Of a DNA stretch of 64,000 bases, positions 1 to 64,000 are shown piece by piece. The DNA comes from Ideonella alba. GTDB lineage: Bacteria; Pseudomonadota; Gammaproteobacteria; Burkholderiales; Burkholderiaceae_C. The notes under the pieces were generated by a model that saw only the letters and a program-made list of their open reading frames with translations, searched no databases and was not told the origin of the DNA. Numbering within the stretch: the first letter of the stretch is position 1; each line of letters begins with the position of its first letter. The stretch spans positions 62,001 to 126,000 of the forward strand of contig NZ_JAGQDF010000009.1 in assembly GCF_018069875.1 (NCBI RefSeq), given 5' to 3'. Made by a program: the position numbers and the translations under genes.

Positions 1-1
1 C

Positions 2-1582
2 GGCGGCGCCCAGCCGCCCACGCCCGCAGGCGCGATGGACCTGCAGCCCAGCGTGGACCAGGCCGCCTTCACCGACGCAATCGACGCCGTTCAGGCCGCG
101 ATCCGCGACGGCGAGACCTACCAGGTCAACTACACCTACCGCCTGAGTGGCCGCGCGCACGGCCACCCGGCCGCGCTGTACCGCCGCTTGCGCGCGCGCC
201 AGTCGGTCAGCTTCGGCGCGTACATCGTGCTGCCGCCGGACGACCGCCCGGACGCGCCCACCCACATCCTGTCGCGCTCGCCCGAGCTGTTCCTGCGCCT
301 GGCGCAGGGCCTGGTGACCGCCCGCCCGATGAAGGGCACGGCCAGCCGGCTGCAGGTGCCCGAGAGTGACAGCGAAGCCGCCCGCCTGCTGCAGCAGGAC
401 GTGAAGAACCGGGCCGAGAACCTGATGATCGTCGACCTGCTGCGCAATGACCTGGGCCGGATCGCCCAGGTGGGCAGCGTGCAGGTGCCCTCGCTGTTCG
501 CGGTGGAGCCCTACGCCACCGTGTTCCAGATGACCAGCACCGTGCAGGCGCGGCTGCGTCCCGGCATCGACATGCCGGCCCTGCTGCGTGCCACCTTCCC
601 CTGCGGATCCATCACCGGCGCCCCCAAGCTGCACACGATGGACCTGATCCGCCGCTTCGAGAGCACGCCGCGCGGCCTGTACTGCGGTGCCATCGGCTGG
701 GTGGACGCGCCACAGCCCGGCGCCGCCTACTCGTCGATCGGCGACTTCTGCCTGTCAGTCGCCATCCGCACCCTCACATTGCAGGCACCCGACGCGCAGG
801 GCGCCCGCGCGCTGCGCCTGGGCGTGGGCGCCGGCATCGTGCAGGACAGCGTGGCCGCGGACGAGTTCGAGGAATGCCGATTGAAGGCCCGCTTCCTGAC
901 CGCGCTGGACCCGGGCTTCGAACTCTTCGAGACCATGCTGGTGCCAGCCGGCGCGCAGCCGCTGGCCATCGCTGAGCGGGCCCGCCATCTGGCCCGCCTG
1001 CAGCGCAGCGCGCAGGCGCTGGGCTTTGTCCACGACCCCGTCGCCATGGAGCAGGCGCTGGACGCCGCACTGGCCGAGATCGCTGCCGCGGGGCAAGCCG
1101 CCCCCCTGGGCTGGCGCCTGCGCCTGGCATTGCGCTTCGATGGCCATCTGCACACGCGGCACGCACCGCTGACGCCGCTGGCGACGGACGGGCAGGGGCG
1201 TGTGGCGATCGGATGGGCCACGCAGCCACTGACGCCCAGCCCGCTGAGTGCCCACAAGACCACCCACCGCGCCCACTACGACGCGGCGGTGACCGAGGCC
1301 GAATCGCGCGGCCTGTTTGACCTGGTCTTCTGCACGCCGGACGGCCGGGTCATCGAAGGTGGCCGGTCCACGGTCTTCGCGTTGATCGATGGCGAATGGG
1401 TGACACCGCCGCTGGCGCAGGGCGCCCTGCCTGGCGTGTGGCGCGAGCAGGTGCTGGCTGCGGGCTTGGATGGGCTGCCGGCGCGAGAGGCCCCGATCCT
1501 GGCCCACGATCTGACCACCGCCAGGTCGGTCGTCCTCGGGAACGCATTGCGCGGATCGCTCCAGGCGCGTTGGCAGCCCTAG
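2..1582 (+). CDS. pabB: Fused aminodeoxychorismate synthase component I / 4-amino-4-deoxychorismate lyase (5' partial)
   Basis: The reading frame is open to the left edge, so the N-terminus lies outside the window; the first ATG is at 35. The first ~290 residues are a chorismate-binding PabB/TrpE domain. It has RPMKGT (the PIKGT-type lysine typical of PabB), the ENLMIVDLLRNDLG block, GSITGAPK and GVGAGIVQDS. From ELFETMLV on, the protein becomes a class IV (BCAT-like) PLP aminotransferase domain with HKTTHR, where the PLP lysine is expected. The fusion would make p-aminobenzoate from chorismate and glutamine-derived ammonia for folate synthesis, doing both PabB and PabC steps. The glutaminase PabA is not in the window. 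Such PabBC fusions are common in Burkholderiales. Confidence 0.93.
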   Translation, partial: GGAQPPTPAGAMDLQPSVDQAAFTDAIDAVQAAIRDGETYQVNYTYRLSGRAHGHPAALYRRLRARQSVSFGAYIVLPPDDRPDAPTHILSRSPELFLRLAQGLVTARPMKGTASRLQVPESDSEAARLLQQDVKNRAENLMIVDLLRNDLGRIAQVGSVQVPSLFAVEPYATVFQMTSTVQARLRPGIDMPALLRATFPCGSITGAPKLHTMDLIRRFESTPRGLYCGAIGWVDAPQPGAAYSSIGDFCLSVAIRTLTLQAPDAQGARALRLGVGAGIVQDSVAADEFEECRLKARFLTALDPGFELFETMLVPAGAQPLAIAERARHLARLQRSAQALGFVHDPVAMEQALDAALAEIAAAGQAAPLGWRLRLALRFDGHLHTRHAPLTPLATDGQGRVAIGWATQPLTPSPLSAHKTTHRAHYDAAVTEAESRGLFDLVFCTPDGRVIEGGRSTVFALIDGEWVTPPLAQGALPGVWREQVLAAGLDGLPAREAPILAHDLTTARSVVLGNALRGSLQARWQP

Positions 1583-1900
1583 CCTGGGGCGTGGGCTGCC
1601 ATTGGCCGGGGCCATCGGCGCGCTGGGCGGTCGATCTCGCGCCAGGGCGCACGGCCCAGCTGCCAGCGCTTGTCACTGGAGAGGATCCCAGGCACAGTTG
1701 ACTGAGGAAGAGGCCTCTGCTGACGGTGAGCCAATGTTGCAGGCGTGCATGGTCAACGGGTGTGACAGCGAACCCTGGTGCTGCCCGCCAGACCATGGAT
1801 CTGACGACTCGACGGAGGCAGTCCGCATGGCGTCGCAGCAAAGCGGTCGCTCCCGTCCAAGTTGGCCACCAGATTCCTTCTCTTGACCTCAACCTCCCCC
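1583..1900. other. Non-coding or decayed stretch downstream of pabB
   Basis: About 320 bases separate the pabB stop from the next plausible start. Small open frames exist, for example one running through 1726-2040, but none has a recognisable domain, a convincing ribosome-binding site or consistent codon use. I see no tRNA cloverleaf or strong terminator. The base composition starts to drop here towards the lower-GC patch that follows, so this may be the edge of an insertion. Confidence 0.4.
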
Positions 1901-2338
1901 ATGTCCACGGCTCCGTTCCTCCTCTTCAGCGCTGCGCTCCTCTTCCCCAGCTTTTCAACGGCGCAGCCTGCAGCGGGCTTTGCCCAAGCGCAGTTGTCGG
2001 GGTGGTGGGCAGAGAGCTACAACACAGATCAAGCCTGTGACCCGCAGAACCTGAGGGTGCGCCACACGATCTCGCCCGAGGGCCGCCGACTGGTCATTCA
2101 GTTCGACCGGAAGTGGAAAACTGACCTTGGCGAGATGGATCGGATCGAAGCAACGATCATGTCCTCCACAGAGCGATCCCTCACGATTCGCTATGACGGC
2201 GAAAGTCGAACGAAGCGCAACGGTCAACCTGTCGAGTGGGAGTTGTCCATGGTTGCCCCGGGCGTCTATCGCTGGCGCGAAACGGAATGGCCGGCGGGTA
2301 CGGTGAACACGGTCGTGGGAATCCGGTGCGCCAACTGA
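1901..2338 (+). CDS. Small secreted protein of unknown function
   Basis: I do not recognise this 145-residue protein. The ATG at 1901 starts a good signal peptide (MSTAPFLLFSAALL, then a small-residue cleavage region around AQPAAGFAQA). A TTG 39 bases upstream would add a poor leader. The mature part is about 120 residues and beta-rich, with a DQACDPQN segment near the start and GIRCAN at the end. These two cysteines could form a disulfide. The alternating pattern (LTIRYDGESRTKRNGQPVEW) suggests a small beta-barrel or lipocalin-like fold, but this is only a guess. GC is clearly lower than in the flanking genes. Confidence 0.6.
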   Translation: MSTAPFLLFSAALLFPSFSTAQPAAGFAQAQLSGWWAESYNTDQACDPQNLRVRHTISPEGRRLVIQFDRKWKTDLGEMDRIEATIMSSTERSLTIRYDGESRTKRNGQPVEWELSMVAPGVYRWRETEWPAGTVNTVVGIRCAN

Positions 2339-2405
2339 GGCCTGTTGCCGCGCTCGACCTGATCCACGCCAGCCGGTAGCAACTTCCTTGTCTCTCGACA
2401 CACCC

Positions 2406-2858
2406 ATGCAGATCACAGGTCGATGCCATTGCGGCGCCATTTCATTCACTGCCCACGTTGACCCGGCCAAGGTGATGGTCTGCCACTGCACCGATTGCCA
2501 GCAGTTGTCTGGGGCACCCTTCCGGGCGGTGCTTCCCACGCGCGCAGAGGACGTCGTGATGTCGGGCCAGGCGAAGCACTATGTCAAGCTCGCAGACAGC
2601 GGCAATCGCCGAGTTCAGGCGTTCTGTCCCGACTGCGGCACCCAGTTGTATGCCACCGAGGCGGACGGACCTCCCAGGATGCTGAACCTGCGGCTGGGCT
2701 GCGTCAATGAGCGGGCTCAGCTGGTGCCCGTCACCCAGATCTGGGCGGCATCGTCGATGCCGTGGCTCCAGCAACTGCAGAGCATCCCGGCACACAGCGA
2801 GGGCTTGTCGAGCGCGGCATGGCCTCCCGCAGCGGCGGACGGCACCTGTGCTGCGTGA
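2406..2858 (+). CDS. GFA / CENP-V family protein
   Basis: The 150-residue protein has the Mss4-like zinc fold of the GFA (glutathione-dependent formaldehyde-activating enzyme) family. The motifs are GRCHCGAISF near the N-terminus, CHCTDCQQLSGAPFRA, and FCPDCGTQLYA, which provide the CxC, CxxC and CxxC zinc ligands. The ATG at 2406 (MQITGRCHCG) matches the usual family start better than the upstream TTG at 2388. The enzymatic role of most GFA-like proteins is unproven, so a link to the formaldehyde made by the XoxF system 18 kb away would be speculation. It lies in the lower-GC patch. Confidence 0.85.
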   Translation: MQITGRCHCGAISFTAHVDPAKVMVCHCTDCQQLSGAPFRAVLPTRAEDVVMSGQAKHYVKLADSGNRRVQAFCPDCGTQLYATEADGPPRMLNLRLGCVNERAQLVPVTQIWAASSMPWLQQLQSIPAHSEGLSSAAWPPAAADGTCAA

Positions 2859-2909
2859 CGCGTCTGCGCCACCGGTTCGCTTCAGTGGTCAGCCTTCCTG
2901 GGAGCCTTG

Positions 2910-3584
2910 GTGACCATTCCTGATCGGCAAGAATCGGTCGACGAGCAACTCATCGCGGGTTCAGACAAGCTGGTCCTGCTGTTCGGCGGAATCTCAGGTG
3001 GACTCGGGGTTCCGCCCTTTGAGTTCTACAAGGCCGCGAACCTCCTGGATTGCAGCAAGATCTTCCTGCGAGACCTTCGTCAGGCCTGGTACCAGCGTGG
3101 TCTGCCAGGGGTGGGTGACGATGCACGCTCGATTGCGACGTACCTGGCGCAGAAGATCAATCAATCGGGCTGCTCCGACATCACCTTCATCGGAAACTCC
3201 ATGGGTGGCTTTGCCGCCCTGTTGTTCTGCTCCATGATCGGACGGGGCCGGGTGATTGCGTTTTCTCCGCAATCCTTCATCAGCCCATCGAAGAGGCGCC
3301 TGCATGGGGATCGCCGCTGGGGCGAGGTGATTGGAGCCATCCATGCCCATCCTGCGGCTTCGGACGTCTACGATCTGAAGGACTGGATGCTTCAGGCCTG
3401 CCCGGACATTCAAGCAAGAGTGTTCTACTCCGACTCGGACCGGCTTGACGTGGTGCATGCGCAGGAACTGTCCGACTTTCGGAACATCGCCCTCCATGGT
3501 TTCAGGGATGGCGGACATACGCTGGTCAAGAAGCTGAGGGACGAAGGCACTTTGGGCAGGATTCTGGCGGGGGGGGACGACTGA
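2910..3584 (+). CDS. Alpha/beta-hydrolase-like protein
   Basis: This is a compact 224-residue protein with the nucleophile elbow GNSMGGFAAL (serine about residue 96). An acidic loop YSDSDRLD and a late histidine in DGGHTLVKKL are plausible members of a Ser-Asp-His triad. LLFGGISGGLG near the N-terminus may be the oxyanion-hole strand. The GTG at 2910 has GGGAG five bases upstream and is preferred to the TTG one codon earlier. There is no signal peptide, so it is probably cytoplasmic. The substrate is unknown. Codon use is less GC-rich than in its neighbours, as for the two preceding genes. Confidence 0.65.
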   Translation: MTIPDRQESVDEQLIAGSDKLVLLFGGISGGLGVPPFEFYKAANLLDCSKIFLRDLRQAWYQRGLPGVGDDARSIATYLAQKINQSGCSDITFIGNSMGGFAALLFCSMIGRGRVIAFSPQSFISPSKRRLHGDRRWGEVIGAIHAHPAASDVYDLKDWMLQACPDIQARVFYSDSDRLDVVHAQELSDFRNIALHGFRDGGHTLVKKLRDEGTLGRILAGGDD

Positions 3585-3654
3585 TCTTCGCCAGCAGCGG
3601 TCGCCCTGATCACAACGGGCTTCCGCTCAGCCCCACAGGTGCCGCACCAGCCTC

Positions 3655-4263
3655 TCACTCCGCACTGTCAAACACCAACCACCCCGCCACGCTGGCCTGC
3701 GCCACCGCCTCGGCCCGGTTGCGCACGCCCAGGCGGATGAAGATCAGGCTCAGGTGGTCCTTCACGGTCCGCTCGGTCACGCCCAGGCGCTGGGCGATTT
3801 CGCGGCTGGGCAGGCCGCGGCCGACCAGGCGCAGCACTTCCAGTTGGCGGGCGGTCAGAGGCGCATCGTCACCGCCGCTGGCGCTGGGAAAGCAGCGCTG
3901 GCCCTGCAGCACGCGGTGCAGGGCGTCGCTGATCTGTGGCGGGGTCCAGCGCTTGGGCAGGTAGGCGTCCAGGCCGCATTGCCGGGCGTGCAGGATCAGG
4001 CGCGGCTCGTCGGCCCCTGAGAGCAGCAGCCGCAGCGGCACCTGGCCGGCCAGCGTGGCCAGCCAGGCCAGGCCTTCGCCATCGGGCAGGCGCTGGTCGG
4101 CCAGCACCAGGCGCGGCGACTGGGCCAGCGCCAGGCGCGCTTCGGCCAGGGTGCTGGCGGCCAGACAGTGCCAGCCGGGCAGGGTGGCCTGCAGCGTGTC
4201 CAGCAGCGCCTGGCGGTAGAGCGGGTGGTCTTCAACGACCAGGGCCACGTCGGCGGCGTTCAT
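3655..4263 (-). CDS. LuxR/NarL-type response regulator
   Basis: The 202-residue protein has an N-terminal receiver domain: acidic pair in VVEDHP, phospho-acceptor Asp56 in LADQRLPDG, conserved Lys104 in AYLPKRW. A GerE/LuxR helix-turn-helix follows at about residues 135-190 (LTARQLEVLRLVGRGLPSREIAQRLGV). It is a DNA-binding output protein. It faces away from the hybrid histidine kinase encoded at 5236-7584. In Burkholderiales, kinases of that AASHDLRQP type are often encoded beside a single NarL-type regulator, so the two are a likely pair. The target genes are unknown. Confidence 0.9.
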   Translation of the reverse strand: MNAADVALVVEDHPLYRQALLDTLQATLPGWHCLAASTLAEARLALAQSPRLVLADQRLPDGEGLAWLATLAGQVPLRLLLSGADEPRLILHARQCGLDAYLPKRWTPPQISDALHRVLQGQRCFPSASGGDDAPLTARQLEVLRLVGRGLPSREIAQRLGVTERTVKDHLSLIFIRLGVRNRAEAVAQASVAGWLVFDSAE

Positions 4264-4297
4264 CGCGCGGGATCGTAGCAGCGCGCCCGAGCGGCGC

Positions 4298-4366
4298 CAC
4301 CGGACGAAGGTACGGTGCGGACCCCCTGGCTGCTAGGGGTGGGGTGGACCGTCCCTTCGTCCGGTG
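4298..4366. repeat. Large interrupted inverted repeat in a divergent intergenic region
   Basis: The arm ACCGGACGAAGGTACGGT (4299-4316) is matched by ACCGTCCCTTCGTCCGGT (4348-4365), 17 of 18 bases paired plus one flanking C:G pair. The 31-base spacer contains a second hairpin (ACCCC...GGGGT, 4321-4340). The structure sits between the divergent response regulator and the secreted-protein gene. It could be a cruciform or operator, or an mRNA leader stem for the gene starting at 4445. Confidence 0.75.
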
Positions 4367-4444
4367 CCCGGTGGGTGGGTGAACCGAAGAATCGGACCCA
4401 GTCCCCTGCGGGACCCGATCGTCAACCCACGCTGGAGAACCTCG

Positions 4445-5218
4445 ATGAACCACCGCCTGCTCGCACCGATGCTGGCCTCCCTTGTTGCTGTCAGCGCCGC
4501 CGCCCAGGCCGGCACCGTGCTGCTGCCCACGCTGACCGCGCCCACCGAACTGCAGCTGGGCCAGCACGACGAGTACACGCTGTCGGTCACCAACACCGGC
4601 AACGTGATCGGCAGCAATGTGGTGCTGCGCATGCCTTTCCCGAGCGGCCTGGTGCTGGCGCAGGCGCCCACGGGCTGCAGCGTCATCAGCAACGAGCCGC
4701 TCGGCGGCTCGGGCCCGAACACGCGCCAGGTCAAGTGCCTGGTCGGCGGCCTGGGCATTGGCGTGACCAAGAGCTACTGGATGGTGGTGCGCGCGCCCAC
4801 GCAGCCGCGCCTCGTGCAGCACCGCAACTGGGCGAGTGCCAGCAATGCGGCCTCGGCGCAGTCGGCCATCACCACCACCGACTACCGCCACTACGACGTC
4901 ACCGTGCCGCCCGGCAGCACCTGGCAGCGCACGCTGTGCAGCGGTTACGCGCCGATCGATTTCGACATCTGCCCGCCCGGCAGCATCCAGGGCCCGGTCA
5001 CGCTGGACCTGCTGGCCGGCGGTCAGGTGGCCCGCGGCGGACAGGTCAGCTCGATCATGGCCTGGTCGCAGGCCACGGCGCATGACCTGCGGGTGGACTG
5101 GTACCGGCCGGTGGCGCCGTTCGCTGATGTGATGCAGGCGCTGAACTCGCGCTGCTTCCGCGGCACGATCGAGCAGACCTCGACCATCTACACCGTGGTG
5201 CGCTACTGCCGCACCTGA
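4445..5218 (+). CDS. Secreted protein with DUF11-like N-terminal region
   Basis: The 257-residue product begins with a clear signal peptide (MNHRLLAPMLASLVAVSAAAQAG). Residues ~25-130 look like a DUF11/CARDB-type Ig-like domain (an LGQHDEYTLSVTNTGNV strand pair, then RMPFPSGLVL). The remainder is unrecognised and holds paired cysteines (RTLCSGYAPIDFDICPPGS and a C-terminal RYCRT). The ATG at 4445 is chosen because it begins the signal peptide. It is followed after a few bases by the hybrid kinase gene on the same strand, so it could be co-transcribed and act as an exported companion of that sensor; this is inference only. Confidence 0.65.
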   Translation: MNHRLLAPMLASLVAVSAAAQAGTVLLPTLTAPTELQLGQHDEYTLSVTNTGNVIGSNVVLRMPFPSGLVLAQAPTGCSVISNEPLGGSGPNTRQVKCLVGGLGIGVTKSYWMVVRAPTQPRLVQHRNWASASNAASAQSAITTTDYRHYDVTVPPGSTWQRTLCSGYAPIDFDICPPGSIQGPVTLDLLAGGQVARGGQVSSIMAWSQATAHDLRVDWYRPVAPFADVMQALNSRCFRGTIEQTSTIYTVVRYCRT

Positions 5219-5235
5219 AGGTGCCGCCACATGCC

Positions 5236-7584
5236 ATGATCGCTGCGACCATGGCCGCCGCCACCGAGCCCCTGCCGCCGCTGGACGCCTTGCTGCGCGA
5301 GGCCTGGCAACGCATTGCCGAGCGCGCCGATGCGGCGCTGCCCTGGCTGCAGACCCAGGCCGACGCCTGGCGGGCTGACGCTCGTGCCCAGGGCTGGCTG
5401 GCGATGTTCGAGGCCCGCTCGCGCTGGACGCGGGGCGAGCGCGCGCTGGCCAAGACCACGCTGGCGCGGGCCCAGGCGCTGCTGGCCGACGACCGCGACG
5501 GCCAACTGGCCTGCCTGGACGCGCGCTGCTGGATGGCCTTCAGCGAGTCCAGCGACGACGAGCAACTGCTGGCCTGGCTGGCACCGGTGATGCCCACGCT
5601 GGGCGCCGACACGCCCGCCGTGCTGCGCCGCCTGTTGTGGGTGCGCCAGGGCGGTGTGCTGATGCGCCTGCAGCGCGAGGACGAGGGCCTGCGCGCCTTT
5701 CACCTGGGCCTGGCCGCGGCGCGTGAGGCGGGCATCCCGTCGCTGCTGGCCACCGCGCTGGCGTCGCTGGGCGGCGCGCACTGCAGCCTGGGCAACCCCG
5801 AGGAGGGGCTGCCGCTGTGCGAGGAGGCCTGGGCGCTGTGCCCGCAGCCGGGTGCCAAGGGGGCGGTGCGGCCCAACCTGATGTCGACCCTCAGCGCCGT
5901 GGGGCGCCATGACGAGGCGATCACGCATGCCCAGGCGCTGTTGGACTGCGCGCCCGGCGCCAAGGTGTTGGCGCTGTGTGCGCTGGTCTTTGATCGCGCC
6001 GGCCAGCCACAGCGTGCGGCGGCATTGCTGGAACAGGCCCAGGCCTCGGCTGAGGTGCCCAGCGAAACGCAGCACGAACTGGTCTGGCTGCAAGCCCGGC
6101 AGTGGCGTCAGCAGGGGAGGCCCGCCGACGCACTGGCCTGCGTCGAGCAGCACCTGGCGCACGGCGGCCGCGACAGCCTGTTTCCGGTGGACCGGCTGGA
6201 ACTGCACCGCGAGGCTGCGTTGGCCGCCGAGGCCCTGGGCGACCTGCACCGCGCGCTGCACCACCAGCGCCAGTCCCACGAGGCGCAGGTGCAGTCGCTG
6301 CGCCAGGCGGCCATGGCGCGCCGCGTCAGTCTGCAGGTGCGGCTGGAGCTGGACATGGCCCATGCGCAGCGCGACGCCGCGCTGCAACGCGAGCAGGCGC
6401 TGGCCGTGCTGAACCGCGCGCTGCGTGAAGCCGGCGAGGCCAAGACCCGTTTTCTCGCCGCCGCCAGCCACGACCTGCGCCAGCCGGTGCATGCGCTGAT
6501 CCTGCAGGCGGCGGCGCTGCGCCCGCAGCTGGACACGCCGCGCCAGCGCGAGATGCTGGCCGGCATCGAGCGCTGCGCCGCGTCGCTGGGCGGCCTGTTC
6601 GATGCGCTGCTGGACCTGGCGCGCCTGGACGCCGGCGCGCTGCAGCCGCGTCGCGAGGCGGTCAACCTGGGCCCGCTGCTGGCCGGCCTGGTCGAGGAGC
6701 TGCTGCCCCAGGCCGAGGCCAAGGGTCTGCGCCTGGCCCTGCGGCTGAGCAGCCGCGCCCCCGCCTGGGTCGACAGCGACCCGCACCTGCTGGCCACGGT
6801 GCTGCGCAACCTGCTGGGCAATGCGCTGCGCTACACCGCGCGCGGCGGCGTGCTGGTGGGCGTACGCGCGCGCCGAGGACCCGGCGGCGCGGCAGGCTGG
6901 TGCGTGCAGGTCTGGGACACCGGCGTGGGCATCGCGCCCGAGCACCAGGCCCAGGTCTTCGAGGAGTTCTTCCAGGTCGACAACCCGGCGCGCCAGCGCG
7001 AGCGCGGCATCGGCCTGGGCCTGTCGATCGTGCGGCGCCTGGGTGCGCTGCTGGACATGCCGCTGCGCCTGCGATCGCGGCCGGGGCAGGGCACCTGCGT
7101 CGAGTTGCAGCTGGGCGCCTGGCTTGCGCCGCTGCCTGATGCCGCGGGCGGCAGCGGCCTTCCGGTGCTGCCGCCTGGCCTGAAGGTGGCGCTGCTGGAA
7201 GACGACCCTGAGGTGCGCGCCGCCACCGAGTCGCTGCTGACCGCCTGGGGCTGCGAGGTGCGCGGCGCCGACAGCGTGCGTGCGCTGCAGGCCGCGTGCA
7301 CGGGCTGGCCGCCGGACCGGCTGCTGTCAGACCTGCGCCTGCCCGGGGTGCAGGACGGCGTGGCCGCGGTGGCCGCGCTGCGCCAGGCCTGGCAGTTGCC
7401 CGCCCTGCCGGCGCTGATCCTGACCGGCGACCTGGGTGCACCGACGATGCAGCGCCTGGCGGCCACCGACCTGGCCTGGCTGCCCAAGCCGGTGCCGCTG
7501 GCGCGGCTGGCGGCGTGGCTGCAGTCCACTGCGCCCGCACTTGAATCGCTGCCGGTGCCACTGGGCCACGCCCATGGCCCCTGA
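5236..7584 (+). CDS. Hybrid sensor histidine kinase / response regulator with TPR-like sensor region
   Basis: The first ~390 residues are alanine/leucine-rich helical repeats resembling tetratricopeptides, with no membrane segment, so sensing is probably cytoplasmic. A coiled coil leads into a HisKA domain with the phospho-accepting His412 in AAASHDLRQPVHAL. A HATPase_c domain follows, with N-box LRNLLGNALRYT, WDTGVGIAPEH and IGLGLSIVRRLG. The C-terminus is a receiver domain with acceptor Asp699 in LLSDLRLPG and PKPV near the end. The ATG at 5236 is favoured; GTG at 5221 is possible. The gene almost abuts the secreted-protein gene upstream and overlaps the phosphotransferase downstream by 11 bases, implying one transcript. 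The likely partner is the LuxR-type regulator at 3655-4263. Confidence 0.9.
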   Translation: MIAATMAAATEPLPPLDALLREAWQRIAERADAALPWLQTQADAWRADARAQGWLAMFEARSRWTRGERALAKTTLARAQALLADDRDGQLACLDARCWMAFSESSDDEQLLAWLAPVMPTLGADTPAVLRRLLWVRQGGVLMRLQREDEGLRAFHLGLAAAREAGIPSLLATALASLGGAHCSLGNPEEGLPLCEEAWALCPQPGAKGAVRPNLMSTLSAVGRHDEAITHAQALLDCAPGAKVLALCALVFDRAGQPQRAAALLEQAQASAEVPSETQHELVWLQARQWRQQGRPADALACVEQHLAHGGRDSLFPVDRLELHREAALAAEALGDLHRALHHQRQSHEAQVQSLRQAAMARRVSLQVRLELDMAHAQRDAALQREQALAVLNRALREAGEAKTRFLAAASHDLRQPVHALILQAAALRPQLDTPRQREMLAGIERCAASLGGLFDALLDLARLDAGALQPRREAVNLGPLLAGLVEELLPQAEAKGLRLALRLSSRAPAWVDSDPHLLATVLRNLLGNALRYTARGGVLVGVRARRGPGGAAGWCVQVWDTGVGIAPEHQAQVFEEFFQVDNPARQRERGIGLGLSIVRRLGALLDMPLRLRSRPGQGTCVELQLGAWLAPLPDAAGGSGLPVLPPGLKVALLEDDPEVRAATESLLTAWGCEVRGADSVRALQAACTGWPPDRLLSDLRLPGVQDGVAAVAALRQAWQLPALPALILTGDLGAPTMQRLAATDLAWLPKPVPLARLAAWLQSTAPALESLPVPLGHAHGP

Positions 7585-8581
7585 GCGCGGCCCGGAACCG
7601 AACACCGGCGCGGCGCCGCAGGCGTTTGTCCGGACTGTGTTGCAGCGCCATGGCCTGCGCGCCCAGGCGCTGCGTTGCGTGGCCCGGCTGGACTGCGAGG
7701 TCTGGCGCATACGGCCCAGCACCGGGCCGGAGCTGGCGCTGCGCCTGTACGCCGCCAGCCACCAGGACACCGCCGCGATCGAGACCGAGCTGGACTTTCT
7801 GGAGGCATCGGCCGCCGCCGGCCTGCATGTGCCAGTGCCGCTGCGCAGCCAGGAGGGCGCGCGCTGGCACCGCCACCCGGATGGCCGTTTGGCGGTGCTG
7901 CTGACCTGGCTGGGTGGCCGCCAGCATGACCGGGGGCTGAGCCCGGCGCGACTGGCGGCGGTGGGCCGATTCACCGGCACGCTGCACCGGGTGGCCGACG
8001 AACTGCAGCATGCCGGCCGCGTGCGCCTGACGCGTCCGGCGGTGTCGCTGGACCTGCCGGCCTGGGCCGATGGCACGCGGGCCGGCCTGGCCCGCCTGAC
8101 GCCTGAGCACCGCGCGCTGCTGGCCCGGGCGGCGGCCCGCTTGCACCCGATGATCGAGGGCTTCGGCCAGGCGCCCGGCACCTGGGGTCTGGTGCACGGC
8201 GACCTGCACCCGTGGAACCTGCTGTTCGTGCGCGGCGCGGCCGGCGCGATCGACTTCACCGACTGTGGTCTGGGCCACCGCGCGATGGACCTGGCCGCCA
8301 CCTTGCAGTACCTGCGCCATCCACTGGCCGACAACCACGACCACCGACCGCAGTACGCGGCCTTGCACGACGCGCTGCTCGACGGCTACGCCGCCGCCAC
8401 CACGCCGCCGCCCGACCTGCCACGGCAGGTGTCGCTGCTGATCACGGCGCGGCTGATCATGACGCTGGGCTGGATGCTGGACGACTGGCCCACGCTGGAC
8501 CACCTGCCCTGGGGGCCCGGCTTTGTGCGCGGTTCACAGCGCGCGCTGCGGGACTGGCTGGACCAGGCCGAGGGGTGCTGA
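7574..8581 (+). CDS. APH/SrkA-like phosphotransferase
   Basis: This is a 335-residue aminoglycoside-phosphotransferase-fold kinase. The catalytic loop is LVHGDLHPWNLLF (Brenner motif HGDxHxxN), followed by the metal-binding AIDFTDCGLGHRAMDLA. The N-lobe begins near QAFVRTVLQRHG. The size and helical C-terminal part resemble the stress-response kinase SrkA/homoserine-kinase-like group rather than antibiotic-resistance enzymes. The ATG at 7574 overlaps the end of the kinase gene by 11 bases, so the two are probably translationally coupled. The substrate is unknown. Confidence 0.82.
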   Translation: MAPERGPEPNTGAAPQAFVRTVLQRHGLRAQALRCVARLDCEVWRIRPSTGPELALRLYAASHQDTAAIETELDFLEASAAAGLHVPVPLRSQEGARWHRHPDGRLAVLLTWLGGRQHDRGLSPARLAAVGRFTGTLHRVADELQHAGRVRLTRPAVSLDLPAWADGTRAGLARLTPEHRALLARAAARLHPMIEGFGQAPGTWGLVHGDLHPWNLLFVRGAAGAIDFTDCGLGHRAMDLAATLQYLRHPLADNHDHRPQYAALHDALLDGYAAATTPPPDLPRQVSLLITARLIMTLGWMLDDWPTLDHLPWGPGFVRGSQRALRDWLDQAEGC

Positions 8582-8604
8582 GGCGCGGCGGCGGCGCCCG
8601 TTCC

Positions 8605-8862
8605 TCAGCCGCCACTGAGCGCCAGCACCACCGCCACGTCATCGCCGGGCTGCAGCGCCTGGCCCAGGTCGCGCACGCAGCGGCCATTGACGAAGACCCG
8701 CATGTGCGGTCGCAGCTGGCGCTGCTCGTCCACCACCCGGAAGCGCAGGCCGGGGTAGCGCGCGTCCAGGTCGGCGAACAGCGCGTGCAGCGTGTCGCCC
8801 TGGGCCTCCACGGTGTTGGCGCCGGTGTAGCTGTACAGGGCGCCGGGCAGCAGGACCTTCAT
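8605..8862 (-). CDS. MoaD/ThiS-family ubiquitin-like protein
   Basis: The 85-residue protein has a beta-grasp fold pattern and ends in LALSGG. The C-terminal Gly-Gly is what MoaD and ThiS proteins need for adenylation and thiocarboxylation. The start ATG overlaps the stop of the upstream beta-propeller gene (ATGA), so the two are translated together. MoaD-like proteins donate sulfur for molybdopterin, thiamin or other thio-cofactors. No MoaE, MoeB, ThiF or ThiG gene is nearby, so the partner enzyme must be elsewhere and the pathway is open. Confidence 0.85.
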   Translation of the reverse strand: MKVLLPGALYSYTGANTVEAQGDTLHALFADLDARYPGLRFRVVDEQRQLRPHMRVFVNGRCVRDLGQALQPGDDVAVVLALSGG

Positions 8863-9998
8863 GCCAGCACCGCCGCCTCCACGGCGTAGATCTCGGGCAG
8901 GTGACGGGCCAGCAGTTCCCACTGCGCGCCGCCATCGCGGCCGATCCACAGCTCCCCGCTGGTGGTGCCCAGGTACAGCGCTGGCTGCGGCAGGGTGTCC
9001 ACGGTCATGGCCTGGCGCTTGATCGTCCACCAGGCCTGTTCGCTGGGCAGGCCCTGGTCCTGGCGCTGCCAGCTGGCGCCGGCGTCGTGGGTGACGTAGG
9101 CCGCCGGTCGGCCGGCCGGGGCGGTGCGGGGCCAGACGTCGGTGCCGTCCATCGGGAAGACCCAGGCAGTGTCGGCGTCGTGCGGGTGCACCACCATCGG
9201 AAAGCCGATGTCGCCCACTTCGGCGGGCATGGCGCGTCCAATGCGCTGCCAGGTGGAGGCGGGCCGGTCCAGGCGGTAGATGCCGCAGTGGTTCTGCTGA
9301 TAGAGGCGGTCGGGCTGGGTGGGGCACTGGCGGATGCAGTGCGGGTCGTGGAAGGCCACGTTGCCGGGGTCGAAGCCGCCCACCACCTCCATGCCCTCGA
9401 TCAGCGTGTGCCAGGTCTCACCTTCGTCATGGGATTCGTGCACGCCGCCGCCGGACATGCCGAACAGCAGGTGCGCCGGGTCGCGCGGATCGACGATCAG
9501 CGAATGCAGCTTGGGGCCGTCGGGCGTGCCGTCCTGCACCGTGCCCATCCAGTCGCGGAAGCTGGGGCTGTCGTTGATCGAGGACAGCGGCGTCCAGGTG
9601 TCGCCGCCGTCGTCGCTGCGGAACAGGCCCTGCGGCGAGGTGCCGGCGTACCAGCGGCCGGGCTGGCTGGCGTGGCCGGGCGTGAGCCAGAACGTGTGGT
9701 CCACGCTGCGTGCGGGCAGGCCGTTGGTGGGCGCGGCAAAGGCGGGCGGGCGGCTGGCCTCCTGCCAGGTGGCGCCCAGGTCGGCGGAGCGGAAGATGGT
9801 GGGCCCAAGGTGGCCGGTGCGGGCGGCGGCCAGCAGGGTGCGGCCGTCGCGCGGGTCCAGCCGCAGGTGGCTGAGCGTGTGGCCCAGGAAGTGGGGGCCG
9901 TCGACGCGCCAGGTCTGGCGCTGCGGGTCGCCGTGATACAGCCAGGCGCCCTTGCGGGTGGCCACCATCAGCAGCAGTCGGGTGGGGGATACGGTCAT
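8859..9998 (-). CDS. BNR/sialidase-like beta-propeller protein
   Basis: The 379-residue protein has repeated Asp-box-type units (FRSADLGATWQEA, FRSDDGGDTWTPL, HESHDEGETWHTL, VTHDAGASWQRQ) spaced as in BNR six-bladed propellers (WD40/YVTN/BNR-like 'exo-alpha-sialidase' annotations). It lacks a signal peptide at the chosen start (MTVSPTRLLLMVATRKGAW), which fits the family. The catalytic residues of true sialidases are not evident, so I call it a binding or scaffold propeller. It is coupled by ATGA to the MoaD-like gene. Confidence 0.8.
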   Translation of the reverse strand: MTVSPTRLLLMVATRKGAWLYHGDPQRQTWRVDGPHFLGHTLSHLRLDPRDGRTLLAAARTGHLGPTIFRSADLGATWQEASRPPAFAAPTNGLPARSVDHTFWLTPGHASQPGRWYAGTSPQGLFRSDDGGDTWTPLSSINDSPSFRDWMGTVQDGTPDGPKLHSLIVDPRDPAHLLFGMSGGGVHESHDEGETWHTLIEGMEVVGGFDPGNVAFHDPHCIRQCPTQPDRLYQQNHCGIYRLDRPASTWQRIGRAMPAEVGDIGFPMVVHPHDADTAWVFPMDGTDVWPRTAPAGRPAAYVTHDAGASWQRQDQGLPSEQAWWTIKRQAMTVDTLPQPALYLGTTSGELWIGRDGGAQWELLARHLPEIYAVEAAVLA

Positions 9999-10240
9999 GG
10001 GCTCACTCCTGGTCGGCCGCCCCATGGCGGCTCAGGACAACGACGATCGGGCCGCCGTCGATTCGACACGCCGGCGCGCGACGGCAGTGTGGCATTGGCC
10101 GCAGCGGCTCGCCAGTCCGGCGCCCCGGTGGCTGCAAAGTGCCGAACAAGCGGATCGCTCAGGCCCTTCTCCGGGTTCCCCGGTGGGCACCTGGCGGCGC
10201 AGAATGGCTGATTCCTGCTGCTTGTTGTCCGGGAGCACCC

Positions 10241-11038
10241 ATGGAGCGATTCGCGCGTTGGGCCGCTGTGCTGTGGCTGGCCCTGGCCGGTGCCGGCAGT
10301 GCCATCGGGGCCGAATGCACCCGGGTGGTGTTGTCGGCCAACCCCGACTACCCGCCCTACCACTGGGCCGACGGCGAGCGCATCGTCGGCGCCAGCGTCG
10401 CGCTGACGGGCCGGATCCTGGACGAGCTGGGCGTGCCCTGGGAGGCCCGCCACATGGGGCCCTGGCCGCGGGTGCTGAAGTCGGCCGAGTTCGGCCAGAT
10501 CGATCTGGTCGTCAGCCTCAAGCCCACGCCGGAGCGCGAGGCCTACCTGCAGTTCACCCGCTCACCGGCGTTCCCGAACCCGATGGCGGTGTTCGTGGCC
10601 CAGGCCCGGCCGCTGAAGTTCGACAGCCCCAAGGACCTGGTGGGCAAGCGCGGCGGGCGCACCAGCGGTGACCGTTTCGGCGACGCCTTCGACCGCTTCG
10701 CCGAGCAGTCGCTGACGCTGGAAGACGCCGACACCCTGGCGGTGAACTTCCAGAAACTGGCGGCGGGCCGCATCGACTACGTGGTCACCGGTCTGTACAC
10801 CGGCCGGGCGCAGCTGTCGCAGCTGGGCCTGGCGCAGCGCATCGTGCCGCTGCCCAAGCCGGTGAACGAGGGCACGATCCACCATGGTTTCTCGCGCCGC
10901 AGCCCCTGCGTGTCCTTGCTGGACGCCGTGGACGCGAAGCTGGCCGAGGCCAGGCGCAGCGGCCTGGCCCATCGGCTGCTGGAAGAAGCCCTGGTGCAAT
11001 GGCAGCACAGCGCCAGCGCGGGCGGCACGCGGCCATGA
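10241..11038 (+). CDS. Periplasmic solute-binding protein (SBP_bac_3 type), likely sensor partner
   Basis: The 265-residue protein has a signal peptide (MERFARWAAVLWLALAGAGSAIGA) and a family 3 binding-protein fold: VVLSANPDYPPYHWADG at the start, the DLVVSLKPTPEREAYLQFT block, and KDLVGKRGG. No ABC permease or ATPase genes are adjacent. Its stop overlaps the start of a membrane diguanylate cyclase (ATGA). It is therefore more likely to present a ligand to that sensor than to feed a transporter. The ligand cannot be told from the sequence; amino acids or other small polar compounds are usual for this fold. Confidence 0.8.
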   Translation: MERFARWAAVLWLALAGAGSAIGAECTRVVLSANPDYPPYHWADGERIVGASVALTGRILDELGVPWEARHMGPWPRVLKSAEFGQIDLVVSLKPTPEREAYLQFTRSPAFPNPMAVFVAQARPLKFDSPKDLVGKRGGRTSGDRFGDAFDRFAEQSLTLEDADTLAVNFQKLAAGRIDYVVTGLYTGRAQLSQLGLAQRIVPLPKPVNEGTIHHGFSRRSPCVSLLDAVDAKLAEARRSGLAHRLLEEALVQWQHSASAGGTRP

Positions 11039-13158
11039 GACGCTGGTCCGGCATCGGACGCCTGGCGCTGCGGCAGACCCTGCTGGCCGCGCTGCTGGGC
11101 GTGCTGTTCGGCGCGGGCTTCAGCCTGCTGCAGGTGCAGCACAACTACCAGGTGTCGGTGGAGTCCGAGCGGCGCGAGATGCAGCAGCTGCTGGCGGCGA
11201 TGCGCGAGCCCGCTGCCCAGGCCGGCTACCACCTGAATGTCCAGGCGGCGCAGGTGGTGGTGAACGGCGCGCTGTCCTATGTGCCGGTGGTGGAGGCCAC
11301 CTTGCGCAGTGACTTCGGCGAGGTGCTGGCCCAGGGCCGCAGCCAGCGGCCCGAGGCGGCGCCCAGCCAGGCCTGGTGGACGCGCTTCATCGCTCCCACC
11401 CAGGCCTACAGCCTGCCGCTGGATTACGGCACGGCGCGCCAACGGGTGGGCGAGCTGCATGTGGTGACGGCCCAGGCGCCGCGGGTGCAGCGTTTCCTTG
11501 ACAGTGCCTGGCGCGACCTGGGCCTGAACGTGCTGCGCAGCCTGACCGTGGCGCTGGCCTTGGGCGCGCTGTCGTTTGTCACGCTGACGCGGCCGCTCAC
11601 CGCGATCGCCCGGCGCATCGGCCACGGCCCGCGGGCCGGGGGACCGACGCCGCTGGCCGAGGCGCATCGGCGCGACGAGATCGGCCAGATCGCCACCGCC
11701 TTCGAACGATTCGAGCGCGAGGCCGATGAGCGCGCCGCCAGCCTGGAAGCCTCGGCCCGCGCGCTGGCGGCCAGCGAGCAGCGCTACCGGCGCATCGTCG
11801 AGACCGCGGGCGAGGGCGTGTGGCAGCTCGACGAGCAGGGCCGCACCACGCTGGCCAACGAGGCCATGGCGCGCATGCTGGGCACCCGGGCGGCGCTGCT
11901 GACCGGGCGATTGCTGTTCGACTTCGTGGACGACGAGGACCGCCCCGCGGCGCAGGCGCTGCTGCGGCGCCGGCTGGACCAGGACAGCGAGCGCCATGAG
12001 ATCCGCTTCCGCCGGGCCGACGGGCGCACGCTGTGGGCCGAGGTGTCGACCTGTTCGTTCGCCGAGGCCGACGGCCAGGCCGCCGGCACCCTGGCCATGG
12101 TGACCGATGCCACCGATCGGCGCCGGCGCGACGAGGAACTGCGCGCCACCAACACCCGGCTGATCGCCATGGTCAGCGACCTGGAGCGGCACAAGGCCGA
12201 CATGGCCTTGATCACCGAACTCAACGAGCTGCTGCAGTCGGCCCGCACCGAGGCCGAGGCCTACGAGGTGGTGGGCACCGCCGCCGCGCAGCTGTTTCCC
12301 GGCTGCGACGGCGGCTTTGCGGTCGCCCGCGGCGACGAGGATCTTGCCGTCGTCGGCACCTGGGGCGCGACGTCCTGTCTGCCCGAGCGCTACGAGCGCA
12401 GCGCCTGCTGGTCGATCCGGCGCGGCGGGCCACACCTGTTGCTGGGGCATCAGGGCATCCGCTGCGCCCACCAGCCGCCCGGCCTGCAGGGGGTCATGCT
12501 CTGCACACCGCTGTACGTGGAAGGCGAGCTGCTGGGCGTGCTGCATGTGCACGCGCGCGAGACCACCGAGGCGGATGCGGTGCGCCAGCGCTCGGAGCTG
12601 TTTGGTGAGGTGGTCAAGCTCGGCCTGTCCAACCTGCGGCTGCGCGAATCGCTGCGCGAGCAGGCGCTGCGCGATGCGCTGACCGGCCTGCCCAACCGCC
12701 GCCTGTTCGACGAGACCCTGCCGCGCGAGCTGGCGCGTTGCGTGCGAGCGGGCCAGCCGCTGACACTGGCGGTGGTGGATGTGGACCACTTCAAGGGCAT
12801 CAACGACAGCCACGGCCATGAGGTGGGCGACCGCGTGCTGCAGGCGGTGGCGCAGGCCCTGCAGCAGTGCATCCGCACCAGCGACCTGGCCAGCCGCTAC
12901 GGCGGCGACGAGTTCATGTGCCTGCTGCCCGGCATGAGCGCCGCCGACGCCCGGTTGCGCTTCGAGCGGGCGCTGGAGCGCCTGTCGGCCGAAGGCGCGG
13001 CCGGTCTGCCTGGCGTGTGCGTGGGCTTCACGGTGGGCCTGGCCGCTGCACCGGTCAACGGCGGCGAGCCGCTGGCGCTGATGCGGGCGGCCGACGAGGC
13101 GCTCTATGCGGCCAAGCAGGCGGGCCGCCACCGGGTCGAGGTGGCTGCGGCGGCCTGA
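11035..13158 (+). CDS. Membrane diguanylate cyclase with periplasmic, HAMP-like, PAS and GAF regions
   Basis: The 707-residue protein has a first membrane segment at ~8-30, a ~130-residue periplasmic loop, and a second membrane segment (LRSLTVALALGALSFVTL). A HAMP-like linker follows, then a PAS domain (YRRIVETAGEGVWQLDEQG onwards, with a PAC tail), a GAF-like region (~400-540) and a GGDEF domain. The active site RYGGDEF is intact. RTSD five residues before it is a complete inhibitory I-site, so c-di-GMP synthesis with feedback control is expected. There is no EAL domain. The gene overlaps the solute-binding protein gene by four bases. Confidence 0.92.
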   Translation: MRRWSGIGRLALRQTLLAALLGVLFGAGFSLLQVQHNYQVSVESERREMQQLLAAMREPAAQAGYHLNVQAAQVVVNGALSYVPVVEATLRSDFGEVLAQGRSQRPEAAPSQAWWTRFIAPTQAYSLPLDYGTARQRVGELHVVTAQAPRVQRFLDSAWRDLGLNVLRSLTVALALGALSFVTLTRPLTAIARRIGHGPRAGGPTPLAEAHRRDEIGQIATAFERFEREADERAASLEASARALAASEQRYRRIVETAGEGVWQLDEQGRTTLANEAMARMLGTRAALLTGRLLFDFVDDEDRPAAQALLRRRLDQDSERHEIRFRRADGRTLWAEVSTCSFAEADGQAAGTLAMVTDATDRRRRDEELRATNTRLIAMVSDLERHKADMALITELNELLQSARTEAEAYEVVGTAAAQLFPGCDGGFAVARGDEDLAVVGTWGATSCLPERYERSACWSIRRGGPHLLLGHQGIRCAHQPPGLQGVMLCTPLYVEGELLGVLHVHARETTEADAVRQRSELFGEVVKLGLSNLRLRESLREQALRDALTGLPNRRLFDETLPRELARCVRAGQPLTLAVVDVDHFKGINDSHGHEVGDRVLQAVAQALQQCIRTSDLASRYGGDEFMCLLPGMSAADARLRFERALERLSAEGAAGLPGVCVGFTVGLAAAPVNGGEPLALMRAADEALYAAKQAGRHRVEVAAAA

Positions 13159-13183
13159 GCGGTTCGGGCGCCAGAGCGCCGGT

Positions 13184-13729
13184 TCACTCCTCCAGTCGCA
13201 GGATCTCGAGCTGCTCGGGCACGGTTTCGAACGTGCCGGCGCCGGCGGGCATCTGCATCAGCGGCTTGCCATCGGCCGACAGCACCCACACGCAGGGGTA
13301 GACCAGCAGGCGCGCGCGCTGGTCGCCGATGGCGCGCTGGAAGTCGGCGTACAGGCCCTGGTGGGCGTCGGTGCGCAGCTGCAGGCGCTTGGCGTCCACC
13401 TCGAGTCTGGCGGTCATCGTGGCCACCATCCAGCGCTCGTTGAAGTGCGGCACCAGGGCCTTGGCGTTGGCGGCCAGGAAGGCCTCGTAGCGGTGGCAGT
13501 AGTGGCAGTCGGTGGCGGTCAGGACCAGGTAGATGTCCTTCTTCAGCTGGCGCGCGCGGGCCTGGGCGGGGCGCAGGTCGAACAGCCAGGGGCCGCCGTC
13601 GCCCTGGGGCTTGTCGGGCTCGATGACCATCGGCGCATAGGCCGCCGGGATGGCGGCGCGGGCGGGGGCGGTCCAGGGCAGGGCGCCCAGGCAGGCGGCC
13701 TGCAGCCAGTGGCGGCGCCGCGGGTTCAT
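13184..13729 (-). CDS. Exported thioredoxin-like protein with CxxC, end of the xox operon
   Basis: The 181-residue protein starts with an RRR signal peptide (MNPRRRHWLQAACLGALPW). The thioredoxin-like active site is TDCHYCHRYE (Cys75, Cys78), followed by a conserved-looking FNERWMVATM segment. It resembles thioredoxin-fold SoxW-like proteins. It is the last gene of the operon and its start overlaps the stop of the SoxYZ-like gene (ATGA). The expected role is reduction or disulfide exchange on the carrier cysteine of its SoxYZ-like neighbours or on cytochrome partners. That is inferred from the analogous SoxW-SoxYZ relation in sulfur oxidisers. Confidence 0.82.
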   Translation of the reverse strand: MNPRRRHWLQAACLGALPWTAPARAAIPAAYAPMVIEPDKPQGDGGPWLFDLRPAQARARQLKKDIYLVLTATDCHYCHRYEAFLAANAKALVPHFNERWMVATMTARLEVDAKRLQLRTDAHQGLYADFQRAIGDQRARLLVYPCVWVLSADGKPLMQMPAGAGTFETVPEQLEILRLEE

Positions 13730-14568
13730 GCAATGGCTCCGGTGGCCAGATCCAGTGCGCCGCGAAAGCGCTGCTCCTTGCTGTCCTCGACCTCGGCTTC
13801 CAGGCGGCCGCCGCCGTCGGCGCGCGGCTGGAACAGGAAGCGCCAGCTGGGGTTCTCGCTGATGGAGAAGTCGCAGTCCAGGTCGAACAGCAATCGGCCG
13901 TCGTAGCGCGCGCGGATGCTGCGCACGAAGTGCGGCGGGATGTACATCACCGTGACCTGGTTGAGCTCGAAACCGGTGTCGTTGGGATGGATCACCGTGA
14001 CCTCGCCCGGCGTGGCCTGGCCCGCGGGTTTCAGGCCCTCGGGCAGCTTGAAGCGGGTCTGGCCGATCAGCTGCGGCGCATCGCGGTTGGGCGGTGCGCT
14101 GCAGCCGCCCGACACCTTCACGTAGCGCGAGGACAGGTGCAGCGAGCCGTCGTCCAGCTCGGCGATGACGCGCATGTGGCCGTACTCGTCCACGCGCAGC
14201 CGGGTCTCGAACTCGGCGCGGACGATGGCCGGGCCGATGTTGAGCGTGGCGGCCACCGGCGACGGGTTCTTGTCGACCAGCAGCGTGTAGCGGCGCACGG
14301 CGCGACCGGGCGCTTGGTCGCCCAGACGGGGCACGATCTTCACCGGCACCGAGGCACCGTAGGCCGCGCGCAACGGCACCACCAGCTGCACCGCGCTGTC
14401 GGCCCCGGTGGCGATCGGGCGGTCGCCGAAGAGCTTGGCGCGCAGGCGGTCCCACTCGGGCGAGCCGCCGTCGTGGTCGATCACGGCAGGCAGGCCGCCC
14501 GGCGCGGCGGTGGCCGCCAGCGGCAGGCCGGCCAGGGCCAGCAGGGCGTGTCGTCGGGCGATGCTCAT
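13726..14568 (-). CDS. Quinoprotein dehydrogenase-associated SoxYZ-like carrier protein (copy 1)
   Basis: The 280-residue exported protein fuses a SoxY-like N-terminal half and a SoxZ-like C-terminal half. The SoxY-like part ends in KVSGGCSAPP, where Cys156 is the candidate swinging-arm carrier residue (canonical SoxY ends GGCGG). The SoxZ-like part shows VIHPNDTGFELN and IPPHFVRSIRARYDG, matching the SoxZ pattern HPMxTG...IP. It is known as a family always found near PQQ dehydrogenases (TIGR04557-type). A second paralogue lies at 17107-17970 in the same operon. Its start was set by the signal peptide MSIARRHALLALAGLPLA. Confidence 0.88.
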   Translation of the reverse strand: MSIARRHALLALAGLPLAATAAPGGLPAVIDHDGGSPEWDRLRAKLFGDRPIATGADSAVQLVVPLRAAYGASVPVKIVPRLGDQAPGRAVRRYTLLVDKNPSPVAATLNIGPAIVRAEFETRLRVDEYGHMRVIAELDDGSLHLSSRYVKVSGGCSAPPNRDAPQLIGQTRFKLPEGLKPAGQATPGEVTVIHPNDTGFELNQVTVMYIPPHFVRSIRARYDGRLLFDLDCDFSISENPSWRFLFQPRADGGGRLEAEVEDSKEQRFRGALDLATGAIA

Positions 14569-14581
14569 CAGGGCTCCTCGG

Positions 14582-15571
14582 TCAGCGCAGCAGCAGCGCG
14601 CGCTCCTGGCGCAGGAAGACGATCGACGCATTGCGCCGGTGGATGGTGTCGGCCTGGTCCCAGTCGGCGAACTCGGGCAGCGTGGCCGCCTCGGCCACGT
14701 CCGACAGCGGCGTGCCCTGTGCCAACAGCACGGCGATGCGCTCGTCGAGCTGGTCCAGGTAGCGGCGGGTCTGGGCCACCAGGTCCGGCGCGGCCAGCGG
14801 GCCGTGGCCGGGCACGATGCGGGCCAGCGGCAGCGCCTGCAGCGCGGCCAGCGCGGCGCGCCAGCCCTCGGGGCGGGCGTCCTGCACGTCGGGGATGGTG
14901 TGTGCGTCCATCAGGCCGCCCGCGAACAGCGTGCCACTGGACTCGTCCAGCACCGCGAGGTCGCCGGGACCGCTGCTGTGGGCCTCCGGGCCGTGCACCA
15001 GCAGGCGCAGGCGCCGACCGATCAGCCCGGCCAGTTCGGCCTCGGCGGCGGGCAGGTCGGCCAGCAGGCGGTCCGGTCGGGCCACGCGGCTGCCGGCCAT
15101 TTCATCCTCGCCCAGCACGCGCTTGAGGGTCTTGAGGCAGTTGTCGCAGCGCGCCGCCATCAGACGGGCGGCGGCCGGGTGCATCCACACCGGCACGCCG
15201 TGGTGCTGGAAACTGGTGGCGCCAAAGACGAACTCCTGGCGCACATGGGTCAGCAGCAGCGCGCGCACCGGCAGCGCCGTGATGCGGCGCAGGCTGGCCA
15301 GCAGGGCCTCGCCGTGGCGCGCTGACACGCCGCTGTCGATGACCACCACGCCCGTGGGCCCGACGATGAAGCCGGCATTGCCGATACGGCCCCGGTTGGC
15401 CGGGTCGACCTCGCCGCCGGTCCCGGGCACCATGAACACGCCAGGGGCCACCTCCAGGGCCTGACCAGGTGTGGTCACCGGCGCAGCCGCGCAGGCGGCC
15501 AGCGGCGGCAGGCAGGACCAGGCCGCCCACTGCAGCAGGCGGCGGCGCTGGCGGCGAACCGGGTGGGGCAT
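14582..15571 (-). CDS. Quinoprotein relay system metallo-beta-lactamase-fold protein with degenerate zinc motif
   Basis: The 329-residue exported protein has an MBL fold with VVVIDSGVSARHG (strand and metal-adjacent Asp), LLLTHVRQEFVFG where the HxHxDH motif should be, and IVPGHGPL towards the C-terminus. Only the first His (His109) of the motif is kept; the others read Arg111, Glu113 and Phe114. A CDNC pair (Cys142, Cys145) is present. It corresponds to the SoxH-related 'quinoprotein relay system zinc metallohydrolase' group (TIGR04558/04559-type). In the operon it lies between the SRPBCC gene and SoxYZ-like copy 1. Whether it still binds zinc is doubtful. Confidence 0.82.
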   Translation of the reverse strand: MPHPVRRQRRRLLQWAAWSCLPPLAACAAAPVTTPGQALEVAPGVFMVPGTGGEVDPANRGRIGNAGFIVGPTGVVVIDSGVSARHGEALLASLRRITALPVRALLLTHVRQEFVFGATSFQHHGVPVWMHPAAARLMAARCDNCLKTLKRVLGEDEMAGSRVARPDRLLADLPAAEAELAGLIGRRLRLLVHGPEAHSSGPGDLAVLDESSGTLFAGGLMDAHTIPDVQDARPEGWRAALAALQALPLARIVPGHGPLAAPDLVAQTRRYLDQLDERIAVLLAQGTPLSDVAEAATLPEFADWDQADTIHRRNASIVFLRQERALLLR

Positions 15572-15581
15572 GCGACAGGGC

Positions 15582-16124
15582 CTACTTGCCCTCGACCAGG
15601 GACTTCAGGTTGGCCAGGCCGCTCTGGTAGACGCCGGTGACGGCGCGCACCGCGGCTTCGTCGTTCTGGTCCGGGGGCGGGTTGTTGTTGGGATAGCCGC
15701 GGTAGAAGGCGCCACGCCACTCCACGGTGGCCTTGCCCCCGTCTTCGGTGACGCGCAAAGTGGACGTGTAGTTGGTCACCGGCAGCGCACCGCCGTCCTT
15801 GGCGCGGTAGGTGTACTTCATGCCGGCATCGTCCCAGGCTTCCAGGGTCTCGGTCAGCGCGCCGCCCCCCTTGAGCGTGAGCTGGCGGACCGAGCCGACC
15901 TCGTTGCCCTTGTCGGCCGGGCTGGATGCGACCGCCGGGTGCCAGGCCTGCAGCGCGGCGAAGTCCTTGATCCGGGCCCAGACGGTGGCCGCGGGGGCGT
16001 TGATGGTGATGGTCTCGGTCACCTTCTGGCGCGTCGGGCCGTGCGCGGTGGCGGCGCCGGACACGGCGGCCAGGGCCAGGCCGAGCAGCCACAGGCGGCG
16101 TGTCGGCGGGAGGGAGCGGGTCAT
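15582..16124 (-). CDS. Exported SRPBCC (polyketide cyclase/START-like) protein
   Basis: The 180-residue protein has a signal peptide ([27 protein letters not shown]) followed by a SRPBCC domain. The domain shows VTETITINAPAATVWARIKDFAALQAWHPAV, the typical strand-helix-helix opening, and VEWRGAFYRGYP later. Exported SRPBCC proteins recur in xox/PQQ gene sets. A ligand-binding or chaperone role for a hydrophobic cofactor is possible but unproven. Its start overlaps the stop of the beta-propeller gene by one base (TGATG). Confidence 0.8.
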   Translation of the reverse strand: MTRSLPPTRRLWLLGLALAAVSGAATAHGPTRQKVTETITINAPAATVWARIKDFAALQAWHPAVASSPADKGNEVGSVRQLTLKGGGALTETLEAWDDAGMKYTYRAKDGGALPVTNYTSTLRVTEDGGKATVEWRGAFYRGYPNNNPPPDQNDEAAVRAVTGVYQSGLANLKSLVEGK

Positions 16125-17110
16125 CAGGGGGTCTCCTTGCGGGCGAGGGAAAGATCAGGTGGGGTGGCGATGAAGGCGCCAAAGCCGCGCGGGTTGCGGC
16201 CCAGCGGCACGCGGCTGATCAGCTGGCCGCTCGCGGCATCGAGCAGGCTGAGGTCGTCGTCCATCCAGTTGACGACCAGCACCTGCGCGCCGTGGGCGGC
16301 AATGCCTTCGGGGTAGCCAAAGCCGCGCAGCGTGGCCAGCGGGGTCAGGCGGTCGGCGTCGAAGACGCTGACGGTGTCGTCGTGCTGGTTGGTCACGTAC
16401 AGGCGCCGGCCACTGTCGGCCAGCGCCGCGCCGTAGGGTGCCTTGCCCACCTTCAGCGTGGCCACCACCTGGCGGCTGCGGGTGTCGATGACGCTGACGT
16501 CGTCGCTCAGCACGTTCAGCGCGTACAGACGCTGGCGCGGCGTATCCAGCAGCAGCGCAAACGGGTGCTGGCCCACCGGCACCCGGGCGATCACCTCGGC
16601 GCGGGCCACGTCGACCAGGGCCACGCGGTTGTCGTCGCGCTCGGCCACCCAGGCCTGGGCGCCGTCGGGCAGGGCCGCCACGCCGGCCGGGGCGCGGCCC
16701 AGCGGCACGTCGGCGATCAGGCGGCGCGCGGGCAGGTCGAAGACCTTCAGGCGCTGGCGGTACCAGTCGGCGGCAAAGACGCGGCCGCCGTCGGCGCTGG
16801 CATCCACGCCCACCACGCCCTGGCCCACCGTCAGGCGGGCGAGTTCGCGCGGGGGCTGCATGGCCAGCACGGTGAGGGCGTCGTCGTCGGCGTTGCTGAC
16901 CACCACCTCACCGCGTGCCGGCACCGCCACCACGCCGGCCGGCGAGCGGCCCACCGGCACCGTGGCCACCACCCGGCGGGTGGCGAGGTCGACCACCGAC
17001 ACATCATGGCTGCCCTGGTTGGTGATCCAGGCCAGCGGCGCCGCGGTGGCTGCCGCGGCAAGGGCCAGGCCGGCAGCGGCCAGCGCCCGGGCGGCCAGCA
17101 GCGGTGTCAT
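16124..17110 (-). CDS. PQQ-dependent catabolism-associated YVTN beta-propeller protein
   Basis: The 328-residue exported protein consists of about seven repeats of the YVTN type (AWITNQGSHDVSVVDLATRRVVATVPVG, LYVTNQHDDTVSVFDAD and similar), each with the V-I/V-D-T pattern. It matches the beta-propeller family linked to PQQ-dependent catabolism (TIGR03866-type). The fold resembles quinoprotein propellers but has no PQQ-binding vicinal cysteines or catalytic Asp, so a binding or docking role is likely. Start and stop overlap both neighbours (ATGA at 17107-17110). Confidence 0.86.
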   Translation of the reverse strand: MTPLLAARALAAAGLALAAAATAAPLAWITNQGSHDVSVVDLATRRVVATVPVGRSPAGVVAVPARGEVVVSNADDDALTVLAMQPPRELARLTVGQGVVGVDASADGGRVFAADWYRQRLKVFDLPARRLIADVPLGRAPAGVAALPDGAQAWVAERDDNRVALVDVARAEVIARVPVGQHPFALLLDTPRQRLYALNVLSDDVSVIDTRSRQVVATLKVGKAPYGAALADSGRRLYVTNQHDDTVSVFDADRLTPLATLRGFGYPEGIAAHGAQVLVVNWMDDDLSLLDAASGQLISRVPLGRNPRGFGAFIATPPDLSLARKETP

Positions 17111-17970
17111 GCGCCGCCCGTCAGCGTGGACAGCGCGGCCTCGGCGGTGAATCGGCGGGCGCGCGTGTCGGTGACCTCGGCGCGCAGCGGCGCGTCACCC
17201 TGCGGCACGAAGCGCAGGCGCAGGCTGGGGTTCTCGCTGAGGGCGAAGTCCAGGTCGGCGTTCAGCAGCAGCCGATCGCCCTGCCACAGGCGCAGTGAGC
17301 GGATGTACTCGGCCGGCGTGAACTGGCGCGTGTACTGGTCCATCGCCAGGCCCGAGTGGTTGGGGTGCAGCACCTGCCACTGCAGCGTCCAGGGCTGGCC
17401 GGCGGGCGGGCGCGGGCCCTCGGCACGGAACAGCATGCGGCCCAGCGAGGCGCGCTGCGCGGCCTCGTCGCCGCCCGGCGGTGCCGAGCAGCCGCCACTG
17501 GCCTTGACGTAGCGCAGCGCCATCAGGCGCCGGCCATCGGCGCGCTCGGCCACGGCACGCACGAAGCTGTATTCGTCCACCCGCACGCGGGTTTCCAGGT
17601 CGGGCAGGGCGCCGCCCTCGGGCAGCTCGAAGATGGCGGCCAGCGGCGACGGGTTCTGGTCGATGATCAGCGACAGGCGTCGGATGGCGGCAGCGCCCGC
17701 CGAGGGCACCGTGCGCCGGGTGGCCAGCGGCACGAAGGCCGGATCACCGGCGCGCTTGGGCGCTGACAGGCTGAGTTCCTCGGGCGAGGCGAGCGCCGGC
17801 GTGCGGTCGTCGAAGTACTGCGCGCGCAGCTTGCGCCAGATCGGCGAATCGTCGGGGTTGCTGTCCTCGGCCGGCGGCGCGGCCCAGGCGGCCCAGGGCA
17901 GCGCGACCAGGCCCGACCAGCCCAGCACGCTGCGGCGTCGCGGGTGAAGGGGAGGCGGGCGGCTGGACAT
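17107..17970 (-). CDS. Quinoprotein dehydrogenase-associated SoxYZ-like carrier protein (copy 2)
   Basis: The 287-residue protein is paralogous to the product of 13726-14568. It has the same order: an RRR signal peptide, IIDQNPSPLAAIF (compare LVDKNPSPVAATL), YVKASGGCSAPP with carrier Cys161, then the SoxZ-like LHPNHSGLAMDQYTR...YIRSLRLW. Overall identity by eye is moderate, with the cysteine motif and the NPSP segment best kept. Two divergent SoxYZ-like genes in one operon suggest separate clients or a hetero-oligomer. Confidence 0.87.
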   Translation of the reverse strand: MSSRPPPLHPRRRSVLGWSGLVALPWAAWAAPPAEDSNPDDSPIWRKLRAQYFDDRTPALASPEELSLSAPKRAGDPAFVPLATRRTVPSAGAAAIRRLSLIIDQNPSPLAAIFELPEGGALPDLETRVRVDEYSFVRAVAERADGRRLMALRYVKASGGCSAPPGGDEAAQRASLGRMLFRAEGPRPPAGQPWTLQWQVLHPNHSGLAMDQYTRQFTPAEYIRSLRLWQGDRLLLNADLDFALSENPSLRLRFVPQGDAPLRAEVTDTRARRFTAEAALSTLTGGA

Positions 17971-17978
17971 GGCGGCGT

Positions 17979-18341
17979 TCAGCGGATCACGAAGCAGGCC
18001 TTCTTGACCTCGGTCTGCAGCTTGCGGTAGCGGCGCACGCCGGTCTGCACGCCTTCGTTCTCGCGCAGGTAGGCGCCACGCTCACCGCCGATGGTGGTGG
18101 CGTTGGCCTCGGTGGACAGGGTCTCGTACTCGTCGAAGCTGATCTGATCGGCCAGCTTGTCCAGCGCGCAGGCGCACTTGTTGACCATCTCGAAGTGCGG
18201 GCCGGGGTGGTCGCGCATGCATTCGTGCACATAGAGCACGCGGGCCACCGTGGGGAAATCGTTGCCCGCGTGGGCGGGCAGTGCACCCAGCAGTGCCGCA
18301 CCGGCGGCGGCGGTCGTGGTCAGCAGACGAAGCAGCGTCAT
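17979..18341 (-). CDS. Small exported four-cysteine protein of the xox operon
   Basis: I do not recognise a named family. The 120-residue protein has a signal peptide (MTLLRLLTTTAAAGAALLGALPAHAG) and a mature part of ~95 residues, predicted mostly helical. The cysteines are at 41, 56, 58 and 116 (HECMRDH, NKCACALD, KKACFVIR). The spacing would permit two disulfides or metal binding. No CxxCH heme motif is present. It overlaps the upstream 254-residue gene by four bases and precedes SoxYZ-like copy 2 by eight bases, so it belongs functionally to the methanol dehydrogenase operon. Confidence 0.75.
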   Translation of the reverse strand: MTLLRLLTTTAAAGAALLGALPAHAGNDFPTVARVLYVHECMRDHPGPHFEMVNKCACALDKLADQISFDEYETLSTEANATTIGGERGAYLRENEGVQTGVRRYRKLQTEVKKACFVIR

Positions 18342-19102
18342 TGGACGGTCCTGACGGCGATGGGCGTGAACGGCTGCAGGGCCGGCACCGAGGCGCCTGC
18401 CAGGGTGAGCTGGTCGTCGGTCAGCGGCGTGGAGTCGGGCTTGGGCCCGGGCGTCAGCGTCTGCAGCGACAGCACCTGGCCGGGCACCGACTCGGACAGC
18501 ACGAAGCGGTAGCTGCGCTGCACATACAGCGGGAAGCGGGCCTCGTTGGGATCGTTGACGTAGGGGGTGAGGATGATCTCGCGCGCCGCCACCGGCTTGC
18601 CCTGGTAGGTGGCCTGCACGTCGCGCAGCGTGCCCGCCTCGTAGAGGGCCATGCGGATGCGCTTGCGGAAGTAGTTGGCCGACCCCTTGGTGATCTTGTT
18701 CATCTGGCGGATGTCGCGCTCCAGGAAGTACAGCAGCACCGGGTTGCCCACCGGGCTCTGTACCTCGGGCAGCTGCAGCTTGCGCGCACCGCTGAGGAAT
18801 TCACCCTTGGCCGAGCAGCAGCTGCCGTCCTGGCGCTTGGCCAGCATCACCTTGGCGTCGTCCTCGAAGGGCTCATCGCCCTCGCCCTTGTGCACGTAGC
18901 GGTAGTTCAGCGTGGTGCCGGCCTTCAGGCCCTTGAGCTGCTCGGACATCAGCAGCAGGCGCTCGGAGGGCGAATAGTCCTTCTTGCCTTCGGCCGGCGC
19001 GGGGCCGGACGCATCGGGGGCCGCCGGCACCTGGGCCTGGGCGGTGGGCAGTGCCAGCAGACTGGCCAGGGCCAGTGTGGCGAGCGTGTCACGGAGGGGC
19101 AT
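18338..19102 (-). CDS. Exported protein of unknown function of the xox operon
   Basis: The 254-residue protein has a signal peptide cleaved near AQA-QVPAA and a Pro/Ala-rich linker. The domain that follows is beta-rich (LKAGTTLNYRYVHKGEG, DDAKVMLAKRQDGSCC, NPVLLYFLERDIRQM). A vicinal Cys-Cys sits in DGSCCSAKGEF. The size and strand pattern resemble lipoprotein-carrier or outer-membrane-lipoprotein-sorting folds, but I cannot assign it. It sits 17 bases after xoxJ and overlaps the four-cysteine gene, within the translationally linked operon. Confidence 0.75.
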   Translation of the reverse strand: MPLRDTLATLALASLLALPTAQAQVPAAPDASGPAPAEGKKDYSPSERLLLMSEQLKGLKAGTTLNYRYVHKGEGDEPFEDDAKVMLAKRQDGSCCSAKGEFLSGARKLQLPEVQSPVGNPVLLYFLERDIRQMNKITKGSANYFRKRIRMALYEAGTLRDVQATYQGKPVAAREIILTPYVNDPNEARFPLYVQRSYRFVLSESVPGQVLSLQTLTPGPKPDSTPLTDDQLTLAGASVPALQPFTPIAVRTVQ

Positions 19103-19119
19103 CGGGGGGGAATCAGGGC

Positions 19120-19977
19120 TCAGCGGGAAGGGGCGGGCGCGTCCTCGAGCAGCGGCACGTTGTACGACTGCAGGATGGCGCGGATGTCCGGGCGACGGGC
19201 GTCGATCAGGGCCTCGATCTGGTCCTTCCAGGCCTTCTCGCCGTAGCGCACGCCCATCGCCATCTGGTAATCGAACCGCACACCGGGCTCGGAGGCCATC
19301 GGGATCACCACCAGTTGTGGCTGCTTGACCCGCTGGGCGAAGAAGCCCGCCAGCGGACCCCAGACGATGGCCGCGTCGATGCGGCCCTGGGCCAGCTCGT
19401 CCTCGATGATCTGGCCAGGGTAGCGGGCCGGGTCGGCGTCAAGCATCTTGTAGGGCACGCCCTGGTCGGTCAGGTCGTGGCGCGCCAGCCAGTCGGAGGC
19501 GGGCGAGCGGTCGAACACGCCGATGCGCAGCTTGCCCAGGCGGTCCTTGCCCAGCGCCAGGAAGTCGGCGGTGGACTTCACGCCATCCAGGCCCTTGCCC
19601 AGCGGGATCACCAGCGCATAGGTCGAGCGGTAGTAGGGCTTGGTCACCGAGACCTGGTCGAAACCGACCGGCACGCCCATCATCAGGTCGCAGCGGTAGT
19701 CCTCGCCCGGCAGCTTGAAGCGCAGCGTGTTGCGCACGAAGGCCATGCGCTGCGGGAACTCGTAGTACTGCACCGGCAGGCCCAGGGCCTTGCCGAAGAG
19801 CTCGGCCAGCTTGTTCTCGATGCCCTCGCCCGCGGTGTTGGAGAACGGCAGGTTGTTCGGGTCCTGGCAGACCTTCAGCGCCTTGCGCGGCGCGTCGTCC
19901 TGGGCCGATGCGGTGGGCGGCAGCACCGCGGCCAGCGCGGTCACCACCAGCGCGGCCACGCTGCGCAGACAGCTCAT
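19120..19977 (-). CDS. xoxJ: XoxJ/MxaJ: quinoprotein dehydrogenase-associated periplasmic binding protein
   Basis: The 285-residue exported protein has a family 3 solute-binding fold: LKVCQDPNNLPFSNTAGEGIENKLAELFG is the signature start of MxaJ/XoxJ. The motifs YRCDLMMGVPVGFDQVSVTKPYYRSTY and GRIDAAIVWGPLAGFFA follow. Known XoxJ structures have a large open cleft, and a role in XoxF activation or partner docking has been proposed. It follows xoxG with a 4-base overlap (19974-19977), the standard xoxF-G-J order. Confidence 0.93.
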   Translation of the reverse strand: MSCLRSVAALVVTALAAVLPPTASAQDDAPRKALKVCQDPNNLPFSNTAGEGIENKLAELFGKALGLPVQYYEFPQRMAFVRNTLRFKLPGEDYRCDLMMGVPVGFDQVSVTKPYYRSTYALVIPLGKGLDGVKSTADFLALGKDRLGKLRIGVFDRSPASDWLARHDLTDQGVPYKMLDADPARYPGQIIEDELAQGRIDAAIVWGPLAGFFAQRVKQPQLVVIPMASEPGVRFDYQMAMGVRYGEKAWKDQIEALIDARRPDIRAILQSYNVPLLEDAPAPSR

Positions 19978-20372
19978 TTGATCTCTTCCACCTTGGCGCG
20001 CGTGATGGCGCCGTCGGAGCGGCCCTTCAGGTAGGCGTAGAGGTGGTCGATGTTCTCCATCACCGTCGGGTTGGTGCCGAAGCTCTGCATGCCCTTGTCG
20101 AGGCGCCCGTTGGTGACGGTCTTGACGAATTCTTCCTTGCTCAGGGTCTTCAGGCTGTTGACCAGCGACGGGCCGACCATGCCTTCCTGGTTGGCGCCAT
20201 GGCAGCGGTCGCAGGCCGCGGCACGCCAGGTGCGGAAGCCCTTCATGGTGTTGGCGTCCACCTTGTAGCCTTCCTGCACGGTGTAGAGCGGCTTGTCCTG
20301 GGCTTGGGCACCGACGGCACCAAAGGCGAGGACGAGGGGCAGGGCCAGGGCGGCGAGTTGCTTCACTTGCAT
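19974..20372 (-). CDS. xoxG: Cytochrome c electron acceptor of XoxF
   Basis: The 132-residue monoheme cytochrome has a signal peptide (MQVKQLAALALPLVLAFGAVGAQA), a heme site CDRCH (Cys54, Cys57, His58) and a probable axial Met95 in KGMQSFGTN. It accepts electrons from PQQ in XoxF in the periplasm and passes them to the oxidase. The ATG at 20372 begins the signal peptide; the frame continues upstream but without a plausible leader. It lies 141 bases behind xoxF, separated by two hairpins. Confidence 0.92.
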   Translation of the reverse strand: MQVKQLAALALPLVLAFGAVGAQAQDKPLYTVQEGYKVDANTMKGFRTWRAAACDRCHGANQEGMVGPSLVNSLKTLSKEEFVKTVTNGRLDKGMQSFGTNPTVMENIDHLYAYLKGRSDGAITRAKVEEIK

Positions 20373-20437
20373 GGTCTCCAGGTCGTGGTGATGTCTTGCC
20401 GGATGGACGATCCGGCCAGGGAATGGGGAAAAGAGAA

Positions 20438-20472
20438 GGGGCCAGCGTTGTTCACCTGTCAACGCTGGCCCC
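20438..20472 (-). terminator. Strong hairpin between xoxF and xoxG (attenuator/terminator)
   Basis: A perfect 13-bp stem (GGGGCCAGCGTTG / CAACGCTGGCCCC) with a 9-base loop is followed on the minus strand by CTTCTCTTTTCC, an imperfect U-rich tract. It would end or attenuate transcripts after xoxF, leaving xoxF mRNA in excess over the accessory genes. Confidence 0.8.
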
Positions 20473-20481
20473 GGTCAGTCA

Positions 20482-20504
20482 GGCCAAGGGGTTTACCCTT
20501 GGCC
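20482..20504 (-). terminator. Second hairpin directly behind xoxF
   Basis: The stem GGCCAAGGG / CCCTTGGCC (9 bp, 5-base loop) starts 10 bases past the xoxF stop. No U-tract follows, so it is more likely a 3'-end stabilising structure working with the larger hairpin downstream. Confidence 0.65.
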
Positions 20505-20513
20505 GTTCGTCGC

Positions 20514-22334
20514 TCAGTTGGGCAGCGCGAAGACCGTCAGCGAGCCACCGAGTTCGGTGTACTGGCTCAGTTCACGGTAGCCACCGACAGCACCCAGGCC
20601 ATCCTGGTCCTTCTCGAGGCCCGCGGCCATGCCGATGCCGGCCCAGCCACCAATGCCCGAGAACACGCCGATGTACTGCTTGCCCTTGTGCTCATAGGAG
20701 AACACGTTGCCGATGATGCCCGACGGCGTCTTGAACTTGAAGAGCTCCTTGTTGATGTCCTTCTTGTCCACGCACTTCAGGTAACCCTCGAGCGTGCCGT
20801 AGCAGCTGATACCACCCGCGGTGTTGAGCGCGCCGGACCAGACCGAGAACTTCTCGGGCTTGGACTGCACGATCTTGCCGTTGCCGGCATCCCAGGTGAT
20901 GTAGTTGCCCATGCCGCCATGGCTGCCCGGCGCCGGGAACATCGACAGCGTCGCACCGACGTACGGCTGACCCGCGGTGTACTCGACCTTGAACGGCTCG
21001 TAGTCCATGCAGACGTGGTTCGTCGGCACGTAGAACAGGCCGGTCTCGGGGTCGAAGGCCGCAGGCTGCTGGTCCTTGGAACCCAGCGCCGCCGGGCAGA
21101 TGCCCTTGGTGTTGACGTCAGGACCGTTCTGGGCGGTGGAGTACTGCTTCACCACCTGCGGACGACCGGTCTTCATGTCGACGTGCGTGGCCCAGTTCAC
21201 CTTCGGGTCGTACTTCTCGGCAACCAGCAGGGCGCCGTTGGTGCGGTCCAGGGTGTAGGCGAAGCCGTTGCGGTCGAAGTGCACCAGCGCCTTGGTCTGC
21301 TTGCCCTTCACAGGGATGTCAGCCAGGATCATCTCGTTGATGCCGTCGAAGTCCCACTCGTCGAACGGGGTCATCTGGTAGACCCAGTTGACCTTGCCGG
21401 TGTCGACATCACGCGACCAGATGGACATCGACCACTTGTTGTCGCCCGGGCGCTGCGACGGGTTCCAGGTCGACGGGTTGCCAGTGCCGTAGAACACGGC
21501 GTTCAGGCCCTTGTCGTAGCTGTACCAGCCCCAGGTGGTGCCGCCGCCGATCTTCCACTGATCGCCTTGCCAGGTCTTCAGCGAGGAGTTCGGGCCGACC
21601 GGCTTGACGGCGCCGTCCATCCAGGTGGTGGTCTTGTTCGGGTCGATCAGCATCTCGGCGTCGGGGCCGGTGGAGTAGCCCTTCCAGACCTGCTTGCCGG
21701 AGTTGATGTCGTAGGCGGCCAGGTAGCCGCGCACGCCCCACTCACCGCCCGAGATGCCGGTGATGACCTTGTCCTTGAAGACGTGCGGGGCGTTGGTGTT
21801 GACCGCGCCCAGCTTCGGGTCGCCGTTCTTGACGTCCCAGACCTTCTTGCCGGTCTTGGCGTCCAGGGCCACCAGCATCGAGTCGGCCTGCTGCAGGAAG
21901 ACCTTGCCTTCGGCATAGGCCAGACCGCGGTTGACGGTGTCGCAGCACATCTGCGGGATCACCGCCGGGTCCTGCTTGGGCTCGTACTTCCACTTGATCT
22001 TCTGCGTGTCGAGATCGATCGCGAAGACCTTGTTGGGGAAGGGCGAGTGCAGGTACATCGTGCCGTCGACGACCAGGGGCGAACCTTCGTGGCCGCGCAG
22101 CACGCCGGTCGAGAAGGTCCAGGCGACCTGCATCTTGCCGACGTTGCCCTTGTTGATCTGGTTGAGCTTGCTGTAACGCTGGTTGTACATGTCACCAGCT
22201 TGCATCGCCCAGTTCTTGGGGTTGGCCGTGTTCTTCTCGACGTCGGCGTTGGCCATGGCGAGCGCCGGCAACGCCAGCAGCGCCAGGGCGACGCGTTGAC
22301 TGAGCTGCCGGGTCTTCATCCCGTGGAATCGCAT
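20514..22334 (-). CDS. xoxF: Lanthanide-dependent PQQ methanol dehydrogenase XoxF
   Basis: This 606-residue periplasmic quinoprotein has an eight-bladed propeller. It oxidises methanol (often on to formate) using PQQ. The PQQ-capping vicinal disulfide is Cys130-Cys131 in [11 protein letters not shown]. The metal ligands by family correspondence are Glu198 (GGEWG) and Asn286 (GTGNPS), with catalytic Asp328 and the extra Asp330 in DEWDFDG. The second Asp is the hallmark of lanthanide-binding XoxF; calcium-type MxaF has Ala there. The ATG at 22334 has GAGGAG seven bases upstream, so MRFHGMKT is preferred to the internal ATG at 22319. No mxaF, mxaI or pqq genes are in the window. Confidence 0.97.
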
Positions 22335-22727
22335 GTGTGTCTCCTCGCTCGTGGGGTGGCTAGACAGATGGACGTCGGCCCCACCCGGAACCGACGCAAC
22401 CGCTACGGATAGCAGGTGGCTTTCCGCAACTAGCGTGCCTGTCCCCTGAAGCCTGGGCAGCCGGTGCAGGCGTCATGCCTGCTGAACGGTGGCTGGCCCC
22501 GGAGGCGCTACAGAGGGAAAACTTCCCTGCCGGCCGCACTCATCGGCCCGAGCGCAGGGGCTGTTGATCAGGGAAAGTCCGCAGGCGCCGAGGGGCCTGC
22601 TGAACGCGTTTCGAGCGTGCTGCATCGCAGCATCCGACAAGCCCCCAGGATGGGGGACACAGATATGACGCACTGTGTGCCAGCCGCCCGGCGGACGTCT
22701 GGTGACACTGCCCTGAGGACGTGTCAC
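22335..22727 (-). promoter_or_regulatory. xoxF upstream region with several small inverted repeats
   Basis: The ~390-base gap between amiC and xoxF has no convincing gene and should hold the xox promoter on the minus strand. I cannot name a promoter with confidence. Visible symmetric elements are GCAGGC-N5-GCCTGC (22466-22482), AGGGAA-N3-TTCCCT (22514-22528) and GTGACAC-N12-GTGTCAC (22702-22727). The last directly follows the amiC stop and may be its terminator stem. GAGGAG near 22341-22346 is the xoxF ribosome-binding site. Confidence 0.5.
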
Positions 22728-24077
22728 TCAGGTGCTGCGTTGGCGTGACAGCGCTGGATTGCGGGCGAAGTAACGGCGGATGCCGCTGTACAGCGCCTCG
22801 ACCAGGCGGGCCTGGTAGTCGGGGTCGCGCAGGCGGGATTCCTCCTGCGGGTTGGAGATGAAGGCGGTCTCGACCAGGATGGACGGGATGTCGGGTGCCT
22901 TGAGCACCGCGAAGCCGGCCTGCTCGACCTGGCGCTTGTGCAGGCGGCCGACACCGCCGATGCGCGACAGCACCTCCTGGCCCACCTTCAGGCTGTCCTT
23001 GATCTGGGCCGCCGTGCTCATGTCGAGCAGGGTGCGCAGCACCTGGGTGTCCTTGGCGGCGATGTTGACGCCGCCCACCAGGTCGGCGTCGTTCTCCTTG
23101 TTGGCCATCCAGCGCGCCGCGGCGCTGGTGGCGCCGCCCTGGCTGAGGGCGAACACGCTGGCGCCGCGCGCTTCGGGGGTGAAGAAGGCGTCGGCGTGGA
23201 TCGAGACGAAGAGGTCTGCCTGCACCCGGCGGGCCTTGCTGACCCGTTCGTAGAGCGGCACGAAGAAGTCGTCGTCGCGGGTCAGCATGGCCCGCATGCT
23301 GGGGTGGGCATTGATGCGGTCGCGCAGCTGCAGGGCGATCTGCAGCACCACATCCTTTTCCTTGAGCCCGCTGGGGCCGATGGCGCCCGGGTCCTCGCCG
23401 CCGTGGCCGGGGTCGATGGCGACGATCGTCAGCCGGTTGATGCGTTCGCGCTGGGCGGCGCTGACCTCGGGCGGCGACGTGGTCTGGCGCGGGCGGGCGG
23501 GCGCCGGGCTGCTGGCGGCCGGCGCCTGGGCCACGACAGGCCCGCCGGGCAGCGGGCGCTCGAGCTGGCCGATGAACTCGCCCAGCGCGTCCTGGATGGC
23601 TTGGCCGGCGGCCCGCTCGGCCTGGTCGCGCTCCAGGATCATCGCGGCCAGCGGGTCGGCCGCCTGGGTGGGGTAGAGGTCGAACACCAGTCGGTGCTGG
23701 TAGGCCGCCACCGGCGGCAGCGCGAACTGCTGCGGCTTGACGGCCTGCTTCAGGTCGATCACCAGGCGCACCACGCGCGGCTGGTTCTGGCCGACGCGCA
23801 CGCCGGCGATGAAGGGATCGTCCGGGCGCACCTTGCCCACCAGCTCGCGCAGGGCCGGGCTGAGCTCGAGGTTCTCGATGTCGACCACCAGGCGCTGCGG
23901 GCCATCGGTGAGGAAGTGCGCCGCCTGCAGGGCCTTGTCGGATTCGATGGTCAGACGCGTGTAGTCGCTGGCCGGCCAGACCCGCACCGCGACGATGCTG
24001 GCGCCGAAGGCCAGCTCGGCCGGGCCGAGCGCCAACACCAGCGTGCCCAGGGTGGACAGGGCCTGGCGGCGCTTCAT
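22728..24077 (-). CDS. amiC: N-acetylmuramoyl-L-alanine amidase (AmiC type)
   Basis: The 449-residue exported amidase has an N-terminal AMIN domain (~30-135: SIVAVRVWPASDYTRLTIES) that targets the septal wall. A Pro/Ala-rich linker leads to a zinc Amidase_3 domain with AIDPGHGGEDPGAIG, the LFVSIHADAF ligand block and ILVETAFISNPQEE. It cleaves the peptide-glycan amide for daughter-cell separation. The signal peptide MKRRQALSTLGTLVLALGPAELAFG sets the start. It overlaps tsaE by four bases. Confidence 0.95.
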   Translation of the reverse strand: MKRRQALSTLGTLVLALGPAELAFGASIVAVRVWPASDYTRLTIESDKALQAAHFLTDGPQRLVVDIENLELSPALRELVGKVRPDDPFIAGVRVGQNQPRVVRLVIDLKQAVKPQQFALPPVAAYQHRLVFDLYPTQAADPLAAMILERDQAERAAGQAIQDALGEFIGQLERPLPGGPVVAQAPAASSPAPARPRQTTSPPEVSAAQRERINRLTIVAIDPGHGGEDPGAIGPSGLKEKDVVLQIALQLRDRINAHPSMRAMLTRDDDFFVPLYERVSKARRVQADLFVSIHADAFFTPEARGASVFALSQGGATSAAARWMANKENDADLVGGVNIAAKDTQVLRTLLDMSTAAQIKDSLKVGQEVLSRIGGVGRLHKRQVEQAGFAVLKAPDIPSILVETAFISNPQEESRLRDPDYQARLVEALYSGIRRYFARNPALSRQRST

Positions 24078-24562
24078 GCGCGGGCTCCCGCGGCGAGCAA
24101 GGCCTGGCCGATGACGCTGCCGGCCTGGGCGGTGACCCGGCGGCTGTCGTCGTCCTGCGGCTCGATGGCCAGGCGCAGGTCGGGCGGCGGCAGCATCGCG
24201 CGGGCCTTGTCGGCCCATTCGCTGAGCTTCAGGCCGGGGGCCGCGAACAGCTCGCGAAAGCCGGCGTCTTCCCACTCGCGCGGATCGCTGAAACGGTAGA
24301 AGTCGAAGTGGGAGATCGCCAGGTCGCCGACCTCATAGGGTTCGACCACGGTGTAGGTGGGGCTCTTGATGCGGCCGCTGACACCCAGCGCGCGCAGCAG
24401 GTGCCGCACGAAGGTGGTCTTGCCGGCGCCCAGCGGGCCGTCGAGTTCGATGCCGGCGCGGCGCAGCGCGGGCTCGGCAGCCAGCGCAGCGGCGAAGCGT
24501 TCACAGGCCGCTTCGTCGGGCCAGGAGAAGGTGCGGCTTTCTAGAATCGGCGGATGGATCAA
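24074..24562 (-). CDS. tsaE: tRNA threonylcarbamoyladenosine biosynthesis ATPase TsaE
   Basis: The ~162-residue P-loop protein has Walker A GPLGAGKTTFVRHLL, SPTYTVVEPYEVG and HFDFYRFSDPREWEDAGF, the TsaE signature. It supports the TsaB-TsaD complex in t6A37 synthesis. No ATG exists before the conserved region; a TTG at 24562 is the most reasonable start, which would overlap the divergent queG start by nine bases. The 3' end overlaps amiC (ATGA); amiC-tsaE adjacency is common in proteobacteria. Confidence 0.9.
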   Translation of the reverse strand: MIHPPILESRTFSWPDEAACERFAAALAAEPALRRAGIELDGPLGAGKTTFVRHLLRALGVSGRIKSPTYTVVEPYEVGDLAISHFDFYRFSDPREWEDAGFRELFAAPGLKLSEWADKARAMLPPPDLRLAIEPQDDDSRRVTAQAGSVIGQALLAAGARA

Positions 24563-25681
24563 GACGGGCGTCAGCGACAGGGGCAGGTGGAGCCACGGGC
24601 CCAGGCACTTGCGCAGCAGGTGGCGCAGGCGCTGCCGGCGTGGGCCGCTGAGCTCGGATTTTCCCAGATCGGAGTGGCAGATGTGGATTTGCAGGCCGCC
24701 GAGCCGGGTCTGCAGGCCTGGCTGTCGGCTGGTTGCCACGGCGACATGGGCTACATGGCCCGCCATGGCCTGATGCGCGCCAGGCCGGCCGAACTGGTGC
24801 CGGGCACGCTGCGGGTGATCACCGCCCGGATGGACTACCTGCCACGCAGCACGTCCGCCACCTGGTGCCCCGACGAACAGGCCCGGCTGGATCGCCCGGG
24901 CGAGGTGGTGGTGTCGCTGTACGCACGCGGTCGGGATTACCACAAGGTGCTGCGCCAGCGCCTGCAGCAGCTGGCCATGCGCATCGAGGCGCTGGCAGGG
25001 CCCTTCGGCCACCGCGTCTTCACCGACTCGGCGCCGGTGCTGGAGGTGGAACTGGCCAGCCGCAGCGGCCTGGGCTGGCGCGGCAAGCACACGCTGGCCT
25101 TGTCGCGTCAGGGCGGCTCGATGGCCTTCCTGGGCGAGCTCTTCGTGGACCTGCCGCTGCCGCTGACCCCGCCCGACAGCGCGCACTGCGGGGAATGCAG
25201 CGCCTGCCTGGCGGCCTGCCCGACCGGGGCGATCGTGGCGCCGTACCGGCTGGACGCGCGGCGCTGCATCTCCTACCTGACGATCGAGCACGCCGGCCCG
25301 ATCGACGAGCCGCTGCGGCCGCTGATCGGCAACCGGCTGTACGGCTGCGACGACTGCCAGCTGGCCTGCCCGTGGAACAAGTACGCCCAGGTGTCCTCGC
25401 TGCCGGATTTCGATGCCCGAGCCCCCTGGACCGCCCCGGCGCTGCTGCCGCTGTGGGCCTGGGACGAAGCGGCCTTCCTGCATCACACCGAGGGCAGCCC
25501 GATCCGCCGCATCGGCTGGTCGCGCTGGCGGCGCAACCTGGCGGTGGTCAGCGGCAATGCGCTGGCCGGCGGCCTGCCGCCCGCCGACGCGGCGGCGCTG
25601 CGGGCCGCCCTGACCGCTGCGCGGACCGCCGCCGACCCGCTGGTCGCCGAGCACATCGCCTGGGCGCTGGCGCGCGCCTGA
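24554..25681 (+). CDS. queG: Epoxyqueuosine reductase QueG
   Basis: The 375-residue enzyme performs the last step of queuosine synthesis in tRNA, using cobalamin and two [4Fe-4S] clusters. The ferredoxin-like cysteines are visible: CGECSACLAACP (212, 215, 218, 222), Cys238, and CDDCQLACP (265, 268, 272). The likely catalytic Asp158 is in FTDSAPVLE. The ATG at 24554 is used, though it overlaps tsaE's presumed TTG start. The gene ends head-to-head with the AEC transporter with no spacer. Confidence 0.95.
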   Translation: MDQDGRQRQGQVEPRAQALAQQVAQALPAWAAELGFSQIGVADVDLQAAEPGLQAWLSAGCHGDMGYMARHGLMRARPAELVPGTLRVITARMDYLPRSTSATWCPDEQARLDRPGEVVVSLYARGRDYHKVLRQRLQQLAMRIEALAGPFGHRVFTDSAPVLEVELASRSGLGWRGKHTLALSRQGGSMAFLGELFVDLPLPLTPPDSAHCGECSACLAACPTGAIVAPYRLDARRCISYLTIEHAGPIDEPLRPLIGNRLYGCDDCQLACPWNKYAQVSSLPDFDARAPWTAPALLPLWAWDEAAFLHHTEGSPIRRIGWSRWRRNLAVVSGNALAGGLPPADAAALRAALTAARTAADPLVAEHIAWALARA

Positions 25682-26590
25682 TCAGCCCGGCTGCGCCCAG
25701 CCCAGCGCGGCCAGCGCCAGCGGCAGCCCGAGCATCGCGATCAGCGTGGACAGGCTGACCAGGCCGGCGACGAAGCCGCCATGACCGCCCATGCGGGTGG
25801 CCAGCACGTAGGCGCTGGAGGCCGTGGGCAAGGCGGCAAAGGCCACCACCACACTCTGTTGCGCCGGCGGCAGGCCGGCGGTCACCACCAGCGTGATCGC
25901 CCACAGCGGCAGCACCAGGTGGCGGATTCCCAGCAGGGCCGCGGCCAGGCGCGGGGCGTCCCGCAGGGCGCCCATCTGCAGGCCCGCGCCCACCGCCATC
26001 AGGCCCAGCGGCAGCGCGGCACTGCCCACCCGGGTCAGGGTGATGTTCAGGGCGTCGGGCAGGCGCAGGCCGGCCAGGTTGCACAGCAGACCCGCCACCG
26101 TGCCGATGATCAGCGGGTTGCGGGCCAGCTCGCGCCCGAAATGCTGCCCCGAGCGCCGCGCCAGCGGCCACACCGCCGCCACGTTGCACACCGGCACGCA
26201 CAGCGCAATCAGCAGCGCGATCCAGGCCACGGCCTGCACGCCGCCCAGGCGCTCGGCCATGGCCAGCCCGACATAGGAATTGAAGCGGAACGCGGTTTGC
26301 GCGCCTGAGGCGTGGGTCAACGCGTCCACGCCCTGCAGGTGACCCAGCGCATAGGCCAGCGCGATGCCCAGGCCGACCACCGCCAGGCCGCAGCCGGCGA
26401 AGCTGAGCATTTCGCCGGCCTGCAGCGGCTGGCGCAGGATGGCCACGAACAGCAGCACCGGAAACAGCAGCCAGTAGACCAGGCGCTCCACGCCGTCCCA
26501 GACCGGCCGGTCCAGGGCGGTGTGGCGGCAGACGAGGTAGCCCGCAACGATCAGCAGGAAATCGGGCAGCAGCAGCAGGACCTGGGACAT
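25682..26590 (-). CDS. AEC-family (auxin efflux carrier-like) transporter
   Basis: The 302-residue inner-membrane protein has about 10 hydrophobic segments. The AEC pattern is a five-helix bundle, an inverted repeat and a central crossover: [18 protein letters not shown] at the start, [14 protein letters not shown] mid-protein, and [15 protein letters not shown] near the end. Family members export organic acids or amino-acid-like anions; the substrate here is unknown. The ATG at 26590 begins MSQVLLLLP. Confidence 0.88.
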
Positions 26591-26721
26591 TCCCCGAGTG
26601 TGCCAGCGCCCACCGTACGCAGTTTCCACAGCCCGGCCAGGGCCGGATGCGCTTCATCATGGCCCGGCGCTGCCTGGCGCGGTCACAATCAGTCATTGCC
26701 CCTTCTTGCGGAGACCTCCCG

Positions 26722-27699
26722 ATGCGTTCACGCCCCCGTCTCGTCGTCCTGGCCGCGCTGATCGGCCTGCCGCTGTGGAGCCCGTCGCTGTGGGCCCAGT
26801 CCTACCCGTCCAAGCCGGTGAAGCTGGTGGTGCCGTTCGCCCCGGGTGGCACGACCGACATCGTTGCCCGCGTCGTTGCCGAAAAGATCTCGCCGGCCCT
26901 GGGCCAGACCCTGGTGGTGGAGAACAAGGCCGGTGGCGGCGGCTCGGTGGGTGCCAACGAAACCTCCAAGGCCGCGCCCGATGGCTATTCGCTGGGCATG
27001 GCCACGGTGTCGACCACCGCGGCCAACCCGGCGATCAACGCCAAGATCCCGTACAACCCGCTGACCGACTTCACGCCGATCATCAACATCGCCGCCACGC
27101 CCAACGTGATCGCGGTGCATCCCTCGTTCCCGGCCAAGGACTACAAGACCTTCCTCGAGGTGGTGCGCAAGAACCCCGGCAAGTACAGCTTCGCGTCCTC
27201 GGGCACCGGCGGCATCGGGCACCTGCAGATGGAGCTCTACAAGAGCCTGGCCGGCGTGTTCATCACCCACATCCCCTACCGTGGTGCGGGTCCGGCGCTG
27301 AACGACACGGTGGCCGGCCAGGTGCCGATCATCTTCGACAACCTGCCCTCGGCGCTGCCCTTCATCAAGGACGGCCGGCTGGTGCCGATCGTCGTGGCCG
27401 CACCGCAGCGCCTGGCGGTGCTGCCCAATGTGCCCACCTTCAAGGAAGTCGGCCTGGAGCCGGTCAACCGCATGGCCTACTACGGCATCTACGGCCCCAA
27501 GGGTCTGCCCAAGGAGGTGGTGGACAAGGTGCATGACGCGGTCAAGCGCACGGCCGAGCTGCCCGACGTGAAGAAGCGGATCGAGGACACCGGCTCGCTG
27601 CTGGTGCTGAACACCCCGGACCAGTTCCGCGAGCAGATCCGCGCCGAGTTCGAGGTCTACAAGCAGGTGGTGGCGCGTCAGAAGCTCACGCTGGAGTGA
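26722..27699 (+). CDS. Bug-family (tripartite tricarboxylate transporter) solute-binding protein
   Basis: The 325-residue exported receptor has a signal peptide ending in LWAQS, then [29 protein letters not shown]. This is the diagnostic Bug opening, followed by [18 protein letters not shown] and [32 protein letters not shown]. Bug receptors bind small carboxylates. No TctA/TctB membrane genes are nearby, as for most orphan Bug proteins of Burkholderiales. GCGGAGA upstream supports the ATG at 26722. It overlaps xerD by four bases. Confidence 0.93.
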
Positions 27700-28601
27700 G
27701 TGCGCCCAGCGGCGGCGAGGCCGCCGTGATCCGCCGCTTCAGCGACGCGCTGTGGCTGGAGGACGGCCTCTCGGCCAACACCCTGGCCGCCTACCGCCGC
27801 GACCTGGCCGCGCTGTCCGAGTGGCTGGTCGCGCAGCGCAAGACCGGTCTGCTGACGGCCGCTGAATCCGACTTGCGTGCCTACGCCGCCGCGCGTCATG
27901 CGGGCACGCGGGCGACCACCGCCAACCGGCGGCTGTCCACCTTTCGTCGTTTCTACCGCTGGGCGCTGCGCGAGCGGCTGCTGAGCGCCGATCCAACGCT
28001 TCGCCTGGACGCCGCCCGCCAGCCGATGCGGGTGCCACACACCCTGAGCGAGGCCCAGGTCGAGGCGCTGCTGAACGCCCCCGACACCGACACCCCGCTG
28101 GGTCAGCGCGACCGCTGCATGCTGGAGCTGATGTACGCCAGCGGCCTGCGCGTCAGCGAGCTGGTCGGGCTGCAGAGCCTGCACGTCGGACTGGCCGAGG
28201 GCGTGCTGCGGGTCACCGGCAAGGGCAGCAAGGAACGCCTGGTGCCCTTCGGCGAGCAGGCGCAGCAGTGGATCGAGCGCTACCTGGCCGAGGGGCGCGG
28301 CCAGCTGCTGGGCGCACGCGCCTCACCCGCCCTGTTCGTCACGGTGCGCGGCGGGCCGATGACACGGCAGATGTTCTGGCGCCTGGTCAAGCGCTACGCG
28401 CTGCGCGCCGGGATCACCGCGCCGCTGTCGCCCCACACGCTGCGCCATGCGTTCGCGACGCACCTGCTCAACCATGGGGCCGACCTGCGCGTGGTGCAGC
28501 TGCTGCTGGGGCATGCCGACATCTCGACGACGACGATCTACACCCATGTGGCGCGCGAGCGGCTCAAGCAGCTGCATGCGCGGCACCACCCGCGGGCCTG
28601 A
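27696..28601 (+). CDS. xerD: Tyrosine recombinase XerD
   Basis: The 301-residue recombinase has a SAM-like N-terminal domain and the full catalytic set Arg152 (GLRVSEL), Lys176 (GKGSKER), His247 and Arg250 ([14 protein letters not shown]), His273 (LLGHADIS) and nucleophile Tyr282 (TIYTHV). It is the chromosome-dimer resolvase partner of XerC acting at dif. The GTG start overlaps the Bug gene stop (GTGA). This is an ordinary chromosomal XerD; no attachment site or element surrounds it. Confidence 0.94.
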
Positions 28602-28633
28602 CACCCGCGCGGCGGCCAAGCGGCCATGAAAAA

Positions 28634-28651
28634 GGCCACCCGAAGGTGGCC
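28634..28651 (-). terminator. Rho-independent terminator of the porin gene
   Basis: The stem GGCCACC-CGAA-GGTGGCC is followed on the minus strand by TTTTTC. It lies 45 bases beyond the porin stop and is oriented for it. Confidence 0.88.
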
Positions 28652-28695
28652 TGCTTGATGCACAGGGGCACCCCATGCGGGATGCCGCGCCGTGA

Positions 28696-29649
28696 TCAGA
28701 AGTTGTGGCGGACGCCCAGAGCCAGCGAGCTGACGTCGGCGCCAGCGGCACCCGACACGTAGGCAGCGGCGGTCTCGTTGTTGACCTTGGTGTAGAAGCC
28801 GTAGACCTTGGTGCGCTTGCTCAGGTTGTAGTTCACGCCCAGGGTGACTTGGGTGGCGTCGGTGTTGGCCACGCCGCCGATTTCACCGGCCTTGCCGTAG
28901 TTCAGGTGCAGCTCGGTGGCACCCATCGTGTACATGCCCGACAGACGCCAGGAGGTACGGTCAGCGCCAGCCACACCAGCGATGTCGTTGTTGCGGATGT
29001 AGTACGCGCCAACGGTGACGGCACCGATGTCGTAGGCGCCACGGACGCCCAGTTCACGGTGATCGCCGTCCTTCTCGTAGGAAGCGCCCAGGTGCAGCGG
29101 GCCACCTTCGTAGTTGCCGGTCAGCACCACGGTGCGGCCCAGGTCGCCGATACGCTTCTCGGCGACTTGCGCGTCGATGGTCAGACCACCCAGCGCCGGC
29201 GAGGTGTAGGCAATCATGTTGCTGCCACGGCCGGGGTACAGGTAGAACGCATCCGACGAGATGCCGGTGTCGTGGTTGTGGTTACTGATGTAGTCGGCGG
29301 TGGTGAAGTAGGCCATCGTCGGGCCCATGTTGCCCAGACGCAGCTTGCCGAAGCTGCCAGCCAGCCACACGTTGCTCTCACGGCCCCAGAAGGTGCCGTT
29401 GGCGGTGCCGGTGGCGGGGTTGAAGCCGTGCTCGATCAGGAAACCAGCCTTCAGGCCGCCACCCAGGTCCTCGACGCCCTTGAAGCCGATGCGCGACGAG
29501 TTGTTGAACACGCCCTTGTCGGTGTCGGCGCCGATCTTGCTGCTTTCGACGGTGACGTTCAGGCGGCCGTAGACGGTGACCGAGCTCTGAGCGAAGGCGG
29601 GCGCCACGGTGGCGGCGGCCAGGGCGGTCAGGATGAGAGTCTTCTTCAT
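28696..29649 (-). CDS. Gram-negative general porin
   Basis: The 317-residue outer-membrane protein has signal peptide MKKTLILTALAAATVAPAFA followed by QSSVTVYGRLNVTVE, typical of Burkholderiales porins. Alternating strands run to the C-terminal SSLALGVRHNF, with the terminal phenylalanine recognised by the Bam complex. It should form a trimeric 16-strand barrel. The codon choice is more restricted than in neighbours, as for a highly expressed gene. The signal peptide sets the ATG at 29649, and a terminator follows. Confidence 0.94.
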   Translation of the reverse strand: MKKTLILTALAAATVAPAFAQSSVTVYGRLNVTVESSKIGADTDKGVFNNSSRIGFKGVEDLGGGLKAGFLIEHGFNPATGTANGTFWGRESNVWLAGSFGKLRLGNMGPTMAYFTTADYISNHNHDTGISSDAFYLYPGRGSNMIAYTSPALGGLTIDAQVAEKRIGDLGRTVVLTGNYEGGPLHLGASYEKDGDHRELGVRGAYDIGAVTVGAYYIRNNDIAGVAGADRTSWRLSGMYTMGATELHLNYGKAGEIGGVANTDATQVTLGVNYNLSKRTKVYGFYTKVNNETAAAYVSGAAGADVSSLALGVRHNF

Positions 29650-29865
29650 AAGTACCTTGTACGGAAGAGAGTTGAAAACCACGCCGGTGCGGGTCACGCC
29701 GGGCGGCGCAGGCGCTCTGAAGGCGTCGTGACCTGATTTTAAGGGGGCGAAACCGGGTGACGTGCACTGCCACCCCCACCGGCCCCCCCGCGGAGCCCCA
29801 GACCGTGGCGCCGGCGCAACTGATGACGGAAATCCCGGGCGCGGCCGGCTGGGCACAATGGCGCC

Positions 29866-30465
29866 ATGGACCATACCTTCGCCTCGGCCCTGGTGCTGCT
29901 GCTGCTCGTGCTCGACCCTTTCGGCAGCCTGCCGATCTTCATTTCCGTGATGCGGGGCGTGGCGCCCGAACGCCGGCGCGTGGTGGCGCTGCGCGAGGCC
30001 GGCATCGCCTTTGGCGTGCTGCTGGCCTTCATGGTGTCGGGTCAGGGCTTTCTGAGCCTGATGCACCTGTCCGAGCGCTCCCTGGAGGTGGCGGGCGGCG
30101 TGATCCTGCTGATCATCGCGATGCGGATGATCTTCGCATCGGGCGGGGAGATCTACGCCACCGACGGGGCCCGTGAGCCGATGATCTTCCCGTTGGCGGT
30201 ACCGCTGCTGGCGGGCCCCTCGGCGATGGCCACGGTGCTGCTGCTGGCCTCGCGCCAGCCCGAGAAGCTGTGGTCCTGGGTGGGCGCGCTGACGCTGGCG
30301 ATGGTGGTCAGCACGGTGGTGCTGATGTCGGCCGAGCGCATCCGCAAGCTGATCGGCACGCCGATGGTCTCGGCGCTGGAGAAGCTGATGGGCCTGGTGC
30401 TGACGGCGATTGCCACCGAGATGGTGCTGGCTGGGCTCAAGCGCTACTTCTTCGACAGCCCCTGA
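29866..30465 (+). CDS. MarC family inner-membrane protein
   Basis: The 199-residue protein has six hydrophobic segments and MarC/UPF0056 features (FASALVLLLLVLDPFGSLPIF at the start, FPLAVPLLAGPSAMATVLLL in the middle). MarC proteins were once thought to be linked to multiple antibiotic resistance, but their function is unknown. It is a single gene ending at a strong hairpin shared with the convergent ABC permease gene. Confidence 0.9.
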   Translation: MDHTFASALVLLLLVLDPFGSLPIFISVMRGVAPERRRVVALREAGIAFGVLLAFMVSGQGFLSLMHLSERSLEVAGGVILLIIAMRMIFASGGEIYATDGAREPMIFPLAVPLLAGPSAMATVLLLASRQPEKLWSWVGALTLAMVVSTVVLMSAERIRKLIGTPMVSALEKLMGLVLTAIATEMVLAGLKRYFFDSP

Positions 30466-30470
30466 AACAG

Positions 30471-30496
30471 CACAGGCCGCCCGGGGGCGGCCTGTG
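30471..30496. terminator. Hairpin between convergent marC and ABC permease genes
   Basis: CACAGGCCGCCC pairs with GGGCGGCCTGTG almost without a loop (2 bases formally, so the top pairs will open). No U-tract follows on either strand, so a bidirectional terminator is likely but not certain. Confidence 0.65.
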
Positions 30497-30511
30497 CGCG
30501 GCGGTGGCGGC

Positions 30512-31264
30512 TCAGCGCCCGCGCAAATGGGCCGGCGCTTCCAGACGCTTGGCCAGCGTGGACAGCACCAGCGTCAGCACCAGGTACATCGCCGAGATCG
30601 CCAGGTAGGGCTCCCAGTAGCGCGAATACGCGCCCGCCACCGTGCGTGCCGCCAGGGCCAGCTCGGCCAGACCGATCGCCGAGACCAGCGACGAGTCCTT
30701 GATCAGCGTGACGCCTTCATTGACCAACGCCGGCACCATGCGGCGGAAGGCCTGGGGCAGGATCACGAAGCGCATCGCCTGGCCATGGGTCAGGCCCAGG
30801 CTCCAGGCGGCCTGGGTCTGGCCGCGGTGGATGCTCTCGATGCCGGCACGGAAAATCTCGGAGATGTAGGCGCCGGCGTTCAGCGACAGCGCCACCGCGC
30901 CCGAGAAGAAGGCGCCGTACTCCTGGCGGAACTCGCGGGCGGTGTCGCCCGACAGCAGCAGGCCGCCATCCGGGTGCACCAGTGCGGGCATCACCGCGAA
31001 GTGCACCAGCAGGATCTGCACGAACAGTGGCGTGCCACGGAAGAAAGTGACATAGGCCAGCGTGACGCCGCGCAGCGCCCGCAGACCCCAGTCAACGGCC
31101 AGCGACTTGGGGCGGGGCGCGTCGCGCGAGCTGCTGACCAGCCCGAACAGCGCGCCCAGCACCAGGCCGACGGCAATCGCCACCACGGTGATCTTCACCG
31201 TGGTGACCAGACCGTCCATGAACAGCGGCCAGTAGCCGCTGAGGATTCCCCAGCGCAAGTCCAT
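30512..31264 (-). CDS. Polar amino-acid ABC transporter permease
   Basis: The 250-residue HisM/GlnP-type permease starts in GYWPLFMDGLVTTVKIT. It has the TFFRGTPLFVQILLVHF block and the EAA-loop-like YISEIFRAGIESIHRGQTQAAWSLGLT...ILPQAFRR that contacts the ATPase. The upstream neighbour is its binding protein (30 bases apart). There is no second permease and no ATP-binding gene in the window, so the ATPase must be encoded elsewhere. Confidence 0.93.
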   Translation of the reverse strand: MDLRWGILSGYWPLFMDGLVTTVKITVVAIAVGLVLGALFGLVSSSRDAPRPKSLAVDWGLRALRGVTLAYVTFFRGTPLFVQILLVHFAVMPALVHPDGGLLLSGDTAREFRQEYGAFFSGAVALSLNAGAYISEIFRAGIESIHRGQTQAAWSLGLTHGQAMRFVILPQAFRRMVPALVNEGVTLIKDSSLVSAIGLAELALAARTVAGAYSRYWEPYLAISAMYLVLTLVLSTLAKRLEAPAHLRGR

Positions 31265-31294
31265 GGACGGCGTCTCCGGCGTGCGACCTGTCGA

Positions 31295-32167
31295 TCAGTT
31301 CGACGCGGCGGGGGCCGGAGCGGCCGGGGCGGCAGCCGGCGGCTCGGTGCCGAAGGTCTTCTTGTAGATCGCCGCGTAGGTGCCGTCGGCCTTCACCGCA
31401 GCCAGGCCCTTGTTGACCATGGCCAGCAGTTCGGCATTGCCCTTCTTGACGGCGATGCCGTACTGCTCGGGCGCGAAGGACTTGGTGTCGGCCACGGTCT
31501 TGAACTTGGCGCCCGGGTTGTTGGCCACGTAGTGGATGACCACGCCGTTGTCGGCGACCACGGCGTCAACGCCACCAGCCTCCAGCTCCTTCAGGGCCAG
31601 CGGGGTGGACTCGAAGCGCTTGGTGGTGCTGGCGGTCTTGCCCTGCAGCTTGGTCACCACCTCGTCACCGGTGGTGCCAGTCTGCACGCCGACCTTGGCC
31701 TTCTTCAGGTCGTCGAACTTGGCGACTTTGGAGCTCTCCTTCACGGCGATCAGCTGGATCGCGTCGAAGTAGGGGTCGGAGAAGTCCATCGTCTGCTTGC
31801 GCTCGTCGGTGATGGTGATCGAGGAGATCAGCAGGTCGCGGTCGCCCTGGCCCAGCGCGTTGAAGATGCCTTCCCAGGGGGTGTTCTGGAACTTGACCTG
31901 GAAGCCGCCCTTTTCAGCGACGGCGGTCAGCAGGTCGACCGAGAAGCCGACGATCTCGCCCTTCTCGTTCTGGTACTCGAAGGGGGCGTAGGCGGCATCG
32001 GTGCCCACCACGTACACCTTGGGCGCCGGAGCGGCGGCGGACGCGGGAGCGGCGGCCGATGCGGCCGGGGCCGGCGGCGCTTCCTGCTTGCCGCAGGCGG
32101 CCAGCACCAGCGTGGCCAGCAGGGTGCCGGCAGCCTTCAGGAAGCGACGGGTGTCGTGTTGGGCCAT
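31295..32167 (-). CDS. Amino-acid ABC transporter substrate-binding lipoprotein
   Basis: The 290-residue family 3 binding protein has lipobox LVLAACGKQ. An Ala/Pro-rich tether precedes the domain that starts VYVVGTDAAYAPFEYQNEKGEIVGFSVDL, with DLLISSITITDERKQTMDFSDPYF. The pattern resembles basic or polar amino-acid receptors. A second Ala/Pro tract forms the C-terminus. It is probably co-transcribed with the permease gene downstream. Confidence 0.93.
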   Translation of the reverse strand: MAQHDTRRFLKAAGTLLATLVLAACGKQEAPPAPAASAAAPASAAAPAPKVYVVGTDAAYAPFEYQNEKGEIVGFSVDLLTAVAEKGGFQVKFQNTPWEGIFNALGQGDRDLLISSITITDERKQTMDFSDPYFDAIQLIAVKESSKVAKFDDLKKAKVGVQTGTTGDEVVTKLQGKTASTTKRFESTPLALKELEAGGVDAVVADNGVVIHYVANNPGAKFKTVADTKSFAPEQYGIAVKKGNAELLAMVNKGLAAVKADGTYAAIYKKTFGTEPPAAAPAAPAPAASN

Positions 32168-32270
32168 GAGATCCTCGTTTGCCGTGTGTCCGGCGTAGCG
32201 GTGAAACGATCAGTTTACGGCGCAATCCACCGAATGGAATGCGGTTTCTCCCGCGGAGCTGTCGCAAGGC

Positions 32271-33074
32271 TCATGCCCGGCTGTCGGCCTCCAGACGCAC
32301 CAGTTCGGCGTCGCTGAAGCCGGCGCGGCGGCGCGCCTCCAGGTTCAGCGGTGCACGCAGGCGCGGGGCCTGGTAGCGCTGCGCCAGTTCGGGGTAGAGC
32401 GTCAGCGCGTCCAGCCCGCGCTGCTGGCACAGCCACAGATACCAGTGGTTGCCGATCGCGACATGGCCCACCTCGTCGCGCAGGATGATGTCCAGGATGG
32501 CCACCGCGGCCTGGTCGCCGGCCTTGGCCAGCCGCGCCTGGATGGGCGGCGTGGCGTCCAGGCCGCGCGCCTCCAGGGTGCGCGGCACCAGGGCCATGCG
32601 GGCGACGATGTCATCGGCGGTGGCGGCGGTCATGCGCCACAGGCCGTCGTGGGCGTCGAAGTCGCCGTAGGCGTGGCCCAGCGTGGCCAGGTGATCGCGC
32701 AGCAGCCGGAAGTGCAGCGCCTCCTCGGCCGCCACCTGGAGCCAGTCGCGGTAGAAGTCGGGCGGCATGCCGGCGAAGCGCCACACCGCGTCCAGGGCCA
32801 GGTTGATGGCGTTGAACTCGATGTGGCAGATCGCGTGCAGCAGCGCCGCCCGACCGGCCACGGTGTGGACCGAGCGCTGCGCCACCTGGGTGGCGGCCAC
32901 CAGCCGCGGCCGCTGCGGACGACCGGGCAGGGTGGCGTCATCGGCGCTCATCGTCGCCTGCGGGTCGGCGGCAGCACCTTGCAGCACCGCCTGGTACAGG
33001 GCGGTGACCGCGACACACTTGGCCTCGGGATCGGTCAGCTGCAAGACCCTCAGTGCTTCGGCGCGGACATCCAT
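32271..33074 (-). CDS. DUF455 ferritin-like protein
   Basis: The 267-residue protein belongs to the DUF455/MiaE-like ferritin-fold group. Di-metal ligand positions are HAICHIEFNAINLALDAVWRFAG, VAAEEALHFRLLRDHL, and ILRDEVGHVAIGNHWY, with the paired ExxH motifs. It is cytoplasmic; the function is unknown, though a di-iron oxygenase or ferritin-like role is plausible. The ATG at 33074 (MDVRAEALRVLQ) is preferred; an in-frame ATG at 33092 is possible. It is divergent from hslO. Confidence 0.88.
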   Translation of the reverse strand: MDVRAEALRVLQLTDPEAKCVAVTALYQAVLQGAAADPQATMSADDATLPGRPQRPRLVAATQVAQRSVHTVAGRAALLHAICHIEFNAINLALDAVWRFAGMPPDFYRDWLQVAAEEALHFRLLRDHLATLGHAYGDFDAHDGLWRMTAATADDIVARMALVPRTLEARGLDATPPIQARLAKAGDQAAVAILDIILRDEVGHVAIGNHWYLWLCQQRGLDALTLYPELAQRYQAPRLRAPLNLEARRRAGFSDAELVRLEADSRA

Positions 33075-33135
33075 CCGTAGAATTATCCCCATCGCGCCCC
33101 TGGAAATCCGCCCCGGGCGCCCCACCTGAGCATCC

Positions 33136-33168
33136 GGCCGCCGCTGCCCCTTTTCGCAGCCGGCGGCC
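33136..33168 (+). promoter_or_regulatory. GC-rich stem immediately 5' of the hslO start codon
   Basis: GGCCGCCGCTGC pairs with GCAGCCGGCGGCC (one bulged base) over a short U-rich loop, and TTTTCC then runs straight into the ATG at 33175. No Shine-Dalgarno sequence is visible. The element could be a leader structure controlling hslO translation, or a terminator-like stem for upstream transcription. Confidence 0.55.
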
Positions 33169-33174
33169 TTTTCC

Positions 33175-34209
33175 ATGAGCGAACTCCACAAATTCATCTT
33201 CGAAGGCCTGCCGGTGCGCGGCATGCTGGTGCGACTGACCGACAGCTGGCGCGAGGTGCTGGCCCGCCGCCAGGAGGCCGGTGCCTTCCCGCCCGAGGTG
33301 CGCACGCTGCTGGGCGAGATGGCCGCCGCGGCCACGCTGATGCAGGCCAACATCAAGTTCAACGGCGCGCTGATCCTGCAGGTCCTGGGCGACGGTCCGG
33401 TCAAGCTGGCCGTGGCCGAGGCCAACAGCGAACTGGGCTTTCGCGCCACCGCCAAGGTGGTGGGCGAGGTGCCCGCGGGCGCGCAGCTCGAGGCGATGCT
33501 CAATGTGCACGGCCAGGGCCGCTGCGCGATCACGCTGGACCCCAAGGACCGCCTGCCCGGGCAGCAGCCCTACCAGGGCGTGGTGCCGCTGCATGGTGAC
33601 CAGCGCGAGCCGCTGCAGCAGCTCTCGCAGGTGCTGGAGCACTACATGCTGCAGTCCGAGCAGCTCGACACCCGTCTGGTGCTGGCCGCCAATGACGAGA
33701 TCGCCGCCGGCCTGCTGATCCAGCGCCTGCCGGTGGAAGGCGAGGGCAACCTGGGGGGCCGGTACGGCGCCGGGCCGTCCCAAGCCGGACCGAGCCCCCT
33801 CGGGGGGCAGCCGGCGCAGCCGGCGTGGGGGCAGTCATGGGGCAATGAGGACGAGATCGGCCTGTCCGAGGCCTTCAACCGCATCGCCCACCTCAGCGCC
33901 ACGCTGACCGCCGAGGAGCTGCTGACGCTGGACGCCGACACCATCCTGCGCCGGCTGTTCTGGGAAGAGACAGTGCGCCGCTTCGAGCCGCTGGCGCCGC
34001 GTTTTGCCTGCAGCTGCTCACCCGAGCGGGTGCGCGGCATGCTCAGCTCGCTGGGCCGCGAGGAAGCCGACTCGATCATCGCCGAGCGCGGCGAGATCGA
34101 GGTGGGCTGCGACTTCTGCGGCCGCCACTACCGCTTCGATGCGGTGGATGTGGGCGAGCTGTTCACGCCGGGCGCCCACCCGGGCGACGAGGGCGCGACC
34201 CGCCACTGA
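33175..34209 (+). CDS. hslO: Redox-regulated chaperone Hsp33 with an in-frame repeat insertion
   Basis: The 344-residue holdase starts with the canonical MSELHKFIFEGLPVRGMLVRL. The C-terminal zinc switch CSC (Cys279, Cys281) and CDFC (Cys312, Cys315) is intact. Oxidation releases zinc and activates the chaperone. Between EGEGN (to residue 192) and NEDEIGLSEAFNRI (from 224) lies an unusual Gly/Pro/Ala/Gln-rich segment of ~30 residues encoded by a palindromic GC-rich repeat, in the linker between the substrate-binding core and the redox switch. The frame is kept, so the protein should be made. Confidence 0.94.
   Translation: MSELHKFIFEGLPVRGMLVRLTDSWREVLARRQEAGAFPPEVRTLLGEMAAAATLMQANIKFNGALILQVLGDGPVKLAVAEANSELGFRATAKVVGEVPAGAQLEAMLNVHGQGRCAITLDPKDRLPGQQPYQGVVPLHGDQREPLQQLSQVLEHYMLQSEQLDTRLVLAANDEIAAGLLIQRLPVEGEGNLGGRYGAGPSQAGPSPLGGQPAQPAWGQSWGNEDEIGLSEAFNRIAHLSATLTAEELLTLDADTILRRLFWEETVRRFEPLAPRFACSCSPERVRGMLSSLGREEADSIIAERGEIEVGCDFCGRHYRFDAVDVGELFTPGAHPGDEGATRH
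33754..33843 (+). repeat. REP-like palindromic element inserted in frame in hslO
   Basis: This is a 90-base GC-rich segment with two hairpins, GCCCCC-TCG-GGGGGC (33794-33808) and GCCGGC-GCA-GCCGGC (33810-33824), flanked by GGGCCGTCCCAAG and GTGGGGGCAG. The layout resembles short intergenic repeats I recall from Burkholderiales genomes. No second copy is evident in this window. Confidence 0.65.
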
Positions 34210-34902
34210 TCAACGTGGCGCCAGCTGGCGCAGCGCGTGCTCGCAGGCTGGATCGTCGCAGTGCTCGCAGCGCCAGGCGCGGCCGGCGGGGCCGGCGTCG
34301 CGCTCGTCGAGGCGGCTGAACAGGCCGCGCCCCGGCGTACGGCGCGCGCGCAGCAGCGGCGCCACCGCATCGACCGCCGATTCCAGCCGTTCGCGTCCGC
34401 TGCCGCGCACCACCGCGAAGGGCAGGCCAGCACCCACCAGCAGCCGGCGCAGCCGGGCATCCACGGGCGCGCGCACCTGCGGGCCGTCGCGCTGCAGGCC
34501 GTCGGCCTGCCAGGGCAGGTCGAGTGCGGTCAGCAGCGTCAGCGCACAGTGTGTCTGCCAGGCCTGGGCCGGTGCGTCCAGCGTGTCGTCGCCAAACACC
34601 TGGTGGTGGTAGACCGCAGTCATCAGCGGTGTGGTGTCGGCCACCACCACCGCGTGGCTGGAACAGGCCTCGGCCAGACGGCGCGCCTGCTCGGCGGCGA
34701 TGCCGTCCTGCTCGTGCTGGCGCGGCGTGCGGCCCTCGCGGTCGCACCATTCGCGCAGCACCTCGGCCACATGGGTGCAGGCCAGGCCGGTGTCGTCCAC
34801 CAGGCGCTGCGCCAGTGCGGCGGCCAGCGTGCTCTTGCCGGTGCTCTCGGCGCCGACGATGGCCAGCAGCACCGCGCCGCGCGGCGGTTCAGGCCAGCGC
34901 AT
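34210..34902 (-). CDS. NadR-like P-loop kinase (probable ribosylnicotinamide kinase)
   Basis: The 230-residue protein has Walker A IVGAESTGKSTLAAAL at the very start, VVVADTTPLMTAVYHHQVFGD, and an AAA_28/NadR-type kinase pattern. It lacks the NadR adenylyltransferase and HTH domains. It overlaps pnuC by 14 bases. PnuC imports nicotinamide riboside and a ribosylnicotinamide kinase traps it as NMN, so the pairing gives the function. The C-terminal tail CEHCDDPACEH is an odd cysteine-rich extension that may bind zinc. It converges on hslO with no spacer. Confidence 0.83.
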   Translation of the reverse strand: MRWPEPPRGAVLLAIVGAESTGKSTLAAALAQRLVDDTGLACTHVAEVLREWCDREGRTPRQHEQDGIAAEQARRLAEACSSHAVVVADTTPLMTAVYHHQVFGDDTLDAPAQAWQTHCALTLLTALDLPWQADGLQRDGPQVRAPVDARLRRLLVGAGLPFAVVRGSGRERLESAVDAVAPLLRARRTPGRGLFSRLDERDAGPAGRAWRCEHCDDPACEHALRQLAPR

Positions 34903-35524
34903 CGCGGCGCTCCAGCTGCAGCCAGGCGCGCCAGCCGGCCAGCGCCATCAGGGCGAACAAGGCGTACAGCGCGGTGGTCAGCCACAGCGCCTTGCTGGCG
35001 AACAGCAGCACGCTGACCCCGTTCACCGCCACCCACACCGGCCAGTTCTCAAGGGCCTTGCGCCCCAGCAGCAGCGTGCCGGTGATGCTGCCCACGGTGG
35101 GCAGCGCGTCCAGCCAGGGCGTGGTGCTGTCGGTGGCCACGATCAACAGGCCCGCCAGCGCCGGCCAGGCCAGCAGCGTGGCGCCAGCCACGCGCCAGCG
35201 CTGGCGGACACCGAGCCGGTGCACGCGCAGGGCCGCGCCGTCCTGGCCGGTGCCGCGCAGCCAGCACCACCAGCCCCAGGCAGCCATGCCGACGAAGAAC
35301 AGCTGCAGCGCGGCCTCGCCATAGAGCTTCGAGCTGGCGAACAGCAGCGCATAGAGCAAGGAGCTGGCCATGGCCAGCGGCCAGGCCGCCGGGTGCACCC
35401 GCATGTTCAGCCACACCATGGCCAGCGCCAGCAGGGTGCCCAGCAGCTCGGCGCGGCTGACCGGTGAGCCGGCCAGCGTGAACACCGGTGCCATCAGCGG
35501 CGCGGCGGCCTGCATCAGGTCCAC
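34889..35524 (-). CDS. pnuC: Nicotinamide riboside transporter PnuC
   Basis: The 211-residue membrane protein has about seven helices and the PnuC signature: MRVHPAAWPLAMASSLLYALLFASSKLYGEAALQLFFVGMAAWGWWCW, and LENWPVWVAVNGVSVLLF near the end. The start is GTG at 35524. It is co-encoded with the NadR-like kinase for NAD precursor salvage. Confidence 0.9.
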   Translation of the reverse strand: MDLMQAAAPLMAPVFTLAGSPVSRAELLGTLLALAMVWLNMRVHPAAWPLAMASSLLYALLFASSKLYGEAALQLFFVGMAAWGWWCWLRGTGQDGAALRVHRLGVRQRWRVAGATLLAWPALAGLLIVATDSTTPWLDALPTVGSITGTLLLGRKALENWPVWVAVNGVSVLLFASKALWLTTALYALFALMALAGWRAWLQLERRDALA

Positions 35525-35537
35525 AGGACGGCCCGGT

Positions 35538-35816
35538 TCAGCGGCGGGTGCCGGAGACGACCACCAGGGTCTCGTCAGGGCGCACCATGCCCAGCTCGCG
35601 CCGGGCCTTTTCCTCGACCATCTCCAGGCCTTCCTTGAGGTCAGCGACCTCGGCCTGGGTGCGCTCGTTGCGGGCGCGCAGCACGTCGTTGGCCGCCTGC
35701 TGGGCGGCCAGTTCGGACTGCAGCGCCATCACGTGCGGCACGCCGCCCTTGCCCAGCCACAGCTCCGCCTGCACCAGCACCAGCAGCGCGGCCAGGACGA
35801 AGGGGACGAGTCGCAT
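35538..35816 (-). CDS. ftsB: Cell division protein FtsB
   Basis: The 92-residue septal protein has one N-terminal membrane segment (MRLVPFVLAALLVLVQAELWLG), a coiled coil of ~40 residues and a C-terminal LGMVRPDETLVVV, as in FtsB/DivIC. It bridges FtsL and FtsQ in the divisome. It lies 28 bases behind eno, the conserved betaproteobacterial and gammaproteobacterial order. Confidence 0.93.
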   Translation of the reverse strand: MRLVPFVLAALLVLVQAELWLGKGGVPHVMALQSELAAQQAANDVLRARNERTQAEVADLKEGLEMVEEKARRELGMVRPDETLVVVSGTRR

Positions 35817-35844
35817 GGGCAGCTATTGTGCCGTTGAGTGCCGC

Positions 35845-37131
<1,287 letters not shown>

Positions 37132-37219
37132 TCATCACTTTCGTTTGCTAGGAATTCGGGTTGGCGGTGCGCAGCATGCCCGTTGCCGGTTACCTGCGCG
37201 GATCAATCGCTGCAGGGAC

Positions 37220-37516
37220 TCACTCCGGACCGTCGACAACGATCATGCGCATCACGCCGGCGCCTGCGCGCACACGGCGTGCCTGGGTGTAGATCTCGCT
37301 GTCGTAAAACGCCTGGGCGGCAGCCCGGCCGGCAGCGAACTTCAGCACCACGATGCGGGTGGGGGCCCAGTCGCCCTCCATCACCGCGGGGGCGCCGCCG
37401 CGCACCACGATCTCGGCGCCGTGCTCGGCCATGGCGCGGCTGCTCCATTGCCGGTATTCGGCCATCTTCTGCTCGTCGGTGACGGTGACGTCGGCGATGA
37501 TGTAGGCAGCAGGCAT
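37220..37516 (-). CDS. DUF1330 protein
   Basis: The 98-residue dimeric ferredoxin-like-fold protein has AAYIIADVTVTDEQKMAEYRQWS and RIVVLKFAAGRAAAQAFYDSEIY, diagnostic of DUF1330. No catalytic function is established. It sits between kdsA (5 bases upstream) and eno, a usual place in Burkholderiales. Confidence 0.9.
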   Translation of the reverse strand: MPAAYIIADVTVTDEQKMAEYRQWSSRAMAEHGAEIVVRGGAPAVMEGDWAPTRIVVLKFAAGRAAAQAFYDSEIYTQARRVRAGAGVMRMIVVDGPE

Positions 37517-37521
37517 GGGTC

Positions 37522-38379
37522 TCAGGCGCTGAAATCCGTCTCCAGCAACGGCTGGCTCTTGACCACGCGGTCGAGCGCGACCAACTGCTCCAGCAGGGCG
37601 CGCATGTGGCGCAGCGGCACCGCGTTGGGGCCGTCGCTCCAGGCCTGCGCCGGGTCGGGGTGGGTTTCCATGAACAGACCGGCCACGCCGGCGGCCACGC
37701 CGGCACGCGCCAGCACCGGCACCATCTCGCGGGCACCGCCGCTGGAGCCGCCCAGGCCGCCGGGCTTCTGCACCGAGTGGGTCACGTCGAAGACCACCGG
37801 GGCGCCGGACTTTCGCATCTCGGCCAGGCTGGTCATGTCGGCGACCAGGTTGTTGTAGCCGAAGCTCACGCCGCGTTCACAGGCCAGGAAGCGGTCCTCG
37901 CTGAGACCCGCTTCACGCGCTGCGGCGCGGGCCTTGTCGATGACGTTCTTCATGTCCCAGGGCGCGAGGAACTGGCCCTTCTTGATGTTCACCGGCTTGC
38001 CGGACTTGGCCACGGCGCGGATGAAATCGGTCTGGCGGCACAGGAAGGCAGGGGTCTGCAGCACGTCGACCACGCTGGCCACCTCGGCCACCTGGGATTC
38101 ATCGTGCACGTCGGTCAGCACCGGCAGGCCGGTCTGGCGGCGCACTTCATCGAGGATCTGCAGGCCCTTGTCCAGGCCCAGACCGCGCTGGGTGCTGCCC
38201 GAGGAGCGGTTGGCCTTGTCGAACGAGCCCTTGTAGATCAGCGCAATGCCCAGCGCGGTGCAGGCCTCCTTGAGCTGGCCGGCCACGTCGAGCGAGAGCT
38301 GCAGCCCTTCGATCGAGCAGGTGCCGGCGATCAGGAAGAAGGGCCGCTCCAGGCCGACCTCGAATCCGCACAGCTGCAT
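37522..38379 (-). CDS. kdsA: 3-deoxy-8-phosphooctulonate synthase
   Basis: The 285-residue TIM-barrel enzyme joins phosphoenolpyruvate and arabinose-5-phosphate for lipopolysaccharide Kdo. Motifs are [24 protein letters not shown], and [23 protein letters not shown] places Cys21 where metal-dependent enzymes have their cysteine ligand (E. coli has Asn), so a metal-dependent type is predicted. It follows pyrG with a 3-base gap. Confidence 0.96.
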
Positions 38380-38382
38380 GGC

Positions 38383-40110
<1,728 letters not shown>

Positions 40111-40153
40111 TTATACCGACCGACGGCCCCCGTCTCCCTCCGATGGGGGGAGC

Positions 40154-40975
40154 TCAGGGCACGGTGCAGGGGCAGGGCAGGCGCCAGTCGACGCCGCTGT
40201 CGGTGCTCAGCGTCCAGTTGGTGTAGACCTGTCCAGACCAGTAGTCGCGCAGTTCGACCACGCCGTCCCACAGCAGCCCGCTGGCCGGTGTGCTGGCGCG
40301 GCCGGAGCCCGGCGCACCCATGGCGGCCACGCCGGAGCTGGCGGTGAGCGTGGCGGCCAGCCAGAACGGGGCGTCGTTGTTGATCAACAGGCTCACGCTG
40401 GCGGTGTCGTTGACGGCCAGGAACACATCGGGGGCGGCGATCTCGGAGCGGATGCTCCACTGGCGGCCGCCCACATGGGCGCCATCGGCAAACACCGCGG
40501 CGCCCAGCCCGGCAGACCCCGACAGGCCATGGGCTTCGAGCTGGCCCTGGACCTTCAGCCGCACGGTCAGGAGCAGGGCGGCGCGCGTGTCGACACCCGG
40601 CACTGAAATGGTCCAGTGATCGGCGAAGCCGGTCAGGCTGCGGTTGCCCTCGTCGGACAGGGTGCTGCTGCTGGCCAGCACGGCGCCCTTGCCAGCCAGG
40701 CTCTTGGCTTTGCCTTTGGAGCTGCCGCCGCTGACGCCGCTGTAGTGGCTCGCCGCCTTGCTGGCCAGTGCCGGCGCCACGCTGGACTCCTTGCACTTGA
40801 ACTGGCCGGCGACGAAACCGTCCTGCAGGTTGATGCCGTTGTAGCCGTTGCCGTTGCCGCGGCCGGAGCAGCTGTAGGCGAAGTTGCCTGACTGCAGCAG
40901 CGACGGCGTGGCGTGGGCAACCTGCAGGCCCAGGGACAGCAGAACAGCGGTGCCGATGTGGGAAAGACGGGGCAT
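40154..40975 (-). CDS. Secreted protein of unknown function
   Basis: The 273-residue exported protein has signal peptide MPRLSHIGTAVLLSLGLQVAHA. A GNGNGYNG stretch near the N-terminus, a Ser/Gly/Lys linker (SGGSSKGKAKSLAGKG) and beta-rich segments follow. The end is LPCPCTVP. Cysteines fall in SCSGRG, FKCKE and the tail. No domain is recognised. A cell-surface or extracellular role is suggested by export only. It has its own start far from pyrG and appears monocistronic. Confidence 0.6.
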   Translation of the reverse strand: MPRLSHIGTAVLLSLGLQVAHATPSLLQSGNFAYSCSGRGNGNGYNGINLQDGFVAGQFKCKESSVAPALASKAASHYSGVSGGSSKGKAKSLAGKGAVLASSSTLSDEGNRSLTGFADHWTISVPGVDTRAALLLTVRLKVQGQLEAHGLSGSAGLGAAVFADGAHVGGRQWSIRSEIAAPDVFLAVNDTASVSLLINNDAPFWLAATLTASSGVAAMGAPGSGRASTPASGLLWDGVVELRDYWSGQVYTNWTLSTDSGVDWRLPCPCTVP

Positions 40976-41008
40976 GGCAATTTCCTTTGAATCGCGGCCC
41001 CGCGGTGT

Positions 41009-41887
41009 TCACACGGCAGGGGCCTCAGGGTGGGCAGGGGGAAGGGGTGAGGCGCTCAGGGCGCCAGGGTGCTCGAAATCCTGGAACAGCCGCAGGATCA
41101 GCTCGGCGGTGGCCTCGGGCCGCTCCATCGGGAACAGGTGGCTGCCCTCGAAACGCACGAAGCGCTCGCCAGCCAGCCGGCGCGAGGCGGCGTCGCCGCC
41201 CTGGCGCATCTCGGCGGACTGCGTGCCGGCGATGAAGCCCACCGGGCAGCGCAGCGGATGGCGGCGCAGCAGCGGGCCCAGGTGGTGCGGCAGGCTGTTG
41301 TAGATGCGGGTCTCGACCTCGCGCTCGAAGCGCAGGCGCACCTCGCTGCTGCCATGGCCTTCGGTGCCGGCGTCCACGTAGTCGCGCAGCACGCGCGGGT
41401 CCCAGCGGGCGAAGACCGGCTTGGACTGGAAGTGGGCCAGCGCCGCGTCGCGGTCCGGCCAGGCGTGGCGGCGGCGGATCGAGACCTGTCCCGGACCCAG
41501 TCGCTGCACCAGACCGACGCGCTTGATGGCGTGCAGCACCTGGGCGCGCCAGCCGGTGATGAGCGGTGAGTCCAGCAGCACCACGCCGGCGCACAGCGCG
41601 GGTCGGTGGCTGGCGGCCAGCATGCTGAGCAGGCCGCCCAGGGAATGGCCGACCAGCAGCACCGGCGCCTGGCCGGTGCCGGCAACGAAGTCGAGCAGTT
41701 CGTCGCGCAGGCCGCTCCAGCGCGGGCCCACCGGGTAGCGCGGGTCGTGGCCGAAACGCTCGGGGGCGTGGACGGTGTAGCCTGCGGCGCGCCAGCGCTC
41801 GAACAGCACGCGGTAGGTGCCGGCCGGAAAGCCGTTGGCGTGGGCGAAGACGATGGTGCGCGAAGGCGCAGCGGAGCGCGGGTCCAA
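41009..41887 (-). CDS. Alpha/beta hydrolase
   Basis: The 292-residue protein opens with TIVFAHANGFPAGTYRVLF (oxyanion region) and has the nucleophile elbow LVGHSLGGLLSML. A catalytic acid region around FIAGTQSAEMR and a late His in EGSHLFPMERPEA complete the family layout. It is typical of the 'alpha/beta fold hydrolase' esterase-like group. The only in-frame start near the conserved region is TTG at 41887. The substrate is unknown. Confidence 0.82.
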   Translation of the reverse strand: MDPRSAAPSRTIVFAHANGFPAGTYRVLFERWRAAGYTVHAPERFGHDPRYPVGPRWSGLRDELLDFVAGTGQAPVLLVGHSLGGLLSMLAASHRPALCAGVVLLDSPLITGWRAQVLHAIKRVGLVQRLGPGQVSIRRRHAWPDRDAALAHFQSKPVFARWDPRVLRDYVDAGTEGHGSSEVRLRFEREVETRIYNSLPHHLGPLLRRHPLRCPVGFIAGTQSAEMRQGGDAASRRLAGERFVRFEGSHLFPMERPEATAELILRLFQDFEHPGALSASPLPPAHPEAPAV

Positions 41888-42088
41888 GCGGTTTCCTGGG
41901 CAGACGGGGCACCCGATGTTGCCATGGGCGGCAGGCGAGGCGGAGGGCGCACAGTCTAGGTCCGGTGGTCGGCGGGTGAGCCCACTGTCGCCCAGCGGCG
42001 ACCGACCCGCACCAACGGATGACCAACGGTTGGCGCACTTGAACCCCTGGATCCAAGGGGGGCGCGGCGTCTTTTGCAGGCGGGCCGT

Positions 42089-44107
42089 TCAGGCCGGCAA
42101 CTCAGGGGCGCCCGCGGCGCGGCCCAGCGCCTGGGTCCCGGCGCCGGGGCCCACGCCCAGCGCGCTGCCCAGGGCGTCGCAGCAGCGCCGGTAGGCGCGC
42201 AGCGCTTCGGCGCGCTCGCCATGCACCAGCAGGGCGCGCATCAGCGCGCGGTGCAACGGCTCGGCCAGCGGATCAACGCCCACCGCCTGGCGGTACAGCG
42301 CCAGCGCGCCCGGCCAGTCGCCGCGCGCCTCCAGTGCCTGGCCCCAGGCCTCGATCGACTGCAGGTAGGTCAGCGACAGGCGCTCGCGTGCCAGGCGCAT
42401 CGGGCCGGTGAGGGTGTCGGTGCCCAGCAGGCGGCCACGGTACAGGCCGAACAGGCGCCGGGCATCGTGCGCCAGGGCGTCCAGAGGTGCGTGGCCGGCG
42501 GCCAGGCGTTCGCGCAGGCGGGCCGAGAGCTGCTCGAAGGCGACGGCGTCGCACCACACCAGGTCGGGGTCCAGGGCCACCGTGCCCTGGCTGACCAGCA
42601 CCGCCTCGGGACACGCCAGCAGCTTGCGCAGGCGCGAGACGGCCATCTCGAGCGAGGCCTTGGGCGCGTCCGCCTCCAGCGAGGGCCACAGCGCATCGAT
42701 CACCTGGTCGCTGCCCAGCGGCCCGCCGCCGTGGGCGGCCAGCAGCGCCAGCAGCTCCAGCGGCTTGCGCTGCGCCTTGCCGGCCGAGGCGATCGGCGTG
42801 CCCTGGCGGCTCAGGCCCATCGGCCCGAGCACCTGCACCGCCACCGGCCGGGGCCAGTCGGCGCGGGTGGGGTCGGGGGCGCTGAGGTGACGGTCGCGGA
42901 TCACCGAGTGCACGAACTCGGGCTCGATGCCGGCGTCCAGCGCCAGCTGGCACAGGCGCGCCGACAGCGCCGGCGCGGTCATCAGGAAGCGGGTGTAGCC
43001 CAGGCGGGCGGCATCGGCCAGCGCGCTGCCCAGGCGGTCCAGCGCCACATCGGGCTGGGTGTCGAGCCGCGCGGCGACTTCGACGAAGGCGATCATGGTC
43101 TCGAGGATCTCGGCCTGGCTGCCCGTCTGGCTGGCGCGCAGGCCCTGCAGCACCCGCAATGCGTCGTCGAAGCGGCCGGTGGCGGCCAGGATGTTGGCGC
43201 GCAGGCCGTGGTAGGCGCCCTGGTCGCGCTCGGGCACCTCCAGGTCGCCGCAGAGCGCCAGCAGGCGATCGGTCAGGGCCAGCGCCATGGCGTTGTCGCC
43301 GCGGAAGGCGCGGTAGCTGGCCTGGGCGCGCAGGCACTGGACCAGGAAGCCCGCGCGCAGCTCGGGCATCAGCCCTTCCAGCTCGCGGTCGATGCGGGCG
43401 GCGCGGTCGAGCTGGCGCTCGCGCAGCGCGAGCTGCATCTCGCCGCACAACTCGGCGGTGCGGTAGGCCTTCAGGCCATGGCGCTCCACCAGGGCTTCCA
43501 GCCGCTGGCGGGCCTGGCGGGCGGCCTCCATCTCGCCGAAGTACTCGGCATGGCCCAGCACCAGCAGCCACCACTGGGCCTGCTCGGCCGGGCTCAGCGG
43601 GTCGAGCAGCAGGCGCTCCTGCTGCACCGCCTGCACGCGGCTGACGGCGGTGGTGTCGAGCTGCATCGAGAAATGGTCGAACAGCACCTTGGCCAGCACC
43701 AGGCGCTGCGAGGGCGGCAGGCGCTCGCTGTTGTGCAGGCCGCGGAGCAGCGCCTGGGCCACCTGGTTCAGCCAGGGCGGGGGCAGCAGGGACGGGTCGT
43801 CGGCGATGTAGGGCAGCACCAGCGCGGCGCCGCAGCGGCGCATCGCCGCGGGGTCGCCGACGGCGGCGTGTGTCAGCAGCGCGGAGGCCTCGCTGGTGTC
43901 CAGGCGCTCGTGCAGGTAGCCGCACCAGCGCTGGCGGCCCCGGAAGTCGACGTAGTTCAGGCCGATGCCCAGCAGGATGCCGACCGCCGCCTCATCGGCC
44001 AGAGCGTCGTCGCGCTGCAGGGTGGCCTGGGCGAACAGCGCCTCCAGCGCCGCCCGGGCCCGCAACTCGTCGTCAACGAGCAGGGCGAGGGCGGCCGTCA
44101 GGTCCAT
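42089..44107 (-). CDS. BTAD-domain transcriptional activator with helical-repeat N-terminus
   Basis: The 672-residue protein has an N-terminal ~400 residues of helical repeats. An OmpR-like winged helix follows (~425-510: VQVLGPMGLSRQGTPI, then KPLELLALLAAHGGGPLGSDQVIDALWP). A bacterial transcriptional activator domain of TPR type ends it (~520-655). This is the AfsR/SARP layout in reverse, without the NB-ARC ATPase. It may be the last gene of the suhB-mutS-Anbu run. The signal and targets are unknown. Confidence 0.85.
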   Translation of the reverse strand: MDLTAALALLVDDELRARAALEALFAQATLQRDDALADEAAVGILLGIGLNYVDFRGRQRWCGYLHERLDTSEASALLTHAAVGDPAAMRRCGAALVLPYIADDPSLLPPPWLNQVAQALLRGLHNSERLPPSQRLVLAKVLFDHFSMQLDTTAVSRVQAVQQERLLLDPLSPAEQAQWWLLVLGHAEYFGEMEAARQARQRLEALVERHGLKAYRTAELCGEMQLALRERQLDRAARIDRELEGLMPELRAGFLVQCLRAQASYRAFRGDNAMALALTDRLLALCGDLEVPERDQGAYHGLRANILAATGRFDDALRVLQGLRASQTGSQAEILETMIAFVEVAARLDTQPDVALDRLGSALADAARLGYTRFLMTAPALSARLCQLALDAGIEPEFVHSVIRDRHLSAPDPTRADWPRPVAVQVLGPMGLSRQGTPIASAGKAQRKPLELLALLAAHGGGPLGSDQVIDALWPSLEADAPKASLEMAVSRLRKLLACPEAVLVSQGTVALDPDLVWCDAVAFEQLSARLRERLAAGHAPLDALAHDARRLFGLYRGRLLGTDTLTGPMRLARERLSLTYLQSIEAWGQALEARGDWPGALALYRQAVGVDPLAEPLHRALMRALLVHGERAEALRAYRRCCDALGSALGVGPGAGTQALGRAAGAPELPA

Positions 44108-44128
44108 CGCGCCGGCCCGCTCAGCCTA

Positions 44129-44953
44129 TCAGACGATCTTGTCTTCCGGCCGGGCGATCTTGCGCATCGGCTCGTAGCGCCCGGTGTCGGTCTTCAGCGG
44201 ATGAGCGGCTTCGCCGCCGTCCCACTGTGGATCGTCGATGCCTTCGAACACCTCGCGCAGCCGCTGGCCCCAGGTCTCGTGGATCATCCGGAAATACGGG
44301 TTCTCGTTGTCGATGCAGACGATGCGGTCGCTCTTCAGCCGGCCTTCCTCGTAGACCAGCAGGTCCAGCGGCAGCCCCACCGACAGGTTGGACTTCAGCG
44401 TGGAATCCATCGAGACCAGCGCGCACTTGGCGGCCTGGTCCAGCGGTGTGGTGGGGGTGAGCACGCGGTCCAGGATGGGCTTGCCGTACTTGCTTTCGCC
44501 GATCTGGAAGAAGCAGGTCTCGCGCGTGGCCTCGATGAAGTTGCCGGCCGAATACACCAGGAACAGGCGCATCGCTTCGCCGGCGATCTGGCCGCCGAAG
44601 ATCATCGAGCAGTTGAAGTCGATGCCCGCCGCCTTCAGCGCCGGGCCATCCTGCTCGTAAACGCGGCGCACCGCGCTGCCCAGCACGCGGGCGGCGTCGA
44701 ACATGCTGGTGGCGTTCCAGATGGTGATCGGCTCGTCATCGCCGTTGGCCAGTTTCTCGACCTGCAGGATCTCGCGCACCGACTGGCTGATGCTCAGGTT
44801 GCCGGCCGACAGCAGGGTCATGAAGCGCTCGCCCGGCTTCTCGTAGACGATCATCTTGCGGAAGGTGCTGATCGCGTCCAGGCCCGCGTTGGTGCGCGAG
44901 TCGCTGAGGAAGACGAGGCCGGCGTTGAGCCGGATGCCGACGCAGTAGGTCAT
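44129..44953 (-). CDS. Anbu / betaproteobacterial proteasome homologue
   Basis: The 274-residue protein starts MTYCVGIRLNAGLVFLSDSRTN, so removal of Met exposes Thr as the N-terminal nucleophile. The FRKMIVYEKPG lysine segment and SMDSTLKSNLSVGLPLDLLVYE are also typical of Anbu. These form open helical or ring assemblies related to the 20S proteasome and HslV. The usual partner genes (ATP-grasp, alpha-E and transglutaminase-like proteins) are absent here. It lies 4 bases behind mutS. Confidence 0.92.
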   Translation of the reverse strand: MTYCVGIRLNAGLVFLSDSRTNAGLDAISTFRKMIVYEKPGERFMTLLSAGNLSISQSVREILQVEKLANGDDEPITIWNATSMFDAARVLGSAVRRVYEQDGPALKAAGIDFNCSMIFGGQIAGEAMRLFLVYSAGNFIEATRETCFFQIGESKYGKPILDRVLTPTTPLDQAAKCALVSMDSTLKSNLSVGLPLDLLVYEEGRLKSDRIVCIDNENPYFRMIHETWGQRLREVFEGIDDPQWDGGEAAHPLKTDTGRYEPMRKIARPEDKIV

Positions 44954-44957
44954 GGCT

Positions 44958-47552
44958 TCAGGGCGTGTGGAGTTTCTTCAGCCGGTACAGCGCATCCAGC
45001 GCCTCCCGGGGGGTGAGGGTATCCGGATCGATGGCGGCCAGGGCCTCCTCGACCTCTGAACAGGTGACAGGCTGTGCGGCGGGCGGGGCAGCGAACAGGT
45101 CGACCTGCGATTCGCCGCTGCGCGACTGCGCTTCCAGCGCCTCCAGCGTGCTGCGGGCCTGGCGCACCAGGGCCGGCGGCATGCCGGCCAGACGGGCCAC
45201 CTGCACGCCGTAGCTGCGGCTGGCGGGGCCGGGCTCGATGGCGTGCAGGAAGACGATGTCCTCGCCGCTCTCGGCTGCGCTGACGTGCCAGTTCTGCGCC
45301 CGCTCATGGCGGCGCGGGAACTCGGTCAGCTCGAAGTAGTGGGTGGCAAACAGCGTGAAGGCCTTGTTGCGGTCGTGCAGATGGCTGGCTATCGCCGAGG
45401 CCAGCGCCAGGCCGTCGAAGGTGGAGGTGCCGCGGCCGATCTCGTCCATCAGCACCAGCGACTGCTCGGTGGCGCCGTGGATGATCTGCGCCGCCTCGGT
45501 CATCTCCAGCATGAAGGTGGACTGGGCATTGGCCAGGTCGTCGGCGGCGCCGATGCGGGTATGGATGGCGTCCATCGGACCCAGGCGGCAGCGCCGCGCC
45601 GGCACGCACGAGCCCATCGCCGCCAGCAGCGAGATCAGCGCCACCTGGCGCATGAAGGTGCTCTTGCCGCCCATGTTGGGGCCGGTGACGATCAGCATGC
45701 GGGTGCGGGCATCCAGGCGGCAGTCGTTGGCGATGAACTCGCCGCCGCCGGTCTCGGCCAGCCGCGCCTCGACCACCGGGTGGCGGCCGCCCTCGATCTC
45801 AATCGCCGGGTGGCGCACGAACTCGGGCGTGCACCAGCCCAGCGTGGCAGCACGCTCGGCCAGCGCGGCCAGCGCGTCCAGGCTGGCCAGCGCGTGGGCC
45901 AATGCGCTCAGCGGGCGCAGGTGGGCCTGCAGCTGGTCGAGCAGCTGCTCGAAGAGGAACTTTTCGCGCGCCAGCGCCCGGTCCTGGGCCGACAGCGCCT
46001 TGTCCTCGAAGGTCTTCAGCTCCGGCGTGATGAAGCGCTCGGCGTTCTTCAGCGTCTGGCGGCGCTGGTAGTCGACGGGCACGCGGTCCAGGCCGGAGCT
46101 GGTGACCTCGATGTAGAAGCCATGCACCTTGTTGAACTGCACCCGCAGGTTGGCGATGCCGGTGCGGGCGCGCTCGCGGGTCTCCAGGTCCAGCAGGAAG
46201 GCGTCGCAGTTCTGGCCGATCGCGCGCAGCTCGTCCAGCTCGGCATCGAAGCCGGTGGCGATGACGCCGCCGTCGCGCAAAAGCACGGCCGGTTCCTCGG
46301 CGATCGCGCGCAGCAGCAGCTCGGCGATGGCGGGCTCGGGCGACAGGTCGGCCAGGCACTGGTCGAGCAGCGCGGTGCCGAAGGGCACGACCGCGCGCAG
46401 CGCCGGCAGCGTGGCCAGCGTGTGGCGCAGGCCGGAGAGCTCCCGCGGGCGCACCTGGCGCAGCGCGATGCGCGCGGTGATGCGCTCGACATCGCTGACC
46501 TGGCGCAGCGCCTCGCGCAGCGACTCGAAGCCCGCTTCCTGCAGTGTGCCGATCGCCGCCAGCCGCGCGCTGGCGGTGCTGCGATCGCGCTGCGGGTGGG
46601 TCAGCCAGTGGCGCAGCGCGCGGCTGCCCATGCCGGTGCGGCAGGTGTCGAGCAACGACAGCAGCGTCGGCGCGCGCTCGCCGCGCAGCGTCTCGGTCAG
46701 CTCCAGGTTGCGCAGCGTGGCGGGGGGCAGCTCGATCAGGTCGGAGCTGCGCTCGACCGTCAGGGTCTGCACATGGGCCAGCGCGCGGCCCTGGGTGTGC
46801 TCGGCATAGGACAGCAGCGCGGCGGCGGCGGCGTGGCCGGTGCTCATCTCCTGCGCATTGAAGCCGGCCAGCGTGGCCACGCGCAGCTGCTCGCACAGCT
46901 TGCGCAGGCCCAGGCCGGCGTCGAACTGCCAGGCCGGCCGCATCGTGCGGGCGGCGGGGCATTGGCGCACGGCGGGTGGCAGGTCCTCGCGGTCGATCAG
47001 GATCTCGGCCGGGGCCAGGCGCGCCAGCCAGCCGGCCAGTTCGCGCTCGCCGCACTCGGCCAGACCCAGCTGGCCGCTGGCCAGACCCAGCCAGGCCAGG
47101 CCGAAGGTGGCCTTGTGGCGCGACAGCGCCAGCAGCAGGGTCTCGCTGCGCTCGTCGAGCAGCTCGGCGTCGGTGACGGTGCCGGGGGTGACCACCCGCA
47201 CCACCTTGCGCTCGACCGGCCCCTTGGCGGTGGCGACATCGCCCACCTGCTCGGCCACGGCGACCGCCTCGCCCAGCTTCAGCAGCCGTGCAAGGTAGCT
47301 CTCGACCGAATGCACCGGCACGCCGGCCATGACCACCGGCTCGCCATTGCTCTGGCCGCGGGTGGTGAGGGTGATGTCGAGCAGGCGGTGCGCCTTGCGG
47401 GCGTCTTCGAAGAACAGCTCGTAGAAATCGCCCATCCGGTAGAAGAGCAGGGTCTCGGGGAACCCCGCCTTCAGGCGGAAATACTGGGCCATCATGGGCG
47501 TGTGGCCCGCGAACTCGTCGGCGCCCGGCGGCGCGTCGGCTGCCCTGCTCAC
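44958..47552 (-). CDS. mutS: DNA mismatch repair protein MutS
   Basis: The 864-residue protein has the mismatch-reading [15 protein letters not shown] (Phe-x-Glu) in domain I, and the ATPase Walker [16 protein letters not shown]. The signature [27 protein letters not shown] and [12 protein letters not shown] follow. The start is GTG at 47552, though the ATG of MMAQYFRLK further in is possible. It directly follows suhB. Confidence 0.97.
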
Positions 47553-47568
47553 GCTGCTGGGGCGGGCG

Positions 47569-48504
47569 TCAGAACGGGGCGTCGTCGCCCTGGGTGGGCT
47601 CGACGGCCTTCTTGCGCAGGCGGATCGGCTTGCGCTCGGCCGGCTTGGCGTCCGGTTCGGGGACCGGCGCCGGGGCGGGCGCGGCCTCGTCCTCGGTGAT
47701 CACGCGGCTGAAGGGCGTGAGCAGCTGCACCAGCTGCGCATAGACCTTGGGGTTGCCCGCCACCACCTCGCGCTGGTGCAGGAAGTCGGCCTCGCCGGTG
47801 AAGTTGCCGATCAGGCCACCGGCCTCGGTGATGATCAGCGAGCCGGCGGCGATGTCCCAGGGCGACAGGCCGGTCTCGAAGAAGCCGTCGGTGTAGCCGG
47901 CGGCCACGTAGCACAGGTCCAGCGCGGCCGAACCGGGCCGGCGCACGCCGGCGCAGTGCGGCAGCACCGCCTCGAACATCTTCAGGTAGCGCTGGAAGTT
48001 GTCGCCCTTGCGGAACGGGAAGCCGGTGCCGATCAGGGCGTCGGCCAGACGGGTGCGGCGCGAGACGCGCAGACGCTTGTCGTTCAGGTAGGCGCCACGG
48101 CCCTTGGAGGCGATGAAGAGGTCGTTGCGGGTGGGGTCGTAGACCACCGCCTGCTCGATCTTGCCGCGGAAGGACAGCGCGATCGACACGCAGTAGACCG
48201 GGAAGCCGTGGATGAAGTTGGTGGTGCCGTCCAGCGGGTCGATGATCCAGACGAAATCGCTGTGCTTGGCGCCGTGGGTGCGGCCCGATTCCTCGGCCAG
48301 GATGCCGTGGCCGGGGTAGGCGGTCAGCAGGGTCTCGATGATGGCCTGCTCGGCGGCCTGGTCGACCTCGGTGACGAAATCGTTCGGGGCCTTGGTGTTG
48401 ACCTTCAGCGAATCCACGTCCAATGACGCCCGGTTGATGATCGAGCCGGCCGCGCGGGCCGCCTTGACGGCAATGTTGAGCATCGGGTGGAGGGATTGCG
48501 ACAT
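47569..48504 (-). CDS. suhB: Inositol-1-monophosphatase SuhB
   Basis: The 311-residue metal-dependent phosphatase has [28 protein letters not shown] and [29 protein letters not shown]. Beyond the ~265-residue core is a Pro/Ala/Lys-rich tail (about 45 residues), seen in other Burkholderiales. SuhB also modulates rRNA transcription antitermination in E. coli. It is divergent from trmJ. Confidence 0.95.
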
Positions 48505-48645
48505 GGGACTTCAGGCGGCAAGGGGACCGGCGCCAGCAGGCGCAGGCAGGACGTGGCGACGAGGATCAAAGAGCGCGGGCCCGCGCGTCCGGTGGCCGGA
48601 CAGGCGCGACAATGCCCAGGGCAAACCCGCATTCTAGCCGCAGCC

Positions 48646-49416
48646 ATGTCCGAACTGAGCGTTCTTCCGTCACACCCTGCCTGCCCGTCGGGCACCCGCT
48701 TCGTGCTGGTGGGCACCAGCCATGCCGGCAACGTGGGGGCGGCCGCACGGGCGATGAAGGTCATGGGCTTCCACGACCTGGTGCTGGTGGCGCCGCGCTG
48801 GCCCGATGTGTTGAACCGCGAGGAGACCGTGGCCCTGGCCAGCGGCGCCGACGACGTACTGCGCAGCGCGCGTGTGGTGGACACGCTGGTCCAGGCGCTG
48901 GACGGCATCACCTGGGCCTGTGCCACGGCGATGACCCCGCGCGATTTCGGCCCGCCCACCGAGGCGCCGCGCCCGCACCTGGCCGGCCTGGCCGGCAGCG
49001 CCCACCGCGTGGCCTTCGTCTTCGGCAGCGAGCGTTTCGGCCTGGGCAATGACGATGTCTACCGCTGCCACGCCTGCCTGAGCATCCCCACCGCGCCCGA
49101 TTTCGGCTCGCTGAACCTGGCCCAGGCGGTGCAACTGATCGCCTACGAGTGGCGCCAGGCGCTGGGCAGCTTCCCGGTGCAGGCGCGGACCGCCCCGGTG
49201 CGCCAGGCCGATGCCACGATGGTGCAGGGCCTGCTGGCCCACTGGCGCGAGATGCTGGTGCAGATCGGCTTTCTGGATCCGGCCGCGCCCAAGAAGCTGA
49301 TGCCGCGCCTGAACCAGCTGGCCAACCGCCTGCAGCCCACCGAGGAAGAGGTGCACATCCTGCGCGGTATTGCGCGCACCATGCAGCAGCGCGACGGCGG
49401 CGGGCGGGGGCGCTGA
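48646..49416 (+). CDS. trmJ: tRNA (cytidine/uridine-2'-O-)-methyltransferase TrmJ
   Basis: The 256-residue SPOUT methyltransferase has [38 protein letters not shown] and [19 protein letters not shown] (knot-forming motifs), and a C-terminal helical dimer region. It methylates position 32 in tRNA. The ATG at 48646 is used because the family begins shortly before FVLVGT; the frame upstream encodes nothing conserved. Confidence 0.94.
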
Positions 49417-49444
49417 CAGCAGGATTTCCGGCCGCGGGCTACAC

Positions 49445-49460
49445 TGAGTGCGGACACTCA
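49445..49460. promoter_or_regulatory. Inverted repeat upstream of cysE
   Basis: TGAGTG-CGGA-CACTCA, 28 bases before the cysE ATG. It could be an operator half-site pair or a short leader stem; no matching regulator is known to me. Confidence 0.35.
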
Positions 49461-49487
49461 CGTCCTACACGTCCGGTCCCCAACGCC

Positions 49488-50267
49488 ATGTTCCACCGCC
49501 TGCGCGAAGACATCGCCTGCATCCTCGAGCGTGACCCGGCTGCCCGCAGCACCTGGGAGGTGCTGACCTGTTATCCGGGCCTGCACGCGCTGGTGCTGCA
49601 CCGCCGGGCGAACTGGTGCTGGCGGCATGGCTTCAAGTGGCTGGGCCGCTTCATCTCGCATGTCTCGCGCTGGGCCACCGGCATCGAGATCCACCCGGGT
49701 GCCACGATCGGCCACCGGGTGTTCATCGACCACGGCATGGGCGTGGTGATCGGCGAGATGGCCGAGATCGGCGACGGCTGCACGATCTACCAGGGCGTGA
49801 CGCTGGGCGGCACCTCGCTGGTCAAGGGCGCCAAGCGCCACCCGACGCTGGAGGCCGGCGTGATCGTCGGCGCCAACGCGGCGGTGCTGGGCGGTTTCAC
49901 CGTGGGCGCGGGTGCCCGTGTGGGCTCGGGCGCGGTGGTGACCAAGCCGGTGCCGGCGGGCGCCACGGCGGTGGGCAACCCGGCGCGCATCATCCAGGCT
50001 GAAAAAGACCAGGAGCGCGAGGCCGCAGCCGCGCGCATGGGCTTCTCGGCCTATGGCGTGACCGCGGGCGATGACCCGGTGGCGCAGGCGATGAAGGGCC
50101 TGATCGACAACGCCTCGACCCACGAGCACCAGATCGCCCTGCTGTGGCAGGCGATCGAGAAGCTTTCGGCCCAGGCGCGCGAGTTGCCGGCCGCCGAATG
50201 CGTGCCGCAGGAAGCCCACACCACCGAGCAGTTCGACGCCGAGCGCCTGAACCGCCTGGTCAAGTGA
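49488..50267 (+). CDS. cysE: Serine O-acetyltransferase
   Basis: The 259-residue enzyme starts [21 protein letters not shown] and has a left-handed parallel beta-helix of hexapeptide repeats ([50 protein letters not shown]). It makes O-acetylserine, the cysteine precursor. The ~65-residue C-terminal extension beyond the repeat domain is typical of the betaproteobacterial group. Confidence 0.95.
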
Positions 50268-50294
50268 GCCGGTCCCCGGCGCTGCCGGGAAGGA

Positions 50295-51911
50295 TCACAG
50301 CGCGAACAGCAGCGGCAGCAGCAGACCCCAGGCGCCGCGCCAGTCGCGCGGCAGCTCGATCTTCTGCGTGCTGCTCCAGGGCGTGGTGAAGCCGTCGGGC
50401 TCGACCGTGCGGTAGCGGAAGTAGTAGGTGCCGGGCTGCTCGGGCTTGGCCAGCTGCCAGCGCGGCTCGCTCAGTTCGGCCTCGGCCACGCGGGTGGCGA
50501 AATCCGCCTCGCGCGCGAGCTGCACCTGCTGCTTGTCCTCGGGGCGGCCGCTCCAGGCCAGCGTCAGCGCGTTGCCGTCCAGCGCCAGGCTGGGCGGCGT
50601 GGGCAGCGCGCGCAGCTCGAACTGCTGCGCATCACCCCAGGGGCCGGCGCTGCCGTCGGCACGCAGGCTGGCCAGGCGCCAGTGGACCGTGCCGGGCTCG
50701 GACAGCGTCAGCGTGGTGCGCGCGCCGCTCAGGCCATCCAGGCGCTGCACGCCGGTGGCGAAGGCCGGGTCGCGCGAGAGCTCGATGCGGTAGCGCGCGG
50801 CGTCGGTGTTCTCGGCCCAGTTCAGGGCAACTTCCCCCACACTGAGCTTGCCCCGGTGCACCGGCGCCACTGCTGCGGGCGGCTCGGGGCGCGCGCGCAA
50901 CTGCACCTTCAGCTGGGCGTTGCGGCCTTCCAGGCCCTGTTCGTTGCTGCGCCGCACACGCAGGTACCAGTCACCGTCGGGCAGGCCGGTCAGGCGCGCC
51001 TCGGCACCGGCCGCGAAACGCTCGTCGCGCAGGATGCGGCTGAAGCCGGCATCGGCGGCCACCTGCACGCGCAGCGGGTCATTGCCCGGGACCTTGAAGC
51101 GCAGCACCGGGCGCTCGAACAGCGTGGGCACCGACGACAGATCAGGCGCCGGTGGCAGGGCCACTGGCGCGGCGGTGAGGCCGGGCTGCAGCGCACTGCC
51201 GAAGCCGGCGTCGAGCAGCACGCTGCTGGCGCCCACGTCGGCCTGCACGCGGCCTTCCAGCACTTCGGCGACCGAGCGCTGGTCTTCGTGGCGCACCCGG
51301 TACTCGGTGCCGCGCACGCCGATCACGGCGGTGGGCGTGGTCACCTCCAGCGGCTTGGCCCGCTGCAGCTTGGTGGCCAGCACCTCCAGCGTGCCGCGCA
51401 GCAGGCGCATCGTGCCGGCGAACAGGCCTTCATCGTCGGGCTGGCTGGCGCGCAGCAGGTAGCGCTGGCTTTCGCTGAGTTCGCCCTGGCTCAGCGGCGC
51501 CAGCTGCAGGCGGCTGCCATCGGCCAGGATCAACACGGCGGAGCTGTTGGCCGCCACGTCCAGCGCCTGGCCGGGCAGCACCGTGTCGCCCGCGCGGGCC
51601 TCTCGGCCGGCCAGGCGCACGCTGCCCTCGATCGCGTCCAGGCGGGCCGGTGCCTGCGCCGAGCGCAGCAGGCGCAGCGGCATCTGCAGCACCTGGCCGG
51701 TGCGGATCAGGTTGGGGTTGGGCAGGCGGTTCAGGCGCGCCACCTCGGGCCAGGCCTGCGGGCTGATCAGCACGTCGCGGCCCAGGCCGATCAGGGTGTC
51801 GTGCGGCTGCACGGTGTAGGGCAGCACGGCCTCGGCGGCCAGGGCCTCGGCACCCAGCGCCAGCAGCAGCGCCGCCAGGGCGCCACCGACGGAGCGACGG
51901 CGCGTGTTCAT
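50295..51911 (-). CDS. Exported LysM-FecR domain protein with fibronectin-like repeats
   Basis: The 538-residue exported protein has a signal peptide and then a LysM (~30-78: YTVQPHDTLIGLGRDVL). A FecR domain (~100-235) shows VAANSSAVLILADGSRLQLAPLS, TPTAVIGVRGTEYRV. Three or four Ig/fibronectin-III-like beta segments follow (DWYLRVRRSNEQGLEGRNA, YYFRYRTVEPDGFTTPWS). It ends with a hydrophobic GLLLPLLFAL. LysM-FecR proteins are cell-wall-bound; this one is probably periplasmic or surface-attached. It overlaps mog by 4 bases. Confidence 0.87.
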   Translation of the reverse strand: MNTRRRSVGGALAALLLALGAEALAAEAVLPYTVQPHDTLIGLGRDVLISPQAWPEVARLNRLPNPNLIRTGQVLQMPLRLLRSAQAPARLDAIEGSVRLAGREARAGDTVLPGQALDVAANSSAVLILADGSRLQLAPLSQGELSESQRYLLRASQPDDEGLFAGTMRLLRGTLEVLATKLQRAKPLEVTTPTAVIGVRGTEYRVRHEDQRSVAEVLEGRVQADVGASSVLLDAGFGSALQPGLTAAPVALPPAPDLSSVPTLFERPVLRFKVPGNDPLRVQVAADAGFSRILRDERFAAGAEARLTGLPDGDWYLRVRRSNEQGLEGRNAQLKVQLRARPEPPAAVAPVHRGKLSVGEVALNWAENTDAARYRIELSRDPAFATGVQRLDGLSGARTTLTLSEPGTVHWRLASLRADGSAGPWGDAQQFELRALPTPPSLALDGNALTLAWSGRPEDKQQVQLAREADFATRVAEAELSEPRWQLAKPEQPGTYYFRYRTVEPDGFTTPWSSTQKIELPRDWRGAWGLLLPLLFAL

Positions 51912-52501
51912 CCGCGTGGCGGCCGTTGGGCCGACTTGGGTCGGAAGGCGACGATGACCTCGGGATCGGTCTCCATGTAGGGGCCACCGATCAGGTCAAT
52001 GCAGTAGGGCACGGCCGCGAAGATGCCGGGGGCCGGCGGCTCGGCCCGGGGCAGGCCTTCCAGCGTCTCGGCGATGCTCTTGGGCTGGCCTGGCAGGTTG
52101 ATGATCAGGCAGCGGCCACGGATCACCGCCACCTGACGCGACAGGATGGCCGTGGGCACGAAGCGCAGGCTGATCGCCCGCATCTGCTCGCCAAAGCCGG
52201 GCATCAGCTTGTCGGCCACATCCATCGTGGCTTCGGGCGTGACGTCGCGCGGCGCCGGGCCGGTACCACCGGTGGTCAGCACCAGGTCGCAGCCGGCCTG
52301 GTCGACCAGCTCGGTCAGCGTGGCGGCGATCAGCGGCCGCTCGTCGGGAATCAGCCGGGTCTCGAAGGTGATCGGGTTGCGCAGCGCGCGGCCCAGCCAC
52401 TCGCGCAGCGCCGGGATGCCCTTGTCCTCATAGGTGCCGCTGCTGGCGCGGTCGCTGACCGAGACCAGGCCGACGCGCAGGTGGTCGGGCTCACTCATCA
52501 T
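51908..52501 (-). CDS. mog: Molybdopterin adenylyltransferase
   Basis: The 197-residue MogA-type protein has VGLVSVSDRASSGTYEDKGIPAL, VLTTGGTGPAPRDVTPEAT and LIINLPGQPKSIAE. It adenylates molybdopterin before molybdenum insertion. It starts with two adjacent ATG codons (52501 and 52498), overlaps darP by 11 bases upstream and the FecR gene by 4 bases downstream. Confidence 0.95.
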   Translation of the reverse strand: MMSEPDHLRVGLVSVSDRASSGTYEDKGIPALREWLGRALRNPITFETRLIPDERPLIAATLTELVDQAGCDLVLTTGGTGPAPRDVTPEATMDVADKLMPGFGEQMRAISLRFVPTAILSRQVAVIRGRCLIINLPGQPKSIAETLEGLPRAEPPAPGIFAAVPYCIDLIGGPYMETDPEVIVAFRPKSAQRPPRG

Positions 52502-53072
52502 CGTTCTCCTCGGTGTCGTCGTCGGCCGCGTCGGCCTGGGCCAGGGCCTGCTTGATCAGCTGGAACAGTTCGCGGTAGGCCCGGCCGTGGCGCACGGCGC
52601 CGGTGGCGGTGTCGGGCTGCGCATCCTTGCGGGCGGCACGCACCAGGCTGCGCAGCTGCTGGGCACCGGTGTCGGGGTGCTCGGCCAGCCAGCGGGTCAG
52701 GGCGCTGTCGTCGGCCAGCAGCTGCTCGCGCCAGCGCTCGGCGGTGTGCAGGGCCAGCGACTGGCGGGCGCCGCCCAGGCGGAAATCGTCCACGGCGGCC
52801 TGCAGCGGCGCCGGATCGACCTGGCGCATCAGCTTGCCGATGTACTGCAGCTGGCGGCGCAGGCCTTCGTGCGAGCGGATGCGGCGGTAGTCGGCGATCG
52901 CCCCAGCCAGCGTTTCGGGCAGCGCCAGCGCCTCCAGGCGCGAGGCGGGCAGCTCGCTCAGCGCGCGGCCCAGCGCCTGCAGGTCATGGCTCTGGCGCTT
53001 GAGCGCCGACTTGCTGGGGCGGGCGCTGAAGTCGTCGTCGGGTGGGTCGAGGTGGGCGGGCGCGGAGCGCAT
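52491..53072 (-). CDS. darP: Ribosome biogenesis factor DarP (YjgA, DUF615)
   Basis: The 193-residue protein is mostly helical, with the DUF615 pattern SKSALKRQSHDLQALGRALSELP, IRSHEGLRRQLQYIGKLMR and FRLGGARQSLALHTAERWREQL. It binds late 50S precursors. It is divergent from pmbA with a 95-base gap, the usual arrangement. The ATG at 53072 precedes the conserved acidic start. Confidence 0.93.
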   Translation of the reverse strand: MRSAPAHLDPPDDDFSARPSKSALKRQSHDLQALGRALSELPASRLEALALPETLAGAIADYRRIRSHEGLRRQLQYIGKLMRQVDPAPLQAAVDDFRLGGARQSLALHTAERWREQLLADDSALTRWLAEHPDTGAQQLRSLVRAARKDAQPDTATGAVRHGRAYRELFQLIKQALAQADAADDDTEENDDE

Positions 53073-53167
53073 GGGACAGGCCGGCGGTCGGGCGGTGTGG
53101 GTGTGGCTATGATTGTCCCCGCAATTCTGACCGGGCGGCGTACCGTCCACGACACCGACCACACCCG

Positions 53168-54538
53168 ATGACCGCCACCGCCGCCCAGGGCTTTGCCTTC
53201 GACCGTGAACAATTTCAGCAGATCGTGGAGGATGTGCTGACGATGGCGCGCCACCTGGGGGCCAGCGACGCCGGGGTGGAGGTGTCCGAGGGCGCCGGCC
53301 TGTCGGTCTCGGTGCGCCGCGGCGAGGTGGAACATGTCGAGCGCAACCGCGACAAGTCGGTGGGCGTGTCGGTCTACCTGGGCCAGCGGCGCGGCAATGC
53401 CAGCAGCTCCGATTTCTCGCGCCAGGCGCTGGAGCAGACGGTGCGCGCCGCCTACGACATCGCCCGCTTCACCGCCGAGGACCCGGCCGCCGGCCTGCCT
53501 GACGCCGAGGACCTGGTCAGCGCCGACGAGGCCGCGCGCGACCTGGACCTGTTCCACCCCTGGGCGCTCGACGCCGAAGGCGCGGCGCGCCTGGCCCGCC
53601 GGGCCGAGGACGCGGCCTTCGCCGTGGACAAGCGCATCACCAACAGCGAGGGCGCCTCGGTGTCGGCGCAGCAGTCGCACTTCTGGGCGGGCAACAGCCG
53701 GGGATTCCGGGGCGGCTATGCCAGCTCGCGCCATTCGCTGTCGGTCTCGCCAATCGCCGGGCGCGGCGCCGGCATGGAGCGCGACTACTGGTACAGCTCT
53801 GAGCGCGACGCGCTGCAGCTGGCCTCGCCCGAGGCGGTGGGCCGCTACGCCGCCGAGCGCACGCTGGCCCGGCTGAAGGCCCGCAAGATCGCCACCTGCG
53901 AGGTGCCGGTGCTGTTCGAGAACACCGCGGCCGCCGGCCTGCTGGGCTCTTTCGTGCAGGCCGTCAGCGGTGGCGCGCTGTACCGCAAGGCCAGCTTCCT
54001 GGTCGACAGCCTGGGCCAGCCGGTCTGGGCCGACCACATCGACGTCATCGAAGACCCGCTGCTGCCGCGCGGCAAGGCCAGCGCCCCGTTCGACGACGAG
54101 GGCGTGCGCACCCGGGCGCGGCGCGTGGTCGAGGGCGGTGTGGTGCAGGGCTATTTCCTGTCCAGCTACTCGGCGCGCAAGCTGGGCATGAAGACCACCG
54201 GCCACGCTGGCGGTTCGCAGAACCTGCGCCTGTCCAGCCGCCTGACCCAAGCCGGCGACCACCTCGACGAGATGCTGCGCAAGCTGGGCCGCGGCCTGTT
54301 CGTCACCGACCTGATGGGGCAGGGCGTCAATCCCGTGACCGGCGACTATTCGCGCGGCGCCGCCGGCTACTGGGTCGAGGGCGGACGCATCGTCCACCCG
54401 GTGCACGAGATCACCATCGCCGGCAACCTGCGGCAGATGCTCAAGGGCGTGGTGGCCGTCGGCGCCGACGCCTTCACGCTGGGTGGCAAGACCATCGGTT
54501 CGGTGCTGCTCGAGCGCATGAAGGTGGCCGGCAGCTGA
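53168..54538 (+). CDS. pmbA: Metalloprotease PmbA (TldE)
   Basis: The 456-residue TldD/TldE family protein has VEHVERNRDKSVGVSVYLGQRRGNASSSD near the N-terminus. MKTTGHAGGSQNLRL, VTDLMGQGVNPVTGDYSRGAAGYWVEGG and EITIAGNLRQML follow. PmbA forms a heterodimer with TldD; the HExxxH metal motif belongs to TldD, and indeed none is present here. The ATG at 53168 follows an open leader that is not conserved. Confidence 0.95.
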   Translation: MTATAAQGFAFDREQFQQIVEDVLTMARHLGASDAGVEVSEGAGLSVSVRRGEVEHVERNRDKSVGVSVYLGQRRGNASSSDFSRQALEQTVRAAYDIARFTAEDPAAGLPDAEDLVSADEAARDLDLFHPWALDAEGAARLARRAEDAAFAVDKRITNSEGASVSAQQSHFWAGNSRGFRGGYASSRHSLSVSPIAGRGAGMERDYWYSSERDALQLASPEAVGRYAAERTLARLKARKIATCEVPVLFENTAAAGLLGSFVQAVSGGALYRKASFLVDSLGQPVWADHIDVIEDPLLPRGKASAPFDDEGVRTRARRVVEGGVVQGYFLSSYSARKLGMKTTGHAGGSQNLRLSSRLTQAGDHLDEMLRKLGRGLFVTDLMGQGVNPVTGDYSRGAAGYWVEGGRIVHPVHEITIAGNLRQMLKGVVAVGADAFTLGGKTIGSVLLERMKVAGS

Positions 54539-54684
54539 GCGCGGTTCCGGCCAGGCCGGAAATTTCTTCCTGTCAGCCAGGGGGCGCTCGGGGGAAACCC
54601 GCCGCAGGGCTGTGAGGACCCACTCCTAGAATCGTCCGACCGACCCTCTTTCCGCGGTCGCTCTTTACTGAGGAGTTCACCTAC

Positions 54685-55767
54685 ATGGAACGTCGTTCCT
54701 TTGTCCGTGGTGCCGGCCTGGCTGGCGTGCTGGCGGCCGGTACCGCCCCGGCGATCGTGCAAGCCCAGGCCCAGATCCGCTGGCGCCTGGCTTCCAGCTT
54801 CCCGAAGTCGCTGGACACCATCTTCGGTGCGGCTGACGAGTTCGCCAAGCAGGTCTCCGCGCTGAGCGGCGGCAAGTTCCAGATCTCGATCCATGCCGGC
54901 GGCGAGCTGATGCCCGCGTTCGGCGTGGTCGACGGCGTGCAGAACGGCACCGTCGAGATGGCCCACACCGCGCCGTACTACTTCTTCGGCAAGGACGAGA
55001 CCTTCGCCCTGGGCTGCGCCATCCCCTTCGGCCTGAACAGCCGCCAGATGACGGCCTGGATGTTCGAGGGCAACGGCCTGAAGCTGATGCGCGAGTTCTA
55101 CCGCGGCTACAACATCGTCAACTTCCCTGGCGGCAACACCGGCGCCCAGATGGGTGGCTGGTACCGCAAGCCGATCACGTCGCTGGCCGACATGAAGGGC
55201 CTGAAGTTCCGCGTCGGCGGCTTCGCCGGCAAGGTGGTCGAGCGCCTGGGTGGCGTGCCGCAGAACATCCCCGGCGGCGAGATCTACCAGTCGCTGGAAA
55301 AGGGCACGATTGATGCCGCCGAGTGGATCGGCCCGTACGACGATCAGAAGCTGGGCTTCAACAAGGTGGCCCCGAACTACGCCTACCCGGGCTGGTGGGA
55401 AGGCGGCCCGCAGCTGGACTTCTTCGTCAGCTCCAAGGCCTACGACGCGCTGTCGCCTGAGTACAAGGCGATCCTGGAGTGCGCCACTGCCTACGCCCAC
55501 GTCGACATGCAGGCCAAGTACGACGGCCGCAACCCGGCGGCGCTGCGTCAGCTGGTGGCCGGCGGTACCAAGCTGTTCCGCTTCCCGAAGGACGTGATGG
55601 AGTCGGCCTTCAAGGAATCGATGGCCCTGTACTCCGAGATCTCGGCCAAGAACCCGAACTGGAAGAAGGTGTACGACGACTACGCCAAGTTCCGCGCCGA
55701 CCAGAACCTGTGGTTCCGCTTCGCCGAAGCCAGCTTCGACGAGTTCATGCACCAGCAGAAGCTGTGA
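54685..55767 (+). CDS. TRAP transporter substrate-binding protein (TakP-like)
   Basis: The 360-residue exported receptor begins MERRSFVRGAGLAGVLAAG, a twin-arginine-type signal. DctP-family features include IRWRLASSFPKSLDTIFGAADEFAKQV, GGWYRKPITSLADMKGLKFRVGGFAGKV and TIDAAEWIGPYDDQKLGF. The group resembles the alpha-keto-acid receptor TakP. It faces the dctM-dctQ genes convergently rather than sharing an operon with them. A leader hairpin-terminator pair separates the two. Confidence 0.92.
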   Translation: MERRSFVRGAGLAGVLAAGTAPAIVQAQAQIRWRLASSFPKSLDTIFGAADEFAKQVSALSGGKFQISIHAGGELMPAFGVVDGVQNGTVEMAHTAPYYFFGKDETFALGCAIPFGLNSRQMTAWMFEGNGLKLMREFYRGYNIVNFPGGNTGAQMGGWYRKPITSLADMKGLKFRVGGFAGKVVERLGGVPQNIPGGEIYQSLEKGTIDAAEWIGPYDDQKLGFNKVAPNYAYPGWWEGGPQLDFFVSSKAYDALSPEYKAILECATAYAHVDMQAKYDGRNPAALRQLVAGGTKLFRFPKDVMESAFKESMALYSEISAKNPNWKKVYDDYAKFRADQNLWFRFAEASFDEFMHQQKL

Positions 55768-55813
55768 GGACGGCGGCCGCCTAGTAGCGGCCTGCCCATC
55801 CCTCTCGAAGCCG

Positions 55814-55846
55814 AAGGGCCCTGCCACCGCAGGGCCCTTTTTTCAT
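55814..55846 (+). terminator. Rho-independent terminator of the TRAP receptor gene
   Basis: AAGGGCCCTGC-CACC-GCAGGGCCCTT followed by a run of T residues, 46 bases past the receptor stop. Confidence 0.93.
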
Positions 55847-55883
55847 GCCTGAGACCTGCGGGATCCGATGGATCCTGGCCAAG

Positions 55884-55917
55884 AAAAAAGCCCGACGGCG
55901 TGGCTGCGCCGTCGGGC
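55884..55917 (-). terminator. Rho-independent terminator of the TRAP permease operon
   Basis: GCCCGACGGCG-TGGCTG-CGCCGTCGGGC (55890-55917); on the minus strand it is followed by TTTTTTC. It lies 40 bases beyond the dctM stop. Confidence 0.92.
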
Positions 55918-55927
55918 CTGGGGCGTC

Positions 55928-55955
55928 GCCATGGCCGGGCATGCCCGGCCATGGC
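55928..55955. repeat. 28-base perfect palindrome at the 3' end of dctM
   Basis: The half site GCCATGGCCGGGCA is followed by its exact reverse complement, with no spacer, directly after the dctM stop. It could be a cruciform, a protein site, or an extra 3' stem before the terminator. Confidence 0.8.
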
Positions 55956-55956
55956 C

Positions 55957-57675
55957 TCACTTCTTGAACGCGTCCATCGGGTCCGGCTCCTTGCCGCCTT
56001 GCGGGGCGCTGGCCGGCGTGCCGAACAGGGCGTTGGTGTCGATCTCCTTGTCCGGGGCGTTGTCGTTCGGCTGGACTTCGATGATCACGTTGCTGGTGTC
56101 CAGATCCGCCTTCTTGTCCAGGCCGCCGGAGACCAGGTTGGGGAAGGCGATGATCAGGCCGACCATGATGATCTGGATGATCACGAAGGGCACCGAGCCC
56201 CAGTAGATCTGGCCGGTGGTGACCGGTGCGATCTCGGCGTTGGTGACCTTGTCCTTGTACTTGTCCACCGGCGCCACGCTGCGCAGGTAGAACAACGCGA
56301 AGCCGAAGGGCGGGTGCATGAACGAGGTCTGCATGTTCACCGCCAGCAGCACGCCGAACCAGACCAGGTCGATGCCCAGCTTTTCGGCCACCGGACCCAG
56401 CAGCGGCACCACGATGAAGGACAGCTCGAAGAAGTCCAGGAAGAAGGCCAGCACGAAGACCAGGATGTTCACCACGATCAGGAAGCCCAGCTGGCCGCCC
56501 GGCAGGCTGGTCAGCAGGTGTTCCACCCAGATCGGGCCGTCAACACCCTGGAAGCTCAGACTGAAGACGGTGGAGCCCAGCAGGATGAAGACCACGAAGC
56601 AGGACAGCTTCATCGTCGAATCCATGGCCTGCTTCATCAGGTGCATCGACAGGCGGCGGCGCGAGATCGCCATGATCAGCGCACCAACGGCGCCCATCGC
56701 ACCGCCCTCGGTGGGGGTGGCGATGCCCAGGAAGATCGTGCCCAGCACCAGGAAGATCAGGCCCAGCGGCGGGATCAGCACGAAGGTGACACGTTCGGCC
56801 ATCTTCGACAGCAGGCCGCGGCCGGTGAGCTTGTTGAGCACCGCCAGCGAGAAGGCCACGCCCACGCCCACGCACATCGACAGCACGATCAGCTCGTCGG
56901 TGGGCATGGTGTCGGGGCGGCTCTTGGCGAAGGCCACGGCGGCAGCTACCGACAGCACGGTCAGCACGCCCAGCGAGCGCAGGCCGGAGCTGCCATCGGG
57001 CTCGCGGAAGGTGCGTGCCTCGGGCGGCAGGGCTGGCGCCCACTGCGGCCGGAACAGCGTGACCAGGATGACGAAGCCGACGTACAGGCCAGTCAGCACG
57101 AAGCCCGGCAGGAAGGCACCCTTGTACAGGTCACCCACCGACCGGCCGAGCTGGTCGGCCATGATGATCAGCACCAGCGAGGGCGGGATGATCTGCGCCA
57201 GCGTGCCCGACGCGGCGATGACGCCCGAGGCGATGCGCCGGTCGTAGCCGTAGCGCAGCATGATGGGCAGCGAGATCAGGCCCATCGAGATCACCGACGC
57301 CGCCACCACGCCGGTGGTGGCCGCCAGCATCGCACCGACGAAGATCACCGCGAAGGCCAGGCCGCCGCGCACCGGACCGAAGAGCTGCCCAATGGTGTCC
57401 AGCAGATCCTCGGCCATCCCGGATCGCTCCAGGATCAGGCCCATGAAGGTGAAGAACGGGATCGCCAGCAGCGTGTCGTTCTGCATGATGCCGAAGACGC
57501 GCAGCGGCAGGGCCTGCAGCAGCGAGGCCGGCAGGATGCCCAGTTCGACGCCGACGAAACCGAAGAACAGGCCGGCTGCGGCGAGCGAGAACGCCACCGA
57601 GAAGCCCATCAGCAGGAACACGATCAGGCCCGCGAACATCACGGGCGCCATGTTGTGGGTCAGGAACTCGATCAC
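55957..57675 (-). CDS. dctM: TRAP transporter large permease subunit
   Basis: The 572-residue membrane protein has about 13 hydrophobic segments with the DctM pattern (VIFVGAMLAATTGVVAASVISMGLISLPIMLRYGYD, GTLAQIIPPSLVLIIMADQLG, GIATPTEGGAMGAVGALI). It is larger than the usual ~430, the longer class of large permeases. It ends in a hydrophilic tail rich in Asp/Pro (VIIEVQPNDNAPDKEIDTN). GTG start at 57675 overlaps dctQ by 4 bases. Confidence 0.94.
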   Translation of the reverse strand: MIEFLTHNMAPVMFAGLIVFLLMGFSVAFSLAAAGLFFGFVGVELGILPASLLQALPLRVFGIMQNDTLLAIPFFTFMGLILERSGMAEDLLDTIGQLFGPVRGGLAFAVIFVGAMLAATTGVVAASVISMGLISLPIMLRYGYDRRIASGVIAASGTLAQIIPPSLVLIIMADQLGRSVGDLYKGAFLPGFVLTGLYVGFVILVTLFRPQWAPALPPEARTFREPDGSSGLRSLGVLTVLSVAAAVAFAKSRPDTMPTDELIVLSMCVGVGVAFSLAVLNKLTGRGLLSKMAERVTFVLIPPLGLIFLVLGTIFLGIATPTEGGAMGAVGALIMAISRRRLSMHLMKQAMDSTMKLSCFVVFILLGSTVFSLSFQGVDGPIWVEHLLTSLPGGQLGFLIVVNILVFVLAFFLDFFELSFIVVPLLGPVAEKLGIDLVWFGVLLAVNMQTSFMHPPFGFALFYLRSVAPVDKYKDKVTNAEIAPVTTGQIYWGSVPFVIIQIIMVGLIIAFPNLVSGGLDKKADLDTSNVIIEVQPNDNAPDKEIDTNALFGTPASAPQGGKEPDPMDAFKK

Positions 57676-58286
57676 TTCGCGGCTCCTTCTTCACGGGCAC
57701 GGATCACTTCGGCCAGCTCCTCTTCGGCCGATTTCTGCTGGTGGCGCTTGGTGGGGTCGTCGACCAGGCCTTGCAGGAAGGCGAAACGCTTGATCAGCTC
57801 GGACACGCCCTGCAGGCCCAGCAGCGTGAAGCCGATCGGCACCAGCGCATACACCGGCCAGCGGATCAGGCCGCCGGCGTTGCTGGACATCTCGCCGCTG
57901 GCGTAGGCCTTCAGCACCAGCGGCGTCACCAGCGTGATCACCTCGATCACGAAGGGGAACAGGAAGACGATGATGCCGAAGATCTCGACCTTGATCTGGG
58001 TGCGCTTGGAGAACTTGCCCAGGATGACGTCGATCTTGACGTGCTCCTGGCGCATCATGGTGTAGCCGGCCGCCAGCAGAAAGACGGCGGCGAACAGGTA
58101 CCACTGGATCTCGAGAAAGGCGTTCGAGCCGATGCTGAAGACCTTGCGGACCACGGCGTTGCCGGCGCTGATCAGCACCGCGGCCAGGACCAGCCAGGAT
58201 GTCCAGCGGCCGACGCGCTCACTGAGCGCGTCAATCAGCTTGGAGAGCTTGAGAAGTGCCGTCACGGTGACTCCATCGTTGGGCAT
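57672..58286 (-). CDS. dctQ: TRAP transporter small permease subunit
   Basis: The 204-residue membrane protein has four helices and the DctQ pattern (SWLVLAAVLISAGNAVVRKVF, EIQWYLFAAVFLLAAGYTMMRQEHVKIDVIL). It forms the permease with DctM. A charged C-terminal tail is rich in Lys and Glu. The ATG at 58286 begins MPNDGVTVTALLKLS. Confidence 0.92.
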   Translation of the reverse strand: MPNDGVTVTALLKLSKLIDALSERVGRWTSWLVLAAVLISAGNAVVRKVFSIGSNAFLEIQWYLFAAVFLLAAGYTMMRQEHVKIDVILGKFSKRTQIKVEIFGIIVFLFPFVIEVITLVTPLVLKAYASGEMSSNAGGLIRWPVYALVPIGFTLLGLQGVSELIKRFAFLQGLVDDPTKRHQQKSAEEELAEVIRAREEGAAK

Positions 58287-58444
58287 GACAAACGAAGCGC
58301 CGCGCCGACTTGGGGCCGGCGTGGCGCGGGTGGCGAGACTGTAGCGGCTCGGCCCCGACCAGAGGGCACCGTGCCGGTGCCGATCAGGGGAAACGCTGAG
58401 GAATCAAGGCTGAAAAGTTTTCAGCCTGCATCGGAATTTCCGTC

Positions 58445-58492
58445 AGTGTCGCGCGTGGTCAATGTCGCGCGTGGTCAGTGTCGCGCGTGCTC
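58445..58492. repeat. Three tandem 16-base repeats at a gene 3' end
   Basis: The unit is (A)GTGTCGCGCGTGGTC with one or two changes per copy (58445-58460, 58461-58476, 58477-58492). On the minus strand each copy begins TGAC/TGAG, and the first supplies the stop codon of the phosphatase-like gene. Confidence 0.85.
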
Positions 58493-58832
58493 AGAGGCTG
58501 ATGGCCTGCTGGTACAGCCGCGTCGAGCGTGCCCCCGAGCGGCAGAAGCACAGCAGCGGTCGCGGCAGCTCCGCCAGCAGCGCGGCGAAGGCGGCGATCT
58601 CCTCGGGCGACTGGTAGCCACCGGCCACCGGCAGGTGGCGGTAGACCAGACCGGCCGCTTCAGCGGCGGCCTGGACCGCGGCGCTGGTGGGCTGGTCGGG
58701 GCCGTGCTCGAAGTCGGGGCGGTTGTTGACCACCGCCTTGAAGCCCAGGCGGGCGGCCTCGGCCATGGCCTCGGGGCTGAGTTGCGGGGCGACGCAGACG
58801 TCGGCGGCGATCTGTTGCAGCGGCAGGTTCAC
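58491..58832 (-). CDS. DSP-like phosphatase / TIGR01244-type sulfur transferase
   Basis: The 113-residue protein has the Cx5R dual-specificity phosphatase-like motif LLCFCRSGARSTRL, after IAADVCVAPQLSPEAMAEAARLGFKAVVNNRPD. It matches the family sometimes fused to beta-lactamase-like domains (Blh, TIGR01244). Rhodanese-like sulfur-transferase and phosphatase activities have both been proposed. The gene stops inside a short tandem repeat. Confidence 0.83.
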   Translation of the reverse strand: MNLPLQQIAADVCVAPQLSPEAMAEAARLGFKAVVNNRPDFEHGPDQPTSAAVQAAAEAAGLVYRHLPVAGGYQSPEEIAAFAALLAELPRPLLCFCRSGARSTRLYQQAISL

Positions 58833-58842
58833 GGCGCGTTCC

Positions 58843-59289
58843 TCACTTCGACAGCGCGGCCTTGACGGCGGCCGACACCAGACCCATGTCGGCCTTGCCG
58901 GCCAGTTGCGCCTTCACGGCGCCCATCACCTTGCCCATATCGCCCGGGCCGGCGGCGCCAACCTCGGCGACGATGCGAGCCACCTCGGCGGCGATCTCGT
59001 CGGCGCTCAGGCGCACCGGCAGGTAGGCCTGCAGCACGGTGATCTCGGCGCTCTCCTTGGCGGCCAGGTCCTCGCGACCGGCCTGCTGGTAGGCGGCGAC
59101 CGAGTCCTTGCGCTGCTTGATCAGCTTGTCGACCAGGCCGATCACCATCGCATCGTCCAGCGTCACGCGCTCGTCGACTTCCTTCTGCTTGCAGGCGGCC
59201 AGCAGCATGCGGATGGTGGACAGGCGCTCGGCCTCCTTGGCGCGCATGGCGGCCTTCATGTCCTCGGTGATGCGGTCTTTGAGACTCAT
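58843..59289 (-). CDS. GatB/YqeY domain protein
   Basis: The 148-residue protein starts MSLKDRITEDMKAAMRAKEAERLSTIRML and has the YqeY all-helical tail DMGKVMGAVKAQLAGKADMGLVSAAVKA. YqeY resembles the C-terminal tRNA-binding part of GatB. In Burkholderiales it commonly lies near rpsU, which is at the right edge of this window. Confidence 0.93.
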   Translation of the reverse strand: MSLKDRITEDMKAAMRAKEAERLSTIRMLLAACKQKEVDERVTLDDAMVIGLVDKLIKQRKDSVAAYQQAGREDLAAKESAEITVLQAYLPVRLSADEIAAEVARIVAEVGAAGPGDMGKVMGAVKAQLAGKADMGLVSAAVKAALSK

Positions 59290-59340
59290 GGCGACAGTGG
59301 ATGGAATGTGGGGTCGGCGGATTGTCGCAAACCCCGCCGC

Positions 59341-60579
59341 TCAGACCACTTCCAGGGCCAGCAGTTCGCCGAAGGACTGGCGGCGGCGGATCAGCCGCGC
59401 CTGGCCGCCATCCACCAGAACCTCGGCGGCCAGCGGGCGGCTGTTGTAGTTGCTCGACATCGAGGCGCCGTAGGCCCCGGCGTCGTGCAGCACCAGCAGG
59501 TCGCCCACGCGCGCCTCGGGCAGCGCCCGGCGCTGCACCACGCCGCCGTCGCCCTGGGTGAAGACATCGCCCGACTCGCACAGCGGTCCGGCCACCACCG
59601 TGTCGACGGTGGCGCGTGGCGTGCCGTCCTGCGCGATCAGGCTCATCGCGTGGTAGGCACCGTACATCGAGGGGCGCATCAGGTCGGAGAAGCCGGCATC
59701 CACCAGGGTGAAGCGGTTGTCCCCCATGGGCTTGGTGGCGCGCACCTCGGTCAGCAGCACGCCACTTTCCGCCACCAGGTAGCGGCCGGGTTCGATCTCC
59801 AGGTGAACCCCATGGCCCAGGTGGGTGGCCACGGCCTGGCGGGCGGTGTTCCACAGGCTGAAGTAGTGGGTGGTGTTGATGCGCGCGTCGCCCTCGCGGT
59901 AGGGGATCGACAGACCGCCACCGGCCGAGATGGCCTGCAGGTCACAGTCGGCGCGCTTGACGAGATCCACCATGGCCTGGCAGACCTGCTGCAGGTGGCC
60001 GTAGTCCACGCCCGAGCCGATGTGCATGTGCAGCCCCACCAACTGCAGACCATGCTGGCGCACCGCGGCGAGTGCGGCATCCAGCTGCGCGTGCCAGATG
60101 CCGTGCTTGCTGTGCTCGCCACCGGTGTTGGTCTTGTTGCTGTGGCCGTGGCCGAAGCCGGGGTTGATGCGCAGCCACACCTTGTGGCCTGGCGAGGCCG
60201 CGCCCAGCTGGTGCAGCATGTCGATCGAGCCGGCGTTCACCGGCACCCGGTGCTCGACCACGGTGGCCAGCGTGGCGGCATCGAACAGGTCGGCGGTGAA
60301 GACGATGCCGCTGGCGCCGCAGGGCGCATCGTCGGCGCTGTAGCCGGCGGCCAGCGCGCGCAGGATCTCGCCGCGCGACACCGCATCCACCACCACCCCT
60401 TCGGCGCGCATCAGGCGCAGCAGGTGGGTGTTGGAGTTGGCCTTCTGGGCGTAGCGGATGGTGTCGAAGGCGCGCAGGTCGGCGATGCGCTGGCGGATCG
60501 TGGCGGCGTCGTAGACCCACAGCGGGGTGCCGTGCTGGCGCGCCAGGGCGCGCAGCGTGTCGTCGGTGAACGGGTTCAT
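59341..60579 (-). CDS. lysA: Diaminopimelate decarboxylase
   Basis: The 412-residue PLP fold-III decarboxylase makes lysine from meso-diaminopimelate. The PLP lysine is in IRYAQKANSN, with GLHMHIGSGVDYG, LEIEPGRYLVAESG and GPLCESGDVF. The ATG at 60579 starts MNPFTDDTLRALARQHGTPL. The divergent LysR-type gene starts 71 bases away and is its probable regulator. Confidence 0.93.
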   Translation of the reverse strand: MNPFTDDTLRALARQHGTPLWVYDAATIRQRIADLRAFDTIRYAQKANSNTHLLRLMRAEGVVVDAVSRGEILRALAAGYSADDAPCGASGIVFTADLFDAATLATVVEHRVPVNAGSIDMLHQLGAASPGHKVWLRINPGFGHGHSNKTNTGGEHSKHGIWHAQLDAALAAVRQHGLQLVGLHMHIGSGVDYGHLQQVCQAMVDLVKRADCDLQAISAGGGLSIPYREGDARINTTHYFSLWNTARQAVATHLGHGVHLEIEPGRYLVAESGVLLTEVRATKPMGDNRFTLVDAGFSDLMRPSMYGAYHAMSLIAQDGTPRATVDTVVAGPLCESGDVFTQGDGGVVQRRALPEARVGDLLVLHDAGAYGASMSSNYNSRPLAAEVLVDGGQARLIRRRQSFGELLALEVV

Positions 60580-60629
60580 GGGGGGCGATCCTGCCGCAGA
60601 TGGTGCATATTGCAAAATACTGATTCTTC

Positions 60630-60643
60630 TTGAATGCATTCAA
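60630..60643. promoter_or_regulatory. Palindrome in the lysA-lysR intergenic region (candidate operator)
   Basis: TTGAATGCATTCAA is a perfect 14-base palindrome, eight bases before the LysR-type ATG. It also fits a T-N11-A-like site. AT-rich sequence around it (ATATTGCAAAATACTGATTC) likely holds the two promoters. Confidence 0.65.
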
Positions 60644-60650
60644 TGGTGAT

Positions 60651-61559
60651 ATGGAATTGACCCACCGCCAGGTCGAGGTGTTCCGCGCCGTGATGGGCAC
60701 CGGCCATGTCACCCGGGCGGCCGAGCTGCTGCATACCTCGCAGCCCACGGTGAGCCGCGAGCTGGCGCGGCTGGAGCAGGTGCTGGGCTACGCGCTGTTC
60801 GACCGCGTGCGGGGCCGGCTGCACCCCACCACCCGCGCGCTGGCCTTGCTGGACGAGGTGAAGGCCTCGTATGTGGGCCTGGAGCGCATCGCCGCCACCG
60901 CACAATCGCTGAAGCACTTTGCCCAGGGGCGGCTGACTCTGGCCAGCCTGCCGGCCCTGGCCCACGCGCTGGTGCCCGAGGCGCTGGCCGGCTTTGCCCA
61001 GGGGCAGCCGCAGGCGCGGGTGAGTCTGGAAAGCCTGGAGTCGCCCCTGCTGGAATCGGCGCTGGCCGAGCAGCGCTATGACCTGGGCCTGGTCGAGCGG
61101 CATGAAGCCCCCGCCGCCTGCACGCTGCAGACGCTGCTGGTGGCCGACGAGGTGGCGGTGCTGCCCGCCGGGCATCCGCTGGCGGCGCGGGAGCGACTGA
61201 CGCCGGCCGACTTCGCCGGCCAGCCCTTCGTCAGCCTGGCGCCCACCGACCCCTACCGCCAGCAGATCGACGCGCTGTTCGCGCAGGCCGGCATCGAGCG
61301 CACGCTGCGCCTGGACACGCCCAGCGCGGTGTCGGTCTGCGCGCTGGTGCGCCAGGGGCTGGGGCTGGGCATCGTCAACCCGCTGACCGCGCTGGAGATG
61401 GCCGGCCCGGCGCTGCTGGTGCGGCCGCTGAGCGTCTCGATCCCCTTCCATGTGGCGCTGGTGCGGCCCGCCTGGCGGGCGGTGCACCCGCTGCGGGCCG
61501 AATTGGAGGCGGCGCTGAGTGCCGCGGCACAGCGGCTGCAGCAGCGTCTGGGCGGCTGA
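60651..61559 (+). CDS. lysR: LysR-family transcriptional regulator (probable lysA activator)
   Basis: The 302-residue protein has the LTTR helix-turn-helix at ~1-62 (MELTHRQVEVFRAVMGTGHVTRAAELLHTSQPTVSRELARLEQ) and a PBP2-like effector domain (~90-300). The ATG at 60651 is preferred to a TTG at 60630 inside the palindrome. Divergence from lysA argues for the classical LysR role: lysine or diaminopimelate-responsive control of lysA. Confidence 0.85.
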   Translation: MELTHRQVEVFRAVMGTGHVTRAAELLHTSQPTVSRELARLEQVLGYALFDRVRGRLHPTTRALALLDEVKASYVGLERIAATAQSLKHFAQGRLTLASLPALAHALVPEALAGFAQGQPQARVSLESLESPLLESALAEQRYDLGLVERHEAPAACTLQTLLVADEVAVLPAGHPLAARERLTPADFAGQPFVSLAPTDPYRQQIDALFAQAGIERTLRLDTPSAVSVCALVRQGLGLGIVNPLTALEMAGPALLVRPLSVSIPFHVALVRPAWRAVHPLRAELEAALSAAAQRLQQRLGG

Positions 61560-61561
61560 GC

Positions 61562-62623
61562 TCAGCGCAGCAGGTGACGCTGGAAAAAGGCCACGGTGCG
61601 TTGTTCCACCGCGGGCACGGTGGCGGCGCGGTCGAAGCCGGGCGGATCGGCCAGCAGCCGGCCGGCCAGGCCGCCCACTGGCGGCGGCGGCGACAGCATC
61701 GCGCCGTGCCCGCCGTCGGGCAGGGTGGCCAGATCCTCACAGCCGGTGCAGCCCTGCAGCACGCGCAGACCATGCCAGGCCGGAAGCAGCCAGCGGTCCT
61801 GCGCGGCGTTGACCAGGCCCAGCGGCACCGCGGGCCGCTGCAGCGAGGCGGGGTCGAAATCGGCGGCCAGCGGCACCACGGCCACCACGGCGGCGATGCG
61901 CTCGTCGCGCTCATGGCGCCAGGTGGTGTCGCTGCCGAATCGGCTGTCCAGCGCGCGCGGCGCCAGCCAGCGCTTCAGGCCGTCGAGCGGGCCACCGGTG
62001 AGCTCGGCGTACAGGCCCACGCAGGCCGCGAAGTCCTCGGCGATGTGTTGCCGGCAATGCTCGGCGAACCGGGCGGGTGACCAGCGGCCGCCGGCCAGTT
62101 CCAGCGCCGTGTGGCCGCCGGCCGACAGGCCCCACAGACCCACGCGCCGGGCGTCCAGGCCGGGCCAGCGGCCATCGGCCAGCACGGCGTCGATCGCCCG
62201 CCGCACCTCGCCAGGGCGGCGGCTCCAGCTCTCGGGCCCTGGGGTGCCGGGATCCCCGGCGTGATCGCCCCGGTGCTGGGGCAGGGCCACGACGAAGCCG
62301 GCCTCGGTGAGCCGGCGCGCCAGGTCCAGGTGCACCCAGGGCGTGCCGCCCGAGCCGTGCGACAGCACCACCAGCCGGCCGTTGCCGGCAGCGGGCGGGG
62401 CGTCGGTGGCCAGCGGCACCGGCTGCCAGCCGGCCCACACCGGCCGTTCGGCCGCATCGCTGGGGTAGAAGACCGTGACCGGTCCGTCGTCGCCGCTGGC
62501 GGGCAGGCGGGTCATGCCCAGTCCCGCCCAGGCGGGGGACAGGGTGGCACCGGCGCACAGCGCCAACGCAGCCAGGAAACGGTCCAGGAAACGGCCCAGG
62601 GGCCGGGAACATGCAAGCGTCAT
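61562..62623 (-). CDS. Exported alpha/beta hydrolase
   Basis: The 353-residue protein has a signal peptide (MTLACSRPLGRFLDRFLAALALCAGATLSPAWA) and dienelactone-hydrolase/PAF-acetylhydrolase-like features: VVLSHGSGGTPWVHLDLA, nucleophile GLWGLSAGGHTALEL, and a late LPDGGHGAML histidine. The CTGCED pair may form a disulfide. Periplasmic esterase activity is likely; the substrate is unknown. It converges with the LysR gene (2-base gap). Confidence 0.8.
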   Translation of the reverse strand: MTLACSRPLGRFLDRFLAALALCAGATLSPAWAGLGMTRLPASGDDGPVTVFYPSDAAERPVWAGWQPVPLATDAPPAAGNGRLVVLSHGSGGTPWVHLDLARRLTEAGFVVALPQHRGDHAGDPGTPGPESWSRRPGEVRRAIDAVLADGRWPGLDARRVGLWGLSAGGHTALELAGGRWSPARFAEHCRQHIAEDFAACVGLYAELTGGPLDGLKRWLAPRALDSRFGSDTTWRHERDERIAAVVAVVPLAADFDPASLQRPAVPLGLVNAAQDRWLLPAWHGLRVLQGCTGCEDLATLPDGGHGAMLSPPPPVGGLAGRLLADPPGFDRAATVPAVEQRTVAFFQRHLLR

Positions 62624-62729
62624 CGTCAGCTCCTTGCGGCGGCGACGGCCACCGTGGAGCGCAGGGTCGCGCTGGCGGCTGCGGCGGTCTGCGCGATTCC
62701 TGCAAGCAGCCAGGCCGGGCTGGCCGATT

Positions 62730-63836
62730 TCAGGAATCGGCCAGCTGCTGGCGCCGGAACTCGGTGGGCGTCTGGCCGGTCGCGGCCTTGAAGGCGCGGT
62801 TGAACGGGCCGATCGACTGGAAGCCCACGTCCAGCGCGATCGCCAGCACCGCCTGGTCGCGCCGCGCCGGGTCGGCCAGCGCGGCCTGCGCGGCGGCAAT
62901 GCGGTGGCTGTTGATGAAGGCGCTGAAATGGCCGTGGCCCAAGCGATCGCGGATCACCCGGCGCAGCCGGTACTCCGGGCAGCCCAGGCGCGCGGCCAGC
63001 GCGCCGATGCCCAGCTCGCCCTGGCGCCACAGCTGGTCCTGCTGCATCGCGCGCTGCAGCCGCTCGGCGGTCAGATCGTCATCGGGGTCGCGCGGCGCGA
63101 CGGCCGCTGTGGGCGGAGCCACGTCGGGCGACGGGGGCGGTGCGGCCGGGGCGGCGGGCGCCGGACCGATGAACCAGCCCAGGTCGTCGCGCAGCCGGGC
63201 CATGCCCAGGACCACCGCGGCCAGCATGGCGGCCACCATGGCCGAGTCCAGCAGCGCCGCCCCGCCCACCAGCCGCCCGCCGGGCTGGCCCAGGCGCAGC
63301 GCCAGCTGGACCAGCGTGTAGGCGCCGCCGCCGGCGACGATCACCAGGCGCAGCCGGCGCCGGGGCTCGACAAGGTCGCCGCGCCAGTGCCGCAGCGCCA
63401 CCCACAGCGCGCCGGCGGCACAGGCCAGCGGCAGCAGGCGCTGGGCCGCGGCGGCGGCTTGCGCCCAGCCCTCGTCGCGCCCGGTGCAGCCCAGCGACAC
63501 GTTGAAGACGCCCAGCGCCACCGCCGCCAGCCAGGCCAGCGGCCAGTGCGATGGCGCCTGGCCGTCGGCACGGAACAGGGTCAGGGCCAGCGCCCAGAAC
63601 AGCAGGGCGTTGGCCACCGCCACACCCACCAGCGGCGCAAGCGCGGCCCGCGACAGCGAGGATTCCACGCCGGGGTGGCCCGCCAGCGTCTGCACCACCA
63701 GGCCGGCCAGCAGCAGCCGGCCGATCCGCGCCGCCGGGCTGGTCGCGCCGGCACGCCACAGCCACGCTGCCAACAAGGCCGCCAGCGCGGCGGCGGCGCC
63801 GCGCAGCAGGGAATCCATCCAGGCCAGCCAGTCCAT
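62730..63836 (-). CDS. Membrane-anchored AraC-family regulator
   Basis: The 368-residue protein has six or seven hydrophobic segments in its first ~230 residues (LLLAGLVVQTLAG, LFWALALTLF, LLDSAMVAAMLAAVVLGMA). A Pro/Ala linker follows. An AraC/XylS DNA-binding domain (~270-368) shows LAARLGCPEYRLRRVIRDRLG, FINSHRIAAAQAAL and FQSIGPFNRAFKAATGQTPTEFR. The gene next to it, the exported hydrolase, could be a target. The ATG at 63836 starts MDWLAWMDSLL. Confidence 0.88.
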   Translation of the reverse strand: MDWLAWMDSLLRGAAAALAALLAAWLWRAGATSPAARIGRLLLAGLVVQTLAGHPGVESSLSRAALAPLVGVAVANALLFWALALTLFRADGQAPSHWPLAWLAAVALGVFNVSLGCTGRDEGWAQAAAAAQRLLPLACAAGALWVALRHWRGDLVEPRRRLRLVIVAGGGAYTLVQLALRLGQPGGRLVGGAALLDSAMVAAMLAAVVLGMARLRDDLGWFIGPAPAAPAAPPPSPDVAPPTAAVAPRDPDDDLTAERLQRAMQQDQLWRQGELGIGALAARLGCPEYRLRRVIRDRLGHGHFSAFINSHRIAAAQAALADPARRDQAVLAIALDVGFQSIGPFNRAFKAATGQTPTEFRRQQLADS

Positions 63837-63867
63837 GGGGCGGCAGTGTCGGCGAAAAGGCGGGCAC

Positions 63868-63903
63868 AAAAAAACCCGCAGCGGCGTCCCGCGGCGGGTT
63901 TTT
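63868..63903 (-). terminator. Terminator behind rpsU
   Basis: AAAACCCGC (63871-63879) pairs with GCGGGTTTT (63894-63902) over a 14-base loop. A T-tract follows on the minus strand and also on the plus strand, so it can work in both directions. Confidence 0.85.
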
Positions 63904-63922
63904 CAGGGGAAGCGACTGAGGA

Positions 63923-64000
63923 TCAGTACAGCTTCTTGGGCAGCTGCATGCTGCGCACGCGCTTGTAGTGGCGCTTGACCGCGGCGGCCTTCTTGCGCTT
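63923..64000 (-). CDS. rpsU: 30S ribosomal protein S21 (3' end only)
   Basis: Translation of the last 78 bases on the minus strand gives a very basic tail KRKKAAAVKRHYKRVRS, ending MQLPKKLY before a TGA at 63923. This is the C-terminus of the Burkholderiales S21 protein. The N-terminal part lies beyond the right edge. Too short to appear as an open frame from a start codon. Confidence 0.93.
   Translation of the reverse strand, partial: KRKKAAAVKRHYKRVRSMQLPKKLY

Follow-up and report, generated by a model that had tools for sequence, protein, structure and literature searches.

The window, by which we mean the whole stretch of 64,000 nucleotides from Ideonella alba that was analysed, carries between positions 13184 and 22334 a run of 11 genes on the minus strand, whose order and ends, as determined from open reading frames and profile searches, are those given in the initial annotation. 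In gene order, these encode XoxF, XoxG, XoxJ, two proteins referred to as u254 and u120, a fused SoxYZ-like carrier (SYZ2), a beta-propeller, an SRPBCC protein, a protein of the MBL fold, a second fused SoxYZ-like carrier (SYZ1) and a thioredoxin-like protein (Trx). It had been stated that most of these genes overlap by 1–4 bases, and this holds for five of the 10 junctions, where overlaps of 1 or 4 bases are present, but not for the rest, of which four are gaps of 8–17 bases (13 bases between the MBL and SYZ1 genes, taking the ATG at 14568 as the start of SYZ1) and one, between xoxF and xoxG, is a spacing of 141 bases. A hydrophobic stretch with a cleavage-like site could be read from the sequence at the N-terminus of all 11 products, and a lipobox (LAAC) is predicted in the MBL protein, in agreement with the earlier description of signal peptides throughout. 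The identical 11 genes in the identical order are found in three of the compared loci (L104, L105, and L112), and another (L050) contains the same genes in order plus a stretch of about 1 kb without an assigned gene after xoxJ; because the gene set and its order are repeated in these loci, the operon represents more than a chance arrangement. The compared loci, in which genes were labelled using custom HMMs and a basic ORF finder, comprise 80 stretches that are a subset of all carrier matches and, as they were picked for holding a fused carrier, all counts of gene order are conditional on its presence.

The product of xoxF (20514–22334) matches TIGR03075 with 717.8 bits, and its closest solved structure is 6dam (“Lanthanide-dependent methanol dehydrogenase XoxF”, E 1.2e-285). 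It contains a vicinal Cys pair in the motif QMCCDTVN and also the motif WDFDG, in which an extra Asp lies two residues past the catalytic Asp; this second Asp we take to be the mark of lanthanide-type dehydrogenases. XoxF is thus predicted to be a lanthanide-type PQQ methanol dehydrogenase, as had originally been proposed. When any CC is accepted, the Cys pair is present in 50 of 51 dehydrogenase frames, where the first CC of L064, L088, L120, and L127 is not at the usual site and the sole frame lacking one (L106) is truncated where its contig ends.

Next to xoxF lie the genes for a c-type cytochrome, XoxG (19974–20372), and a periplasmic binding protein, XoxJ (19120–19977), which scores over the TIGR03871 cut-off, followed by u254 (18338–19102) and u120 (17979–18341). 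Structure searches returned no solved relative for u254 (E up to 1) and no credible one for u120. A vicinal Cys pair is present in all 16 copies of u254 from the window's family and in none of five other aligned copies, and four Cys residues are invariant across 16 aligned copies of u120. All 13 named Methylobacterium loci (M. extorquens itself not being among them) have the order xoxFGJ ... u120-u254-pqqE and, based upon this position between xoxJ and pqqE, u120 and u254 appear to be the counterparts of the M. extorquens genes orf6 and orf7, for which the gene order provides a broad family context. The SRPBCC protein (15582–16124), in which AHGPTRQK is conserved after the likely signal cleavage site, is by sequence similarity MxaD-like. 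Its matches at 51–54% are located on the xoxF contig in three of four Methylobacterium genomes, and matches at 42–47% lie about 8 kb from an mxaF-like gene in all four of them, the genes about 8 kb apart presumably being mxaF and mxaD. The beta-propeller (16124–17110) scored 140.8 against the PQQ-associated propeller model TIGR03866, below its cut-off of 287.3, and matched YVTN/YNCE models instead.

According to a 2020 study of M. extorquens (PMC7391723), growth on methanol with La proceeds at 0.16/h in the wild type, at 0.04/h in a xoxF1 xoxF2 mutant, at 0.03/h in an orf6 mutant, at 0.08/h, preceded by a 9 h lag, in an orf7 mutant and at 0.11/h in a mutant of the MxaD homolog, the loss of orf6 being about as damaging as that of XoxF1 and XoxF2 together; the functions of orf6 and orf7 are listed there as unknown. 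The xoxFGJ genes, orf6, orf7, and the MxaD homolog META1p1771 of M. extorquens, whose need for full La-dependent growth on methanol is shown genetically in that study, are counterparts of the window's core, but by locus number they are at separate places, whereas in the window they are found in one operon together with a thiol module. As u120 and u254 match orf6 and orf7, and the SRPBCC protein is MxaD-like, the operon is considered a putative XoxF-support operon. The earlier description of it as a not-yet-explained system is appropriate only in part, as the carrier family has already been named (TIGR04557) and reviewed (PMC12997753), and the counterparts of u120, u254, and the SRPBCC protein have XoxF phenotypes in the study cited above.

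Both carriers, SYZ2 (17107–17970; carrier Cys161) and SYZ1 (13726–14568), exceed the TIGR04557 cut-off of 140 (227.3 and 211.4), and this profile match supports their SoxYZ ancestry. The carrier Cys, which follows GG at the Y-Z junction, is present in 92 of 92 aligned carriers, and the SYZ1 sequences group together in a single clade (16 rows, 98*) that is tied to Trx and to MBL proteins of a type designated class B. In common with the Sox thiosulfate oxidation system (SoxYZ, SoxH, SoxW), the window exhibits this carrier ancestry, the MBL ancestry and a single carrier Cys after GG; it differs from that system in that SoxY and SoxZ are fused and that profile searches detected no SoxAX, SoxB, or SoxCD among the operon's products. 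These components were read from the sequence in a separate, true sox cluster of the same genome, and the genome's fourth TIGR04557 match, which consists of the separate SoxY and SoxZ genes of that cluster, was rejected as a member of the system.

All 39 genomes that encode a fused carrier also contain a PQQ alcohol dehydrogenase over the cut-off (present in 83 of 299 genomes overall), as do all 31 genomes with a strong u120 match; it was found in none of the 11 genomes whose over-cut-off match is a split SoxY and SoxZ. The accessory genes are thus not equally common without a PQQ dehydrogenase, and the thiol carrier module is tied to XoxF, as had been suggested. The strict co-occurrence of all accessory genes was rejected, since in two less biased searches (a family-wide search for XoxF and a search for u120, neither picked by carrier) the fused carrier was missing from two of the 27 genomes in the window's family that have XoxF and from five of 31 u120 genomes, and the presence of the propeller/SRPBCC and MBL-SYZ1-Trx blocks varies between loci. 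The association between carrier and dehydrogenase is one-way.

The fold of the MBL protein (14582–15571) was confirmed by a match to 8d2z (Z 31.7, rmsd 2.4, 273 aligned), and it retains two or three of the seven zinc ligands: H118, H121, and D221 are missing, D120 is replaced by Glu, and the H196 column contains His in one alignment and Ser in another. The loss of most ligands had passed unnoticed in the initial annotation. The protein also scores below both relay cut-offs (169.7 of 300 for TIGR04558; 195.2 of 280 for TIGR04559) and possesses a CxxC at 142/145; in class B, to which it belongs, RCxxC is invariant in all 25 rows and is located inside a long predicted helix. Among 82 MBLs compared, a gain of Cys was observed in 41 of 41 rows with zinc-site loss and in none of the 41 others (agreement 82/82), with Cys criteria that were chosen after the alignment was seen and Fisher tests that ignore kinship. 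In the MBL tree, where three long branches (second copies in L053, L118, and L123) are class B rows of unsure place, this change has two or three origins, all within the window's order, and so few independent events from a single order cannot make the correlation significant once the tree is taken into account. A search of open-licence papers found no earlier report of a zinc-to-Cys swap in an MBL. Outside the window's order, all 30 of the fetched relay MBLs have an intact zinc site, and MBLs with such a site also persist in 10 loci fetched from the window's own family. The dN/dS value is 0.148 for the class B pair L110/L113 and higher, 0.40–0.83, for other class B pairs. Among the four TIGR04559 matches over 100 bits in the window's own genome (six weaker ones being left out), only the true SoxH at the sox locus keeps the full site; the match on C33 (113 bits), an MBL with HYHAVR replacing HxHxDH, was set aside. 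As a class C MBL on C32 passes TIGR04558 (403 bits) without the full site, the TIGR04558 and TIGR04559 models do not demand one.

It had been proposed that a hydrolase-fold protein acts on the product of XoxF, for example formaldehyde bound to the carrier Cys, which in a C1 relay would be oxidized to a thioester and hydrolysed to formate by the MBL. The invariant carrier Cys, the confirmed MBL fold and the intact sites outside the window's order are consistent with such a relay, but the loss of most zinc ligands from the window MBL and its class, the restriction of the full site to SoxH among the four matches noted above and the XoxF genomes that lack a carrier render it rather improbable, and the window MBL was rejected as an ordinary zinc hydrolase on account of its lost ligands. 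This loss, together with the gain of Cys, points away from hydrolysis and toward thiol chemistry, and in the window's lineage the MBL protein is probably a membrane-anchored CxxC protein that is no longer a zinc hydrolase. The gained Cys could also, along with the remaining His/Glu, bind another metal such as copper, which the MBL would deliver or sense. Such a site would be compatible with class B, where His263 is kept in 18 of 25 rows and two Cys are gained, and with class C, which keeps H118, D120, H196, and H263 and has gained one Cys, but His116 remains in just 15 of the 25 class B rows and we consider a new metal site equally improbable. Likewise, the loss of ligands from a conserved fold could indicate that the class B MBL is a non-catalytic partner joining carrier and Trx, its Cys forming a structural disulfide; this is quite unlikely, as the invariance of RCxxC in a helix would be more typical of a reactive than a structural pair.

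Trx (13184–13729) contains the motif CHYC and matches Thioredoxin_7 only below threshold. The CxxC is present in 16 of 16 copies of this family, every one of them inside an MBL(class B)-SYZ1-Trx block, and nine of the 25 class B rows are without a Trx of the family. A different thioredoxin-like frame (CPIC) is found near a zinc-intact MBL in L070 and L073, and a thioredoxin partner is therefore not peculiar to class B. All 13 genomes tested outside the window's order have a CXXCW rhodanese-like protein that exceeds the TIGR03865 cut-off. None of the 22 genomes from the window's family has one, an absence that is confounded with kinship. These results bear upon an idea stated in a 2026 review (PMC12997753), that the module shields PQQ or XoxF from reaction with sulfite, thiosulfate or persulfide. 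Although the carrier is of SoxYZ ancestry, a CXXCW partner occurs in other lineages and a true sox cluster is present in the same genome, no rhodanese or other sulfur-transferase domain was detected among the operon's products by profile searches and the CXXCW protein is not over the cut-off in the family; hence, this role appears unlikely for the operon.

Among the closest known systems is the quinoprotein relay (TIGR04557, TIGR04558, TIGR04559), represented by the ped cluster of P. putida and META1p1703-1705 of M. extorquens, with which the window has in common a fused SoxYZ-like carrier, a SoxH-like MBL and an adjoining PQQ alcohol dehydrogenase with vicinal Cys. Unlike the relay, the window has two carriers per operon, an MBL under both cut-offs in which the zinc ligands are mostly gone and a CxxC is present, and its own Trx family, with no CXXCW protein over the cut-off in the genome. 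Based upon the observed gene content, Cys and ligand patterns and co-occurrence, we favour a role in thiol-disulfide chemistry, with XoxF or a helper as its target, over one in C1 hydrolysis, and the explanation that we tentatively place first is an XoxF support operon with an attached thiol module that may make or repair a disulfide in XoxF or a helper. The core proteins XoxG, XoxJ, u120/orf6, u254/orf7, and the MxaD-like SRPBCC protein would make XoxF work with lanthanide, and the module would comprise the two carriers (one invariant Cys each), the CxxC-containing Trx and the MBL-fold protein. Trx and the CxxC MBL would exchange reducing equivalents or a disulfide with the carrier Cys, and the latter would make or repair a disulfide in XoxF, at its vicinal Cys pair, or alternatively in a Cys-bearing helper, either u120 with its four invariant Cys or u254 with its vicinal pair; the direction of transfer, the target and the redox activity of the MBL are what we infer. 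More broadly, an MBL fold that was once a zinc hydrolase could on two or three occasions have become a thiol-disulfide protein that forms or repairs disulfides, by way of a SoxYZ-like carrier, in the lanthanide methanol dehydrogenase or its helpers, and that replaces the CXXCW rhodanese-like protein which these genomes apparently lack; this proposal is possible but on balance doubtful.

The window's variant bears upon the role of the quinoprotein-associated SoxYZ/MBL module: because the carrier Cys is kept while the zinc site has been discarded, this variant sets the hydrolase and thiol hypotheses apart, and the two can be tested within one strain. The novel aspects of this work are the proposed correspondence of u120 and u254 to orf6 and orf7, the one-way association of the carrier and the pattern of zinc loss and Cys gain in the MBL. 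Two observations speak against the explanation placed first. The paper on the M. extorquens screen mentions neither “sox”, “metallohydrolase” and “thioredoxin” nor META1p1703 (META1p1704 and META1p1705 lying outside this text search). For the relay genes of P. putida, RB-TnSeq effects were minimal under conditions without lanthanide (PMC12997753).

The operon is real, conserved and partly known. A minus-strand run of 11 genes extends from xoxF (22334) to the gene for a thioredoxin-like protein (Trx; 13184), flanked by an AMIN/amidase gene on one side and an opposite-strand gene on the other; five of its ten junctions are 1- or 4-base overlaps, four are gaps of 8–17 bases, and xoxF and xoxG are 141 bases apart. 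XoxF, XoxJ and both fused SoxYZ-like carriers (SYZ1 and SYZ2) passed the cut-offs of curated models, and the metallo-beta-lactamase-fold (MBL) protein of the window remained below them. NCBIfam uses the name "quinoprotein dehydrogenase-associated SoxYZ-like carrier" for the carrier family; its models closest to the MBL protein are called "quinoprotein relay system zinc metallohydrolase". According to a review on the ped cluster published in 2026 (PMC12997753), genes of this module accompany PQQ alcohol dehydrogenases with adjacent cysteines and in M. extorquens lie near xoxFGJ together with a thioredoxin-like gene; the roles suggested there are disulfide formation, cofactor stabilisation, or shielding of PQQ from sulfur species. 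In the source genome PqqE and five PQQ alcohol dehydrogenases scored over cut-off, and its contig C32 carries a second locus (carrier-MBL-dehydrogenase-binding protein-cytochrome; L005, 9491–18520) that adjoins genes for a TonB receptor and a VWA-domain protein. An apparent true sox cluster is found on the window's own contig (L006, C36:160000-179900); it comprises SoxCD, separate SoxY and SoxZ, SoxA, SoxX, SoxB, and a SoxH whose zinc site is intact (HYHADH kept).

The fused carrier was detected over cut-off in 39 of 299 genomes, all 39 of which contain a PQQ alcohol dehydrogenase over cut-off (Fisher 6e-26, kinship ignored); the dehydrogenase is present in 83 genomes, 44 of them lacking the fused carrier. 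No PQQ alcohol dehydrogenase was found in the 11 genomes where only split SoxY and SoxZ exceeded the cut-off. All 31 strong matches to u120, a small gene of the operon, are from genomes with a PQQ alcohol dehydrogenase (26 with the fused carrier); a 32nd match (E 1.2e-4) is from a genome without one over cut-off. Within the window's family, XoxF at ≥80% identity occurs in 27 of 200 genomes and the fused carrier in 25 of these; it was not found in the other two (G376 and G398), and the carrier is therefore an add-on to XoxF and no requirement. The strict co-occurrence for which the initial annotation proposed a check fails in 2 of the 27. The XoxF operon has a patchy distribution in the window's genus, as two of the genomes there (G365 and G454) possess the fused carrier but yielded no match to XoxF at E 1e-150.

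The MBL of the operon represents a new variant, which is zinc-less and Cys-bearing and has its own carrier and Trx. The seven zinc ligands are retained in each of the 30 relay MBLs fetched from outside Burkholderiales, the window's order; within the order, the site is intact in 10 and not intact in 41. The latter comprise class B, the window type (25 rows, RCxxC invariant; Cys142 and Cys145 in the window), and class C (16 rows), with ligands NHDYHGH and a Cys within LYRLCGDW or close variants, at a position occupied by V, L or A in related intact MBLs. The MBL of the C32 locus is of class C (NHDYHGH, Cys157) and passed TIGR04558 at 403 bits despite its ligand loss. By Cys criteria that were fixed after the alignment had been seen, 41 proteins (own SoxH counted intact) are zinc-intact without the Cys and 41 have lost zinc and bear it, with none off the diagonal. 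In the best tree with the trait columns removed this took three changes, at least two being forced by starred branches, and because there are 2–3 events the correlation cannot reach significance. The class B model is of high confidence (mean pLDDT 92.9) and has an MBL fold (8d2z, Z 31.7; 6uxu, Z 30.3; CphA, Z 26.8) with CxxC in helix 132–153, and in the class C model (pLDDT 94.8) Cys157 lies in helix 136–161; the counterpart helix in CphA presumably borders the active site. A new metal site in these proteins is quite unlikely, and so is the reading of the MBL as a dead scaffold. For class B pairs, dN/dS ranged from 0.148 (L110/L113) to 0.83 (L091/L092), with 0.09 and 0.36 for two zinc-intact pairs. 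The window MBL (14582–15571) has a lipobox, and since a similar Cys is present in several aligned class B relatives, the class B partner is probably membrane anchored.

The initial annotation envisaged, as one option, a C1 relay in which a hydrolase-fold protein acts on the product of XoxF. Such a thioester relay needs a hydrolase acting on the carrier-bound product, but the window operon seems to lack one, and we consider this reading quite unlikely. Protection from sulfur, among the roles suggested in the literature, is unlikely. The simplest reading, tentatively favored here though at somewhat less than even chances, is that the accessory part forms a thiol-disulfide module that serves either XoxF or a helper. 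Other thiol changes are seen in the same lineage. The product of u254, another small gene, has a vicinal Cys pair in 16/16 copies of the window's family versus 0/5 other aligned copies; in Methylobacterium the right u254 frame was caught in 7 of 13 loci, all seven without Cys. CxxC is present in 16/16 Trx copies, every one inside an MBL(class B)-SYZ1-Trx block, and nine of the 25 class B rows are without a Trx of this family. In L070 and L073 a different thioredoxin-like frame (CPIC) lies near a zinc-intact MBL. TIGR03865 (CXXCW rhodanese-like protein) was over cut-off in 13/13 tested genomes outside the order and in 0/22 of the window's family (weak sub-threshold matches in four); as at least eight of these 22 still have a zinc-intact MBL, its absence tracks the family and not zinc loss.

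Gene order was compared in 80 fetched loci, L005 and the window. The full 11-gene order is shared by the window, L104, L105 and L112, and also by L050, which has a ~1 kb stretch without an assigned gene after xoxJ; L093 has one additional MBL, and in L121 propeller and SRPBCC are exchanged. The MBL-SYZ1-Trx block stands alone in L108, L110, L113, L114, L117, L119 and L129. In the carrier tree, SYZ1 forms a single clade (n=16; 98*) separate from SYZ2, and because the latter is placed, by weak forks, near carriers whose partner MBL is zinc-intact, the window's lineage may have lost such an MBL beside SYZ2. Fused carriers of a separate subclade occur in L095, L098, L107, L109 and L111, with neither MBL nor dehydrogenase within the fetched stretches.

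In all 13 named Methylobacterium loci, u120-u254-pqqE are on the opposite strand to xoxFGJ and face them. As this order matches the M. extorquens numbering (xoxFGJ 1740–1742, orf6 1746, orf7 1747, pqqE 1748; PMC7391723), u120 corresponds to orf6 and u254 to orf7 by position. In that study, growth on methanol with La was 0.03/h for the orf6 deletion versus 0.16/h for wild type and 0.04/h for the xoxF1 xoxF2 mutant; the orf7 deletion lagged for 9 h and then grew at 0.08/h, and a mutant of the MxaD homolog 1771 gave 0.11/h (PMC7391723). Since these counterpart mutants are impaired, the genes that were initially annotated as unknown acquire a genetic role, if homology carries over, and orf6 and orf7 are placed in a family context. 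In three of four Methylobacterium genomes the best matches to the MxaD-like SRPBCC protein share a contig with xoxF, at a distance of 12–27 kb; in the fourth genome (G143) they are on a different contig. All four have additional matches ~8 kb from an mxaF-like gene; these positions fit homolog 1771 and MxaD itself. In the SRPBCC protein of the window (15582–16124), AHGPTRQK directly follows the likely signal cleavage site, each residue being shared by 90% or more of the 12 copies; because of this conservation the mature protein may begin with His, and a metal role is possible.
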